From Acidobacteriota bacterium (GTDB lineage Bacteria > Acidobacteriota > Vicinamibacteria > Vicinamibacterales > Fen-181): 52,863 bases of DNA. Location of the stretch: contig JANYLG010000066.1 in assembly GCA_025363775.1 (NCBI GenBank), forward strand, positions 1 through 52,863, given 5' to 3'. The position numbers were made by a program, and so were the translations under genes. Under the pieces are notes generated by a model, which ran no database searches, was not told where the DNA came from, and saw nothing but the letters and a program-made list of their open reading frames with translations. Shown one piece after another: positions 1-52,863 of this stretch. Every line of letters starts with the position of its first letter. Position 1 is the first letter of the stretch.

Positions 1-973
1 CGCTGCGGTCGCGCACCAGGACACCGCGCTCGCTGAGCCCGTCGCGGATCGCCATCGAGGCGTCTCCGACGTGGAACAGGACGAAGTTGCCTTGGCTCTT
101 GTAGAACGGAATGCCGCGTTTCTCGAAGCCCTCGTAGAGCCGTTCTCTCGCCAGGATCGCCTGGCCCACGAAATCGGCGACGTAGGCGGGGTCACCCACC
201 CCGGCGCGGGCCGCTACCGCCGCGAGAATGTTCACACTGTATGGCGATTGCGCCTTGTGCAGGAACTTCACGTTGTCTTCTTGCGAGAACAGGCAGCCGA
301 TGCGCAGCCCGGCGAGGCCGTACGCTTTCGAAAAGGTTCGGCTGACGAACAGATTCTGGTAGCGATCTATCAGCGGCAGTGCCGTCACGCCGCAGAACTC
401 GTAGTAGGCCTCGTCGAACAGCACGGCGGCCCGGGGCGCGTGCTTCAGAATGGTTTCGATCGTCTCACACCCAATGCCCGTGCCGGTCGGGTTGTTGGGA
501 TTCGAAATGAGGACCGCGCGTGTCGCGGGCGAGATTGCCGCGAGCAGTTCTTCGAGCGGGAAAGCCAGGCTGGCAGCGCGATAAGGCCGCTCGAGAATCT
601 TCGCTCCCGCCACCTCCGAATAGAAACGGTACATGGCGTACGAGGGCGTGAGTACGATGACTTCCTCGTCCTTGTCCACGAAGGTATTGATCAGCACCTG
701 GATCGCTTCGTCGGTGCCGTTGGTCAGCGAGAATTGCGACTGGGGCACGCGGAAGAACCCGGACAAGGCCTCGCGCGTCGCTTCATATTCTGGGTAGATC
801 GTCAGGCGCTCCTGCGTGATTGCCTGTACTAGTGCGCGCACCACGGCGGGCGAACACCCCACGGTATTCTCGTTGAAATCCAGGCGCAGCTTGCCGGCTC
901 GCCCCGCGGTCGGAGGCGAGTAGGAAGCCATCTCTACGACCGCGCGACGCGGCTTCAACTCTGCCTCATCCAC
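1..973 (-). CDS. hisC: Histidinol-phosphate aminotransferase, 3' end outside window
   Basis: Reading the minus strand by eye gives (M)DEAELKPRRAVVEMASYSPPTAGRAGKLRLDFNENTVGCSP..., with an SNPNNPTGTG motif and an SRTFSKAYGLAGLRIG PLP-lysine motif. It has a GTG start at 973 (ATG alternative at 931), overlaps the hisD stop, and is open to the window edge. Confidence 0.9.
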   Translation of the reverse strand, partial: MDEAELKPRRAVVEMASYSPPTAGRAGKLRLDFNENTVGCSPAVVRALVQAITQERLTIYPEYEATREALSGFFRVPQSQFSLTNGTDEAIQVLINTFVDKDEEVIVLTPSYAMYRFYSEVAGAKILERPYRAASLAFPLEELLAAISPATRAVLISNPNNPTGTGIGCETIETILKHAPRAAVLFDEAYYEFCGVTALPLIDRYQNLFVSRTFSKAYGLAGLRIGCLFSQEDNVKFLHKAQSPYSVNILAAVAARAGVGDPAYVADFVGQAILARERLYEGFEKRGIPFYKSQGNFVLFHVGDASMAIRDGLSERGVLVRDRS

Positions 974-2207
974 GGCGTACCTCCACCGAGCGCGCATGCG
1001 CTTCCAGGCCCTCGGCACGGGCCAGCGTTGTAATGGCTGGCGACAATCGAGCCAGTGCCTGGGGATTCAACTGCTGGACGGAAATCACCTTCACAAAGTC
1101 GGCCGCGCTGAGCCCTCCACGCAGTCTGGCCGCGCCCGATGTCGGCAACACGTGGTTGGGGCCGGAGGCATAGTCGCCGGCCGCCTCCGGGCTGGTTGGT
1201 CCCAGAAACACACTGCCCGCGTGACGCACGCCTCCGATCAACGTTGCATCCTGCAGGCTCAGATGTTCGGGCGCGAAGCGGTTCGACAACTCCATCGCCT
1301 CTTCGTCCGAGGCGACCAGAAGGATGGCGCTGTTCTTGTCAATGGCTTTGCGTGCTGTCGGAGCGGTCGGTAGCGTGGTGAGTTGCGTTGCGATCTCCGC
1401 CGCGACGGCTTCGGCCAGACTCTTCGACGTCGTGAGGAGAATCGCGGAGGCGTCGGTGTCATGCTCGGCCTGAGCCAGCATATCGGCCGCCAGCCAGCGC
1501 GGATTTCCCTCCGAAGCGATGATGAGTATCTCGGTCGGCCCGGCCACGAAATCGATGCCGACTTCTCCGGCCAGCAGTTTCTTCGCGGCTGCGACATAGA
1601 TGTTGCCGGGGCCCACGATGCGGTCGGCGCGCGGGACGGTTCGCGTGCCGTAGGCGAACGCCGCGATGGCCTGCGCGCCACCCATTTCGAAGACGTGTGT
1701 CGCCTCGAGAATGAAAGCCGTGCCGAAGAGTTCGTCCATCGGCCGCGGCGTGGCCACCATGATGTTCGCGACGCCCGCGACCTTCGCGGGCACCACTGTC
1801 ATGATGACCGTCGAGGGCAGAGGATAGCGCCCTGAAGGAATATAGGCCGCGACGCTCTCGAGGGGGAGCACGATCTGCGAGAGACTCAGTCCTGGCGCCG
1901 GCTGTGCTCTCTTCGCCAGCGGGAGTTGAAGCTTCGCGAAGGCCCGGACGTTCTTTGCCGAAGTCTGTACCGCCTTACAAAATTGCGGCGACAGGCGTCC
2001 GGCCGCCGCGTCGAGTTCGGCTCGTGGCACGGCCACGCTCTTACGTTCCAGCTTGTCGAACTTACGAGCGTATTCGAGCAGGGCTTTGTCGCCGCGCTTG
2101 CGCACGTCTTCGAGGATCGGGCGGACGATCGCCTCGGCGTCGCTGAACCTGGCCGCCCGCCGGCGCAGCAACCCGGCGGCGGCTGAACTCTCGAGGATGC
2201 GAATCAT
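966..2207 (-). CDS. hisD: Histidinol dehydrogenase
   Basis: 413 aa; contains typical HisD stretches such as IVGPGNIYVAAAKKLLAGEVGIDFVAGPTEILIIA and AEHDTDASAILLT. Confidence 0.96.
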   Translation of the reverse strand: MIRILESSAAAGLLRRRAARFSDAEAIVRPILEDVRKRGDKALLEYARKFDKLERKSVAVPRAELDAAAGRLSPQFCKAVQTSAKNVRAFAKLQLPLAKRAQPAPGLSLSQIVLPLESVAAYIPSGRYPLPSTVIMTVVPAKVAGVANIMVATPRPMDELFGTAFILEATHVFEMGGAQAIAAFAYGTRTVPRADRIVGPGNIYVAAAKKLLAGEVGIDFVAGPTEILIIASEGNPRWLAADMLAQAEHDTDASAILLTTSKSLAEAVAAEIATQLTTLPTAPTARKAIDKNSAILLVASDEEAMELSNRFAPEHLSLQDATLIGGVRHAGSVFLGPTSPEAAGDYASGPNHVLPTSGAARLRGGLSAADFVKVISVQQLNPQALARLSPAITTLARAEGLEAHARSVEVRRG

Positions 2208-2220
2208 GGCAGATCGGCCC

Positions 2221-3093
2221 TCACAATACGATCTTGTTCAGCGGGTATTCGACGATGCCTTGCGCGCCCGCTTCTTTGAGACGGGGAATGATAACCCGCA
2301 CGGTGATCTCGTCGAGAATCGTGTTTACCGCCAACCACTCGCCATCGCTGAGCGAAGAGATCGTCGGGTTCTTCAACGCGGGCAAAACAGCCAACACGTG
2401 TTCGAGATCGTTCTTGTGGACGTTCAACATCAGGCCGACTTTACCGAGAGCATGGATCGCGCCTTCGAGCAGCATCGCCACATCTTGGATTTTGCGCCGC
2501 TTCCAGTCATCCTCCCAGGAAGCCTTGTTGGCGATGAACTGCGTGTTCGATTCGAGCACAGTGTCGATGATGCGCAGATTGTTCGCGCGCAGCGACGACC
2601 CGGTCTCGGTGACTTCGACGATGGCGTCGGCCAGCACCGGCGGTTTCACCTCGGTCGCGCCCCAGGAGAACTCCACCCTTGCAGTGACGCCGAACCTTGC
2701 AAGGTACCGCGTTGTGGCCCCTACCAGTTCCGTCGCGATGACTTTGCCTTGCAGGTCCTCAACGCTCTGAAATGGGGACGATTCGGGAACGGCAAGCACC
2801 CAACGCACGACGCCGAAGCTCTGCTTGGCGTAAATCAGATCGGCCACTGTGACGACATCGGAGTCGTTCTCCACCACCCAGTCCAAGCCCGTCAGGCCTG
2901 CGTCGAGTACGCCATCTTCGACGTAGCGCGCCATCTCCTGGGCGCGGATCAGTATGCACTCGATTTCGATGTCGTCGATCGAGGGAAAGTAACTCCGGCT
3001 CGACACCTGAATGTTGAATCCTGCACGACGAAAGAGATCGACGGTCGCGGTCTCGAGACTGCCCTTGGGAATGCCCAGCTTGAGCTTCATCAC
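2221..3093 (-). CDS. hisG: ATP phosphoribosyltransferase (long form)
   Basis: 290 aa; [23 protein letters not shown]-terminus, HisG-like throughout, with a C-terminal regulatory domain length. Confidence 0.95.
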
Positions 3094-3467
3094 TTGCCTC
3101 CGTATACGTGCTTCGGATCGTAGGTCCGCTCTTCAGTGACCTTCCACTCCGCGCTTTCGAGCGTTCGGAAGAAGCAGCTTTCATAGCCTTCGTGGCAGAC
3201 GCCAGGGCCTTTGACTTCGACGTGCAGCAGAACGCAGTCCTTGTCGCAGTCGGTCTGAATCGATTTCACCACCAGCGTGTGCCCGGAGATCTCGCCCTTC
3301 ATCCACAGCTTGTTGCGCGAGCGCGAGTAGAAGACGGCGCAGCCGGTCTCGACCGTTTTCGCGAACGACTCTTCGTTCATGAAGCCGACCATGAGCACGC
3401 GTCCGCTCTTGAAATCCTGAATGACGGCGGGAATCAACCCGCCGGTTTTCGCAAAATCGAGATCCAT
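3090..3467 (-). CDS. hisI: Phosphoribosyl-AMP cyclohydrolase
   Basis: 125 aa; [40 protein letters not shown] and [12 protein letters not shown] motifs. An SD-like GGAGG lies upstream on the minus strand. Overlaps hisG by 4 nt. Confidence 0.95.
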
Positions 3468-3498
3468 TCCAGTCGATTCCCTCCAAGAATTGAGATCA

Positions 3499-3544
3499 CA
3501 AAAACGAAACGGCCCGCTCCCCGATTTGGGGGCGGGCCGTTTCG
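3499..3544 (-). terminator. Rho-independent terminator, probable his attenuator
   Basis: Minus strand CGAAACGGCCCGCCCCCAAATCGGGGAGCGGGCCGTTTCG followed by TTTTTG. The outer 12 bp (3533-3544 with 3505-3516) are perfect. It lies between the His-rich leader peptide and hisI. Confidence 0.88.
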
Positions 3545-3565
3545 CTGAACTCCTTCAATACTCGC

Positions 3566-3634
3566 TCAGGACACAACGTACCCGCCCATCCCATGATGGT
3601 GATGATGGTGGGTGCGGTTCAGATTGAGCGGCAT
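3566..3634 (-). CDS. hisL: His operon leader peptide, MPLNLNRTHHHHHHGMGGYVVS
   Basis: Absent from the ORF track. Minus strand ATG CCG CTC AAT CTG AAC CGC ACC CAC CAT CAT CAC CAT CAT GGG ATG GGC GGG TAC GTT GTG TCC TGA: six consecutive His codons directly upstream of a terminator and hisI. Confidence 0.87.
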   Translation of the reverse strand: MPLNLNRTHHHHHHGMGGYVVS

Positions 3635-3754
3635 GAAGATGACAGAATAACACGCATTGCGGCATTGACCCGCCCTCCTCGCGTCGCGCCGTCTCGAATG
3701 TCGCGTTGGCCACGACCTGTTCCGGCTGAGGTGGCGCGGGGGGCCGCGCGCTCT

Positions 3755-3952
3755 TCACCGCACGTTCGGCCGCCTCCAATTGCAGCTTCCGCACCTGCCA
3801 ACCGATCCTTTGACAGTCACGAACTCGGTTTGCGGCGGGGCCTGGGCCTGGGCGGCATGCGGCGCCATGGCCAGCACCGTACGGAGGTCCAGCGCGGAGG
3901 CGGCCGCGGCGAGCGACGACGAGGCAAGGAACTGGCGCCGGTTTTCGCAAAT
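3755..3952 (-). pseudogene. Possible remnant of a Tat-exported protein
   Basis: Minus-strand frame reads ICENRRQFLASSSLAAAASALDLRTVLAMAPHAAQAQAPPQTEFVTVKGSVGR..., a twin-Arg signal-like N-terminus. It has no ATG/GTG start, an upstream TAA and an early stop. Confidence 0.3.
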
Positions 3953-4008
3953 CCGACGGCCGGAAGTGGGTTACGCTTGTGCCCGGCGCGCTCGAGAGGT
4001 TGCTGACG

Positions 4009-5295
4009 ATGTCCTTCCTGGATCGGATCTTCCCGGGGTTCCTGGCCGCACGGCGGGATCTGGCCGCGCGCCGTCCGCCCCATTTCCGCCCCGTCGCGGC
4101 GTCGTTTGCGCCATCGCCCGCGCCGTTCGACGATCTCCCGGCGCCCGAGGTCGACACGATCAACGAGAGCTCGCGGCGCTACTTCGAGCAGGACGGGATG
4201 CGGGCCTTCTGGATCAACAAGCCGTTCTCGGACGCGGTGTGGACCGGCTGGACGCTGTGGCGCTTCGGTCACCTGCTGACGGCGCTCGACCTGCGGCCCG
4301 GGGATCGTGTGCTCGACTTCGGCTGCGGGTCGGGCTGGTCTTCCATGATGCTCGCGCGGATGGGAACCGAGGTCGTGGGCATGGACATCGCGCCGGCGGC
4401 CATCGAGATCGCCCGCGAGACCTCGGCGCGCGGCCTGATGGACGTTGATGTGCCGCGTCCGCGATTCCAGGTGTACTCGGGCGGGCGCATCGACGCGCCG
4501 GACGGCCACTTCGACGCGATTGTGGTGTACGACGCGTTCCACCACCTGCCAAACCCGCGGACGGTGCTCGACGAGTTCCACCGCGTGCTGGCGCCGAACA
4601 GCCGGCTCGGCCTCGCCGAGCCGGGCATCGGCCACGCCGAGGGCGCGCATTCCCGCGACGAGATGGCCAAGGGCGTGCTCGAGCGCGAGCTGGACCTCGA
4701 GCAGCTGCATCGGAGCGGCCTGGCCGCGGGGTTCCAGGGCATGGAGGTGCTGGTCCCGGGCCTGCACCCGCACTCTGTCACGCTCCCGATGCGGCGGCTC
4801 CGATGGTACCTGCGCGGGCTGTCGTGGCTCGTGCCGGCGGACCATGTCCGCCTGGCGATCCTGCGGACGCCGATCGCGGTGTTCTGGAAAGGCCCCTACT
4901 TCATTTCGAGCGCCCACCCGCGTGACCAGTCGGCGGCGATCAAGCCGGGCCGCGCCTCGTTGACCTGCCGGCCGGGTGAGGCGTTCGTCATCGACGCCGA
5001 CGTGACCAACACGAACACGACGGTGTGGTTGAAGGACGGCCAACGAGGCCGGGGAGTCGTACGGCTCGGCGCGCACCTGCTCGCCGGCGACGGTCGGGCC
5101 ATCGAGCAGGACTACGGCCGCGCGGCGATCCCGCACGACATGGCGCGCGGTTCGAGCGCGCGCCTCGAGTTACGCCTGTGGGCTCCAGGCACGGCCGGCC
5201 GGTTCATCGTCCGCCTCGACATGGTCGACGAGGGCATCGCCTGGTTCGCAGCCGAGAACTCGCCGACCGCAGACGTCACGCTCATGGTGGGATAG
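4009..5295 (+). CDS. Class I SAM-dependent methyltransferase with C-terminal beta-rich extension
   Basis: Motif I VLDFGCGSGWSSMMLARMGTEVVGMDIAP and DAIVVYDAFHHLPNP. ATG at 4009; a GTG at 3979 is an alternative start. Confidence 0.85.
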   Translation: MSFLDRIFPGFLAARRDLAARRPPHFRPVAASFAPSPAPFDDLPAPEVDTINESSRRYFEQDGMRAFWINKPFSDAVWTGWTLWRFGHLLTALDLRPGDRVLDFGCGSGWSSMMLARMGTEVVGMDIAPAAIEIARETSARGLMDVDVPRPRFQVYSGGRIDAPDGHFDAIVVYDAFHHLPNPRTVLDEFHRVLAPNSRLGLAEPGIGHAEGAHSRDEMAKGVLERELDLEQLHRSGLAAGFQGMEVLVPGLHPHSVTLPMRRLRWYLRGLSWLVPADHVRLAILRTPIAVFWKGPYFISSAHPRDQSAAIKPGRASLTCRPGEAFVIDADVTNTNTTVWLKDGQRGRGVVRLGAHLLAGDGRAIEQDYGRAAIPHDMARGSSARLELRLWAPGTAGRFIVRLDMVDEGIAWFAAENSPTADVTLMVG

Positions 5296-5520
5296 CCGGT
5301 ACCGTCCGCGAACGCCCGAACAATCCTCGCCTTTGACCGCGTTGCGCTCGACGTTCGCGTGGACACTGGTATGGTCGCCGAGGTGACCATACCTCCGCGT
5401 CGCCGCATGCGGTGGCTTCGGTTGCGTTCGCCCGACTCGGGGGATGCCGCAGTGGCCGAAGGTCAAGCTGTCGTGACGGTGTTGGCCCTGGAAGGTGTCT
5501 GGTGCAGGCTGACAACGGCT

Positions 5521-6738
5521 CTACCGCCTCGCGTATTTCGTCTCGACGTAGTCGTCCACCAGACACTGGAACGCGTCGGCCAGCTCTATGGAGGTGCCCT
5601 CGAGCGTCGTGACGTGCCGCCCGTCGATGAACACGGGACAGTGCGGCGCTTCGCCGATGCCCGGCAGGCTGATGCCGATATTGGCGGCCTTCGATTCGCC
5701 GGGGCCGTTCACCACGCATCCCATCACCGCCAGCGTCATCTGCTCGACGCCGTCGTAGCGCTCCTTCCACGCCGGCATCTGCTCGCGCACATAGCCCTGG
5801 ATGCGCTCGGCCAGCTCCTGGAAGGTCGTGCTCGTCGTCCGGCCGCAGCCAGGGCAGGCAGTGACGCTCGGAGCAAAGGCCCGGAGCCCGAGCGCCTGCA
5901 ACAGCTCGCACGCGGCGTACACCTCTTCCCGACGGTCGCCCCCGGGGCGGGGCGTGAGCGACACGCGAATCGTGTCACCGATGCCCTCGTTCAGCAGCAC
6001 GCCCATCGCCGACGCCGACCACACCAGGCCCTTGATTCCCATCCCGGCCTCGGTCAGCCCGAGGTGCAGCGGCTGATCGGTCTTCGTCGCGAGATCGCGA
6101 TACACCGCGATGAGGTGAGCGGGCCGTGACACCTTGCAGGAGATGATGACCTGGTCCTCGCGGAGGCCGGACTCGAGCGCCAGGCCGGCGGATTCGAGCG
6201 CCGAGAGGACCAGGCACTCGCTGACAATCTCCTCCGAGGTGAGCCCGAGGTTCCGGTCGGAATTCTCCTGCATGCGCCGCATCACCAGGTCCTGGTTCAG
6301 CGATCCGCCGTTCACGCCAATCCGCACCGGCTTTCCCTCGTCCACGGCGACTTTGCAGATCGTCGCGAACTGTTCGTCCCGCCGGCGGCCTGACCCCACG
6401 TTGCCGGGGTTGATCCGGTACTTGTCGAGCGCGCGGGCGCAGTCGGGATGGCGCGTCAGGAGCAGATGGCCGTTGTAATGGAAGTCACCAATGAGCGGTG
6501 CGTCGCACCCGGAGTCGAGCAGGCGGCGTTTGATCGCTGGCACCGCTGCGGCGGCTTCCGGCCGGTTCACGGTGACGCGCAGCATCTCCGACCCCGCGCG
6601 CGCCAGCTCGACGCATTGGCGGACAGTCGAGTCCACGTCAGCCGTCTCCGTGTTGCACATCGACTGGACGACCACGGGCGCGCCGCCTCCAACCTGGACC
6701 TTGCCCACGCGCACGCCGACGGTGTGATGGCGCTTCAT
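5521..6738 (-). CDS. ispG: 4-hydroxy-3-methylbut-2-en-1-yl diphosphate synthase
   Basis: 405 aa; [45 protein letters not shown] and [10 protein letters not shown] motifs. Confidence 0.96.
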
Positions 6739-6820
6739 ACAGCGATCATAGCAGGGGCCTGTCCGGGAAGACTGCCGAGCCCGCAGGTGGACCTCGACAA
6801 CAGGAATCGCGGTCTCGTGC

Positions 6821-8122
6821 CTACACGACAGCGCCGGCTTCTTTCATCGCCGCCTTCGCCGCGCGGACCGTCTTCCTCACATCTGCCTCGGTGTGGGCCG
6901 CCGAGAGGAACCAGGCTTCGAACTGCGACGGCGGCAAATACACCCCCCGCGTCAGCATGCCCCTGAAGAACGCCGCGTACTGCATGCAGTTCGACTGGAG
7001 CGCCGACCGGTAATCGCGCACTGGCGAGCTGGTAAAGAACGGCGTGAGCAGCGATCCGTGCGCATTCACCTGCAGCGGGACCCCGGCATCTCTCGCCGCC
7101 TCGGTGAGGCCCAGGGCCAGCATCGCGCCGAGCCGGGACAACCGTTTGTAGAGATCCTTCGACAGCGCGTGGAGCGACCACAGGCCCGCCGCCATCGCGA
7201 GCGGGTTCCCGGACAGCGTTCCGGCCTGATAGACCGGGCCCGCCGGCGAGATGTATTCCATCAGGTCCGCCCGGCCGCCGTACGCGCCGACCGGCAACCC
7301 GCCGCCGATGATCTTCCCGAGGCACGTCAGGTCAGGCTTGACCTTCCAGACGTGCTGCGCGCCGCCCGCGGCCACTCGGAAGCCGGAGATGACCTCGTCG
7401 AAGATGAGCAGCATGCCGTAGCGGTCACACAGGTCTCGCAACCCCGCGAGAAACCCGTCCGACGGGAGCACGACTCCCATATTGCCGGCCAGCGGCTCCA
7501 CCACGACCGCCGCGATCTGATGGCGATAGCTATCGCACAGCCGCTCGCAGGACGACAGGTCGTTGTAGGTCGCGATCAGGGTGTGCTGCGCGGTCTTGCG
7601 GGGCACGCCGGGGCTCGTGGGCACGCCGAGCGTCGTGGCGCCAGAGCCCGCCTTGACGAGGAACTGGTCGGCGTGGCCGTGATAGCACCCTTCGAACTTG
7701 ATGATGCGGTCGCGACCCGTAGCGGCCCTCGCGAGCCGCACGGCGCTCATCGCCGCCTCGGTCCCGGAGTTGACGAATCGCACGCGCTCGATCGACGGCA
7801 TCAGCGAGCGCACTTTCTCGCCGAGCGTCACCTCGGACTCGGTCGGGGCGCCGTAACTGGTGCCCAGACGCGCGGTGTCGGCGATGACCTTCACCAGGCC
7901 CCGTGGCGCGTGGCCGTGGATCAGCGGGCCCCACGACATCACGTAGTCGATGTAGGTGTGGCCGTCCACATCTTCCAGGCGGGCGCCCCTGGCGGCCTTG
8001 ATGAACAAGGGATCGCCGCCGACCGCCTTGAAGGCGCGGACGGGGCTGTCAACGCCGCCCGGCAGCACTTTCTGCGCGCGGGCGAAGAGCCTGGCGGACT
8101 TGGGCCAATGGAGTATCTTCAT
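6821..8122 (-). CDS. hemL: Glutamate-1-semialdehyde 2,1-aminomutase
   Basis: 433 aa; [59 protein letters not shown] and [17 protein letters not shown] motifs. Confidence 0.97.
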
Positions 8123-8125
8123 GTC

Positions 8126-9121
8126 CTATTTGAGCGACCGCGCAGCTTCGCGCGCGAAGTAGGTAATGATGATGTCGGCGCCGGCCCGGCGAATGCCGGT
8201 CAGCATCTCCATCATGGCACGGTGGCCGTCGATCCAGCCTCGTTCGGCGGCGGCCTTCAGCATCGAGTACTCGCCGCTCACGTTGTACGCGGCCGTTGGA
8301 TAGCCAAACTCCGCCTTCACGCGGGCGATGACGTCGAGGTACGGCAGCGCGGGCTTCACCATGACGATGTCCGCCCCCTCCTCGATGTCCTCCGCCACCT
8401 CGCGCAGCGCTTCTTCCGAGTTGCCCGGATCCATCTGGTGAGAGCGCCGGTCACCGAACTTCGGCGCCGAGTCAGCCGCGTCGCGGAACGGGCCGTAGAA
8501 GGCCGAGCAATACTTGGCCGCGTACGACATGATCGCGACGTCCTGGAACCCACGCTCGTCGAGCGCACCCCGAATCGCGCCGATCCGGCCGTCCAACATG
8601 TCGGACGGCGCCACGATGTCGGCGCCCGCCTCGGCATGGGAGATGGCCACGCGGACGAGGAGCCCCACGCTCTCGTCGTTGGCGATCTCGCCGTTCACCA
8701 CGACGCCGCAATGCCCGTGCGACGTGTATTCACACAGGCACACGTCGGTGATCACCAGGATCTCGGGGTCGGCCTGCTTGATGGCCCGGACCGCGGCCTG
8801 CACCGGCGCCTGGGCGTCGTACGCCGCCGATCCCACGTCGTCCTTGTACGCCGGCAGGCCGAACAGCAGCACCCCTGGGACGCCGTCAGCCTTCGCCGCC
8901 ACCGCTTCCTTCACCGCCTCGTCCACCGAGAGGTTGAAGACGCCGGGCATCGACGTCACCTCGCGGCGGACGCCAGAGCCTTCGCACACGAACAACGGAT
9001 AAATCAACATGTCGGGCGAGAGGCGGGTTTCGCGCACCATCGCTCTGATCGCCGGCGACCGTCGCAGGCGGCGGCCGCGGCGGACAAGCTTCAAACGGGT
9101 ACCGATCTCGGTTGGTGACAT
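8126..9121 (-). CDS. hemB: Porphobilinogen synthase
   Basis: 331 aa; [47 protein letters not shown] and [13 protein letters not shown] motifs. Confidence 0.97.
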
Positions 9122-9161
9122 AGTGAATCCTCTCTCTGTCCGGACGACCGACCTGTCGCCT

Positions 9162-10706
9162 CTACGACGGAGCCGCGAGTGTCTCGAAGTGATCCACGAT
9201 CGCCCGGACGAGGCCGGGAATCGTGTACTCAGCGGGCATGATCGTCGTCTGGATGCCGCATTGCTGCGCCGCCTCGGCGGTCACGGGGCCGATCGACGCG
9301 ATGGCGACGAGGTGCAGGAGGTCTGCAACCGGTTCAACGCCATAGAGCCTCACGAAGTTGCGCACGGTCGAGGCGCTCGTGAAGGTCAGAACGTCCACCT
9401 GCTTGTCGAGCAGCATCCGGAAGATGTCCGGCTCGCTGTCGCGCTCGATATCGACCGGCACGGTCCGGTAGGCGGTGACCTCAGTCACGCTCGCACCCGA
9501 CTTCCGCAGTTCGTCGGCGAGCCACTCGCGCGCGATGTCGGCTCGCGGCAGCAGGAACTTCTTGCCCGTCAGGTCCCCGGTCGCGCGCAGCGCCTCAACC
9601 ACTGTCTCCGCGCAGTACTCGGCCGGAACCAGGTCCACCTTCAGGCCGTGGCGCGTGAGGTGCTCGGCCGTCCCCGGGCCGATGGCGCACAAGCGTACCC
9701 CGGCCAGCGACCGCGTGTCGGTCGGTCCCGCCTGCATCCGCTGGAAGAAGTAGTCCACGCCGTTCGTGCTCGTGAAGATGACCCAGTCGTACTGGCCCAC
9801 CGTCGCGGACGCCTCGTCCAAGGGGGCGTAGTCTTCGGGCGGAACGATGCGAATCGTCGGGGCCTCGACTACGGTTGCACCTAGTTGCTCGAGCGCCTCC
9901 ACCAGCTCCGCCGCCTGCTCCCGAGGCCGGGTGACGACGATGCGCTTGCCGAACAGCGGTCTGACGTCGAACCAACGCAGGTGCTCGCGCAGCCCGGTCA
10001 CGCGCCCGACGATCAGCATAGCCCCGTTCTTGAACTTCGGCTGGCGCGCCAGCTCGGCCAGTTCGCCGATCGTCGCCTGGACCGTTTCCTGGCTGGGCAG
10101 CGTCCCGTTGAAGACCAGCGCGGCTTTCTCGCCCTTCGACCACCCGTGCGACAGCATCGAGTCGAGGATCCCGGGAAGTTGTGTCGGGCCCGAGTAGCAG
10201 ACGACTGTGCCGCCGAGCTTGCAGAGGCTGCTCCAGTCCACGTGCGGTTTCTTCGCGCGCTCCGCCTCGAGCCCGCGCACGAAGGTGACCGTGTCGCCGC
10301 CGCCGGGATAGGTGATAGGGATGCCGGCGTAGGCCGGGACGCCAATAGCGGCTGGGATGCCGGGCACGACCTCGAACGGCACCGCGTGCTCGTGCAGGAA
10401 CAGCGCCTCTTCACCCCCGCGGTCGAAGACGAACGGGTCGCCCCACTTCAACCTGGCGACAACCTTCCCTTCGAGGGCCTTCTCGGCGAGCAGATAGCAG
10501 ATCGCTTCCTGTTCCAGCGGTTCCGGCGCGGCGGGCCCTACGTCGATCCGCTCGGCGTCCGGCCGGGCATGCCGCACCAGACGTTGGTGCACGAGATGGT
10601 CGTAGATGACCACATCGGCCTGGCCGAGGCAGCGCAGGCCGCGGACGGTGATCAACCCGGGATCTCCGGGCCCGGCTCCGATGAGGTAGACGATCGGTTT
10701 CTTCAT
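9162..10706 (-). CDS. cobA-hemD: Uroporphyrinogen-III C-methyltransferase / uroporphyrinogen-III synthase fusion
   Basis: N-terminal [39 protein letters not shown] (SUMT), then a HemD-type half starting at [25 protein letters not shown]. The upstream extension in the ORF track is not needed. Confidence 0.92.
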
Positions 10707-10725
10707 AGCGGCGTCCGCGACGTGC

Positions 10726-11685
10726 TCAGTGGAATTCCTGCTGGGCGCGGCGCACGTCTTCGAGAATCGCCTCGGCGCCGTCGGCGATGAGTTGTCGTCC
10801 GAGGCGCGCACCCAGCGCGCCCGCCTCGTCCCGAGGCGCGCGATCCCGGCCGCGCACCGCTCGGAGTCCATCCAACGAGACTACCACCGCGTGCAAGTCG
10901 AGGTCGCCGCCATCGACGACCGCCACCGCTCCGACCGGTGTCTGGCAGCCTCCACCGAGCGTCGCGACCAGCGCCCTCTCCGCCGTGACGGCGCTCGCCG
11001 TCTCCGGGTGGTCGATGGCTGCCAGCGCCTCACGCGTCCGCCGATCGTCCACGCGCATCTCGATCGCGATCGCGCCCTGCCCGGGCGCCGGGACGCACGC
11101 GTCCACGGGCAGCGTGAACGAGATCCGCCCGGTGAACCCCAGCCGCCGCATCCCGGCTGCGGCGAGTGCCAGGGCGTCGAAGCCCGCGGCATCGAGCTTC
11201 TTCAGCCGCGTGTCGAGGTTCCCACGGATCGGGAGGAATGACGCACCCGGCAACAGGCGCGTGAGCTCGGCGACACGCCGGACGCTGCTCGTCCCGATCC
11301 TGACGCCCGGGCACAGGGCTGCGAGCCACTCCTCAACCGTCGCGGGCCTGACCGACGACGCCGGCAGGACCAGGACGTCGCGCGGATCCTCGCGGGGCAG
11401 GACTGCGCCGATGACCAGGCCGTCGGGCAGCACGGCCGGCATGTCCTTGCAGCTGTGCACCGCGAAGTCCACATCGCGCCGGAGCAGCGCGTCCTCGATC
11501 TCCTTCACGAACAGCCGCTTGCCGCCCACTTCCGAGAGCGGCGCTTCGGCGAGCCGGTCCCCGCTGGTTTTGATGACGACGACCTCGCACGGCGGGCCGC
11601 CGGCCCGGTCGACGAGCGCCGCCGCCGCGCGCGCCTGCCACAGCGCCAACTGGCTGCCCCGGGTACCAAGACGCAACGCCTTCAC
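10726..11685 (-). CDS. hemC: Hydroxymethylbilane synthase
   Basis: GTG start, (M)KALRLGTRGSQLALWQA; DVDFAVHSCKDMPAVLPDGL; PAPGQGAIAIE. Overlaps the hemA stop by 4 nt. Confidence 0.95.
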   Translation of the reverse strand: MKALRLGTRGSQLALWQARAAAALVDRAGGPPCEVVVIKTSGDRLAEAPLSEVGGKRLFVKEIEDALLRRDVDFAVHSCKDMPAVLPDGLVIGAVLPREDPRDVLVLPASSVRPATVEEWLAALCPGVRIGTSSVRRVAELTRLLPGASFLPIRGNLDTRLKKLDAAGFDALALAAAGMRRLGFTGRISFTLPVDACVPAPGQGAIAIEMRVDDRRTREALAAIDHPETASAVTAERALVATLGGGCQTPVGAVAVVDGGDLDLHAVVVSLDGLRAVRGRDRAPRDEAGALGARLGRQLIADGAEAILEDVRRAQQEFH

Positions 11686-13025
11686 GGCGTCACCGCCTTG
11701 CCGGCATCGTCCGCTCGTCGCGCGGCAGAACTGCGATCCGGCTCGTCTCGAACCGGGTCTTCGGCATCGAGCGCGAACAGTCGCGTCAGCGCGTCGGCAT
11801 CGCTCCGCAGTCGCTCCGGATCGGGAGTGGACTTGAGCTGCTCGGTCGGCGTGATCAGGAGTTTCTCGACGAGCAGGCGTGTGATTTCGTCCACGCGCGT
11901 CTTCGCCTCCGGCGGCAGCCCGGCGAGTTTCGGCTGGAGGCGATCGAGTTCCTGCCGCCGGATCGCCTCGAAGCGCTGACGCAGGGCGACCACAGTGGGA
12001 ATCGCGCACCGCGCGGACAGCCACGCCTCGAACTTCTTCACCTCGTCGGCGACGATCCCCTCGGCCTTGGTGACCTCGGACGCCCGCCGCGTCAGGTTCG
12101 CCTCCACGATTGCCTGGAGGTCATCGATGTTGTAGAGGAACACCGAGTCGAGATCGCCCACGGCGGGGTCGACATCGCGAGGAAGGGCGATGTCGATGAG
12201 GAACAACGGGCGGTTCCGACGTCCGCGCATGGCGCCCTCGACCTGTGATCGGGTCAGAATCGGCAGAAGCGCACCGGTCGCGGTAATCACGATGTCGGCC
12301 TGGTTCAGCGTCACCAGCAGGTCCCGCCACGGGACGGGGCTGGCGTCGATCGTCTCCGCCAGCGCCTCCGCGTGCGCCAGCGTCCGGCTGGTGATCAGCA
12401 TCCGGCTCACGCCCTGGGCTTTGAGATGCCGCGCCGTCAGCTTGCCCATCTCGCCGGCGCCGATGACGAGCACCGTGCGTTCCTTCAGGTCGCCGAAGAT
12501 CTTCCGCGCCAGCGCGGTGGCTGCGAAGCCGACCGACACCGCGCCTTCCGAGAGCGCCGTCTCCGTCCGCACGCGCTTGCCCACCGTGAACGACCACGGG
12601 AACACCTTGTTCAGGACCGGTCCCACCGTTCGTCCCTCGGTGGCCGCGGCGTAGGCGTCCTTGACCTGCCCCAGGATCTGGGGCTCGCCGACGACGAGCG
12701 AGTCGAGACCGCCGGCCACGCGAAACAGGTGGCGCGCGGCGGCGCCGTCCACCTCCTCGTACAGGTGGGGGAACACGGCCGACGTGTCGAGGCCGTGGTA
12801 CTCGCCGAGGAACCCGAGGAGATCCGCGCGCGCGGAGGCTACCTCGTCGCAGGCGACGTAGAGCTCCGCGCGGTTGCACGTGGAGAGGACAACCGCTTCG
12901 CTGGTGCTCGGGCGCACCGCGAGCGCGGCCAGCGCCGCGTCGAGACCCCGCGCCGTGAAATCGAGGTGCTCGCGGATGTCAACCGGCGTCGTCTTGTGGC
13001 TCACGCCCAGAAGGAACAAGTGCAT
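11682..13025 (-). CDS. hemA: Glutamyl-tRNA reductase
   Basis: 447 aa; LFLLGVSHKTTPVDIRE, STCNRAELYVA, VIGAGEMGKLTARHL motifs. Confidence 0.97.
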   Translation of the reverse strand: MHLFLLGVSHKTTPVDIREHLDFTARGLDAALAALAVRPSTSEAVVLSTCNRAELYVACDEVASARADLLGFLGEYHGLDTSAVFPHLYEEVDGAAARHLFRVAGGLDSLVVGEPQILGQVKDAYAAATEGRTVGPVLNKVFPWSFTVGKRVRTETALSEGAVSVGFAATALARKIFGDLKERTVLVIGAGEMGKLTARHLKAQGVSRMLITSRTLAHAEALAETIDASPVPWRDLLVTLNQADIVITATGALLPILTRSQVEGAMRGRRNRPLFLIDIALPRDVDPAVGDLDSVFLYNIDDLQAIVEANLTRRASEVTKAEGIVADEVKKFEAWLSARCAIPTVVALRQRFEAIRRQELDRLQPKLAGLPPEAKTRVDEITRLLVEKLLITPTEQLKSTPDPERLRSDADALTRLFALDAEDPVRDEPDRSSAARRADDAGKAVTP

Positions 13026-13035
13026 GCCCGCTTCC

Positions 13036-13863
13036 TCACCCTCCGAAATTGTGACTGCGGGTCAGGAAGTAGCCGATGGGCACGAAGTTGAAGAGCACGA
13101 TCGCGAACCCCAGCGCGGAGAGGTAGGCCGCACGTTTTCCGCCCCATCCCAGGCGTCTCGTGTAGAGGGCAAAGGTGTAGATCGCCCAGCAGACGACCGC
13201 GCCGAGAATCTTCGGATCGGCCAGCGACATTGCCTGGACGCGCGGGTCGTAGATCGGTCCGCTCTTCGCCTCGGCCGCCCAGACCGCGCCGACCACCACG
13301 CCCACGGTCAGGAACACCCACCCGAGCATCACCGTGCGGGCGTTCATCAGATCGAGCGAGTCGAGCGAGGGCAGGCGCTTGTAGAAGAAGCCGAGATGCT
13401 TCGCCTTGATTTCCTTGAAGAGCAACACGTACGTAATCCCGATGACGCACGCGAGCGCGAAGCTGGCGTACGCGAACAGCAGCGAGGCGACGTGAACGCC
13501 GAACCACGCGCTCTCGAGAATGGGCACGCGTCGCTCCATGACCGGGTTGAGCGCGCGAATCAACTGGAGCGCGACGAGCAGCGGGACGATGAAGACGCCG
13601 AGCGCACGCTCCTCGGTCGTCATCTCCATGCAGAGGTACGCGAGCGCCAGCAGCCAGACGAACGTTGAAATCGCCTGCGTGGTCCCGGCGATCGGCACGT
13701 GCCCCGCGGCCATCGTCTGCATGCCGATGACGAACGTGTGCGCCAGGCTGCCGCTCGCCAGCACTGCGGTGCCGGCCCGGCCGACCGTCGCGCTGCGCGT
13801 GGAGAAATGCACGGCATACAGGATGCCGGCTGCCAGATACAACAGAAGCGGGATCGTGTTCAC
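13036..13863 (-). CDS. CcsA/HemX-family integral membrane protein
   Basis: 275 aa multi-TM protein with CcsA-like architecture, directly upstream of hemA as in heme clusters. The Trp-rich WWD motif is not obvious. Confidence 0.8.
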   Translation of the reverse strand: MNTIPLLLYLAAGILYAVHFSTRSATVGRAGTAVLASGSLAHTFVIGMQTMAAGHVPIAGTTQAISTFVWLLALAYLCMEMTTEERALGVFIVPLLVALQLIRALNPVMERRVPILESAWFGVHVASLLFAYASFALACVIGITYVLLFKEIKAKHLGFFYKRLPSLDSLDLMNARTVMLGWVFLTVGVVVGAVWAAEAKSGPIYDPRVQAMSLADPKILGAVVCWAIYTFALYTRRLGWGGKRAAYLSALGFAIVLFNFVPIGYFLTRSHNFGG

Positions 13864-13884
13864 GTCTTCCTCATCGCCAGCTCA

Positions 13885-13926
13885 GGCAGTGACGACTGAC
13901 CACTGATCACTGACCACTGACCACTA
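13885..13926. repeat. Heptanucleotide tandem repeat, (ACTGACC)n
   Basis: ACTGACC ACTGATC ACTGACC ACTGACC ACTAC, abutting the stop codon of the upstream VWA gene. Confidence 0.75.
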
Positions 13927-14913
13927 CTTCCCTGTGGGTCCGAAGTACCCGCGCTTGCTCCGCGCCGTCGCGCCGTCGCGATCCGCGCGAAGCGCCAGGC
14001 GGCGCCACCCGCCGTCGCGATTGGTGTTGGTCGAGACGTAGCCGAGGATGTACTGGCTCGCCAGTTCGTCGGCAATCTGGGTGTAGACCCCGGCCATGTC
14101 TTCGATGCGCGCCGGGAAGAACGCCCGTCCGCCGGTTTCCTGCGCAAGCTGCCGCAGGACGAAATCCGCTTCGTTGAAGGTCTTGGCCGCGATCTCGTCT
14201 TTCGACCGCAGTCCGATCGTGTAGATGGCCGTTTCCGATCGCTTGGCGAGGTCGAGCACCTGGTCGTAGCTGACGAGGCTCGACGTGTCCTCGCCGTCCG
14301 AGACCAGGACGATGGCCTGCCGGCGGACGTCCTGCTCGGTCTTCGCGCGAACCTTCTTCAGTTCCTTCAGCGAGACGTAGACCGCGGTGTAGAGCGAAGT
14401 GGACCCGCCGGCCGTGGTCCTGCGAATGGCGCTTTCGAGGGCGACCGGATCGTTGGTGAACCCCTGGATCACCCGGACCTGCCGGTCGAAGTCGATCACC
14501 TCGCCAAGATCCTGCGGCCGGAGGTGGCGCGCGAAGCCGACCGCGGCTTCCTGCATCGTCGCCATCCGGTCTTCCATGCTCGCGCTCGTGTCGATCAGCA
14601 GTAACAGCGCGATCGGCTGGTTCGTCCGATTGAAGAACGCGATCTCCTGCTTCGTGCCGTCCTCGAACACGCTGAACTGTTCCCGCGCCAGGTCGGTGAG
14701 GTAGCGCCCGGACGGATCGGTGACCGTCACGCTTATCGAGACGATGTCGATGCTGGCCCGGAAGGAGGGCTGTTGGCCCCCTCCCCCGGGTGGCCTGGAC
14801 GACGCCTGTCCCTGTGCGCGCAGGCTCCCGCTTCCGCCCGGCGGCGCGATCAGCATCAGCGCGAGCACCGCCAGGCAGGCGGTCGGCCACGATGTCAGGC
14901 CACGCACCTTCAT
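13924..14913 (-). CDS. VWA-domain protein, Acidobacterial VWFA-related type, putative secreted
   Basis: 329 aa; N-terminal hydrophobic segment; ALLLLIDTSASMEDRM MIDAS-like motif; VLVSDGEDTSS. Confidence 0.85.
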   Translation of the reverse strand: MKVRGLTSWPTACLAVLALMLIAPPGGSGSLRAQGQASSRPPGGGGQQPSFRASIDIVSISVTVTDPSGRYLTDLAREQFSVFEDGTKQEIAFFNRTNQPIALLLLIDTSASMEDRMATMQEAAVGFARHLRPQDLGEVIDFDRQVRVIQGFTNDPVALESAIRRTTAGGSTSLYTAVYVSLKELKKVRAKTEQDVRRQAIVLVSDGEDTSSLVSYDQVLDLAKRSETAIYTIGLRSKDEIAAKTFNEADFVLRQLAQETGGRAFFPARIEDMAGVYTQIADELASQYILGYVSTNTNRDGGWRRLALRADRDGATARSKRGYFGPTGK

Positions 14914-15866
14914 TGCCGTGTGGCTTTAACGGGTGTGCCGCGCGCGGTGAGGCCAGGACGCCGCACGCTGACCTCGATCTTCTGCGGCGGAATCAGCGTG
15001 TCCGGGCGGGAATAGGTGACCCGGTACTGATTCGTCAGCTCATCGGCCAGCCTGGTCAGCGCGCCGTCGAGCGCCATGCTGCTCAGCAGCGAGAAGCGGT
15101 CGCCGCCCGTGGCCCGGGTCGCGGCGTCGAGAAACAGCTCCCGGTTGCGCTGTCCGAAGTCCGAGAGGTTGGGCGGGTTGGCAGCGAAAACCATCGCGTC
15201 GAACGTCGCTCCACTCTCGCTGAGTTTCGGGACGAACTCGTCGTAGCTGCGGTCGCTGAACTCAGGGCCGCCCGCAGTGATGGCGAGAATTACCGCACGA
15301 TCGAAGTCCCGCTTCGACAGCCCCTTGTAGATTTCCTCGACGGCCTGCAGCAGGTATGATCCGCTGCCTGACGCCGGGAAGAGACGATCGACGCCCTTCT
15401 CGAGGGCGGGCACGTCGAGCGTGTAGTCGACCAAGATCGACGGCCGCTCGCCAAAGACGGTCAGGGTGATCGGGTTTTTGCCGCCCAGCCGCTTGACGAA
15501 GGTCTCGAGGGACCGGCGCATGTCGGCGATGTAGGGCGTGGCCGACTGGGACGTGTCCACGAGCAGGGCCAGCGTGATCGGTTCGGTGGCCTTCTCGACC
15601 CGGAGCACTTCGCGGGCCACGCCGTCTTCGCGCACCCTGAAGTCGGTGGGGGTCAGGTCAGTCACCGGCGCGCCGTCCTTGTTGAGCACACTCACGAACA
15701 TCGCCCGGTCGGCCGGCCGGGATGTCTGTGCCTGTCCGGGACCATCGGGTCCGGCGGCGGCAACGGCAAAGCCGAACAACGACGCGAGCGCAAGAACTCC
15801 GAGCGCGCGCACGGTCCGCCGAGAGGGCGTGACGCTTGGCATTGGCTTCTCCGTTGAATTGGACAC
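14910..15866 (-). CDS. VWA-domain protein, paralogue of the downstream gene
   Basis: 318 aa; FRVREDGVAREVLRVEKATEPITLALLVDTSQSATPYI; overlaps the next gene by 4 nt. Confidence 0.83.
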   Translation of the reverse strand: MSNSTEKPMPSVTPSRRTVRALGVLALASLFGFAVAAAGPDGPGQAQTSRPADRAMFVSVLNKDGAPVTDLTPTDFRVREDGVAREVLRVEKATEPITLALLVDTSQSATPYIADMRRSLETFVKRLGGKNPITLTVFGERPSILVDYTLDVPALEKGVDRLFPASGSGSYLLQAVEEIYKGLSKRDFDRAVILAITAGGPEFSDRSYDEFVPKLSESGATFDAMVFAANPPNLSDFGQRNRELFLDAATRATGGDRFSLLSSMALDGALTRLADELTNQYRVTYSRPDTLIPPQKIEVSVRRPGLTARGTPVKATRQ

Positions 15867-15877
15867 TGGCTCGAGTC

Positions 15878-15907
15878 AGTATAGGATTCTGCGAGACGGG
15901 CCGTCAA
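15878..15907 (-). promoter_or_regulatory. Candidate sigma70 promoter for the VWA pair
   Basis: Minus strand TTGACG (15907-15902), 18-nt spacer, TATACT (15883-15878), just upstream of the 15866 start. Confidence 0.5.
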
Positions 15908-15985
15908 GACGGCGGAGGACAAAAACCCTTTCATATTCAAACATTTGCAGTGGTGATTGCCGCTGGGTCCGGCACGTCGCGTTTC

Positions 15986-16014
15986 TTGACACCCCCCGGG
16001 GGGCATGCTATAAA
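15986..16014 (+). promoter_or_regulatory. Candidate sigma70 promoter for the nuo operon
   Basis: TTGACA (15986-15991), 17-nt spacer, TATAAA (16009-16014). The spacer contains the palindrome CCCCCCGGGGGG. Confidence 0.65.
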
Positions 16015-16225
16015 CACCCAAGATCCTTGCTCGATCACGCTGCTGTTTTGGTGTGTGCTGCCGCCTTCGACGCGGCACCCGGGCGGTGCCGTGGAAGGGT
16101 GAGGGCTCCGCCCCGAACCTCGGGGGCCACATTCCGGTCACAACGCAGAGAAAACGGGCTGCAGGTGCGGTGTTTCCCCCTGGGGGGGCCGCCCCGGTCT
16201 CACAGTATGCCGGCGGCAACAGACC

Positions 16226-16582
16226 ATGCTCGAAGCCTACATCCCCGTTGTGCTGTTCATCATCGTGGCGATTGGATTCGCCATCGTGGCGCTCCTGATG
16301 GCGTGGCTGGTGCGGTCCGAGCGTTACAACAAGGTCAAGCTCGAGCCGTACGAGTGCGGCATCGAGACGTTGGGCGATGCCCGCGGCCGCTACAGCATTC
16401 GGTACTACATCATCGCGATGCTGTTCGTGGTCTTCGATGTGGAAACGGTATTCATGTTTCCGTGGGCGGTCATCATGCACAAGCTGAAGCTGTTCGGCCT
16501 GATCGAGATGATCGTCTTCCTCTTCATCCTCCTCGTCGGCTACGCGTACGCCTGGAAGCAGGGAGCGCTCGAGTGGGCGTAG
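16226..16582 (+). CDS. nuoA: NADH-quinone oxidoreductase subunit A
   Basis: 118 aa; KLEPYECGIETLGDARGRYSIRYYIIAMLFVVFDVETVFMFPW. Confidence 0.96.
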   Translation: MLEAYIPVVLFIIVAIGFAIVALLMAWLVRSERYNKVKLEPYECGIETLGDARGRYSIRYYIIAMLFVVFDVETVFMFPWAVIMHKLKLFGLIEMIVFLFILLVGYAYAWKQGALEWA

Positions 16583-16636
16583 ACCCTCTGGTCGTCACGG
16601 GCAGCGTGCAGGCCGCCGACGTTCGAAGCGATTTCC

Positions 16637-17338
16637 ATGGCTGATACCGAGAACACCGACCCCGCGGGCGAGAAACCCGCGGCCGTCCCGTCGCAGGCCC
16701 CTGCGCCGAAGCCGCCGGCCAAGACGCCTGCCGCCGCGGCGGCAGCCAAGGTCGAGAAGGCTCCGCCGCCCCCGCCCGGTCCACCTGACCAGGCGGCGCC
16801 CGCCGACGTGTCCGTCCCTGATTGCATCCAGGCGTTGCAGGCCGCGTTGCCAGGAGCGGTCATACAGGTGAGCTACTGGGTCGGGGACTGGACGGTCATC
16901 GTGGCCACGCCCCGGCTGCTCGATGTCGCGCACTACCTGCGCGACGCCGTCGGCGCGAAGTTCGACTATTGCTCCGACGTCACCGCGGTGGACTGGCCGA
17001 CCCGGGCCGGCGAGCGGTTCGACGTCGTCTACTGCCTGTATTCGACCAGCTTGCGGCACCGGCTGCGCGTGAAGACGCGGGTGGCCGACGGCGACAGCGT
17101 CGCGTCGGTATCCGGCGTCTGGGCCGCGGCCAACTGGCTCGAGCGCGAGGTCTGGGACATGTTCGGGATTCGGTTCGCGGGCCATCCGGACCTGCGTCGG
17201 ATCCTGATGCCCGACGAGTGGCAGGGGCATCCGCAGCGCAAGGACTACCCGCTCGAGGGGCCGGGGGAGCTGATCCTGGAAAGCCCGCAGGAGTGGTTGA
17301 AGCTGCGCCAGTCGTTCGACGAAGCGGAGATCGAGTAA
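16637..17338 (+). CDS. nuoC: NADH-quinone oxidoreductase subunit C with Ala/Pro-rich N-terminal extension
   Basis: 233 aa; [23 protein letters not shown] and [46 protein letters not shown]. Confidence 0.94.
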
Positions 17339-18462
17339 TGGAACCGGACGTTGCCCGCCCGATGTTCGACACCGACGAACTCGTCATCAACATGGGGCCA
17401 CAGCATCCTGCCACGCACGGCGTGCTGCGGGTCGTGCTGAAGCTCGATGGCGAGAAGGTCGTCGATGCGGACGTGGTCATCGGCTACCTCCACCGGGGTG
17501 TCGAGAAACTAAGCGAAAACCGCGACTGGACGCAGATTGTCCTGCTGACCGACCGCCTGGACTACGTGGCTTCGGCGGCGGCGAACCTCGCGTACGTCGA
17601 GACGGTGGAGAAACTCCTCTCGCTCGAGGTGCCGCGGCGCGCGCGCTACATCCGCACGATCCTCGCGGAACTCCAGCGGCTGGCGAGCCACCTGGTCTGG
17701 CTCGGCAGCCACGCAATGGACATCGGTGCCGTCACCGTCTTCCTCTACTGCCTGCGCGAGCGGGAGTTGATCCTCGACCTGTTCGAGGAGTATTGCGGGG
17801 CGCGCCTCACCTACAACTCCATGCGGATTGGCGGGCTTCCCCAGGACCTGCCACCGAACTGGGACAAGAAGGTTCTCCAGTTCTGCGACATCCAGCTGGA
17901 GAAACTCGTCGAGTACGAGACGCTGCTCACGCACAACCGGATTTGGCTGGAGCGGACCAAGGGCATCGGCGTGATCTCCGCGGCCGATGCGATTGCCGTC
18001 GGGTTGTGCGGTCCGCCGCTGCGCGGGTCGGGCGTCGTGCGCGACGTGCGGAAGGATGAACCCTACGCCGCCTACGCCGAGATGGAGTTCGACGTCCCGG
18101 TCGGCACGAACGGCGATACCTACGACCGGTACCTGGTGCGACTCGAGGAAATCCGGCAGTCGGTGCGGATCATCCGGCAGGCGCTGGGCGGGCTGCCCGA
18201 GGGGCCGGTGATGGCCAAGGTGCCCCGCCTGATCAAGCCGCCGGCCGGAGAGACGTATCACGCCAACGAGTCTCCGAAGGGCGAGATCGGCTATTTCATC
18301 GCGAGTGACGGAAAGTCCACCAGCCCCTACCGGCTCCGCGTGCGGCCGCCGTCGTTCTGTAACCTCCAGGCGCTGCCGCAGCTGGTGCGCGGGCACCTGG
18401 TGGCCGACGTGATTGCGCTGATCGGCACGATCGACATCGTGCTGGGGGAAGTGGACAGGTAA
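17338..18462 (+). CDS. nuoD: NADH-quinone oxidoreductase subunit D
   Basis: TAATG overlap with nuo[63 protein letters not shown]. The ORF-track start at 16822 is too far upstream. Confidence 0.96.
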
Positions 18463-18471
18463 CGACACCAA

Positions 18472-18550
18472 GAGCCGGCGGCGGGCAGCGGGCGGCCGGC
18501 AGCGGGCAGCAGATCGAGCTGCCAGCTGCCAGCTGTCAGCTGACAGCTAT
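18472..18550. repeat. Heptanucleotide tandem repeat, GGGCAGC and CAGCTGN types
   Basis: GGGCAGC GGGCGGC CGGCAGC GGGCAGC ... CAGCTGC CAGCTGT CAGCTGA CAGCTAT in the nuoD-nuoH gap. Confidence 0.7.
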
Positions 18551-18560
18551 CGGGAAAAGC

Positions 18561-19586
18561 ATGATCGATCTCCTCGTCATTCCGCTCATCAAGATTGTCA
18601 TCGTTCTCACCGGCGTTCTCATTACCGTCATGTACATGGTGCTCCTCGAGCGCAAGGTGCAGGCGTGGGTGCAGGTGCGCCTGGGGCCGATGCGGGTCGG
18701 GCCGCACGGTGTGCTGCAGCCAATTGCCGACGTGCTGAAGCTGTTCGTCAAGGAAGACATCACGCCGGTCCGGGCCGACAAGGTTGTGTTCACGCTGGCG
18801 CCGATCATCGTGCTGGTGCCGGCGATTATCGCGTTCGCCGTGATCCCGTTCGGCGATCAGGTCAGCATCTTCGGCAAGCCGGTTCCGCTGCACATCGCCG
18901 ACCTGAACGTGGGGCTGCTGTACATCGTGGCCGTGGCGTCGATCGGCGTGTACGGGATCATCCTCGGTGGCTGGTCGTCGAACTCGAAGTACCCGCTGCT
19001 CGGCGGGCTCCGGGCGTCGGCGCAGCTCATCAGCTACGAGGTGGCGGTGACGCTGACCTTCGTGAGCGTGATCCTGGCGTCCGGCAGCCTGAGCATGGTG
19101 GACATCGTCACCGCGCAGAAGGCCAACGGCGTCTGGTTCGCGTTCGTCCAGCCGCTGGCGCTGTTCATCTACTTCGTCGGGGCGCTGGCCGAGACCAACC
19201 GCTCACCGTTCGACCTGCCCGAGGCCGAGCAGGAGCTGGTGGCCGGTTTCCACACCGAGTACAGCGGCATGCGGTTCGCCCTGTTCTTCCTGGCCGAGTA
19301 CGCCAACATGATCGTCGTGTCGGCCGTGGCCACGACGCTGTTCTTCGGCGGCTGGCTGCGGCCGTTCCCGAGCGTGGCGTTCCTCCATTTCCTCGATGTC
19401 GTGCCGACCTGGATCTGGTTCGTCGTCAAGACGTTCCTGGTGCTCTACCTGTTCCTCTGGATCCGTGCGACGCTGCCGCGCTATCGCTACGACCAGTTGA
19501 TGCGGCTTGGATGGAAGGTCCTGATTCCGCTGGCCATCGCGAACATCATCGTGACGGCTGCGGTGAAGGTGGCGTTGAGCGACTAG
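18561..19586 (+). CDS. nuoH: NADH-quinone oxidoreductase subunit H
   Basis: 341 aa; LLERKVQAWVQVRLGPMRVGPHGVLQPIADVLKLF; AETNRSPFDLPEAEQELVAGFHTEYSGMRFALFFLAEY. Confidence 0.97.
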   Translation: MIDLLVIPLIKIVIVLTGVLITVMYMVLLERKVQAWVQVRLGPMRVGPHGVLQPIADVLKLFVKEDITPVRADKVVFTLAPIIVLVPAIIAFAVIPFGDQVSIFGKPVPLHIADLNVGLLYIVAVASIGVYGIILGGWSSNSKYPLLGGLRASAQLISYEVAVTLTFVSVILASGSLSMVDIVTAQKANGVWFAFVQPLALFIYFVGALAETNRSPFDLPEAEQELVAGFHTEYSGMRFALFFLAEYANMIVVSAVATTLFFGGWLRPFPSVAFLHFLDVVPTWIWFVVKTFLVLYLFLWIRATLPRYRYDQLMRLGWKVLIPLAIANIIVTAAVKVALSD

Positions 19587-19602
19587 CAGCGCCTGTGAAG
19601 CT

Positions 19603-20112
19603 ATGGGTCAAGCAATCGCGTTCTACACGATCGCCGCATGCATTCTCGGGTTCGGCGTGCTGGTGATCACGGCCAAGAACACGGTGCACAGCATCATGTT
19701 CCTGGTGGTCAACTTCCTCTTCGTCGCCGGGCTCTACGTGCTCCTGGGCGCGCAGTTCCTGGCGGTGATCCAGGTCGTGGTCTACGCCGGCGGCATCGTC
19801 GTCCTCTACCTGTTCGTCGTCATGCTGGTGAACCTGAAGCGTCCTCCCGAGGCGCACCAGGACCGCCGGCGGCGCGGCCGGCTGGGGGTGACGTGCTCGC
19901 TGGTGGTGCTGGCCGAACTGGTGGCGATCGCCGCTTACAAGTACGTGTCGCCGGCCGCCGGCTTGCCGCCGGCGCTGCCGATGGGCCCGGACAACGTGGC
20001 GCAGGTCGGGATGCTGCTCTACACCGACTACCTGATCCCGTTCGAGCTCGCGTCGATGCTGCTGCTCGTCGCCATGGTCGGAGCGATCGTGCTGGCCAGG
20101 CGGGACCTCTAG
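19603..20112 (+). CDS. nuoJ: NADH-quinone oxidoreductase subunit J
   Basis: 169 aa; NTVHSIMFLVVNFLFVAGLYVLLGAQFLAVIQVVVYAGGIVVLYLFVVMLVNL. Confidence 0.95.
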   Translation: MGQAIAFYTIAACILGFGVLVITAKNTVHSIMFLVVNFLFVAGLYVLLGAQFLAVIQVVVYAGGIVVLYLFVVMLVNLKRPPEAHQDRRRRGRLGVTCSLVVLAELVAIAAYKYVSPAAGLPPALPMGPDNVAQVGMLLYTDYLIPFELASMLLLVAMVGAIVLARRDL

Positions 20113-20124
20113 GGTGCTGACCGT

Positions 20125-20433
20125 ATGACTCCGATTACCCCGGTTCACTACATGGTCTTGTCGGCGGCGCTGTTCATCATCGGCGTCATCGGCGTGATGA
20201 CCCGCCGCAACATCATCGTGATCCTGATGTCGATCGAGCTGATGTTGAACGCGGTGAACATCAACCTCGTGGCGTTCTCGAACCTCTGGCAGAACGCCGC
20301 CGGCCAGGTGTTCGTGATTTTCGTCATCTGCGTCGCCGCGGCGGAAGCGGCCGTCGGGCTGGGCATCATCCTCGCGTTCTACCGCAACAAGGAAACGGTG
20401 AACATCGACGAGATGACCCTGATGCGATGGTAA
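20125..20433 (+). CDS. nuoK: NADH-quinone oxidoreductase subunit K
   Basis: 102 aa; [25 protein letters not shown] and [28 protein letters not shown]. Confidence 0.96.
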
Positions 20434-20494
20434 GCGACGACGGCTCCTGCGGCCTCTGAGTTAGCGCATTCGTTGAACGGCATATAGGCGTCAC

Positions 20495-22729
20495 ATGGAT
20501 TTGATCTGGCTCATTCCGCTCCTGCCCGGCCTGGGCGCGGCCGTGAACGGCATCTTCGGCATCCGCTACTTCAGCAAGCGGACGGCCGGGGTGCTCGCGT
20601 GCACCACCATGGCGATCGCGCTCGGTCTGTCGCTGACGGCGTTCGTCCAGCTGCTCGGGCTGTCGCCCGAGGCGCGGGTGCACGACGTGGTGCTGTTCGA
20701 CTGGTTCCCGCGCACGGCGCTCGAGATGGCGGGCGGCCGCATCGGGTCGCTGCACATCCCGTGGGCGTTCCGTCTCGACCCGCTCTCGTCGATGATGATC
20801 CTGATCGTGACGGGGATAGGCTTCCTGATCCACGTCTATTCGATCGGCTACATGCACGACGAGCCGCGCGGCGGCGTGGCACGCTACTTCTCCTACCTGA
20901 ACCTGTTCTGCTTCTTCATGCTCACCCTGGTGCTCGGCGCCAACTACCTGGTCATGTTCGTGGGCTGGGAGGGCGTGGGCCTCTGTTCGTACCTGCTGAT
21001 CGGCTACTGGTACGAGAAGAAGAGCGCGGCGGACGCGGGCAAGAAGGCGTTCATCTTCAACCGCGTGGGCGACTGGGGATTCCTGCTCGGCGTCTTCCTG
21101 ATCTACTTCACCTTCGGGTCGTTCGACTTCCGCGAGGTGGCCAACGCCGCCGCCACGCTGCCGGTCGAAACCGCGCAGTTCGGCACCCTGTCGCTCATCA
21201 CCCTCCTGCTGTTCGTCGGCGCCACGGGCAAGAGCGCGCAGATCCCGCTCTACGTGTGGCTGCCTGACGCCATGGAGGGCCCCACACCGGTGTCCGCCCT
21301 GATCCACGCGGCCACGATGGTGACGGCTGGCGTCTACATGGTCGGGCGCAACGCGGTGCTCTTCACCCACGCCCCGATGACGATGGAGATCGTGGCGATC
21401 GTCGGCGTGCTCACGGCGGTCATGGCGGCCTCGATCGGTCTGGTGCAGACCGATATCAAGCGCGTCCTGGCCTACTCGACCGTCTCGCAGCTCGGCTACA
21501 TGTTCGTGGCGATGGGCGTCGGCGCGTTCGCGGCGGGCGCGTTCCACCTGATGACCCACGCCTTCTTCAAGGCGCTCCTCTTCCTCTGCAGCGGCGCGGT
21601 CATCCACGGCATGGCCGGCGAGCAGAACATGCTGAAGATGGGCGGCTTGCGAAAGCACCTGCCGATCACCTTCTGGACGATGATGATCGGCACGTTCGCG
21701 ATTGCCGGCATGCCGCCGTTGTCTGGATTCTTCAGCAAGGACGAGATCCTCTACAAGGCGTTCCTCTCGAACAAGGCGATCTGGGGCCTGGCGGCGTTCG
21801 CGGCGCTGATGACCGCGTTCTACATGTACCGCTTGATGTCCCTCACCTTCTTCGGGCCGTACCGGGGGGCGGCGTGGGAGACGGCCGGAGACGGGCACGG
21901 CGGCGGCCACGGCGACGACGCCGGGCACGGCGGCCATGCCGCGTGGCACGGGCCGCACGAGGCGCCGAAGTCGATGACGTTTGCGCTGGTGGTGCTCGCG
22001 GTCGGCGCGGTGCTGGCCGGCCTGGTCGGCATCCCGGCGGCGCTCGGGGGCGGCAACGCCATCGAGCACTTCCTGGCCCCGAGCTTCGAAGCGTCCCATG
22101 GCGCTCTCACGGCTGGTGGCACGGGTCACGCCGGCACGGGCGTCGGCACGGAGGCCGGCGCTACAACGTATTCCGGTGCGGCCACCCACACTGAACCCGC
22201 CACCGCTCCTGGGGCGGCGGCCTTCGTGCCGGCGGAAGGCGGAGCGGAAATCTCCAAGGCCTTCGAGCTGGGCCTGATGGCGTTCTCGGTGCTGCTCGGC
22301 ATCATCGGCATTGCCGTGGCCTACCGCTTCTACGTGCGCAGCCCCGAGATCGCGGCTCGACTCGAGCAGCGGCTGTCGGGCCCGCACCGCGTCCTGACGA
22401 ACAAGTACTACGTGGACGAGCTCTACGACGCGACCGTGATCACGGGCACGATGGCGAGCGCCAATGGCCTCTGGACGTTCGACCGTCACGTCGTGGACGG
22501 CGCGGTCAACGGCTCGGGCTGGATGACGATTTTCTCGTCGTGGTTCTCGGGCATCATCGACAAGTATCTCGTGGACGGCCTGGTGAACCTGGTCGGCTCC
22601 GTGCTGCAGGAATCGAGCTTCGTGTTCCGCCGCCTGCAGACCGGGTTGATCCAGAACTACGCGCTGCTGATGCTGTTCGGCGTTTTTGCCTTCGTGAGCA
22701 TCTATCTCCTCCTGGTGCGGTCGCTATGA
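20495..22729 (+). CDS. nuoL: NADH-quinone oxidoreductase subunit L
   Basis: 744 aa; FVGWEGVGLCSYLLIGYWYEKKSAADAGKKAFIFNRVGDWGF; LPDAMEGPTPVSALIHAATMVTAGVYMV. Confidence 0.96.
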   Translation: MDLIWLIPLLPGLGAAVNGIFGIRYFSKRTAGVLACTTMAIALGLSLTAFVQLLGLSPEARVHDVVLFDWFPRTALEMAGGRIGSLHIPWAFRLDPLSSMMILIVTGIGFLIHVYSIGYMHDEPRGGVARYFSYLNLFCFFMLTLVLGANYLVMFVGWEGVGLCSYLLIGYWYEKKSAADAGKKAFIFNRVGDWGFLLGVFLIYFTFGSFDFREVANAAATLPVETAQFGTLSLITLLLFVGATGKSAQIPLYVWLPDAMEGPTPVSALIHAATMVTAGVYMVGRNAVLFTHAPMTMEIVAIVGVLTAVMAASIGLVQTDIKRVLAYSTVSQLGYMFVAMGVGAFAAGAFHLMTHAFFKALLFLCSGAVIHGMAGEQNMLKMGGLRKHLPITFWTMMIGTFAIAGMPPLSGFFSKDEILYKAFLSNKAIWGLAAFAALMTAFYMYRLMSLTFFGPYRGAAWETAGDGHGGGHGDDAGHGGHAAWHGPHEAPKSMTFALVVLAVGAVLAGLVGIPAALGGGNAIEHFLAPSFEASHGALTAGGTGHAGTGVGTEAGATTYSGAATHTEPATAPGAAAFVPAEGGAEISKAFELGLMAFSVLLGIIGIAVAYRFYVRSPEIAARLEQRLSGPHRVLTNKYYVDELYDATVITGTMASANGLWTFDRHVVDGAVNGSGWMTIFSSWFSGIIDKYLVDGLVNLVGSVLQESSFVFRRLQTGLIQNYALLMLFGVFAFVSIYLLLVRSL

Positions 22730-24471
22730 ATCATTTGCTATCGTTGATCCTGTTCACGCCGCTGGTCGGCGCCGCCGTGCTGATGTTCGTGAACAAGCGC
22801 AGCGAGAACGCCATCCGCTGGATCGCGAACCTCTTCGCGATGGCCGGCTTCCTCGTCTCGCTGCCGCTCTGGTTCTACTACGACGACAAGAACCCGTCGT
22901 GGCAATTCGTGGAGCAGGCGGCGTGGATCCCGTCGATCGGCGCCGACTACCACCTCGGCGTAGACGGGTTCGCCGTCCTGCTGCTCCTGCTGACGACGAT
23001 GATGGGCGCGATCGCCATCCTGTCGTCGTGGACCGCGATCACGGAGCGGGTGAAGGAGTTCTACATCTTCCTGCTCATCCTCCAGACCGGGATGATCGGC
23101 GCCTTCGTGTCGCTCGACTTCCTGCTGTTCTTCCTGTTCTGGGAGGTGATGCTGGTCCCGATGTACTTCCTGATCGGCATCTGGGGCAGCGACCGGCGGC
23201 TCTACTCGGCCATCAAGTTCTTCCTCTACACCCTGACGGGCAGCGTCGTCATGCTGCTCGGGATCCTGGCCCTCTACTTCAACTACACGGACCCGCAGAC
23301 CGGCCTGCACACGTTCGACATCGTCCAGTTCCAGCAGCACGGCTTCGACACCAGCTTGCAGTGGTGGGTCTTCCTGGCCTTCTTCCTGGGCTTCGCGATC
23401 AAGGTGCCGATGTTCCCGTTCCACACCTGGCTGCCCGACGCGCACACGGACGCGCCGACGGCCGGCTCGGTCATCCTGGCCGCCGTCCTCCTGAAGATGG
23501 GGACGTATGGGTTCATCCGCTTCAGCCTGCCGATCCTGCCCGACGCGACGCGCGCGTTCGTCCCGATGATCGCGACGTTGTCGATCATCGGCATCGTCTA
23601 CGGCGCGCTGGTGGCGATGGCGCAGCGCGACTGGAAGCGGCTCGTTGCCTACTCTTCGGTCAGCCACATGGCGCTGGTGATGCTCGGGATGTTTGCCCTC
23701 AACCCGGTGGGCATCAAGGGCAGCATCATCCAGCAGATCAACCACGGCATCTCGACTGGCGCGCTCTTCCTGCTCGTCGGCGTCGTGTACGAGCGGCGGC
23801 ACACCCGGGAGATCTCCGAGTACGGCGGCTTGTCCAAGGTGATGCCGGTCTACGCGGCCATCTTCTGCGTGATGATGCTCTCGTCGATCGGCCTGCCGGC
23901 CCTCAACGGGTTCATCGGTGAGTTCCTGATCCTCCAGGGCATCTTCACGGTGAGCAAGATCTGGGCGGCCTTCGCGGCGACGGGCATCGTCCTCGGGGCG
24001 GCCTACATGCTGTGGCTCTACCAGCGCACGATGTTCGGCAAGATCGAGAACCCGAAGAACGAGCATCTGCCCGACCTCAATTTCCGCGAGGTCATGACGT
24101 TCGTGCCGCTCATCATCCTGGCCGTCTGGATCGGCATCTACCCGACGCCGTTCCTCAACCGGCTGAACACCTCGGTGGACAGGGTGATTGCGCGAGTCAG
24201 CCCGCAGTACCTGCAGCAGAACGCCTCCGGCACGCCCGCCGATTGCGGGCAGAAGCCAGCCGCGTCGAAGTGGCAGGTGGCCCCGTGCGGTCCCGACCAG
24301 GCCGCGTCCCCGGCGACCGCCCCGGCCGGCACCGTGCCGGCGGACCAGCCGACGAAGGTCGAGCCCAAAAATATTCCAGCCGGCGGAACCGCGCCGTCGC
24401 ATGAACCCGGCAAGGCCATGCCGCCCGCCACGGCGGCAGCGGCCCCCGCCAAGCCGGTGGGAGGACGGTAA
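22726..24471 (+). CDS. nuoM: NADH-quinone oxidoreductase subunit M with low-complexity C-terminal tail
   Basis: ATGA overlap with nuoL; FWEVMLVPMYFLIGIWG; MFPFHTWLPDAHTDAPTAGSVILAAVLLKMGTYGF; ends in an Ala/Pro-rich tail. Confidence 0.95.
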   Translation: MNHLLSLILFTPLVGAAVLMFVNKRSENAIRWIANLFAMAGFLVSLPLWFYYDDKNPSWQFVEQAAWIPSIGADYHLGVDGFAVLLLLLTTMMGAIAILSSWTAITERVKEFYIFLLILQTGMIGAFVSLDFLLFFLFWEVMLVPMYFLIGIWGSDRRLYSAIKFFLYTLTGSVVMLLGILALYFNYTDPQTGLHTFDIVQFQQHGFDTSLQWWVFLAFFLGFAIKVPMFPFHTWLPDAHTDAPTAGSVILAAVLLKMGTYGFIRFSLPILPDATRAFVPMIATLSIIGIVYGALVAMAQRDWKRLVAYSSVSHMALVMLGMFALNPVGIKGSIIQQINHGISTGALFLLVGVVYERRHTREISEYGGLSKVMPVYAAIFCVMMLSSIGLPALNGFIGEFLILQGIFTVSKIWAAFAATGIVLGAAYMLWLYQRTMFGKIENPKNEHLPDLNFREVMTFVPLIILAVWIGIYPTPFLNRLNTSVDRVIARVSPQYLQQNASGTPADCGQKPAASKWQVAPCGPDQAASPATAPAGTVPADQPTKVEPKNIPAGGTAPSHEPGKAMPPATAAAAPAKPVGGR

Positions 24472-25952
24472 TGCCAGGGGGTCTTTCGCCCAGCGATTTC
24501 ACCGCGCTGATGCCGGAGTTCGTCCTCACCGGCGTCGCGCTCCTCGTCCTGCTCGCGGATGCCTTCCTCCCGAGAGCCAGGCACGGGGCAATCGCCTGGT
24601 TCTCGCTCGCCGGCCTCGTGCTGACGGCCGCCGTCCTCGTCCCGTACGCCGGTGAGCACGCCACGGCTGCTCGGGGCATGGTGGCCGTGGATGGGTTCGG
24701 GGCGTTCTTCAAGTTTCTCTTCCTCCTGGCGGCTGCCCTGACGATTCTGATGTCGCCGCGCTACCTGCAGGTGGAGGGCGTGCGGCCTGGAACCTACTAC
24801 TTCCTGGTCCTGTGCGCCACGCTTGGCATGATGTTCATGGCGAGCGGCATCGACCTGGTGACGATCTTCATCGGCCTGGAGACGATGGCGATCTCGTTCT
24901 ATATCCTGGTGGGTTTCATCAAGCCGAACCGCCGGTCGAACGAGGCTGCGGTCAAGTATTTCCTCCTCGGCACCTTCTCGCTCGGCCTGCTGCTCTACGG
25001 GATGTCGATCCTGTACGGGTTGACGGCGACCACAAACCTCCGCGCGATCGCGACGATCCTGGCGAGCGGGGAGCACCACCCCTGGTTGCCGCTGGCGGTG
25101 ATCCTGCTCGTGGCCGGCGTCGGCTTCAAGATCGCGGCGGTGCCTTTCCACATGTGGGCGCCCGATGTGTACGAAGGCGCGCCCACGCCGATTACCGCCT
25201 TCCTGTCGGTGGGCTCCAAGGCCGCCTCGTTCGCCATGCTCCTCCGGATCTTCTTCGAGGGGCTGCCGTCGGCGAACGGCGACTGGGGCCTGCTCTTCTA
25301 CGCGCTCGCGGTCCTGACGATGACCGTCGGCAACATTGCGGCGCTGACGCAGAGCAACGTCAAGCGGATGCTGGCGTATTCGTCGATCGCCCACGCCGGG
25401 TACCTGCTGATCGCGATCGTGGCCGCCACGCGCGTGCCGCAGACCGGCGTGAAGGCCGCCCTCATCTACCTCGTCGTCTACGCCTTCATGCAGTTTGGCG
25501 CGTTCGGCGTGATCACGCTCCTGCGGCGCCACGACGTGATCGGCGAGGAACTCAAGGACATGTCCGGCCTGTTCCAGCGCAGCCCGTTGGTCGGCACGGC
25601 GATGCTGCTCTTCATGCTGTCGCTCGGCGGCATCCCGCCGACCGCGGGCTTCATGGGGAAGCTCTGGTTGTTCAGCGCGGCCATTGACGGTGGCTACTAT
25701 TGGCTGGCCGTCATTGGCGTCCTCAACAGCGCGGTCTCCCTGTACTACTACCTCCGCGTCGTCGTCTTCATGTGGTTCAAGGGAGACCCGACCGGGTCCG
25801 AGTTGGTGATGTCGCCGGGGATGGCCATCCTGCTGGCGATCACGATTGCCGGGACGATCGCGATCGGCGTCTACCCGCGGCCGCTGTTCGACCTCGCCGA
25901 TATCTCGGCGCGCACCCTCGGGGCGGGAGGGATCACGGCAACGCTGCGATGA
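24471..25952 (+). CDS. nuoN: NADH-quinone oxidoreductase subunit N
   Basis: 493 aa; IFIGLETMAISFYILVGF; AVPFHMWAPDVYEGAPTPITAFLSVGSKAASFA; LSLGGIPPTAGFMGKLWLF. TAATG overlap with nuoM. Confidence 0.95.
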   Translation: MPGGLSPSDFTALMPEFVLTGVALLVLLADAFLPRARHGAIAWFSLAGLVLTAAVLVPYAGEHATAARGMVAVDGFGAFFKFLFLLAAALTILMSPRYLQVEGVRPGTYYFLVLCATLGMMFMASGIDLVTIFIGLETMAISFYILVGFIKPNRRSNEAAVKYFLLGTFSLGLLLYGMSILYGLTATTNLRAIATILASGEHHPWLPLAVILLVAGVGFKIAAVPFHMWAPDVYEGAPTPITAFLSVGSKAASFAMLLRIFFEGLPSANGDWGLLFYALAVLTMTVGNIAALTQSNVKRMLAYSSIAHAGYLLIAIVAATRVPQTGVKAALIYLVVYAFMQFGAFGVITLLRRHDVIGEELKDMSGLFQRSPLVGTAMLLFMLSLGGIPPTAGFMGKLWLFSAAIDGGYYWLAVIGVLNSAVSLYYYLRVVVFMWFKGDPTGSELVMSPGMAILLAITIAGTIAIGVYPRPLFDLADISARTLGAGGITATLR

Positions 25953-25965
25953 TAGGAAATCCTGT

Positions 25966-25989
25966 GGAGCAGGGCTGAAGCCCTGCTCC
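25966..25989. repeat. Perfect 10-bp hairpin with TGAA tetraloop between nuoN and atpZ
   Basis: GGAGCAGGGC-TGAA-GCCCTGCTCC. Confidence 0.7.
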
Positions 25990-26000
25990 GACTGATAGAT

Positions 26001-26228
26001 ATGTCCCTTCCCCCCAAGTCCTCCATGGGTTCTCTCGGCGCGCTCAGCGCCGTCGGGATCGCCTTCGTCCTCGCCGTGGTCTTCGGTTTCATGATCGGCT
26101 ATTTCCTCGACCGCTGGCTCGGGACCACTCCGCTGTTCATCATCGTGTTCTTCTTCATCGGCGTCGCCGCCGGGATCGTCAACGTCGTCCGGACGGCGAA
26201 CGCCGTGACCCGGGACGAGAACCGGTGA
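26001..26228 (+). CDS. atpZ: AtpZ/AtpI-family small membrane protein
   Basis: 75 aa; two TM segments, FGFMIGYFLDRWLGTTPLFIIVFFFIGVAAGIVNV; upstream of atpB. Confidence 0.8.
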   Translation: MSLPPKSSMGSLGALSAVGIAFVLAVVFGFMIGYFLDRWLGTTPLFIIVFFFIGVAAGIVNVVRTANAVTRDENR

Positions 26229-26686
26229 GGCTCGGCGACCGCGATCAGGCCTTGCGACAATTCGAATGGGACGCAGTTGTAACCTGCGGCGCGATGGCGG
26301 CCCTGGCGCTGGCTCTCGGTCGCGGCCGGCCGGCCGGAGCCGTCAGCGTTCTGGCGGGCGGCGGCCTGATGGCTTTGTCCTACTGGGCGATCAAGGGCGG
26401 CGTGGACGTCGTGGTGGACCTCGTCGGCAGGCGCGACCGTGACAAAGCGTCGGACGCGTCGACGGAACGTGAGGGGGTTCCGGCGCTGCCCGCCCGCCGC
26501 CGGGTCGGGCTCGCAGTGAAGTTCTTCACAAGGTACGCTTTACTGGCTGTCGGGGCGTACGTTATGCTGACGTGTTTCCGTCTGCATCCCGTCGGCCTGC
26601 TGGCCGGCGCGATGACGCCATTCGTGGCGGCGGCAGTGCTGGCGGTGCGCTCGTCCCGGGCGTCCTCCCACCGGGAACATCCGTGA
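26225..26686 (+). CDS. ATP synthase subunit I-like membrane protein
   Basis: 153 aa with predicted TM segments, between atpZ and atpB; overlaps atpZ by 4 nt. Confidence 0.55.
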   Translation: MRLGDRDQALRQFEWDAVVTCGAMAALALALGRGRPAGAVSVLAGGGLMALSYWAIKGGVDVVVDLVGRRDRDKASDASTEREGVPALPARRRVGLAVKFFTRYALLAVGAYVMLTCFRLHPVGLLAGAMTPFVAAAVLAVRSSRASSHREHP

Positions 26687-26690
26687 CATC

Positions 26691-27500
26691 ATGGAGAAAC
26701 TCGAGCACCCGCTCTGGATCGTGCACGTGGTCAACGCGCTGTTCGGCCCGCTGGTGGCCGCCGCGTTGCGCCCGCTCGGCATCGCGTTCCAGCCAGGGCA
26801 CGACGTCATTCCCGACTTCATCGTGATGTCGCTGCTGATCCTGGTCGCCATTTCGATCCTGTGCCTGATCATCAGGTCGCGCCTGAGCGTGGAGAATCCC
26901 GGGACGCTGCAGATCGCGCTCGAGGAAGCGGTCTCGTTCATCTACGGGATGGTGGACGACTACATCGGTCCCAAGGGACGCAGCTACGTGACGCTGGTCG
27001 GGACGATGTTCATCTTCATCCTGAGCGGCAACCTGATGGGGCTGATCCCTGGCCTGATGTCGCCGACCAGCAACTTCAACGTGACGCTCGGCTGCGCCCT
27101 GACCGTGTTCGTCTACTATCAGTTCCACGGGTTCAAGGAGCAGGGCGTGGTCGGGTACATGAAGCACTTCCTGGTGCCGGCCGGTGCGCCGATCTGGATC
27201 GCGCCGATCTACCTGCCGATCGAGATCATCAGCCACCTGTCGCGCGTGCTGTCGCTGTCGGTCCGGTTGTTCGGCAACATCTTCGGCGAGGACCTGGTCA
27301 TCCTGATCCTCTTCAGCATCGTTCCGTTCGTGGTGCCGTTGCCGATGATGTTCCTCGGGCTGGTCACCGCGGCGCTCCAGGCGTTCATTTTCGCGATGCT
27401 CACGACGATCTATCTGGCGGGCGCGGTGGTGGTAGACCACGGGCCGGAGGGCCACGATTCGCACGGGGATCACGGGGCGGCAGAACTCGGCACGGCCTGA
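26691..27500 (+). CDS. atpB: F0F1 ATP synthase subunit a
   Basis: 269 aa; SHLSRVLSLSVRLFGNIFGEDLVILILF (conserved Arg) and TAALQAFIFAMLTTIYLAGAV. Confidence 0.95.
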   Translation: MEKLEHPLWIVHVVNALFGPLVAAALRPLGIAFQPGHDVIPDFIVMSLLILVAISILCLIIRSRLSVENPGTLQIALEEAVSFIYGMVDDYIGPKGRSYVTLVGTMFIFILSGNLMGLIPGLMSPTSNFNVTLGCALTVFVYYQFHGFKEQGVVGYMKHFLVPAGAPIWIAPIYLPIEIISHLSRVLSLSVRLFGNIFGEDLVILILFSIVPFVVPLPMMFLGLVTAALQAFIFAMLTTIYLAGAVVVDHGPEGHDSHGDHGAAELGTA

Positions 27501-27594
27501 GCGGGGAAGAGGGACAAGGCGGGGCGCGGGCCCTGCGAATCGGTTTGGCAGCGCAAGGCCGCAGCCTTGCTGAATTTCGGAGGAGGCCTGTATC

Positions 27595-27936
27595 GTGCGT
27601 AAATCGCTGGTGCTGTCGCTGACGTTGTTGTTCGTGGCCGCGGGCTTGGTTGCGCCGCTCTTCGCCCAGGGTGCGGCTCCGGCGGGTGGGGGCAGCGAGG
27701 TGGCGAAGTGGTCGATCATCACGGCCGGATTCGCCCTGGCCATCGCGGCGGCGTTCGGCGCCCTCGGCCAGTCGAAGGGCCTGAGCTCGGCGGTCGAAGC
27801 GATCGCGCGCAACCCCAGCGCAACCCCCGACATCCGGTTCGCCCTGATCCTCGGGCTCGTGCTGATCGAGTCGCTCGTGATCTACGTGCTGCTCGTCGCG
27901 CTGATCCTGTTCTTCGTCAAGCCGTTCCCCGTATAA
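27595..27936 (+). CDS. atpE: F0F1 ATP synthase subunit c with N-terminal signal-like segment
   Basis: 113 aa, GTG start with AGGAGG upstream; FGALGQSKGLSSAVEAIARNPSATPDIRFALILGLVLIESLVIYVLLVALILFF. Confidence 0.94.
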   Translation: MRKSLVLSLTLLFVAAGLVAPLFAQGAAPAGGGSEVAKWSIITAGFALAIAAAFGALGQSKGLSSAVEAIARNPSATPDIRFALILGLVLIESLVIYVLLVALILFFVKPFPV

Positions 27937-27960
27937 GCCCGGCCGAACGGCGGCCGATCG

Positions 27961-27988
27961 GCAGGGGCGCGCCCCGTCGCGCCCCTGC
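27961..27988. terminator. Strong GC hairpin after atpE, no T-tract
   Basis: GCAGGGGCGCG-CCCCGT-CGCGCCCCTGC, a perfect 11-bp stem 25 nt after the atpE stop. Confidence 0.5.
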
Positions 27989-28029
27989 GGCGCCTTCCCT
28001 GGCGGCTCAGTCCTGAGCGCCACCCTGAT

Positions 28030-28720
28030 CCACGTCGCCCAAGCGTGCCGCGCCGGAGGTGTCCGCACGGCTCCAGGGCCATGCCGACCAGCGGCGGTGT
28101 CCACGAAGAAGGTGACGCTGCGGCTTGGCCGCTGCGCGAAGGGGAACTAGAGATACGGCTCGTGGCCTTCCTTCAGGTCATTCGTCGGCCCATCTTCGAC
28201 GATGCCGACGACCTGGCGATCCGCGCCGGCCGATCGCACCCAGGTGCCAACCGGATCCTGCCCGCCGCGATAGAACCGCTGCGCAAACGACTCGTTCACC
28301 ATGACCACCCGCATCGACTGGGCCCCATCCGCGGGCGTGAACGCGTGACCGCGAACGACGCGCGAGCCGGTTGTGGCGAAGTAGCTCGGGCTCACCTGGT
28401 TGAAGCCGAACGACAGCGCGGGCTGCCCGGGCATCTCGACCGGGACTGTCGCTCCACCGCCCGAGCCGCTGAGCAACGCCCGTCGCGCGAACGCCACGCG
28501 CTTCACGCCGGGCAACTCCGCAATCCCCCGACCACCGCTATGTTCTTTCCAGGACGGAGGCGACGATTCAGGCGGCATCGGCGACCAGGCGCGGCCAGAC
28601 GGTCTTGAACACGGCGGCCACCCGAGCCCGATTACCTTTCGACTGCCGAATGCATCGCTCGGGCCACGATGCGCCGGCGATCCTGCTGCTGCCTCGTCAT
28701 CGTCGTCTCCTTGGACATCA
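28030..28720 (-). pseudogene. Degraded ABC-type permease, MacB/FtsX-like ADOP family
   Basis: Readable fragments MSKETTMTRQQQDRRRIVARAMHSAVER*, FNQVSPSYFATTGSRVVRGHAFTPADGAQSMRVVMVNESFAQRFYRGGQDPVGTWVRSAGADRQVVGIVEDGPTNDLKEGHEPYL*FPFAQRPSRSVTFFVDTA, with an in-frame TAG. Confidence 0.72.
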
Positions 28721-28789
28721 GTCTCTCCTCAAATGGGTGTCCAAGAAGACCGGGTCCGCCTCACGCGTGTCATGGCGTGTCATGGCGTG

Positions 28790-30907
28790 TCAGTAGCGCG
28801 CGATCTCCTTGATGGCCTGCAGCACGTCCGCACTCTGCGGGAGGATGACTTCCTCGAGGTCGGGGCAGTAGGCCACCGGCGTATCGAGCGCAGCCACCCG
28901 ACGCACGGGCGCATCGAGGTGCTCGAACAGTTCCCCGGCAATCCGCGCGGCCAGTTCCGCGCCGAAGCCGCACGTCAACTGATCTTCGTGAGCGATGATC
29001 ACCCGGCTGATGCGCGTGACGAGCCTGGCGATTCCCTGCCAGTCGTACGGGATGATCGTCCGGAGGTCGAACACCGCCACACTGATCCCGTCCTTCTCGG
29101 CCTGCTGCGCGGCCAGCAGTGTTCTCTGGACGAGCGCGCCCCACGTGAGCACCACCACGTCGTCGCCGTCCTTCACCAGCGAGCCCTTGGCGAACGGGAT
29201 CATGAAGTCCGGGCCCTGGTACTCCCCCTTGTTGTACGTCTGGCGGTAGAGGTGCTTGTGTTCGAGGAACATCACCGGGTCGTCACACCGGATGGCGGTC
29301 CGCAGCAGCCCCGCCGCATCCACCCCGTTCGACGGGTACACGATCTGGATGCCAGGGCAATGCGCAAAGATGCTCTCGCCCGACTGGCTGTGATACGGAG
29401 CGCCGCCGCGCAGGTAGCCGCCGATGGGGACGCGGATGACCATCGGGCACGAGAAGTTGTTGCCGGACCGATAGCGGAGCATCGCCATCTCGTCGCGGAT
29501 CTGCATCATGGCCGGCCAGATGTAGTCGAAGAACTGGATCTCGACGACCGGCTTGATCCCGCGGACGGCCATGCCCACCGCCCGCCCGATGATGTTCGCC
29601 TCGGCGAGCGGCGAGTTGAACACTCGGGTGGCTCCGAACGTGCGCTGCAGGCCGTGCGTGACCTTGAACACTCCGCCCTTGCCGGGCACGGCCGACAGCG
29701 CGTCTTCACGGGTTGCGTCGGCAACGTCTTGGCCAAATATGACGATCGCCGGATTACGCGCCATCTCGTCGCGAAGCGTCCGGTTGATGGCGGCGACCAT
29801 CGTGTCCGGTTTGCCCGACGGCTGCGCGGGCGTGTCGAACGCCGCCGACGTCGGGTCCACATCCGGCGAGAAGACCCAGAGACGCGCAGTGTCTTTCGCC
29901 GGCTTGGCCGCGCGAAGCGCCAGATCCGCCGCCTCGTTGATCTCGCGGTCGGCGTCTGAGAGAACCTGCTGGAGGTCCACGTCTGTCGCGAGCCCGTCCT
30001 TCAGCAGCAGGCGCCGCAGGATGCCGATTGGATCGCGTGCGGCTTCTGCCTCGCGTTCCGCCGGCGTCTTGTACAACCGCTCATCGTCGGACAACGAGTG
30101 GGAATAGGGTCGAATGACGTGGGCGTGAACCAGCGATGGACCCCGACGCTCGCGCGCGTAGGAGACCGCCTGGTGGAGGACGCGGGAACTCTCCACGAAG
30201 TCGGTCCCGTCTACCGTCAGCACCTGCAGGCTCGGGAATGACGTCACAATCCGGGAGATGTCTCCGCCGGGTGTCTGGACTTCCTTCGGAGTCGAGATGG
30301 CGTAGCCATTGTCCTGCACGAGATAGACGACGGGGAGGCGCTTGCCGCAGGCCGTATTCAGCGATTCCCAGAACTCGCCTTCCGCGGTCGCTCCCTCTCC
30401 AAGCGACACGTAGACGACCTCGTCCGGCTCATGGCGCGACTCGCGGTCCGGGATGTCCACCAGCCGCTGGAACAGCCGTCCCGCCTCCGCACAGCCGACG
30501 GCCTGCAGGCACTGCGTGCCGGTGGGGCTGCCCTGCGAGACGATGTTCAGGCGCTTGTGTCCCCAGTGCGACGGCATCTGCCGCCCGCCTGACGCGGGAT
30601 CGTCCTTGGCGCCCACGGCCTCGAGCAGCATCTCGTAGGGAGTGACGCCCAACGCCAGGCACAGGGCGCGGTCACGGTAGTAGGGGAAGAACCAGTCGTA
30701 GCCTGGGCGGAGCGCCAGGGCGGCGGCCACGAGCACCGCCTCGTGCCCTGCGCCGCTGATCTGGAAGAAGATCTGGCTCTGGTTCTTCATCTGGATTTCC
30801 TTGTCGTCCAGTCTCCTCGACAGGATCATCCAGCGATAGGCCCCGAGCAGCGCTTCGCGCGTCAGCCGCGCGCCTTCCACACCGCTGACAGTCGTCGATG
30901 CATCCAT
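28790..30907 (-). CDS. Thiamine-dependent 2-oxoacid dehydrogenase E1, fused alpha and beta subunits
   Basis: 705 aa; alpha-type [39 protein letters not shown], then beta-type [60 protein letters not shown]. Confidence 0.93.
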
Positions 30908-30975
30908 GCGACGGTCCGTTACTGCCAGGAACTAAACCAGAAACGCTGTTGGCTGGCCCCGCGACGCGCGGGGCG

Positions 30976-31052
30976 TAGACGTCTTGAACGGCCGGACGGA
31001 AGTCGAGAAACCTTGACTCATTCGCAACGACTTTGGCCGTTCAAGACGTCTA
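30976..31052. repeat. 18-bp perfect inverted repeat
   Basis: TAGACGTCTTGAACGGCC (30976-30993) and GGCCGTTCAAGACGTCTA (31035-31052). An inner AAGTCG/CGACTT pair also fits. Preceded by CCCCGCG-ACG-CGCGGGG (30957-30973). Confidence 0.9.
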
Positions 31053-31799
31053 GTGCACGTGCCGGTCCCAGTCGTGGCGGCCGCCCGTGTGAACGTCGAA
31101 CTTACGGCGAAGGCGGTTCATCCTCCACCTGACGTAGCGGTACTTGACCTCCGCCAGCGGACGAGTCCGCCACACTTTCAGGTAGAGGTATCCGAACACC
31201 AGGCCGCCGAGGTGCGCGCTGTTCGCCACGCCGCCCTGGTTTCCCCCCGTCGAGGAGATGAACGCAATCGCGCCCATGATCAGGACGAAGTACTTCGCCG
31301 GAATGGGAAACAGCGCCCACATGTAAATCGGGCGGTCCGGGAAGTAGAGCGCGTAGGCGAGCAGCAGACCATAGATGGCGCCCGATGCACCCACGGTGAC
31401 CGAGTCCCGCATCGCGCCGCCGAACTCACCCGGAAACAGCGAGAGCAGCATCGTCGTGGCTGCCGCGCCGATCCCGGTGATGAAGTAGTACTTCAGGAAG
31501 AACGTCCGGCCCCACAACCGCTCCAGCTCAACGCCGAACATCCACAGCGCGAGCATGTTGAACAGGATGTGGAAGACGCCCGCGTGCAGGAACATGTAGG
31601 TGACGGGCTGCCAGACGAACCACTGCGACAACACCGCCTTCGGCTGCAGGCCCAGATAGTCCACGATGCCCGGCACCAGCTTCGACACCAGGAACATCGC
31701 GACGTTGGTCCAGATCAGCAGCTTGATGACCGGCGTGATTGGGCCGGGACCGAACTGGTACGCCAGCGTGCGCGGCGAAGAAGATGGATAGCGGGGCAT
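31050..31799 (-). CDS. Rhomboid-family intramembrane serine protease
   Basis: 249 aa; multiple TM segments with TVGASGAIYGLLLAYALYFP (GASG motif) and ANSAHLGGLVFGYLY (catalytic His helix). Confidence 0.93.
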   Translation of the reverse strand: MPRYPSSSPRTLAYQFGPGPITPVIKLLIWTNVAMFLVSKLVPGIVDYLGLQPKAVLSQWFVWQPVTYMFLHAGVFHILFNMLALWMFGVELERLWGRTFFLKYYFITGIGAAATTMLLSLFPGEFGGAMRDSVTVGASGAIYGLLLAYALYFPDRPIYMWALFPIPAKYFVLIMGAIAFISSTGGNQGGVANSAHLGGLVFGYLYLKVWRTRPLAEVKYRYVRWRMNRLRRKFDVHTGGRHDWDRHVH

Positions 31800-31945
31800 G
31801 GACCCTTTCTCAGAATCGTACCACAGTCCTGACGCTGCTCATCGGGCAGGCACTTCCACACCAGCGACGACCGGGATCGCGCGGGTGCGCGGCGAAACGA
31901 CCACCGTTTCTTCGTCCCGACGCCGACGACGTTGGGCACGAGGGA

Positions 31946-33652
31946 CTACCGCGTGGCCTTCAACGGGAAGACACGCGCGGTGACGGCGCGAAGCGCTTCG
32001 TCGAACTCGGCAATCCGCAGCACGCGGGCGGCCAGCGCCAGGGCGCCCATCCCGAGACCGATGCCTGCGCCGACGCGGAACAGTTTGACCAGGAGCGAAC
32101 CGCCTGGCACGACTCCCTCCAGCCAGCGCTCGCCACCCCACGCCACCGCCGCCATGAAGATCGAGGCGACCAGCACCTTCCCGAACGCCAGGCTGACACG
32201 CCGCCCATCGATTCCGCCAAGTTTTCGCCGCAGCAGCCACATGAGCATCGAGGCGTTGAACAGCGCGGACGCCGATGTGCCAAGGGCCAGCCCGCGGAAC
32301 CCGAGCGCGCGGACGAGCATCAGGTTGACAGTGATGTTGAACACCACCGACACGGCACCGACGATGACCGGCGTCCGGCTGTCGCGGAGGGAGTAGAACG
32401 TGGGCACTGCCAGCTTCACCGCCGAGTAGCCTATCAGCCCTGGCGCGTAGCACATGAGCGCCGCCGAGGTGGCCGCGGTCGCCTCGGGCGTGAACGAGCC
32501 GTGCTCGAACAGCAGCGCCACGATCGGCGTGGCCAGGGCTACCAGACCGAGTGTCGCGGGCACGTTCAGCATCAGCATCATCCGAAGGGCGCTGGAGTGG
32601 GTGGCCCGCATCCCCTCGCGGTCGTCTTTCGCCGCGTCCCGCGAGAGCGACGGGATCGCGGCCGTAGCGATCGAGAGGCCGAACAGCCCAATCGGCAGGT
32701 ACATCACCCGGAACGCGTAGTTCAAGTAGGAAACCGCCCCTTCTCCCTGGCTCGTGGCGAGCATCGTGTTGATGAGCACGTTGAGCTGGACCGCCGCCAG
32801 TCCCATGGTGCCTGGCCCCATCAGCGTCAGGACTTCTCGCAAGCCGGGGTCGCGGAAATCGACCGCTGGCCGATACCGGAATCCCTCGCGCCTGAGGAAC
32901 GGCCACTGCACGAGTACCTGTCCGACGCCACCGACCAGGGTGCCGATCGCCACGGCGAAGATAGGACGAATCCCATGGCTCCGGAACACGGGGATCAGCA
33001 GGGCCATCGTCGCCAGCGTGCCGACGTTGAACATCGCGGGCGACAGTGCGGGGACGAAGAATCTCCCCAGGGAGTTCAACATGCCCATGAAACACACGGC
33101 GACCGCGATCAGGGTCAGGAACGGGAACATCGTCCGGGCGAGCGATCCGGCCAGTTCCAGCTTGCCTGGCACCGCGGAGTAATCTTCGGCGGCGAAGGTC
33201 ACCAGCGGCCAGGTGAACACCATGCCGAGAACGACGAGGACCGCGGTGACGAGCAGCAGCGCCGTGATGACCAGGTTGCCGAGGCGCCAGGCCGCGGCTT
33301 TTCCGTCCAGCGTGAGGAGCCGCGTGAATGTCGGCACGAAGGCGGAACTCATGGCGCCCTCGGCGAACAGGTCGCGAAGGAGGTTCGGAATCCGGAATGC
33401 CACCGTGTAGGCGTCCATGTCGTGGCTGGCGGCGAACACGTGAGCCATGGCGATGTCGCGCGCCAACCCGAGAATCCGACTGGACATCGTCGCCAGCCCG
33501 ATCAGGCCGGCCGAACGCGCCAGTCGGACGGCGCCGGCGGGTCGAACCGGGGCGTTGGACGGCCCGTCGCCGGTGACGGCAAGAGGGTCGCGGTTGGTCG
33601 TGGCCAGAGGAGTGGGCGCGGGTGGAGACCCGGCCTCGCGGGACGCTTCCAT
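31946..33652 (-). CDS. murJ: Lipid II flippase MurJ
   Basis: SRILGLARDIAMAHVFAASHDMDAYTVAFRIPNLLRDLFAEGAMSSAFVPTFTR; start chosen at MEASREAG. Confidence 0.95.
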   Translation of the reverse strand: MEASREAGSPPAPTPLATTNRDPLAVTGDGPSNAPVRPAGAVRLARSAGLIGLATMSSRILGLARDIAMAHVFAASHDMDAYTVAFRIPNLLRDLFAEGAMSSAFVPTFTRLLTLDGKAAAWRLGNLVITALLLVTAVLVVLGMVFTWPLVTFAAEDYSAVPGKLELAGSLARTMFPFLTLIAVAVCFMGMLNSLGRFFVPALSPAMFNVGTLATMALLIPVFRSHGIRPIFAVAIGTLVGGVGQVLVQWPFLRREGFRYRPAVDFRDPGLREVLTLMGPGTMGLAAVQLNVLINTMLATSQGEGAVSYLNYAFRVMYLPIGLFGLSIATAAIPSLSRDAAKDDREGMRATHSSALRMMLMLNVPATLGLVALATPIVALLFEHGSFTPEATAATSAALMCYAPGLIGYSAVKLAVPTFYSLRDSRTPVIVGAVSVVFNITVNLMLVRALGFRGLALGTSASALFNASMLMWLLRRKLGGIDGRRVSLAFGKVLVASIFMAAVAWGGERWLEGVVPGGSLLVKLFRVGAGIGLGMGALALAARVLRIAEFDEALRAVTARVFPLKATR

Positions 33653-33837
33653 CTGCTGCTCAGGGTAACACAGCGAACCGCGAAGAACGGACACCGCTGA
33701 ACGCGGTGAACGCGTCGGCGACGGGCTGGAAGAAGGAGGGGGGCCCCTCGGCTCAGAAGGGGCCCCTTGGAGGATAGAAGAGAGGCTTTTGGCTCTACTC
33801 ACTCTGTTAGACGCAGGAGTCGACAAAAAGTTCGCTG

Positions 33838-34287
33838 CTAGTCGGCGAGCCGTTTCCGAACCAGTTCGTTGATGGCCTTGCCGTCCACCTGGGCCCCCGC
33901 AAGCCGCGCCATGACCCCTTTCATCACCTTCCCCATATCCCTGGCCGTGGTGGCGCCGGTTTCGGCGATGACCTCGGACACGATGCGGTCGAGGTCGTCG
34001 ATGGCGACCGCCGGCGGGAGGTACGTCCCGAGGACGGCCAGTTCCGCCATCTCCTTGTCCACGAGGTCCTGCCGTCCCCCTTTGCCGAACTGCTCGATCG
34101 ACTCCCTGTGCTGCTTGACCAGCATCGCCACCACCTGGAGTTCCTCGGCCTCGGTCAACGACCTGCGGCGTTCGACTTCGCGGTTCATCAAGGCGGCCTT
34201 GAGCATGCGGAGCGGGGAGAGGCGAGCCTGGTCCCGTGCCTTCATGGCTTCGGCCAACGTCTTGGTGAGTTGTTCGATCAAGGGCAT
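33838..34287 (-). CDS. GatB/YqeY domain-containing protein
   Basis: 149 aa; LIEQLTKTLAEAMKARDQARLSPLRMLKAALMNREVE...DMGKVMKGVMARLAGAQVDGKAINELVRKRL. The longer ORF-track start is unnecessary. Confidence 0.93.
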   Translation of the reverse strand: MPLIEQLTKTLAEAMKARDQARLSPLRMLKAALMNREVERRRSLTEAEELQVVAMLVKQHRESIEQFGKGGRQDLVDKEMAELAVLGTYLPPAVAIDDLDRIVSEVIAETGATTARDMGKVMKGVMARLAGAQVDGKAINELVRKRLAD

Positions 34288-34294
34288 GCGATCC

Positions 34295-36121
34295 TCATTG
34301 GGGCGTGATCGCGCTCGTCCGATTGGGCGGGACACGCCGCACCTCGCCCTGAGCGAAATAGTAGAACCGTGCGTGCTGAAAGTCCACACCGGGAGCCAGT
34401 TCGAGCACGACTTCCTGCGCGTCGCCGTCCGGCCGGGATGTGACCGTGCCCAGCGGAGTTTCGAATCGAGCGTGACGTTGCGAGCGCTGCTCGATGGTGA
34501 ACGTACGAAGGTCGCGCGAGAGAACGAAATTCCCGCGGTAGCGGGGCGCGCGAACCACCAGCGTCCGGGGCGACACCCAGTGCACCTCAATCGGCTGATC
34601 GGACCTGACCATGCGGGCGACCGCCTGGTAGCTTCCCGGCTCGCACCCGCCGTCCTGCGAAAACGTCTGGTGGTAGAAGTGGCTGTAGACGCCGCGAATG
34701 CCGACAGGGGCCACGAGGAACACGACATCGCCCTCGTTGCACGCCGGGAGGTCGGCATTCACGAGGGTCGCGCCGCGCGAGAGCATGCCGGTCGCCCACT
34801 CCCAGTCCGAGCCCTTTACCTGGACCTGCCAGGCTGAGACCGCCAGAACCAGGCCGATGATCGCGGCAGCGACCTGGCGCCAGCGCCCGATGCTGTCGAA
34901 CACGAGTTTGGCTGCGCCCAGTGAAATCCCCACGGAGCCGAGGTACAAGTAGCGCTGGCCCTCGGTCAGACTCGAAACGGGCAGCAACGCGCCGGCCGTG
35001 GCGACCAGGACGAAGAGCCAGGTGCCGTCCGCGACGAGGCGCCGACGCGAGAAGAAGATCAGTCCGGCTGCCGTCAACGCCACGGCCAGCCCGCCGACCC
35101 AATAAACGGGGGTCGCCGGATCGAGGAAGAAGGGCGGCGGCGAGGGCGCCACGACCGGAGAGAAGAGATAGAAGCTGGCAAATCCAGCAAACGACAACTT
35201 CTCGCGGAGCGGCGCACCGGCACCTGGAATGAGACACACCAGGATGGCTCCCACGAGAAAGAGGACGGCGAGGAAGAAGGCGGGGGCTCGTCTGATCCGC
35301 CCGGCCGCGGCCAGCGGTCGCTTCCACCCCAGCAGGGAGAGCGCCATCAAGGTCCCGACGCCAGCCATCAGCATGACCGCCTTCGGCAACCGGCTCGCAC
35401 CGCCCGTCGGGTCGAGGCCGCCCACCGCCGATCGAAGCACCGAGTACCCGGCAATGACCGCCAACATGAGAGCAAGCACGGTGACCACTCGCATCGGCCG
35501 CCCGCGCCGTACGAACACTTCATACGCCCCGACCATGATTGGGGCGGCCAGCGCAGCCTCCTTCGACAGCAGCGCAAGGGCAAAGGTGACGAGGGAGGCG
35601 GCGATCCAGACCGGGCGATCGCACGTCGCCAGCAGCAGCGTCGCCAGGACGAACAGCGTGGAGAGGAGATCGAAACGTGCCGAAATCCAGTACACCGCTT
35701 CCTGGTTCGAGGTGTGAGCGACGAAGAGGGCGGCCGCCAGCGCGGCTGCCCACGGCATCATCAGGCGGCGCGCGAGTGCGAACACGAGCATCCCGTTGAC
35801 CGCGTGCAGCAGGACGTTCGTCAGGTGGAACCCGCCCGGGCGCAGGCTCCACAGCGCGGCATCGGAGGCGAAGGACAGAAAACCGATCGGACGGTAGAAA
35901 CTGAAGAAATCGAGTGCCGTGAAGAATGCGCCCGGCCGCACGATCCCACCCAGGCGCTTCAAGTGGTAGAGGACGAGCGCGTCGTCTCCCGCGAAGCCGA
36001 GGAGCGGGGCGCGCCAGTAGAGGCAGAGCGCCAGGAGCACCACCAGCGCCGCCCACCAGGCCTGCGACCGGCTCGATCCCGAGCGCGAGTGCGACGCGAC
36101 CGATCCGGGCTCAGTGTTCAT
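34295..36121 (-). CDS. Multi-pass membrane protein, GT-C/PMT-like
   Basis: 608 aa; GFAGDDALVLYHL, FYRPIGFLSFASDAALWSLRPGGFHLTNVLLHAVNGMLVF and a soluble C-terminal segment. Confidence 0.65.
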   Translation of the reverse strand: MNTEPGSVASHSRSGSSRSQAWWAALVVLLALCLYWRAPLLGFAGDDALVLYHLKRLGGIVRPGAFFTALDFFSFYRPIGFLSFASDAALWSLRPGGFHLTNVLLHAVNGMLVFALARRLMMPWAAALAAALFVAHTSNQEAVYWISARFDLLSTLFVLATLLLATCDRPVWIAASLVTFALALLSKEAALAAPIMVGAYEVFVRRGRPMRVVTVLALMLAVIAGYSVLRSAVGGLDPTGGASRLPKAVMLMAGVGTLMALSLLGWKRPLAAAGRIRRAPAFFLAVLFLVGAILVCLIPGAGAPLREKLSFAGFASFYLFSPVVAPSPPPFFLDPATPVYWVGGLAVALTAAGLIFFSRRRLVADGTWLFVLVATAGALLPVSSLTEGQRYLYLGSVGISLGAAKLVFDSIGRWRQVAAAIIGLVLAVSAWQVQVKGSDWEWATGMLSRGATLVNADLPACNEGDVVFLVAPVGIRGVYSHFYHQTFSQDGGCEPGSYQAVARMVRSDQPIEVHWVSPRTLVVRAPRYRGNFVLSRDLRTFTIEQRSQRHARFETPLGTVTSRPDGDAQEVVLELAPGVDFQHARFYYFAQGEVRRVPPNRTSAITPQ

Positions 36122-37664
36122 TCGGCACCTTCGGCAAGTAGATCCAGACGTCCTCGGCCGGATGACTGTCGAAGCGGTAGTTCGCGAGGATCCGGGTAGT
36201 CATCGGCCAACCGAAGTGCAGGTGTTCGTAGTATCCGCGACCGCGCACGGACGTGGGATCGACCTGTAAGATCACGCTCGAGAAGAATCGGGCCTCGACC
36301 TTCGACTCGAAATCGCGCGCGATGTCAGGCCGCGAGATCATCACGACACGGAGGGCGAATGGATCCAGCATGAACGGCAGTTGATCGGCCAGGACCGGCC
36401 AGAGCGCGGATTCCGACAGGACTGGCGAACGGGCGTGCGCCACGAGATCGACCACTTGCTGGCGAACGGCCAGGCTGGTGCGGCTGGACCGCGTCTGCCA
36501 CAACTGCGACACGCGCACGAAATCCTGCGCCGACATCCAGATGACGACCGCCGCGAGGGCGATCGAGACAATCCGTCTCAACTCGCGCCGGGCGCACGCG
36601 GTCCAGGCGAGCACTACGAACGAGATGCCCAGCCACTCCACCATCTGGTTGGACGGAACCGTTCCCGGCGACGACAGGGTCAACGCGGTCGAGGCGCTGA
36701 CGCCGGCGAACAACACCACGGGCAGCCACAAAGAGGTGCCCCCGGCAGCTGGATGCGCCATGGATGTCGGCTCGCGCATTCGGTTGCGCCACCTGAGCGC
36801 CACGGCGCCAGCCAGCGCGAGGCAGGTCAGCCCGAGCAGCGCCGTCAGCAGGTGCGAGTAACGGGCGAGCACGATGAAATCGCCAGCCAACAGGCGGAGA
36901 AAGGTCTGGCCTTCGCTCGTGCCCGCGAACATGCACGCGCGCCAGGAGGGGATGGCGCGCCCTGCGCTGGCCGCCTCGACCACGCCGAGGAACCCCATCG
37001 CGCCCAGAGCCATCCCGGCCGAGAAGCGGATGGCTGCTCTCACTTGCCCGGAGAGCACGAGCGCGACCGCCACGCACCCCGGCACCGCGAGGCTCGTGAC
37101 CTTGGCCGACAGCGCGAGTGTGAACCATGCGACCGCCGTCCACACTCGAGGCCTGGCGCCAGACGGCGTACGCCATAGCGGAATGGCGGCGGATAGCCCC
37201 CACAAGTTCAGCCCGGCCGCGAGCACGTCGGCGCGCACCTCGAAGAGCGTTTGCTGGATGAAGTAGGGTGCGAGCGCGCCCGCCGCGGCCAGCCAGACAA
37301 GGCGCCGAGGTGCGCCCATGGCCGAGACGACGCGCGCCAGGCCGGTCGCCAGCACGGCGGCGGCAATGGCGCTGGCCGTCGCCCCGGCGGCAAGCGGCGG
37401 AACGCCGACGCGGAGGAGGCCGCCGATGACCGTGAAGAACAGCGGGAAATAGCGGGTGCCGCCGTAGCCCATCGGCCCTGAGATCTCGCGGTAGAAGACA
37501 CCCGCCGACAGGTCGCTTCCGAGCGCCAGCCAGATGCCGCTGACATGGCTCAGGTACGCGCCCGACAGGGCCTGCCACGCGTGCAACGTGAAGGCGAGGC
37601 ACGCCAGCGCCGCTGCGGCTGCCGCCAGCGGCACGGGCACCCATCGCGAAAGTGTCGTCTCACC
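36111..37664 (-). CDS. Multi-pass membrane protein, GT-C-like
   Basis: About 517 aa from MGETTLSRW; many TM segments; in the glycan operon. Confidence 0.55.
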   Translation of the reverse strand, partial: GETTLSRWVPVPLAAAAAALACLAFTLHAWQALSGAYLSHVSGIWLALGSDLSAGVFYREISGPMGYGGTRYFPLFFTVIGGLLRVGVPPLAAGATASAIAAAVLATGLARVVSAMGAPRRLVWLAAAGALAPYFIQQTLFEVRADVLAAGLNLWGLSAAIPLWRTPSGARPRVWTAVAWFTLALSAKVTSLAVPGCVAVALVLSGQVRAAIRFSAGMALGAMGFLGVVEAASAGRAIPSWRACMFAGTSEGQTFLRLLAGDFIVLARYSHLLTALLGLTCLALAGAVALRWRNRMREPTSMAHPAAGGTSLWLPVVLFAGVSASTALTLSSPGTVPSNQMVEWLGISFVVLAWTACARRELRRIVSIALAAVVIWMSAQDFVRVSQLWQTRSSRTSLAVRQQVVDLVAHARSPVLSESALWPVLADQLPFMLDPFALRVVMISRPDIARDFESKVEARFFSSVILQVDPTSVRGRGYYEHLHFGWPMTTRILANYRFDSHPAEDVWIYLPKVPNEH

Positions 37665-37709
37665 CATGCTTCGATACGGCGCGGGCCTTCCGGCCTGCAA
37701 GCGCGTTTC

Positions 37710-38879
37710 CTATATGGCGCGGGCCTTCAGGTCTGTGACCGCCCGATAAATTCGGTAGTAATTTGCCGCCACGGCTTTCGGCCTGAACTCGCGTTCCAGC
37801 ATGTCGCTGGTGGCGCCACGCGTACGTCGCGGCTTTGTGAGCGCGGCGATCACCGCATCCGCCAGGGCACCTGGGCTCTCGCGAGGCACCACATCGACGT
37901 CGTCTCCGAACAGCCCGTGAAGTTCGACACCACCGGGATTGTCGCTGGAAATGACCGGTGTGCCGCAGGCCAGCGCCTCGAGCGCCACGGTCGGGCACGC
38001 CTCGAGCAGCGACGGCAGCACGAACAGATCGGCGGCACGGTTGTACACCGCCACGGTCGCGTTGTCCACGAGGCCGGCGAATCGAACGTGCCGCTCGACG
38101 CCAAGGCGGCGGGCCGTCGCCGCCAACTCCTCGGTCAGCGTTCCCGTTCCGCACACCACCAGCGTCGTGTCGGGATGCGCCGCGACGATCGCCGGCATGG
38201 CCTCGATCAGGAACCGTTGTCCCGCCAGTGGGTGAAGCCGTTTGACGTTCAGCAGCAGGTGGCGGGCCGTGATCCCCAGCTGCGCCCTTGCCGCCCGCTG
38301 ACTGTCGCGATCCGCAGCCAGGAATTCGTTGGCGATCGGAGGATAGACGACGTGAAGGCCGGGACGATCGAGGCCGAGTTCGACCGCAAAGTCGAGGAGG
38401 CCGCGGCTGTAGAACGTGACGGCGGACGCCGACCGATAGGCGGCCGTGAAGAGGTCGGGGCCGAATCGCCGGGGCCGGTAGTGCCAGATTTCGGTGCCGT
38501 AGAGCGTCAGCACAACCGGTTTTCCAGCGCGAACGGCGAGCTTCGCGCAGTACTCGGCGAGCAGCCCGTTGCTGTGTACGTGTACCAGGTCGGCGCTGGC
38601 AATGAGCGGGGCCGCGATCCTGCCGATTCGCCAGGCGGCCGCGGCGCTGCCGATCTTCAGTGCGCGCACCACCCTGTTTTCCGCCCGGTAGGACGGCACG
38701 AACGTGACGGGCCCAGGCAGGGCGGGCGCAGCCGCGCGGATGGGCGCCAGGCGCGGCGGATGCGCAATGAAGACCGGATCGTCGCCGGCCTCGCGCGCAA
38801 AGCACCCCAGGTGGAACGGCAGCAGGGCGTTGGCCGCCTGGTCGGGTGGCAGGTGCGGTGTGACGTGACAGATACGCAC
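37710..38879 (-). CDS. Glycosyltransferase family 4-like protein
   Basis: 389 aa; MRICHVTPHLPPDQAANALLPFHLG...LFVLPSLLEACPTVALEALACGTPVISSDNPGGVEL. Confidence 0.9.
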   Translation of the reverse strand: MRICHVTPHLPPDQAANALLPFHLGCFAREAGDDPVFIAHPPRLAPIRAAAPALPGPVTFVPSYRAENRVVRALKIGSAAAAWRIGRIAAPLIASADLVHVHSNGLLAEYCAKLAVRAGKPVVLTLYGTEIWHYRPRRFGPDLFTAAYRSASAVTFYSRGLLDFAVELGLDRPGLHVVYPPIANEFLAADRDSQRAARAQLGITARHLLLNVKRLHPLAGQRFLIEAMPAIVAAHPDTTLVVCGTGTLTEELAATARRLGVERHVRFAGLVDNATVAVYNRAADLFVLPSLLEACPTVALEALACGTPVISSDNPGGVELHGLFGDDVDVVPRESPGALADAVIAALTKPRRTRGATSDMLEREFRPKAVAANYYRIYRAVTDLKARAI

Positions 38880-38886
38880 GAAGGCC

Positions 38887-39846
38887 TCAGGCGCTCAGGA
38901 ACCTTGCGCGGAACTCCGCGAACGTCACAGGCGTCGCGCCAAGCTCCGACACGGCAAACGCGAGGAACCGATCCAGACGATCGAGAAACGCGTCGAGTTC
39001 GCGTTCGGTCCGATTATAGGGGCTACCCCCGACGATCGCTTCGCTCGAGTGGAAGAGCAGGTTGAGCAGCGGCACCTGGTCGGCCGCCAGCCGACGCGCC
39101 AGCAGCTTCATGTCCTCGAGCGATGAATACGACGGTCGCAGCCACAGCATCCGGGCGAGCCCGAGCTTCCTCAGGATGCGCTTGGTCGTGTAGTTCCAGG
39201 GTGCCCGCGCATACCGGTACTGGAGCCACGCCGGGTAGCGTCGATGGAGCGCAGCGGACACCGGCAGTTCCAGCAGTTGGCTCGTGCCCGGCCTGCAGGC
39301 ATCGTCGTACGACAGGAAATACGGCTGGACCGGGGCCTCGACGAACTCCGGGCCGCCCTTGTGAGTCTCGTAGAACAGGGGGGCGATGCTCGACTCGACC
39401 AGGTAGCCGGCGCGCTCGAGCGCCGACACGTGCGAGGTCGAGAACCCGAAGCGCCCGGAGCGATAGGACGTCGGACGGGCGCCGACGGCGGCGTCGATCG
39501 CGTCGGTCAGCGACGCGAGTTGACGCGCGAAGCGTTCCGGGGGGAGCGCCAGCGCGTAGGTGTGCCGGCTGACGTCGTCGGGCTCAAAGGGCGGCGTCTC
39601 CCACGCGTGGTGGTGAGCGCCTATCTCGCAGCCGCCCTGCTCGCGCAGCGCACGGAGTGTCTCGGCAGACCGGGGATCGGACACCACCGGGTGTGTGACC
39701 AGGTAGGTCGGCCGGATCTTCCGTCTCGCGAACACCGCGTGCAGCGCGGGCAGCGCGTAGATGTTCTCGAACGTCTGGTTCGCGCGCGACGCCTCGTCCC
39801 ACTGGTTGTCGCCCTCGGTGTCGATGCCGACGAGGAGATAAGGCAT
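38887..39846 (-). CDS. Polysaccharide deacetylase-like protein
   Basis: 319 aa; LVGIDTEGDNQWDE, RPTYLVTHPVV, CEIGAHHHAWETPP and SYRSGRFGFS, as in carbohydrate esterase 4-type proteins. Confidence 0.82.
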   Translation of the reverse strand: MPYLLVGIDTEGDNQWDEASRANQTFENIYALPALHAVFARRKIRPTYLVTHPVVSDPRSAETLRALREQGGCEIGAHHHAWETPPFEPDDVSRHTYALALPPERFARQLASLTDAIDAAVGARPTSYRSGRFGFSTSHVSALERAGYLVESSIAPLFYETHKGGPEFVEAPVQPYFLSYDDACRPGTSQLLELPVSAALHRRYPAWLQYRYARAPWNYTTKRILRKLGLARMLWLRPSYSSLEDMKLLARRLAADQVPLLNLLFHSSEAIVGGSPYNRTERELDAFLDRLDRFLAFAVSELGATPVTFAEFRARFLSA

Positions 39847-40890
39847 CTACCGGTCCTGGTCGGAATCGCCAAGCGTGAAGTGCCAGTCGTCCGTGTGATC
39901 GTAGAAGCCGGACGGCACGGGCACGGCGTTCACCTTGATCGTGAACTCCAGCGTGGACTTCACGGGGAAATATCCCGAGCGGCGAAAGAGCGTGCGGAAG
40001 CCGGCGTGCATCGAGAACAGGCGCACCTTGTCCGAGTCCGCGGCGCGCGCTTCGCGATCCACCCAGCGCAGCAGCGTTTCCAGGCCAACCGCGTCGGCGG
40101 GATCGACGAGGTAGTCCACCAGGATGGTGACCCGACCCCGCGGTTCCTGCACGTGACGGTAGACGGCATAGCCGCCGATGGTCTCGTCACGTTTGAGCGC
40201 CACGATCGAATAGCGCACGTGCGGCGGCTCGACGTATTTCCAGTTGAGGTACGCCGCGTCCCGCCTGACCGCAAGTCCGAAGGACGGTCCGACCCGTGCC
40301 CAGAGCCTGGTGAAGCGGTCGTCGAAATGGCGGACCGGCTCGACCTGCGCGTGAAGAGGCTTGTTCCTGGAGATGAAGCGGACGTATGGGTAGGTGATCG
40401 CCGACACCAGGCGGTTGAGCGGCATCGGCCAGTTCGACCGTCGGACGGCGCGCCGCGTGAGCGGCTTCACGAAGCAGGGGACCGGCCCCACCTCGGGCCA
40501 CTTCAGCTTCTTGAACAGGCGGTGCGAGGAGGCCGAGAGGCCAAGGCCGAGCGATGCGCCGACGTGCTGATCCCAGGTGCGAAACAGCACCTCGCCGATC
40601 CCCTGCCGCTGACGCTCTGGCGCCACCATGACGTCCATGCCCCACGATCCCGCGACGTCCTGGCCCGTCAACGTGAGCCGCACCGGCATCGTGGCGTACT
40701 GGCCGATGATCGTCGGCCCTTCCCTGGCCAGCCAGATTTGCGGTCCGCCCGGAGGGTTGTTCGGGTTCTGGAGGTACTGCCAGTTCCAGCGCAACTGACT
40801 GGCGTTGGCCGCGTCGTGTCCGAACACCCGGCGATACAGGGTGTCGATGGCGCGGCGGTCCTCGAGGCGAAAGCGAACGATGTCGGCCAT
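39847..40890 (-). CDS. GNAT-family N-acetyltransferase
   Basis: 347 aa; WGMDVMVAPERQRQGIGEVLFRTWDQHV acetyl-CoA loop; abuts the deacetylase gene. Confidence 0.75.
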   Translation of the reverse strand: MADIVRFRLEDRRAIDTLYRRVFGHDAANASQLRWNWQYLQNPNNPPGGPQIWLAREGPTIIGQYATMPVRLTLTGQDVAGSWGMDVMVAPERQRQGIGEVLFRTWDQHVGASLGLGLSASSHRLFKKLKWPEVGPVPCFVKPLTRRAVRRSNWPMPLNRLVSAITYPYVRFISRNKPLHAQVEPVRHFDDRFTRLWARVGPSFGLAVRRDAAYLNWKYVEPPHVRYSIVALKRDETIGGYAVYRHVQEPRGRVTILVDYLVDPADAVGLETLLRWVDREARAADSDKVRLFSMHAGFRTLFRRSGYFPVKSTLEFTIKVNAVPVPSGFYDHTDDWHFTLGDSDQDR

Positions 40891-40894
40891 GATA

Positions 40895-41755
40895 CTACCG
40901 GGTCCGGTCCGGTGCCGCGTCGTCGATCCGGAGAACGTATTCCACCGCTCCGACCACCACGTCCTGCGTCAGCCGGCTGTCGCGCAGCCACCTGGCGATA
41001 GGGCCGGGCAGCCGGCGAAAGGTGCGCGTCTGGTGCAGGTTCTCGCGGAGAATCTCGAATCCCGCGTCGAGAATCCGCGTCCGCATCCGGTGGATTCTCA
41101 CCCTCTCGAGCAGGTCGTCGTGCTTCACCGTGCCCTGCCTGGCGGCCTTGATGAACGTGTTCTCGTGCTCCGGTTCCCGCAGCGTCCAGGGCGCGTGGCG
41201 CGCGAGCGCGCGAAACGTGGCAAATGCGGCGCGTCGTCCGAGCAGCAGGTGCAGCGGCACGGGCACTTTCAGCCGCGGCAGGTGAGCGCCGGCGAACGAC
41301 AGGTAGGGCGACGTCGAGAGGTACATGCGGCCGCCCGACTTCAGCACGCGGCGGCACTCGCGCAAATACCGGGCGGCGTCGGCCACGTGCTCGATGACCG
41401 CATGAGACAGCACGAGGTCGAACGCCCTGTCGGGAAAAGGCAGCCACATGCCGTTGGCGACGGCGAACGAGACGTTGCGGACGCCGCGCTCGGCGGCCAG
41501 CCTCGTGCCCGCGTCCCTGAACCTCGGCGTCAGGTCGATCGCGGTCAGCGATTCCGCCTCTTCCGCGAACGACACCGGCATGCCCCCGCCGCCGCAGCCC
41601 GCATCGAGAATTCGCCCTGTCATCGACACGCCGGCCTGCTCGAGGTATGCCAGGACCTTCGCGCTCCGGTAGTACTCGAACAGCGCGTAGTCGTACTCCG
41701 ACCGGAACCGGAGGTCGGAATGGCGTTTGATGGCCGAATCGTCGATCTGTCGCAA
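40895..41755 (-). CDS. Class I SAM-dependent methyltransferase
   Basis: 286 aa; GRILDAGCGGGGMPVSFAEEAESLTAIDLTPRF; FDLVLSHAVIEHVADAARYLRECRRVLKSGGRMYLST. Confidence 0.9.
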   Translation of the reverse strand: MRQIDDSAIKRHSDLRFRSEYDYALFEYYRSAKVLAYLEQAGVSMTGRILDAGCGGGGMPVSFAEEAESLTAIDLTPRFRDAGTRLAAERGVRNVSFAVANGMWLPFPDRAFDLVLSHAVIEHVADAARYLRECRRVLKSGGRMYLSTSPYLSFAGAHLPRLKVPVPLHLLLGRRAAFATFRALARHAPWTLREPEHENTFIKAARQGTVKHDDLLERVRIHRMRTRILDAGFEILRENLHQTRTFRRLPGPIARWLRDSRLTQDVVVGAVEYVLRIDDAAPDRTR

Positions 41756-41831
41756 GGGAAGTCTACTGCTCCAAAAGGGTCATTGTAGCCCACCGGAAGT
41801 CTTGCGCGGGCGTCGAGGCGCGAGGTCCCGG

Positions 41832-43625
41832 TCACTTCCCGTCGGGGTACTTGTCGATCAACGCCGCCAGGTCCCGCCCGCCCGGGCTCTCCGCCACATC
41901 GAACTCCCGGACGATCTTCCAACCGGGGCAGGCGGCGAGGACGTCCTTGATGACAGGTCCTTCGTAGCCAATCGCAGGATGCACGTAGGTGAGGAGGTAC
42001 CGGATGTCACGGCGGGTCGTTCGATCGGCGTAGTTGCCGAAGCCGCGGCCGACGAACCACGGCGTGATCCGGCTCTCCAGGGCCAGGCCGTTCGCCAGCT
42101 TGCCGTGAACGACCGTCCCTGGCGGCAGCCACCGGGCCACGGCCAGCATGGCGTCGTAGTTCTTGTACGTCCTGATTGCCGCAAAGCGCGAGAACTGCCA
42201 CAGGTCGGCTCCGAGGAGCACGGCGAGGGCCACGAGGCCCGCGGTCGCGCTCCAGCGGATCTGCGAGAGCCGGCTGGGCAGCCGCGGCCAGGTGGCGTAG
42301 GCGGCCAGGCCGACGAGGGCAGCGATGGCGGCGGACCAGCGGACGGCCGGTTGAAAGACCCCGGAGTGGATCTCCGGGAGGAACCGAAGGCGGACCGCCG
42401 CGCCGGACATCAGGTACAAGCACGCGAAGACGACCGGGGCCGCTGCGAGCGCGCGCAGGACGCTCGTGCGTGCGGCGTTCTCGTCGAGCAACCGGCGGTC
42501 GCGCGCGATCGCGAGCGCGGCCAGCGCCACGAGGGCGGGGACCAGGAACACCAGGCGGCGCTCGTTGCCGACGTCGTGCAGGACGAGCTCGGTCACGCCG
42601 AGCGCCACCCAGAACAGCAGCAGGCGCTCGGCTGGCGCCACCCTGCGCCACCGGAAGAAGAGCCCCAGGCCGCTGCCGACCGCCAGAAGGGTGACGACCC
42701 ACATCCTCGTGAAGAAATCGTGGATGACCGGGAACCAGGTGGCGCGGTCCACGAGGGCCTTCAGCGTGTAAGCCGGCTTGCGCGTGACCGAGATCTGCCA
42801 GTTGTAGAACCGGTAGTCCTGCCAGTGTGGGGCGATGAAGATGACGAGACTCAGGACGCCCGTGACGGCCAGCCCAAGCAGCGTGAGCCAGGCGCCGCGC
42901 GACGGTTGGCGATCCTGCGGCCTGTCCGCCTGTCGAGCGCCTCCCGCGAGCACGATCGACAGCAGCGCATCGATCGCGAGGGCCGGCAGGAAGAACACCG
43001 CGGACGCCTTGGTGAAGTACGCGAGGATGGCGGCCACACCCGCGGCCACGCCCCACCGTGGCGACTCCGCAGCCCGGCCGTAGCAGTACCACGACGCCAC
43101 GATCAGCGACACCATCGTCGCTTCCATCAGCGCCGCGCGGTCGTAGGTGACCGAGACGAAATTGGTGGCGAGCAACCCTGCCGCGACGAGCCCGGCGAGG
43201 CGGCCTCCGATACGAGCGACGCCGAGGCCGAGCAACAGGACGGCCAGCACACCCATCAACTGGGACACCAGGCGCGCCTGCCAGAGGCCGACACCGAATG
43301 CCCGGAAGCTGATGTACTCCAGCCCGGTGAGCACCGGCGTGATGTACATCGGGTTCCACTGGTCCCCATCCACCTGCCAACTGCCGGCCAGCGCGCGGTT
43401 TCTCGCGTTGTGCACCCAGGCCCCCTCGTCGTGCCAGACGACGCCCGGGCTCGAGAACCACGGCGGGTCCGCGAGCGGGAAGACCGTGCGAACCGTGGTC
43501 GCCAGCAGGACAACAGCCGCCAGGATGATGGCAAACCGCCAGGCCGACATCTCCGGCTTCATCGCCGTTGCGGCGACGTGTCCCAGGCCCGCGGATGTAC
43601 CGCGCAGAGTGACGTCCCCGGTCAT
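41832..43625 (-). CDS. Membrane glycosyltransferase, GT39/ArnT-like
   Basis: About 597 aa; N-terminal WHDEGAWVHNARNRALAGSWQVDGDQWNP luminal loop and multiple TM segments. Confidence 0.72.
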   Translation of the reverse strand: MTGDVTLRGTSAGLGHVAATAMKPEMSAWRFAIILAAVVLLATTVRTVFPLADPPWFSSPGVVWHDEGAWVHNARNRALAGSWQVDGDQWNPMYITPVLTGLEYISFRAFGVGLWQARLVSQLMGVLAVLLLGLGVARIGGRLAGLVAAGLLATNFVSVTYDRAALMEATMVSLIVASWYCYGRAAESPRWGVAAGVAAILAYFTKASAVFFLPALAIDALLSIVLAGGARQADRPQDRQPSRGAWLTLLGLAVTGVLSLVIFIAPHWQDYRFYNWQISVTRKPAYTLKALVDRATWFPVIHDFFTRMWVVTLLAVGSGLGLFFRWRRVAPAERLLLFWVALGVTELVLHDVGNERRLVFLVPALVALAALAIARDRRLLDENAARTSVLRALAAAPVVFACLYLMSGAAVRLRFLPEIHSGVFQPAVRWSAAIAALVGLAAYATWPRLPSRLSQIRWSATAGLVALAVLLGADLWQFSRFAAIRTYKNYDAMLAVARWLPPGTVVHGKLANGLALESRITPWFVGRGFGNYADRTTRRDIRYLLTYVHPAIGYEGPVIKDVLAACPGWKIVREFDVAESPGGRDLAALIDKYPDGK

Positions 43626-45232
43626 GGCAAGTCCCGCCGTTTCCAGATGAAGTACGTCCCGGTGTCGGCTTCCTGCCGGTACCCTTCGGTGAGCCATCCC
43701 TGCAGGGACGGCTGGCGCGAGAACCACGTGGCCGAGTCGATGCCCTCAGCCGGCCAGTCGCGTTGCTGCAGAACCACGACAGCCGGGTGCCACTTCTTCA
43801 GTTCATCCAGGAAGGCGCCGACGCCGTATCCTGGTTTCCCCTCGTTGAAACCCACCAGCAGCGGGCGGCTCCAGAAGAAGCGCGAGGCGCTCTGCCGGTC
43901 GGCGCGCACGAGCGCGCCTGGCGAGAAGCCGAGCACGAGGACCCGGTCGAGCGGTCCCGTTTCCGCTCTCAGCCTGTCACCCAGCTGGGTAGAGGCCAGC
44001 GCAGAGAACTTGTCCGTCGGTCGCTGGCCGCCGAACTTCGACAGGTATTGCTCGCGCGGCGTCTGCCCGCGCAGGTAATCGAGGTCGTAGGTTGTGCTGG
44101 CCGCCCACTTGTCGAACTGATTGACGCGCGCGACGCCAATCGCCAGGAGCACGAAGAGGCCGGCGCGAGACAGCGGACCGAGCACGCGCCACGCGATGGC
44201 GCTGGCGGTTCCTGCTGCCAGCGCCAGGGCCGGCCCGGCCTGGACGAAGTACTGCGGCAGGTCGCGGCTGCCGTTGATGGCGATCGACACGCAGGCGGCA
44301 GCCACCCACGCCGGGGCGACGGCCAGCTGGCGTTGCCTGACCGAGGCCACGACCAGCGCGGCGCAGCCGATGCCGCCCACGAACCAGAGCGCGTCCACCT
44401 GTGCGTGCCGCAGTGGGAACGTCACCAGGTAACGCGCAACACCCCAGGCTCCAGCGTAGGTTTCGCCCGAATAGCGCAGGTTGTAGACGAAGGTGGCCTG
44501 GAAGAGATCGCCGAGCGCGTGGTGCGCCGCAAACCACCACGCGACGGCGCCGATCACCACGACGAAGCCGAGCGCGAGCGCGGGAGCCTGCCGCCAGAAT
44601 ACACGCGCGCCCCGGTTCCGCGGGTCGAACGACGCGTCACGCCGGACGCCGACCAGGTAGACGAGCACCCCCGGGACCACGTAGATTCCCGCGTTGTACT
44701 TGTAGACGAACGCGGCGCCGAAGAGCGCACCGGCCAGCACGCTCCATCCGAGCGCCGCCCACTCGCGCCCCCGTTCGCTGGCCGCCGCCGTGGCGGCAAA
44801 CGCGGCAAGGAGTGCCGTCGTGACGACCAGGGCGATGAACGTCTCCGTCTGGCTGCGAACCCAGAGACCGCCAAGCCGCTGGAACGAGGGATCGCCAAGC
44901 AGGAGGAACAGGAGCGCTGCCGCTTCGCCAGCCCCGCGTCGGCCGGTGATGCGCCAGCCGAGCAGGACGAGGAGGCCGGCGACCAGTGCGGCGACCGCGA
45001 GGTCGGTGGTCGCCACGACCGACTCGTTCCGCCAGAGACCGAGCATCGCGGCGTAGGTGAAGTGAATCCCCGGCGGTTTCTGATCCCACGCATCGCGGTA
45101 CGGCACCTCGCCCTTCAGGATCGACTGCCCCACGTAGGCATAGATCCCCTGGTCACCGCCGGCCGGCTGGACCACGGACGGCAGGCGGACGAGCAGCAGC
45201 GCGACCGCGAGGATCGCGAACGACCATCTCAT
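43622..45232 (-). CDS. Membrane glycosyltransferase, GT39/ArnT-like
   Basis: Start MRWSFAILAVALLLVRLPSVVQPAGGDQGIYAYVGQSILKGEVPYRDAWDQKPPGIHFTYA, a PMT-type loop. Overlaps the next gene by 4 nt. Confidence 0.78.
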   Translation of the reverse strand: MRWSFAILAVALLLVRLPSVVQPAGGDQGIYAYVGQSILKGEVPYRDAWDQKPPGIHFTYAAMLGLWRNESVVATTDLAVAALVAGLLVLLGWRITGRRGAGEAAALLFLLLGDPSFQRLGGLWVRSQTETFIALVVTTALLAAFAATAAASERGREWAALGWSVLAGALFGAAFVYKYNAGIYVVPGVLVYLVGVRRDASFDPRNRGARVFWRQAPALALGFVVVIGAVAWWFAAHHALGDLFQATFVYNLRYSGETYAGAWGVARYLVTFPLRHAQVDALWFVGGIGCAALVVASVRQRQLAVAPAWVAAACVSIAINGSRDLPQYFVQAGPALALAAGTASAIAWRVLGPLSRAGLFVLLAIGVARVNQFDKWAASTTYDLDYLRGQTPREQYLSKFGGQRPTDKFSALASTQLGDRLRAETGPLDRVLVLGFSPGALVRADRQSASRFFWSRPLLVGFNEGKPGYGVGAFLDELKKWHPAVVVLQQRDWPAEGIDSATWFSRQPSLQGWLTEGYRQEADTGTYFIWKRRDLP

Positions 45233-45302
45233 GCGAAATAACACTGGAGCAGGCGCGCCGAATCGGCCACAATGCGGGGAAGTGTACCATAGCGCGGGCA
45301 CC

Positions 45303-46085
45303 GTGACCGACCGTTGCGACCTCTCGATCGTCGTCCCCACGTACAACGAGCGCGAACGCCTTGGCGAACTCGTGACTTCGGTGGCGAGCGTGTTTTCAGC
45401 CCATCGGATCGTGGGCGAAATCGTCGTCGTGGACGACAACTCCCCGGACGGGACCGGGAGGATCGCGGACGAACTGGCGACGCGGTATCCTCTCCAGGTC
45501 GTTCACCGGCAGGGAAAGCTCGGGCTTGGCAGCGCGGTCATCGAGGGGTTTGGGCAGGCGCGGGGAGCGATGCTCGGCGTGATGGACGCCGACCTGAGCC
45601 ACCCGCCATCGGTGCTGCCGGGAATGCTGGCCGCCCTGCGTGCGCTCGACGTGGACGTCGTGGTCGGGAGCCGCTACATTCCAGGTGGAGCGTCGAAGAA
45701 CTGGCCGTTGATTCGGTTGGCGATGTCGCGGTTCGCATGCGTGCTGGCCTGGCCGCTGACGCCCGTTCGCGATGCCACGTCCGGTCTGTTTCTCGTCAAG
45801 CGTGAAGCAATCGAGGGCGTGAAGATCTCCGCCGCCGGCTTCAAGATCTGCCTCGAGTTGCTCACGCGCAGCCGGATCGCCTCAATCGCCGAAATCCCGT
45901 ACGTTTTCGCCGATCGCGTCGCTGGACGGAGCAAGATGACGCTGCGCGAGGCCCTTGGCTATTTCGTGCAGTTGCGCGATCTCTACGGGGTGACATTCAA
46001 GGGACGCACGCCGCGCGCCGCCTACCGGCGCGTGTCGGAGGACGAACTCCAGCGGCTGATCCGCATCGCCTTCCCCGGGCGTTAA
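45303..46085 (+). CDS. Family 2 glycosyltransferase, polyprenol-phosphate mannosyltransferase-like
   Basis: GTG start; CDLSIVVPTYNERERLGELV...EIVVVDDNSPDGTGRIADELA...LGVMDADLSHPPSVLPGML; RSKMTLREALGYF. Confidence 0.9.
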   Translation: MTDRCDLSIVVPTYNERERLGELVTSVASVFSAHRIVGEIVVVDDNSPDGTGRIADELATRYPLQVVHRQGKLGLGSAVIEGFGQARGAMLGVMDADLSHPPSVLPGMLAALRALDVDVVVGSRYIPGGASKNWPLIRLAMSRFACVLAWPLTPVRDATSGLFLVKREAIEGVKISAAGFKICLELLTRSRIASIAEIPYVFADRVAGRSKMTLREALGYFVQLRDLYGVTFKGRTPRAAYRRVSEDELQRLIRIAFPGR

Positions 46086-46100
46086 CGCGCTCCATGGGAT

Positions 46101-46226
46101 ACCGCGATTCGGAATCGTGGACGCGCGCCACTCACGTGGCACGCGCACTTGGCGCCGAGGACGGGTGGGGCTGCTCGCGGGCAGGCCCCACAGGCGCAGT
46201 CGCCGAAGGCGACGCCGAATCGCGGT
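46101..46226. other. Multi-hairpin structured intergenic element
   Basis: 12-bp perfect outer IR ACCGCGATTCGG/CCGAATCGCGGT enclosing three further hairpins, between convergent genes. Confidence 0.5.
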
Positions 46227-46227
46227 T

Positions 46228-47718
46228 TCAGGTTTTGGGCGTCCCTGCCTTGGCCGCCGGGCCGGTCGGCCGCCGCTTCTCACCCATCAGCGTCTGCTTG
46301 ACGATCTTCCAGACCAGCGACTGGTTTGTCAGCAGCATCCGGCCGAGGTCTGGCAGGTGCCTCGCGAGGTAGCGCGGGCGAAGGAAGAAGCGCCGACGCG
46401 CCCGGCTCAGCGCGGCCATCACCACCTGCTCGTTGAGGCCGTTGCCGTCGAGCACGTAGTACGAGTATTCCATCTTCGTCCAATCGTCGGTGGTGAGCAG
46501 GCCATCACGGCGCGACTTTTCGAAGAGCGCGGTCCCAGGGTACGGAACCGCGGGGTAGAAATTGGCGAAATCGGCGTCGAGCTCGATGGCAAAGCGGGTC
46601 GTCTGCTCCATCGACTCGATGGTCTCGCCCGGGTATCCGTAGATGAAGAAGGCGAACGACTGGATGCCCGCCTCGCGAAGGTTGAGGAACGCCAGCTGGA
46701 TCTTCTGCCGCTCGAGCCGCTTCATCATATCCTTGCGGACCGCGTCAGAGTCTGACTCGATCCCCATCGACAGCATCCAGCAGCCCGATCGCTTCAGCCG
46801 CTTCACGAACTCCAGGTCCACGAGGTTGTCGGCGCGCGCGTTCGCGAACCAACGGACCTCGAGGTTCCGCGCAATCAACTCGTCGCAGAACGCGCTGAAC
46901 GTCTTCTCGTTCAACGTGACGGTGTCGCCCCAGAGATAGAAATACCTGATGCCGCGCTCGCGCTTCGCCCGCGCGATCTCGTCCACGAGAACCGACGGCT
47001 TGCGCTCGCGGAACTTGTGCCCGTGATGGAACGGGACGACACAGAAGTCGCACGAGTACGGGCAGCCGCGGCTGGTCTCGACCAGGATGTACGGCTGATT
47101 GACGAGCGGCAGCCTGTACCGGTCGAGAGGCAGCAGGTCCCACGCCGGGTACGGCATGTCGAGGAAGCCCGCGAACGTGCCCCTCCCCGTATTGGGCAGG
47201 ATCGCCCCGTTCTTGCGGAGCACAACTCCAGGAATTCCCCCCGCCCCGTCCAGCGACTCGAGCTGCGCGATAGCCAGCACCGCGTCCTCGGGTTCGCCAA
47301 CGATCATGGCGTCCACGTCAGGTGCGCGCTGCATCGACTCGATCGGCGCCGCCGAGGCGTGCGGGCCAAAACACACGAGGGGCGCGCCGAAGTGCCTCTT
47401 CAGCTTCGCCATCTCGCTCGTATCGAACTCGAGCGTTGGGGTGGTGCTGCAAAAGACGATGAGGCCGGGCCGGAATCCCTCCTGGTCGAGCCGCTCGATC
47501 ACCGACTCGGTGGACACCCGCTCGGCCGTCTGGTCGATCACCCGGAAGTCGACCTGGCAGGCGCGGAACAGCGAGGCGATCACCACCAGCGAGTAGGGCG
47601 GCTTGGTGGTGCCCAGGACCTCATCGCGCTCCTGGCAGCGCCCTTGCCGGGTGAACGCGACGCCGTTGACCAGCGGCGGGTTGATGAGCAGCGTTGTTCG
47701 ACCAATCATTGAATCCAT
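46228..47718 (-). CDS. B12-binding-domain radical SAM protein
   Basis: 496 aa; LLINPPLVNG N-terminus and GEPEDAVLAIAQLE, typical of B12-binding radical SAM proteins; SRGCPYSCDFCVVPFHHG Cx3Cx2C. Confidence 0.92.
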   Translation of the reverse strand: MDSMIGRTTLLINPPLVNGVAFTRQGRCQERDEVLGTTKPPYSLVVIASLFRACQVDFRVIDQTAERVSTESVIERLDQEGFRPGLIVFCSTTPTLEFDTSEMAKLKRHFGAPLVCFGPHASAAPIESMQRAPDVDAMIVGEPEDAVLAIAQLESLDGAGGIPGVVLRKNGAILPNTGRGTFAGFLDMPYPAWDLLPLDRYRLPLVNQPYILVETSRGCPYSCDFCVVPFHHGHKFRERKPSVLVDEIARAKRERGIRYFYLWGDTVTLNEKTFSAFCDELIARNLEVRWFANARADNLVDLEFVKRLKRSGCWMLSMGIESDSDAVRKDMMKRLERQKIQLAFLNLREAGIQSFAFFIYGYPGETIESMEQTTRFAIELDADFANFYPAVPYPGTALFEKSRRDGLLTTDDWTKMEYSYYVLDGNGLNEQVVMAALSRARRRFFLRPRYLARHLPDLGRMLLTNQSLVWKIVKQTLMGEKRRPTGPAAKAGTPKT

Positions 47719-47745
47719 GCCCTGCTGGTGCCGGTCGGCACGTAT

Positions 47746-47888
47746 CAGCGGTCAGCTGGCAGCTGGCAGCCGGCAGCCGGCAGCCTTCCAACCGTCCCGC
47801 GCGACAGACTGACCACTAGCCACTGACCACTGAGAACGATTTCGTTGCCCGCTGCCCACTAGCCACTAGCAACTAGCCACTGACCACC
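47746..47888. repeat. Composite heptanucleotide repeats, CAGCTGG/CAGCCGG then CCACTAG/CCACTGA
   Basis: CAGCTGG CAGCTGG CAGCCGG CAGCCGG CAGCC, then CCACTAG CCACTGA CCACTGA and CCACTAG CCACTAG CAACTAG CCACTGA CCACC. Confidence 0.75.
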
Positions 47889-47894
47889 CTCCTG

Positions 47895-49127
47895 TCACTT
47901 CCCTGAGACCGGCGTCAGTGCAATCGTCCGTCGTCCCTTCAGCGCCGCGGCCGCGACGGGCACCGGTTCTGGCGACAGCTCCACTTTGCAGCAGCGCCGG
48001 CACACCGGGAACAGCTCGCGCTCGAGCAATCGCTTCCGCAACGCCACGTAGCGTGGGTTGTTCCACACCTCTTCGAGCGTGGACACCGCCAGGTCGCCAA
48101 CCTCGACCCGGATGAACGGGCAGAAGAAGACCTTGCCGCTGAAGCCGACGCGCGCGTTCAGGAACGGGTAGAGGCACCGGCCGCGGAGCGGCGTGCCTGG
48201 CGTGTAGTACCCCTCGATCAACTGCTGATGTACTTTCGGCCGGTAGTCGAAGCGAATTCGCTTCTCACGGCACCTGGTTTCGAGCGCCCCGACCTTGGCC
48301 GACACCTGTGTCGGGACGAGACCAGGGTCGGTCGTCACGAACGTCGCCACCAGGCGCCGTTCGGTCTCGCCGATGATCTTCAGCGTCTGATCCACTTCGT
48401 CAGGCGTGGCATACATCAGGTGGTTCAACCCGATCGCGTCCACGCCCAGACCCTCGGCGACGTCCACCATCTGGTCCAGCGCGTCCAGGCTCTCGCGAGT
48501 GACGGTGGTGTTGATGCTCACCTTGAGAGGCGCGCCCTTCGCCCGTGCTGCCGCCTGGAGCCGCCGGAGGCCGGTCGCCGTTCTCTGGAACGTGCCCTTC
48601 ACCCCGCGCGCCGCATCGTGCAACTCGCCGGGACCGTCGATCGACACGCTGATGTGTCGCATGAAACCGGCCAGCGCGAGGTCCGCCAGCGCGTCCGCGC
48701 GCGCCTCGGTCATGGCCGTGCCGTTCGTCGTGAGGTACCCGCACGCATACCCCTTCTGCCTGAACAGATCGAGCACCTGCTCGATATCCTTGCGCACGAA
48801 CACCTCGCCGCCCGTCAGGCTGACGTGCAGCCCCTTCTTTTCCGGGAACGCCTTGCGCAGCGCGTCAACGCTGAGTTCCTGGCGCCACTCACCCTCGAGG
48901 TTGAGCAGGTTGCCGACGTAGCAGAACGCGCACTTCAGGTTGCACCGCATCGTCGCTTCATACACGACGCCGGCCGGGAGGCGGTCCGCCAACCCGGTTC
49001 GCTCTCGCAGGAAGCGTTCGACGCTCCGGTCGTAGCCGCGGTGCCGCCACCGCGCGTGGATCTGCTGGGCCAGCCGCCAGCGGCGCAGCGGTGCGACGAC
49101 GAGATCTCGCAGGCGGCCAAGAATCAT
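47895..49127 (-). CDS. Radical SAM protein with SPASM-like C-terminal Cys cluster
   Basis: 410 aa; YEATMRCNLKCAFCYVGN, SLTGGEVFVRKDIEQVLDLF; C-terminal GRCLYPFLNARVGFSGKVFFCPFIRVEVGDL...VCRRCCKVEL. Confidence 0.9.
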   Translation of the reverse strand: MILGRLRDLVVAPLRRWRLAQQIHARWRHRGYDRSVERFLRERTGLADRLPAGVVYEATMRCNLKCAFCYVGNLLNLEGEWRQELSVDALRKAFPEKKGLHVSLTGGEVFVRKDIEQVLDLFRQKGYACGYLTTNGTAMTEARADALADLALAGFMRHISVSIDGPGELHDAARGVKGTFQRTATGLRRLQAAARAKGAPLKVSINTTVTRESLDALDQMVDVAEGLGVDAIGLNHLMYATPDEVDQTLKIIGETERRLVATFVTTDPGLVPTQVSAKVGALETRCREKRIRFDYRPKVHQQLIEGYYTPGTPLRGRCLYPFLNARVGFSGKVFFCPFIRVEVGDLAVSTLEEVWNNPRYVALRKRLLERELFPVCRRCCKVELSPEPVPVAAAALKGRRTIALTPVSGK

Positions 49128-49237
49128 GTTGAGCGCTGATGGGTTCGCCGCCTCACGACGGCGGCACTCGGCGCATCGCCATCATCAGGCGGCCGACCAC
49201 GGGCTTGACTGTCGTTGGCTGCGTCCATTGTACCGCG

Positions 49238-50830
49238 TCAGCGCTCCTGTTCAAACCCGGGCGTGACGGCGGCATCCTCTTCCACGGCCGCGCTGCCGGG
49301 AGCGCCGCTCACCGACACGGCCTTCACGGCTTCGGCTTTTCGGCCACGGGCGGAGCGGAGCGCGGCCACCAGGGTCTTCATTCGGGCCAACTCCTTCACG
49401 TGGAAGAAACCCGTCGCGCCCAGGACCGCGGGATAGACAACCACCACGGTGATCCCCCTGGCCAGGACCCCCACTGCCGCGAGGCGAAAATCCGGAAGAA
49501 GCAAGCCGGCCACGGCATAGGCAACCACGCCCGCGACGACGACGCGGACGACCCTGCCGTATTCGTAGCGAATCGGGTAGAACCGATGCGAGAGGGTGAA
49601 CGCGATAGCCGCGAGGGCGGCGTAGGAGATGACGTTCGACCACGCGGGGCCGAGGATCCCGTAGCGGGGGATCAGGATGACATTCGCCAGGATGTTGCTG
49701 GCCGCCGCGGCGCCAGCGGCCACCGGGTAGTACTCGGTGTGCTTGGTGATGTTCATTCCGATCGACGTCAGCAGGTAGGCGCCCTGCAGCGTGACCGCGA
49801 CGGAGATCCACGGGATCACGACGGCAGCCTCGTGGAACGCCGGCTTGGTCATCAGGCGCACCAGGTCGGTCGCCACCGCCGAGAGGCCGGCCGACATCAG
49901 AACCAGGACCGCGAGACCGTAAGTGGTGATCGTCGAAAAGGTCCGCTGCGCGTCCTTCTCCTTCATCGTCTGGAAGTAGAACGGCGCCCACGCGTACTCG
50001 AACGCGCTGAGGAAGAACTTCAGCGCGAGGCCGAGGCTCGAGCCGACCTGGTAGAGCCCAATCGTCTGTAGGTTCTGCACGCTGCTCCCCGTGAGCAGCC
50101 ACGCCATGAGGAGCGGGTCGGTGGTCGGCCCCACGATTTGCTGGGCGATGCCGTGCGGCACGCGGGGCAGGCCGAACCGGAGCACCTCGCGGAGCGTTTT
50201 TCGCGAGAACACCGGACCGACGAGCGGCGCGAACCACCGCAGGAGGACGAACGCAAACGCCACCGTGACGGCGAACTCGGACAGCACCAGCCCCATCACG
50301 CCGAAGTGCAGCACGAGGACGAGGACGATCCGCATGAGGAGCGTCGTCACGGACCGGGTGAACGTGAGGAGGGCGAACCGCCGCGCCTGGCCGCGGATCC
50401 GGAACACGTGGAACGGCAGGAAGAAGAAGCCGCCGACGAACGTGCTCAGGATCATCAACTGCAGCGCGACCGTCTGGCCCTGCAGGCGGAAGAGCCGCGT
50501 CGAGTAGAGCGGCGCGGCCACCAGCGCCACCAGCAGGATGGCGCCGTTGGCTGCCAGCAGGAAAAAGAAAATCGTGCTCGCGAGCCGCTGCCGCGCGCGC
50601 GCGTCCTCGCACTCGTAGAAGAAGCGCATGAACGACGCGTCCACGCCCCAGCGGAACACGATCTTCGCGATCAGGCTGGCCGTGAGGAGCACCGCCCAGA
50701 CGCCGTAGTCGTCCTTGGTCAAGAAGTTGGTAAACAGCGGCAGGAGGAGGAAGCCGACCAGGTGCGTCGCGACATCACCCGTTCCGTAGACGACGAGGTC
50801 CAGGAAGAGCGCCTTGACCTTCTGGAACAC
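49238..50830 (-). CDS. Oligosaccharide flippase / polysaccharide biosynthesis protein, Wzx-like
   Basis: 530 aa; VVYGTGDVATHLVGFLLLPLFTNFLTKDDYGVWAVLLTASLI and many TM segments. Confidence 0.85.
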   Translation of the reverse strand: MFQKVKALFLDLVVYGTGDVATHLVGFLLLPLFTNFLTKDDYGVWAVLLTASLIAKIVFRWGVDASFMRFFYECEDARARQRLASTIFFFLLAANGAILLVALVAAPLYSTRLFRLQGQTVALQLMILSTFVGGFFFLPFHVFRIRGQARRFALLTFTRSVTTLLMRIVLVLVLHFGVMGLVLSEFAVTVAFAFVLLRWFAPLVGPVFSRKTLREVLRFGLPRVPHGIAQQIVGPTTDPLLMAWLLTGSSVQNLQTIGLYQVGSSLGLALKFFLSAFEYAWAPFYFQTMKEKDAQRTFSTITTYGLAVLVLMSAGLSAVATDLVRLMTKPAFHEAAVVIPWISVAVTLQGAYLLTSIGMNITKHTEYYPVAAGAAAASNILANVILIPRYGILGPAWSNVISYAALAAIAFTLSHRFYPIRYEYGRVVRVVVAGVVAYAVAGLLLPDFRLAAVGVLARGITVVVVYPAVLGATGFFHVKELARMKTLVAALRSARGRKAEAVKAVSVSGAPGSAAVEEDAAVTPGFEQER

Positions 50831-50831
50831 G

Positions 50832-51551
50832 TCAGCCTCGCCCGGTCTTGCGCATGCGCAGAAGGTTGAGCAGGCACCACCCGGGAACGGGGACCAGCCG
50901 CGTGAGCCAGCGGTGCAGCGGCTCGAGCGACGCCGGGTGGGTCCGGATCAGGTGGGTGATGACCGGGAATGTTGGGAAGATTCCCCGACGCTCGACGATC
51001 TCGAAGCCCGCTGCCCGGAACAGCCGGAGGAACTCGGCAATCGGCCGGTCGCCGGGGTGCTTCAACTCGCTCGCCGTCCGGATGAGCTGTCCCTTCAGCA
51101 GGAAGTGAACCCTCGACTGCAGGTGGGCAAGATTCGGAATAGAGATGAAGGTTTCACCGCCCGGCGTCAGCACGCGGTAGATCTCGGCGAGGGCGACGGG
51201 TTGTTCGTCGAAGGCGAGGTGCTCGAGTACGTCGAGGCACAGCACCCGATCGAACGCCCCGGCCTCGAAGGGCAGCGCCAGCAGGCTGCCTCGGCGCACG
51301 CGCTCGGACGAGTAGTTCTCGTCAACGCCTTCGATGGCGAGACGCGACGCATACGCCTCGATGAACACGCCTTCCCCGCATCCCGCGTCCAGCACCCGGG
51401 TGCCCGGGGCGAGAGCGTCGAGGTACGAGCGCACCCGCTCGACCTTGGCGACATAGGTCGGGTAGTAATCCCAGGTGGGATCGGGCGTGGCGTGGTAGTC
51501 GCCACGCGTCGCGTACTCCCCCGAGCGGCGGGGCGGCGCCACGTCTGGCAT
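50832..51551 (-). CDS. Class I SAM-dependent methyltransferase
   Basis: 239 aa; GTRVLDAGCGEGVFIEAYASR...FDRVLCLDVLEHLAFDEQPVALAEIYRVLTPGGETFISIPN. Confidence 0.9.
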   Translation of the reverse strand: MPDVAPPRRSGEYATRGDYHATPDPTWDYYPTYVAKVERVRSYLDALAPGTRVLDAGCGEGVFIEAYASRLAIEGVDENYSSERVRRGSLLALPFEAGAFDRVLCLDVLEHLAFDEQPVALAEIYRVLTPGGETFISIPNLAHLQSRVHFLLKGQLIRTASELKHPGDRPIAEFLRLFRAAGFEIVERRGIFPTFPVITHLIRTHPASLEPLHRWLTRLVPVPGWCLLNLLRMRKTGRG

Positions 51552-51624
51552 AGAACGGCCGATTGTACACTGAACGCGGGGAGAGCCTTGAACGGACAGG
51601 GGCGCACAGGCTGCGCCCGCGCGC

Positions 51625-52695
51625 CTACAGTCCGCCGTTGCCGCCAGACTTCTTGATCGGCACCGTCGGTGGCGTGGTCGGAGTCGTCTTCACCGGGTTC
51701 GGCAGGCCGTAGGGGTTGGCATTCGGGTCCACGACCGGCGGCTGGATCGGCTCGGGGAGCCCGTAGGGATTCCGGAACGCCGCGGGCGACGGGCCCGTGA
51801 CCTGGCCCGGCCGCGAGGCCGATGTCGGTGCCGACGCGGTCTGACCTGGCTGCGTCACCCACTGCCCGGGCACCTCGGCCGACGTGTTGACCTGCGTCGG
51901 GAGTCCCGGCGGGCCGGAGTTCGAATACGGCGTTGTCGGGAGCGGTGGGGGAGCGGTGGCCATTCCGGGTACGGTCGCGCCAGGCGACGGGCGATGCCCA
52001 GCCGTGGAGTAGTCATAGCCCGCCTGTGACGCGGATGACTGGGGAACCGCGTTTTGTGACGGCGTCGTTGGCATTCCCGGAAAACCCATTGGGGCCTGGA
52101 TCATCATCCCCGGCATCGTCGCCTGGCCCGGGGTCGGCTGCCCGCTGAACGCCGGCTGACCGTTGTCGCGTGACATCCCTGAAGGCGGCATGCCGGGCAT
52201 GGGCATGGGGATGGGCCTGGCCGGTTGCGGCTCGTTCTCGTCTGCCGGGTCGAATGTCGGCAGAACCGCCGACCGGCCGCGGCCAAAGTTGTTCGTGGCG
52301 GCCGAGGGAGGCGCCGCCACAATGGCCAGGAGCGTGGGCGCCACGCCGGGCAGCAAGAGAATCCTGTCGTAGCGTGAGCTGGCCGGCACAGGTTCAGCTC
52401 GCGGCGCCGCGACGAAGCCGGCGGTCCCCCGCAGCAGCGTTTCGAGCGCCTGCGCCTCCGGCACGTCGGTCAACTGCACGGTCATCGGACCGCCCGCCAG
52501 GCGGTCCAGGTTCGTGATGCGAACCTGTCCTAGTCGCGCCCACTCGGCGAGGATCTGCTGCGGTGACGCATCGGTGGCGACGATGGTGACCTGGCCGTTC
52601 GAAAACGACACTTTCACCCCGCCGGCCCGAGCCGGGACGGCGGCTGTCAACAGCACGCCAGCCAACGTCAGTCGAGCGAGCACCTTCACGATCAC
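51625..52695 (-). CDS. Exported protein with STN/secretin-N-like domain and Pro/Gly/Gln-rich C-terminus
   Basis: From GTG at 52695: (M)IVKVLARLTLAGVLLTAAVPARAGGVKVSFSNGQVTIVATDASPQQILAEWARLGQVRITNLDRLAGGPMTVQLTDVPEAQALETLL. The track start at 52839 is an alternative. Confidence 0.6.
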   Translation of the reverse strand: MIVKVLARLTLAGVLLTAAVPARAGGVKVSFSNGQVTIVATDASPQQILAEWARLGQVRITNLDRLAGGPMTVQLTDVPEAQALETLLRGTAGFVAAPRAEPVPASSRYDRILLLPGVAPTLLAIVAAPPSAATNNFGRGRSAVLPTFDPADENEPQPARPIPMPMPGMPPSGMSRDNGQPAFSGQPTPGQATMPGMMIQAPMGFPGMPTTPSQNAVPQSSASQAGYDYSTAGHRPSPGATVPGMATAPPPLPTTPYSNSGPPGLPTQVNTSAEVPGQWVTQPGQTASAPTSASRPGQVTGPSPAAFRNPYGLPEPIQPPVVDPNANPYGLPNPVKTTPTTPPTVPIKKSGGNGGL

Positions 52696-52863
52696 ACCCC
52701 GAGTATACGCCTCTGGCCGAACGGCGGCGGAGCGGACCCGCACCGAAAATGCTTTGCCTTCCTTGATGGTGATGGTGGCCCACTCCGGGGCATTGGGATC
52801 GGGCGTCTCATTGGGCCTGTACACCTTGTTCATATACACAGTGAGCCTGGTCTTTGCAAAGAC

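Follow-up and report, generated by a model that had tools for sequence, protein, structure and literature searches.

The DNA upstream of hisI in the window (the whole 52,863-nucleotide [nt] stretch of an Acidobacteriota genome of the order Vicinamibacterales that was analyzed) very probably encodes a ribosome-mediated transcription attenuator of the his operon, and this putative attenuator probably turns the operon on when histidine is short. The locus, which had no prior annotation, contains a short open reading frame (ORF) with codons for the cognate amino acid, an intrinsic terminator before the first structural gene and a predicted antiterminator that starts past the control codons (Table 1). 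A preliminary description had proposed a His leader, an intrinsic terminator and a competing 2:3 pairing ahead of hisIGD, and the anatomy of the locus and its conservation both support this proposal.

Table 1. Features of the his leader and his operon in the window
Feature	Position	Strand	Basis or remark
Predicted extended -10 element TGT-TATTCT (hexamer 3649-3644)	3644..3652	-	Sequence; 9 nt before leader ATG
Leader peptide gene, MPLNLNRTHHHHHHGMGGYVVS	3566..3634	-	Sequence reading; ATG at 3634, TGA 3568-3566; no Shine-Dalgarno
Region 1 (CCGCACCCA), able to pair with region 2	3609..3617	-	Predicted 1:2 hairpin, -16.5 kcal/mol
Six consecutive His codons (control codons), CAC CAT CAT CAC CAT CAT	3593..3610	-	Sequence reading
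Region 2 (GGGCGGG), in leader peptide tail; antiterminator 5' half	3581..3587	-	Sequence, pairing tests
Region 3 (CCCGCCC), terminator 5' arm core and antiterminator 3' half	3530..3536	-	Sequence, pairing tests
Intrinsic terminator, hairpin 3545-3504 and U tract TTTTT 3504-3500	3500..3545	-	Folding, -37.6 kcal/mol
hisI Shine-Dalgarno (GGAGGG)	3479..3484	-	Sequence reading
hisI, phosphoribosyl-AMP cyclohydrolase, first structural gene	3090..3467	-	NCBIfam NF000768.0, 152 bits, cut-off 126
hisG, ATP phosphoribosyltransferase	2221..3093	-	TIGR00070 and TIGR03455
hisD, histidinol dehydrogenase	966..2207	-	TIGR00069
PLP-type aminotransferase ORF, next operon gene, cut by contig end	2..1018	-	Open frame

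The hisI, hisG and hisD genes all score above their NCBIfam cut-offs, and the truncated aminotransferase ORF is, judging from its sequence, probably hisC. Direct reading of the minus strand bears out the leader that was first described there, a peptide of 22 residues with six consecutive His codons. Regions 1, 2 and 3 lie where they had been placed, and region 2 does follow the His codons, but it starts 5 nt past the last of them rather than immediately. The gap between leader stop and terminator, given earlier as 21 nt, measures 20 nt, and the GC hairpin described as having 12 bp or more and ending in TTTTT is present with a larger stem. Region 2 is complementary to region 3, and the resulting antiterminator hairpin has a predicted energy of -29.5 kcal/mol.

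We infer the transcription start, leader translation, stalling and histidine response from the sequence, in which the ORF, the His run, the terminator, the 2:3 complementarity, their conservation and the promoter spacing can be read directly. RNA polymerase would start at, or a few bases from, the leader AUG, and a ribosome would load on the leaderless 5' end. When charged tRNA-His is plentiful, the ribosome would translate past the six His codons, reach the stop codon and cover region 2, leaving region 3 to pair with region 4, so that the terminator forms and transcription of hisIGD is turned off. When charged tRNA-His is scarce, the ribosome would stall at the His codons and cover region 1; region 2 would then pair with the newly made region 3, blocking the terminator and allowing transcription of the operon.

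HisI relatives were drawn from a collection of species genomes, and the best 80 are nearly all titled Acidobacteriota and mostly Bryobacterales. Short ORFs with ≥4 His in 7 codons occur in 75 of the 79 usable hisI upstream regions of this Bryobacterales-type set. When the window and 79 relatives are read in any frame, 76 of 80 upstream regions reach the same density, compared with none of 80 on the opposite strand, approximately 0.7 of 80 in shuffled sequences and 11 of 80 in sequences read backwards, a control that preserves CAY-like repeats. In a different branch, belonging to the window's own order and with HisI approximately 60% identical, 27 of 29 further regions contain a His-rich ORF (≥4 in 7, any frame). 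The His run is kept in relatives of both kinds. The sequence flanking it varies freely, while the His content is preserved. A phylum-wide sample based on hisG extends the leader to at least nine further families (f19, f23, f30, f31, f34, f37, f39, f40, and f73); the His-rich ORFs of this sample are invariably on the correct strand, with zero matches on the opposite one. In the same sample, the leader is absent from f36 (one doubtful case apart), f41, f43, f44, f54, f60, and f67. The leader peptide of family f71 is identical to that of a Bryobacterales-type record, L091, which ties these genomes to Acidobacteriota. L091 itself (CALQCC020000041.1) carries a Bryobacterales-type his operon and leader under the title Bordetella parapertussis, and that title looks wrong. 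As judged from these samples, the same arrangement of leader and terminator is widely conserved in Acidobacteriota.

Chance placement of a CAY repeat beside an unrelated terminator has some initial appeal, as CAT/CAC repeats are simple sequence and the backwards-read controls reach 4 of 7 in those 11 regions. The 3.79-Mb genome, however, contains no (CAY)6 run besides that of the leader, and together with the counts of regions against controls, this indicates that the leader run did not arise by chance. The repeat is also conserved in frame, at a fixed spacing to promoter and terminator, in several families of the phylum. Conservation of the arrangement in relatives refutes coincidence, which is scarcely credible.

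When the scan is confined to sequence downstream of the leader stop codon, an intrinsic terminator lies between that codon and hisI in 105 of 107 leaders. Bryobacterales-type terminators have the 5' arm GCCCGCC, and those of the window's own order have GCCCCGCC or GCCTCGCC. Measured against dinucleotide shuffles, pairing of the leader tail with the 5' arm has a mean z of -1.9, and in 119 of 121 leaders it is stronger than that of a decoy stretch 5' of the His run. RNAalifold on the leader alignment recovered only a seven-pair terminator core with zero compensatory changes, and the terminator pairs and arm are nearly invariant across the Bryobacterales-type alignment, which makes conventional covariation uninformative there. 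Swapped-pair tests were therefore used, in which tails and arms are exchanged among species and row and column effects removed, an alignment-free probe of coordinated change. None of 10,000 permutations was as good as the leaders' own tail:arm pairs for 121 leaders, and 31 of 10,000 were as good for 36 nonredundant leaders. These comparisons argue that the competing pairing between leader tail and terminator 5' arm is real.

The proposed set of three pairings is thus kept in relatives in part. The terminator and the 2:3 pairing are retained; for the 1:2 pairing, swap permutations lend support in the Bryobacterales-type set (0 of 5,000 as good as the own pairs) and none in the window's own order (4,000 of 5,000 as good). 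In the His leader of a genome of the window's own genus (G004), the 2:3 pairing does not outperform shuffles. When the whole leader RNA is folded freely, the terminator is always favored over the antiterminator, and antitermination would therefore need co-transcriptional kinetics, that is, the order of synthesis. Such a preference in free-energy folding of the finished RNA is usual for attenuation switches.

The leader ribosome could act instead on translation, by deciding whether a hairpin hides the hisI Shine-Dalgarno (SD) sequence. Three leaders of family f11, which belongs to the window's own order (L005, L014, and L181), have no U-tract terminator after the His leader, and their hairpin is able to cover the hisI SD, e.g., by pairing ATTGTCC with GGACAAT in L014. 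The lack of a terminator together with the SD-hiding hairpin suggests that this family has switched to translational attenuation. The window hairpin, however, ends in TTTTT 33 nt ahead of the hisI start and leaves the hisI SD free, and the terminator is present in nearly all leaders scanned, which makes translational control very unlikely for the window. The ORF could also be a gene for a functional His-rich (metal-binding) microprotein that merely precedes the operon, with the hairpin as its plain terminator, and it does have its own promoter and terminator. Nevertheless, the peptide is unconserved outside the His run while the RNA pairing of its tail with the terminator is conserved, and the ORF has no second copy in the genome and is linked to the his operon, with which it apparently moves. 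A microprotein gene is thus highly improbable, and transcription attenuation remains the preferred reading.

The start of the leader was compared among relatives by aligning upstream regions on the leader ATG and scanning with a score for the best -10 box. In the Bryobacterales type, an extended -10 element (TGcTATACT) ends its hexamer 8 to 9 nt before the ATG, with TTC directly 5' of the ATG; the window's leader upstream, TGTTATTCT, fits this pattern, with a gap of 9 nt and an SD energy of -1.9 kcal/mol. In the window's own order, the pattern is TTGACA, approximately 17 nt, TAnnnT, and then 8 to 10 nt to the leader ATG. A strict -35/-10 consensus scan of the window reported no promoter, and a consensus -35 is absent. 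Of 134 leaders, 122 have their best -10 box 5 to 10 nt before the ATG; the same spacing occurs in 16% of shuffled upstream regions and at 25 of 105 hisI starts. Strong SD pairing is seen at 8% of Bryobacterales-type leaders and 60% of hisI starts, with 28% in shuffles; the picture is less clear-cut in the window's own order, where 43% of leaders are at or below -4. The window leader itself combines a -10 box 5 to 10 nt before the start with the lack of an SD. Given an ATG 8 to 9 nt behind a conserved -10 box and no SD, we predict a leaderless leader mRNA, with transcription starting at or a few bases from the leader AUG, and translation of the leader peptide appears to begin with the first RNA base. 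Family f30 (L224, L231, and L220) is an exception, with the -10 box 18 nt upstream, a strong SD (-7.1) and a normal 5' untranslated region.

HisI of the window is up to 90% identical to Bryobacterales proteins versus 60% to that of G004, whose his operon is a different one and carries a separate His leader. These identities first suggested a mis-binned contig. This explanation was rejected because DNA identity to the same genus continues beside the operon: the adjoining ispG is 97% identical in the same-genus genome G001, and DNA identity between the window and G001 (L120) spans positions 8998 to 5509. Similarity ends near 5446, and beyond approximately this point the his operon was not seen at the matching place in G001. 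Between ispG and the his leader, and convergent with ispG, lies a gene for a methyltransferase-domain protein (3979-5295, plus strand) with weak matches only; its DNA does not resemble the equivalent stretch of G001. The locus L032 is 84% identical to the window over a stretch that reaches from position 3654, shortly before the leader ATG, into hisD; farther upstream, L032 has a different gene. In the HisG tree, the window stands beside L032 (100/100) and outside a 23-row clade of its own order (100/100), so that horizontal transfer fits better than mis-binning. L003 and L004 (from G090 and G053) form a second, independent case of the same kind. This genome probably acquired its his operon from a Bryobacterales-type donor, and the simplest reading is that promoter, leader and terminator travelled together with it. 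Four genomes of the same genus or family (G001, G002, G003, and G006), some of them highly complete, have no match to the HisI or HisG of the window; they are possibly histidine auxotrophs or carry strongly diverged genes.

The preliminary description likened the locus to enterobacterial HisL, and the likeness holds for the working principle but not for the sequence family. A short ORF with a His run, mutually exclusive pairings and a terminator before the first his gene are shared with enterobacterial hisL (Rfam His_leader, RF00514). This Rfam model, proposed earlier as a check, gave no match to the leader at the gathering score and none even at an E value of ≤10. Escherichia coli hisL has seven His codons and the leader here six, and the first structural gene is hisI rather than the hisG of the enterobacterial operon. 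Unlike the usual enterobacterial arrangement, the leader ATG lies directly behind the -10 box without an SD, the leader looks leaderless, and region 2 is inside the leader coding tail. No Rfam family matches at its threshold, and the nearest subthreshold match on this strand is Thr_leader (RF00506; 29.5 bits against a cut-off of 55, whole model), a likeness driven by the CAC/ACC-rich leader and the GC terminator, whereas here the control codons are His and the operon is his. NrrF, ncr1175, and Pxr also matched the terminator hairpin below threshold, and these were discounted as matches to a GC hairpin.

In the accessible parts of the literature, reports of His-leader attenuators concern Gammaproteobacteria and several Firmicutes (PMC9413887; PMC2965389), the latter including predictions for hisS*/hisZ of bacilli (PMC2965389) and for the Bacillus cereus group, Peptostreptococcaceae and Erysipelotrichales (PMC9413887). 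The Firmicutes leaders likewise combine a His-codon ORF, a terminator and an antiterminator upstream of histidine genes, but they belong to another phylum and other genes, and a leaderless start is unmentioned in the available text of those two papers (PMC2965389; PMC9413887). Leaderless leader peptides are documented for trpL of Sinorhizobium meliloti (PMC7298713) and for leuL, trpL, and ilvL of Streptomyces lividans (PMC8079986), and mycobacterial poly-Cys ORFs are leaderless leader-peptide attenuators according to a title cited in PMC13236596. In these examples, as is predicted here, the transcript 5' end is the AUG, and the codons are those of the cognate amino acid; the amino acids and phyla are different, and there is no histidine leader among them. 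Leaderless genes are predicted at approximately 13% in Acidobacteria (PMC3160421). A literature search, whose scope did not take in the 2010 Lopatovskaya survey (doi 10.1134/S0026893310010164), found no description of an Acidobacteriota His attenuator. The points added here are the predicted leaderless start, the broad spread in Acidobacteriota and the apparent cotransfer with the operon.

It is reasonably likely, on the comparative evidence, that his regulation in large parts and several orders of Acidobacteriota normally relies on a leaderless His attenuator (promoter, AUG 8 to 9 nt behind the -10 box, His run, tail:arm antiterminator and terminator), with one family switched to SD sequestration and the whole unit moving between orders with the operon by horizontal transfer. 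This would give a function to a predicted class of Acidobacteria attenuators that, in the accessible text of a 2010 genome-wide survey, was left unassigned (PMC2965389). A major soil phylum would also join the Proteobacteria and the few Firmicutes in which His-codon attenuation is known. With a leaderless start as predicted, a ribosome would load without an SD on an RNA end only tens of bases behind the polymerase, and the leaderless attenuator may therefore be a compact natural system for testing the coupling of transcription and leaderless translation. Furthermore, the two apparent cases in which an operon was transferred together with its switch are relevant to the question of how regulation may survive horizontal transfer.
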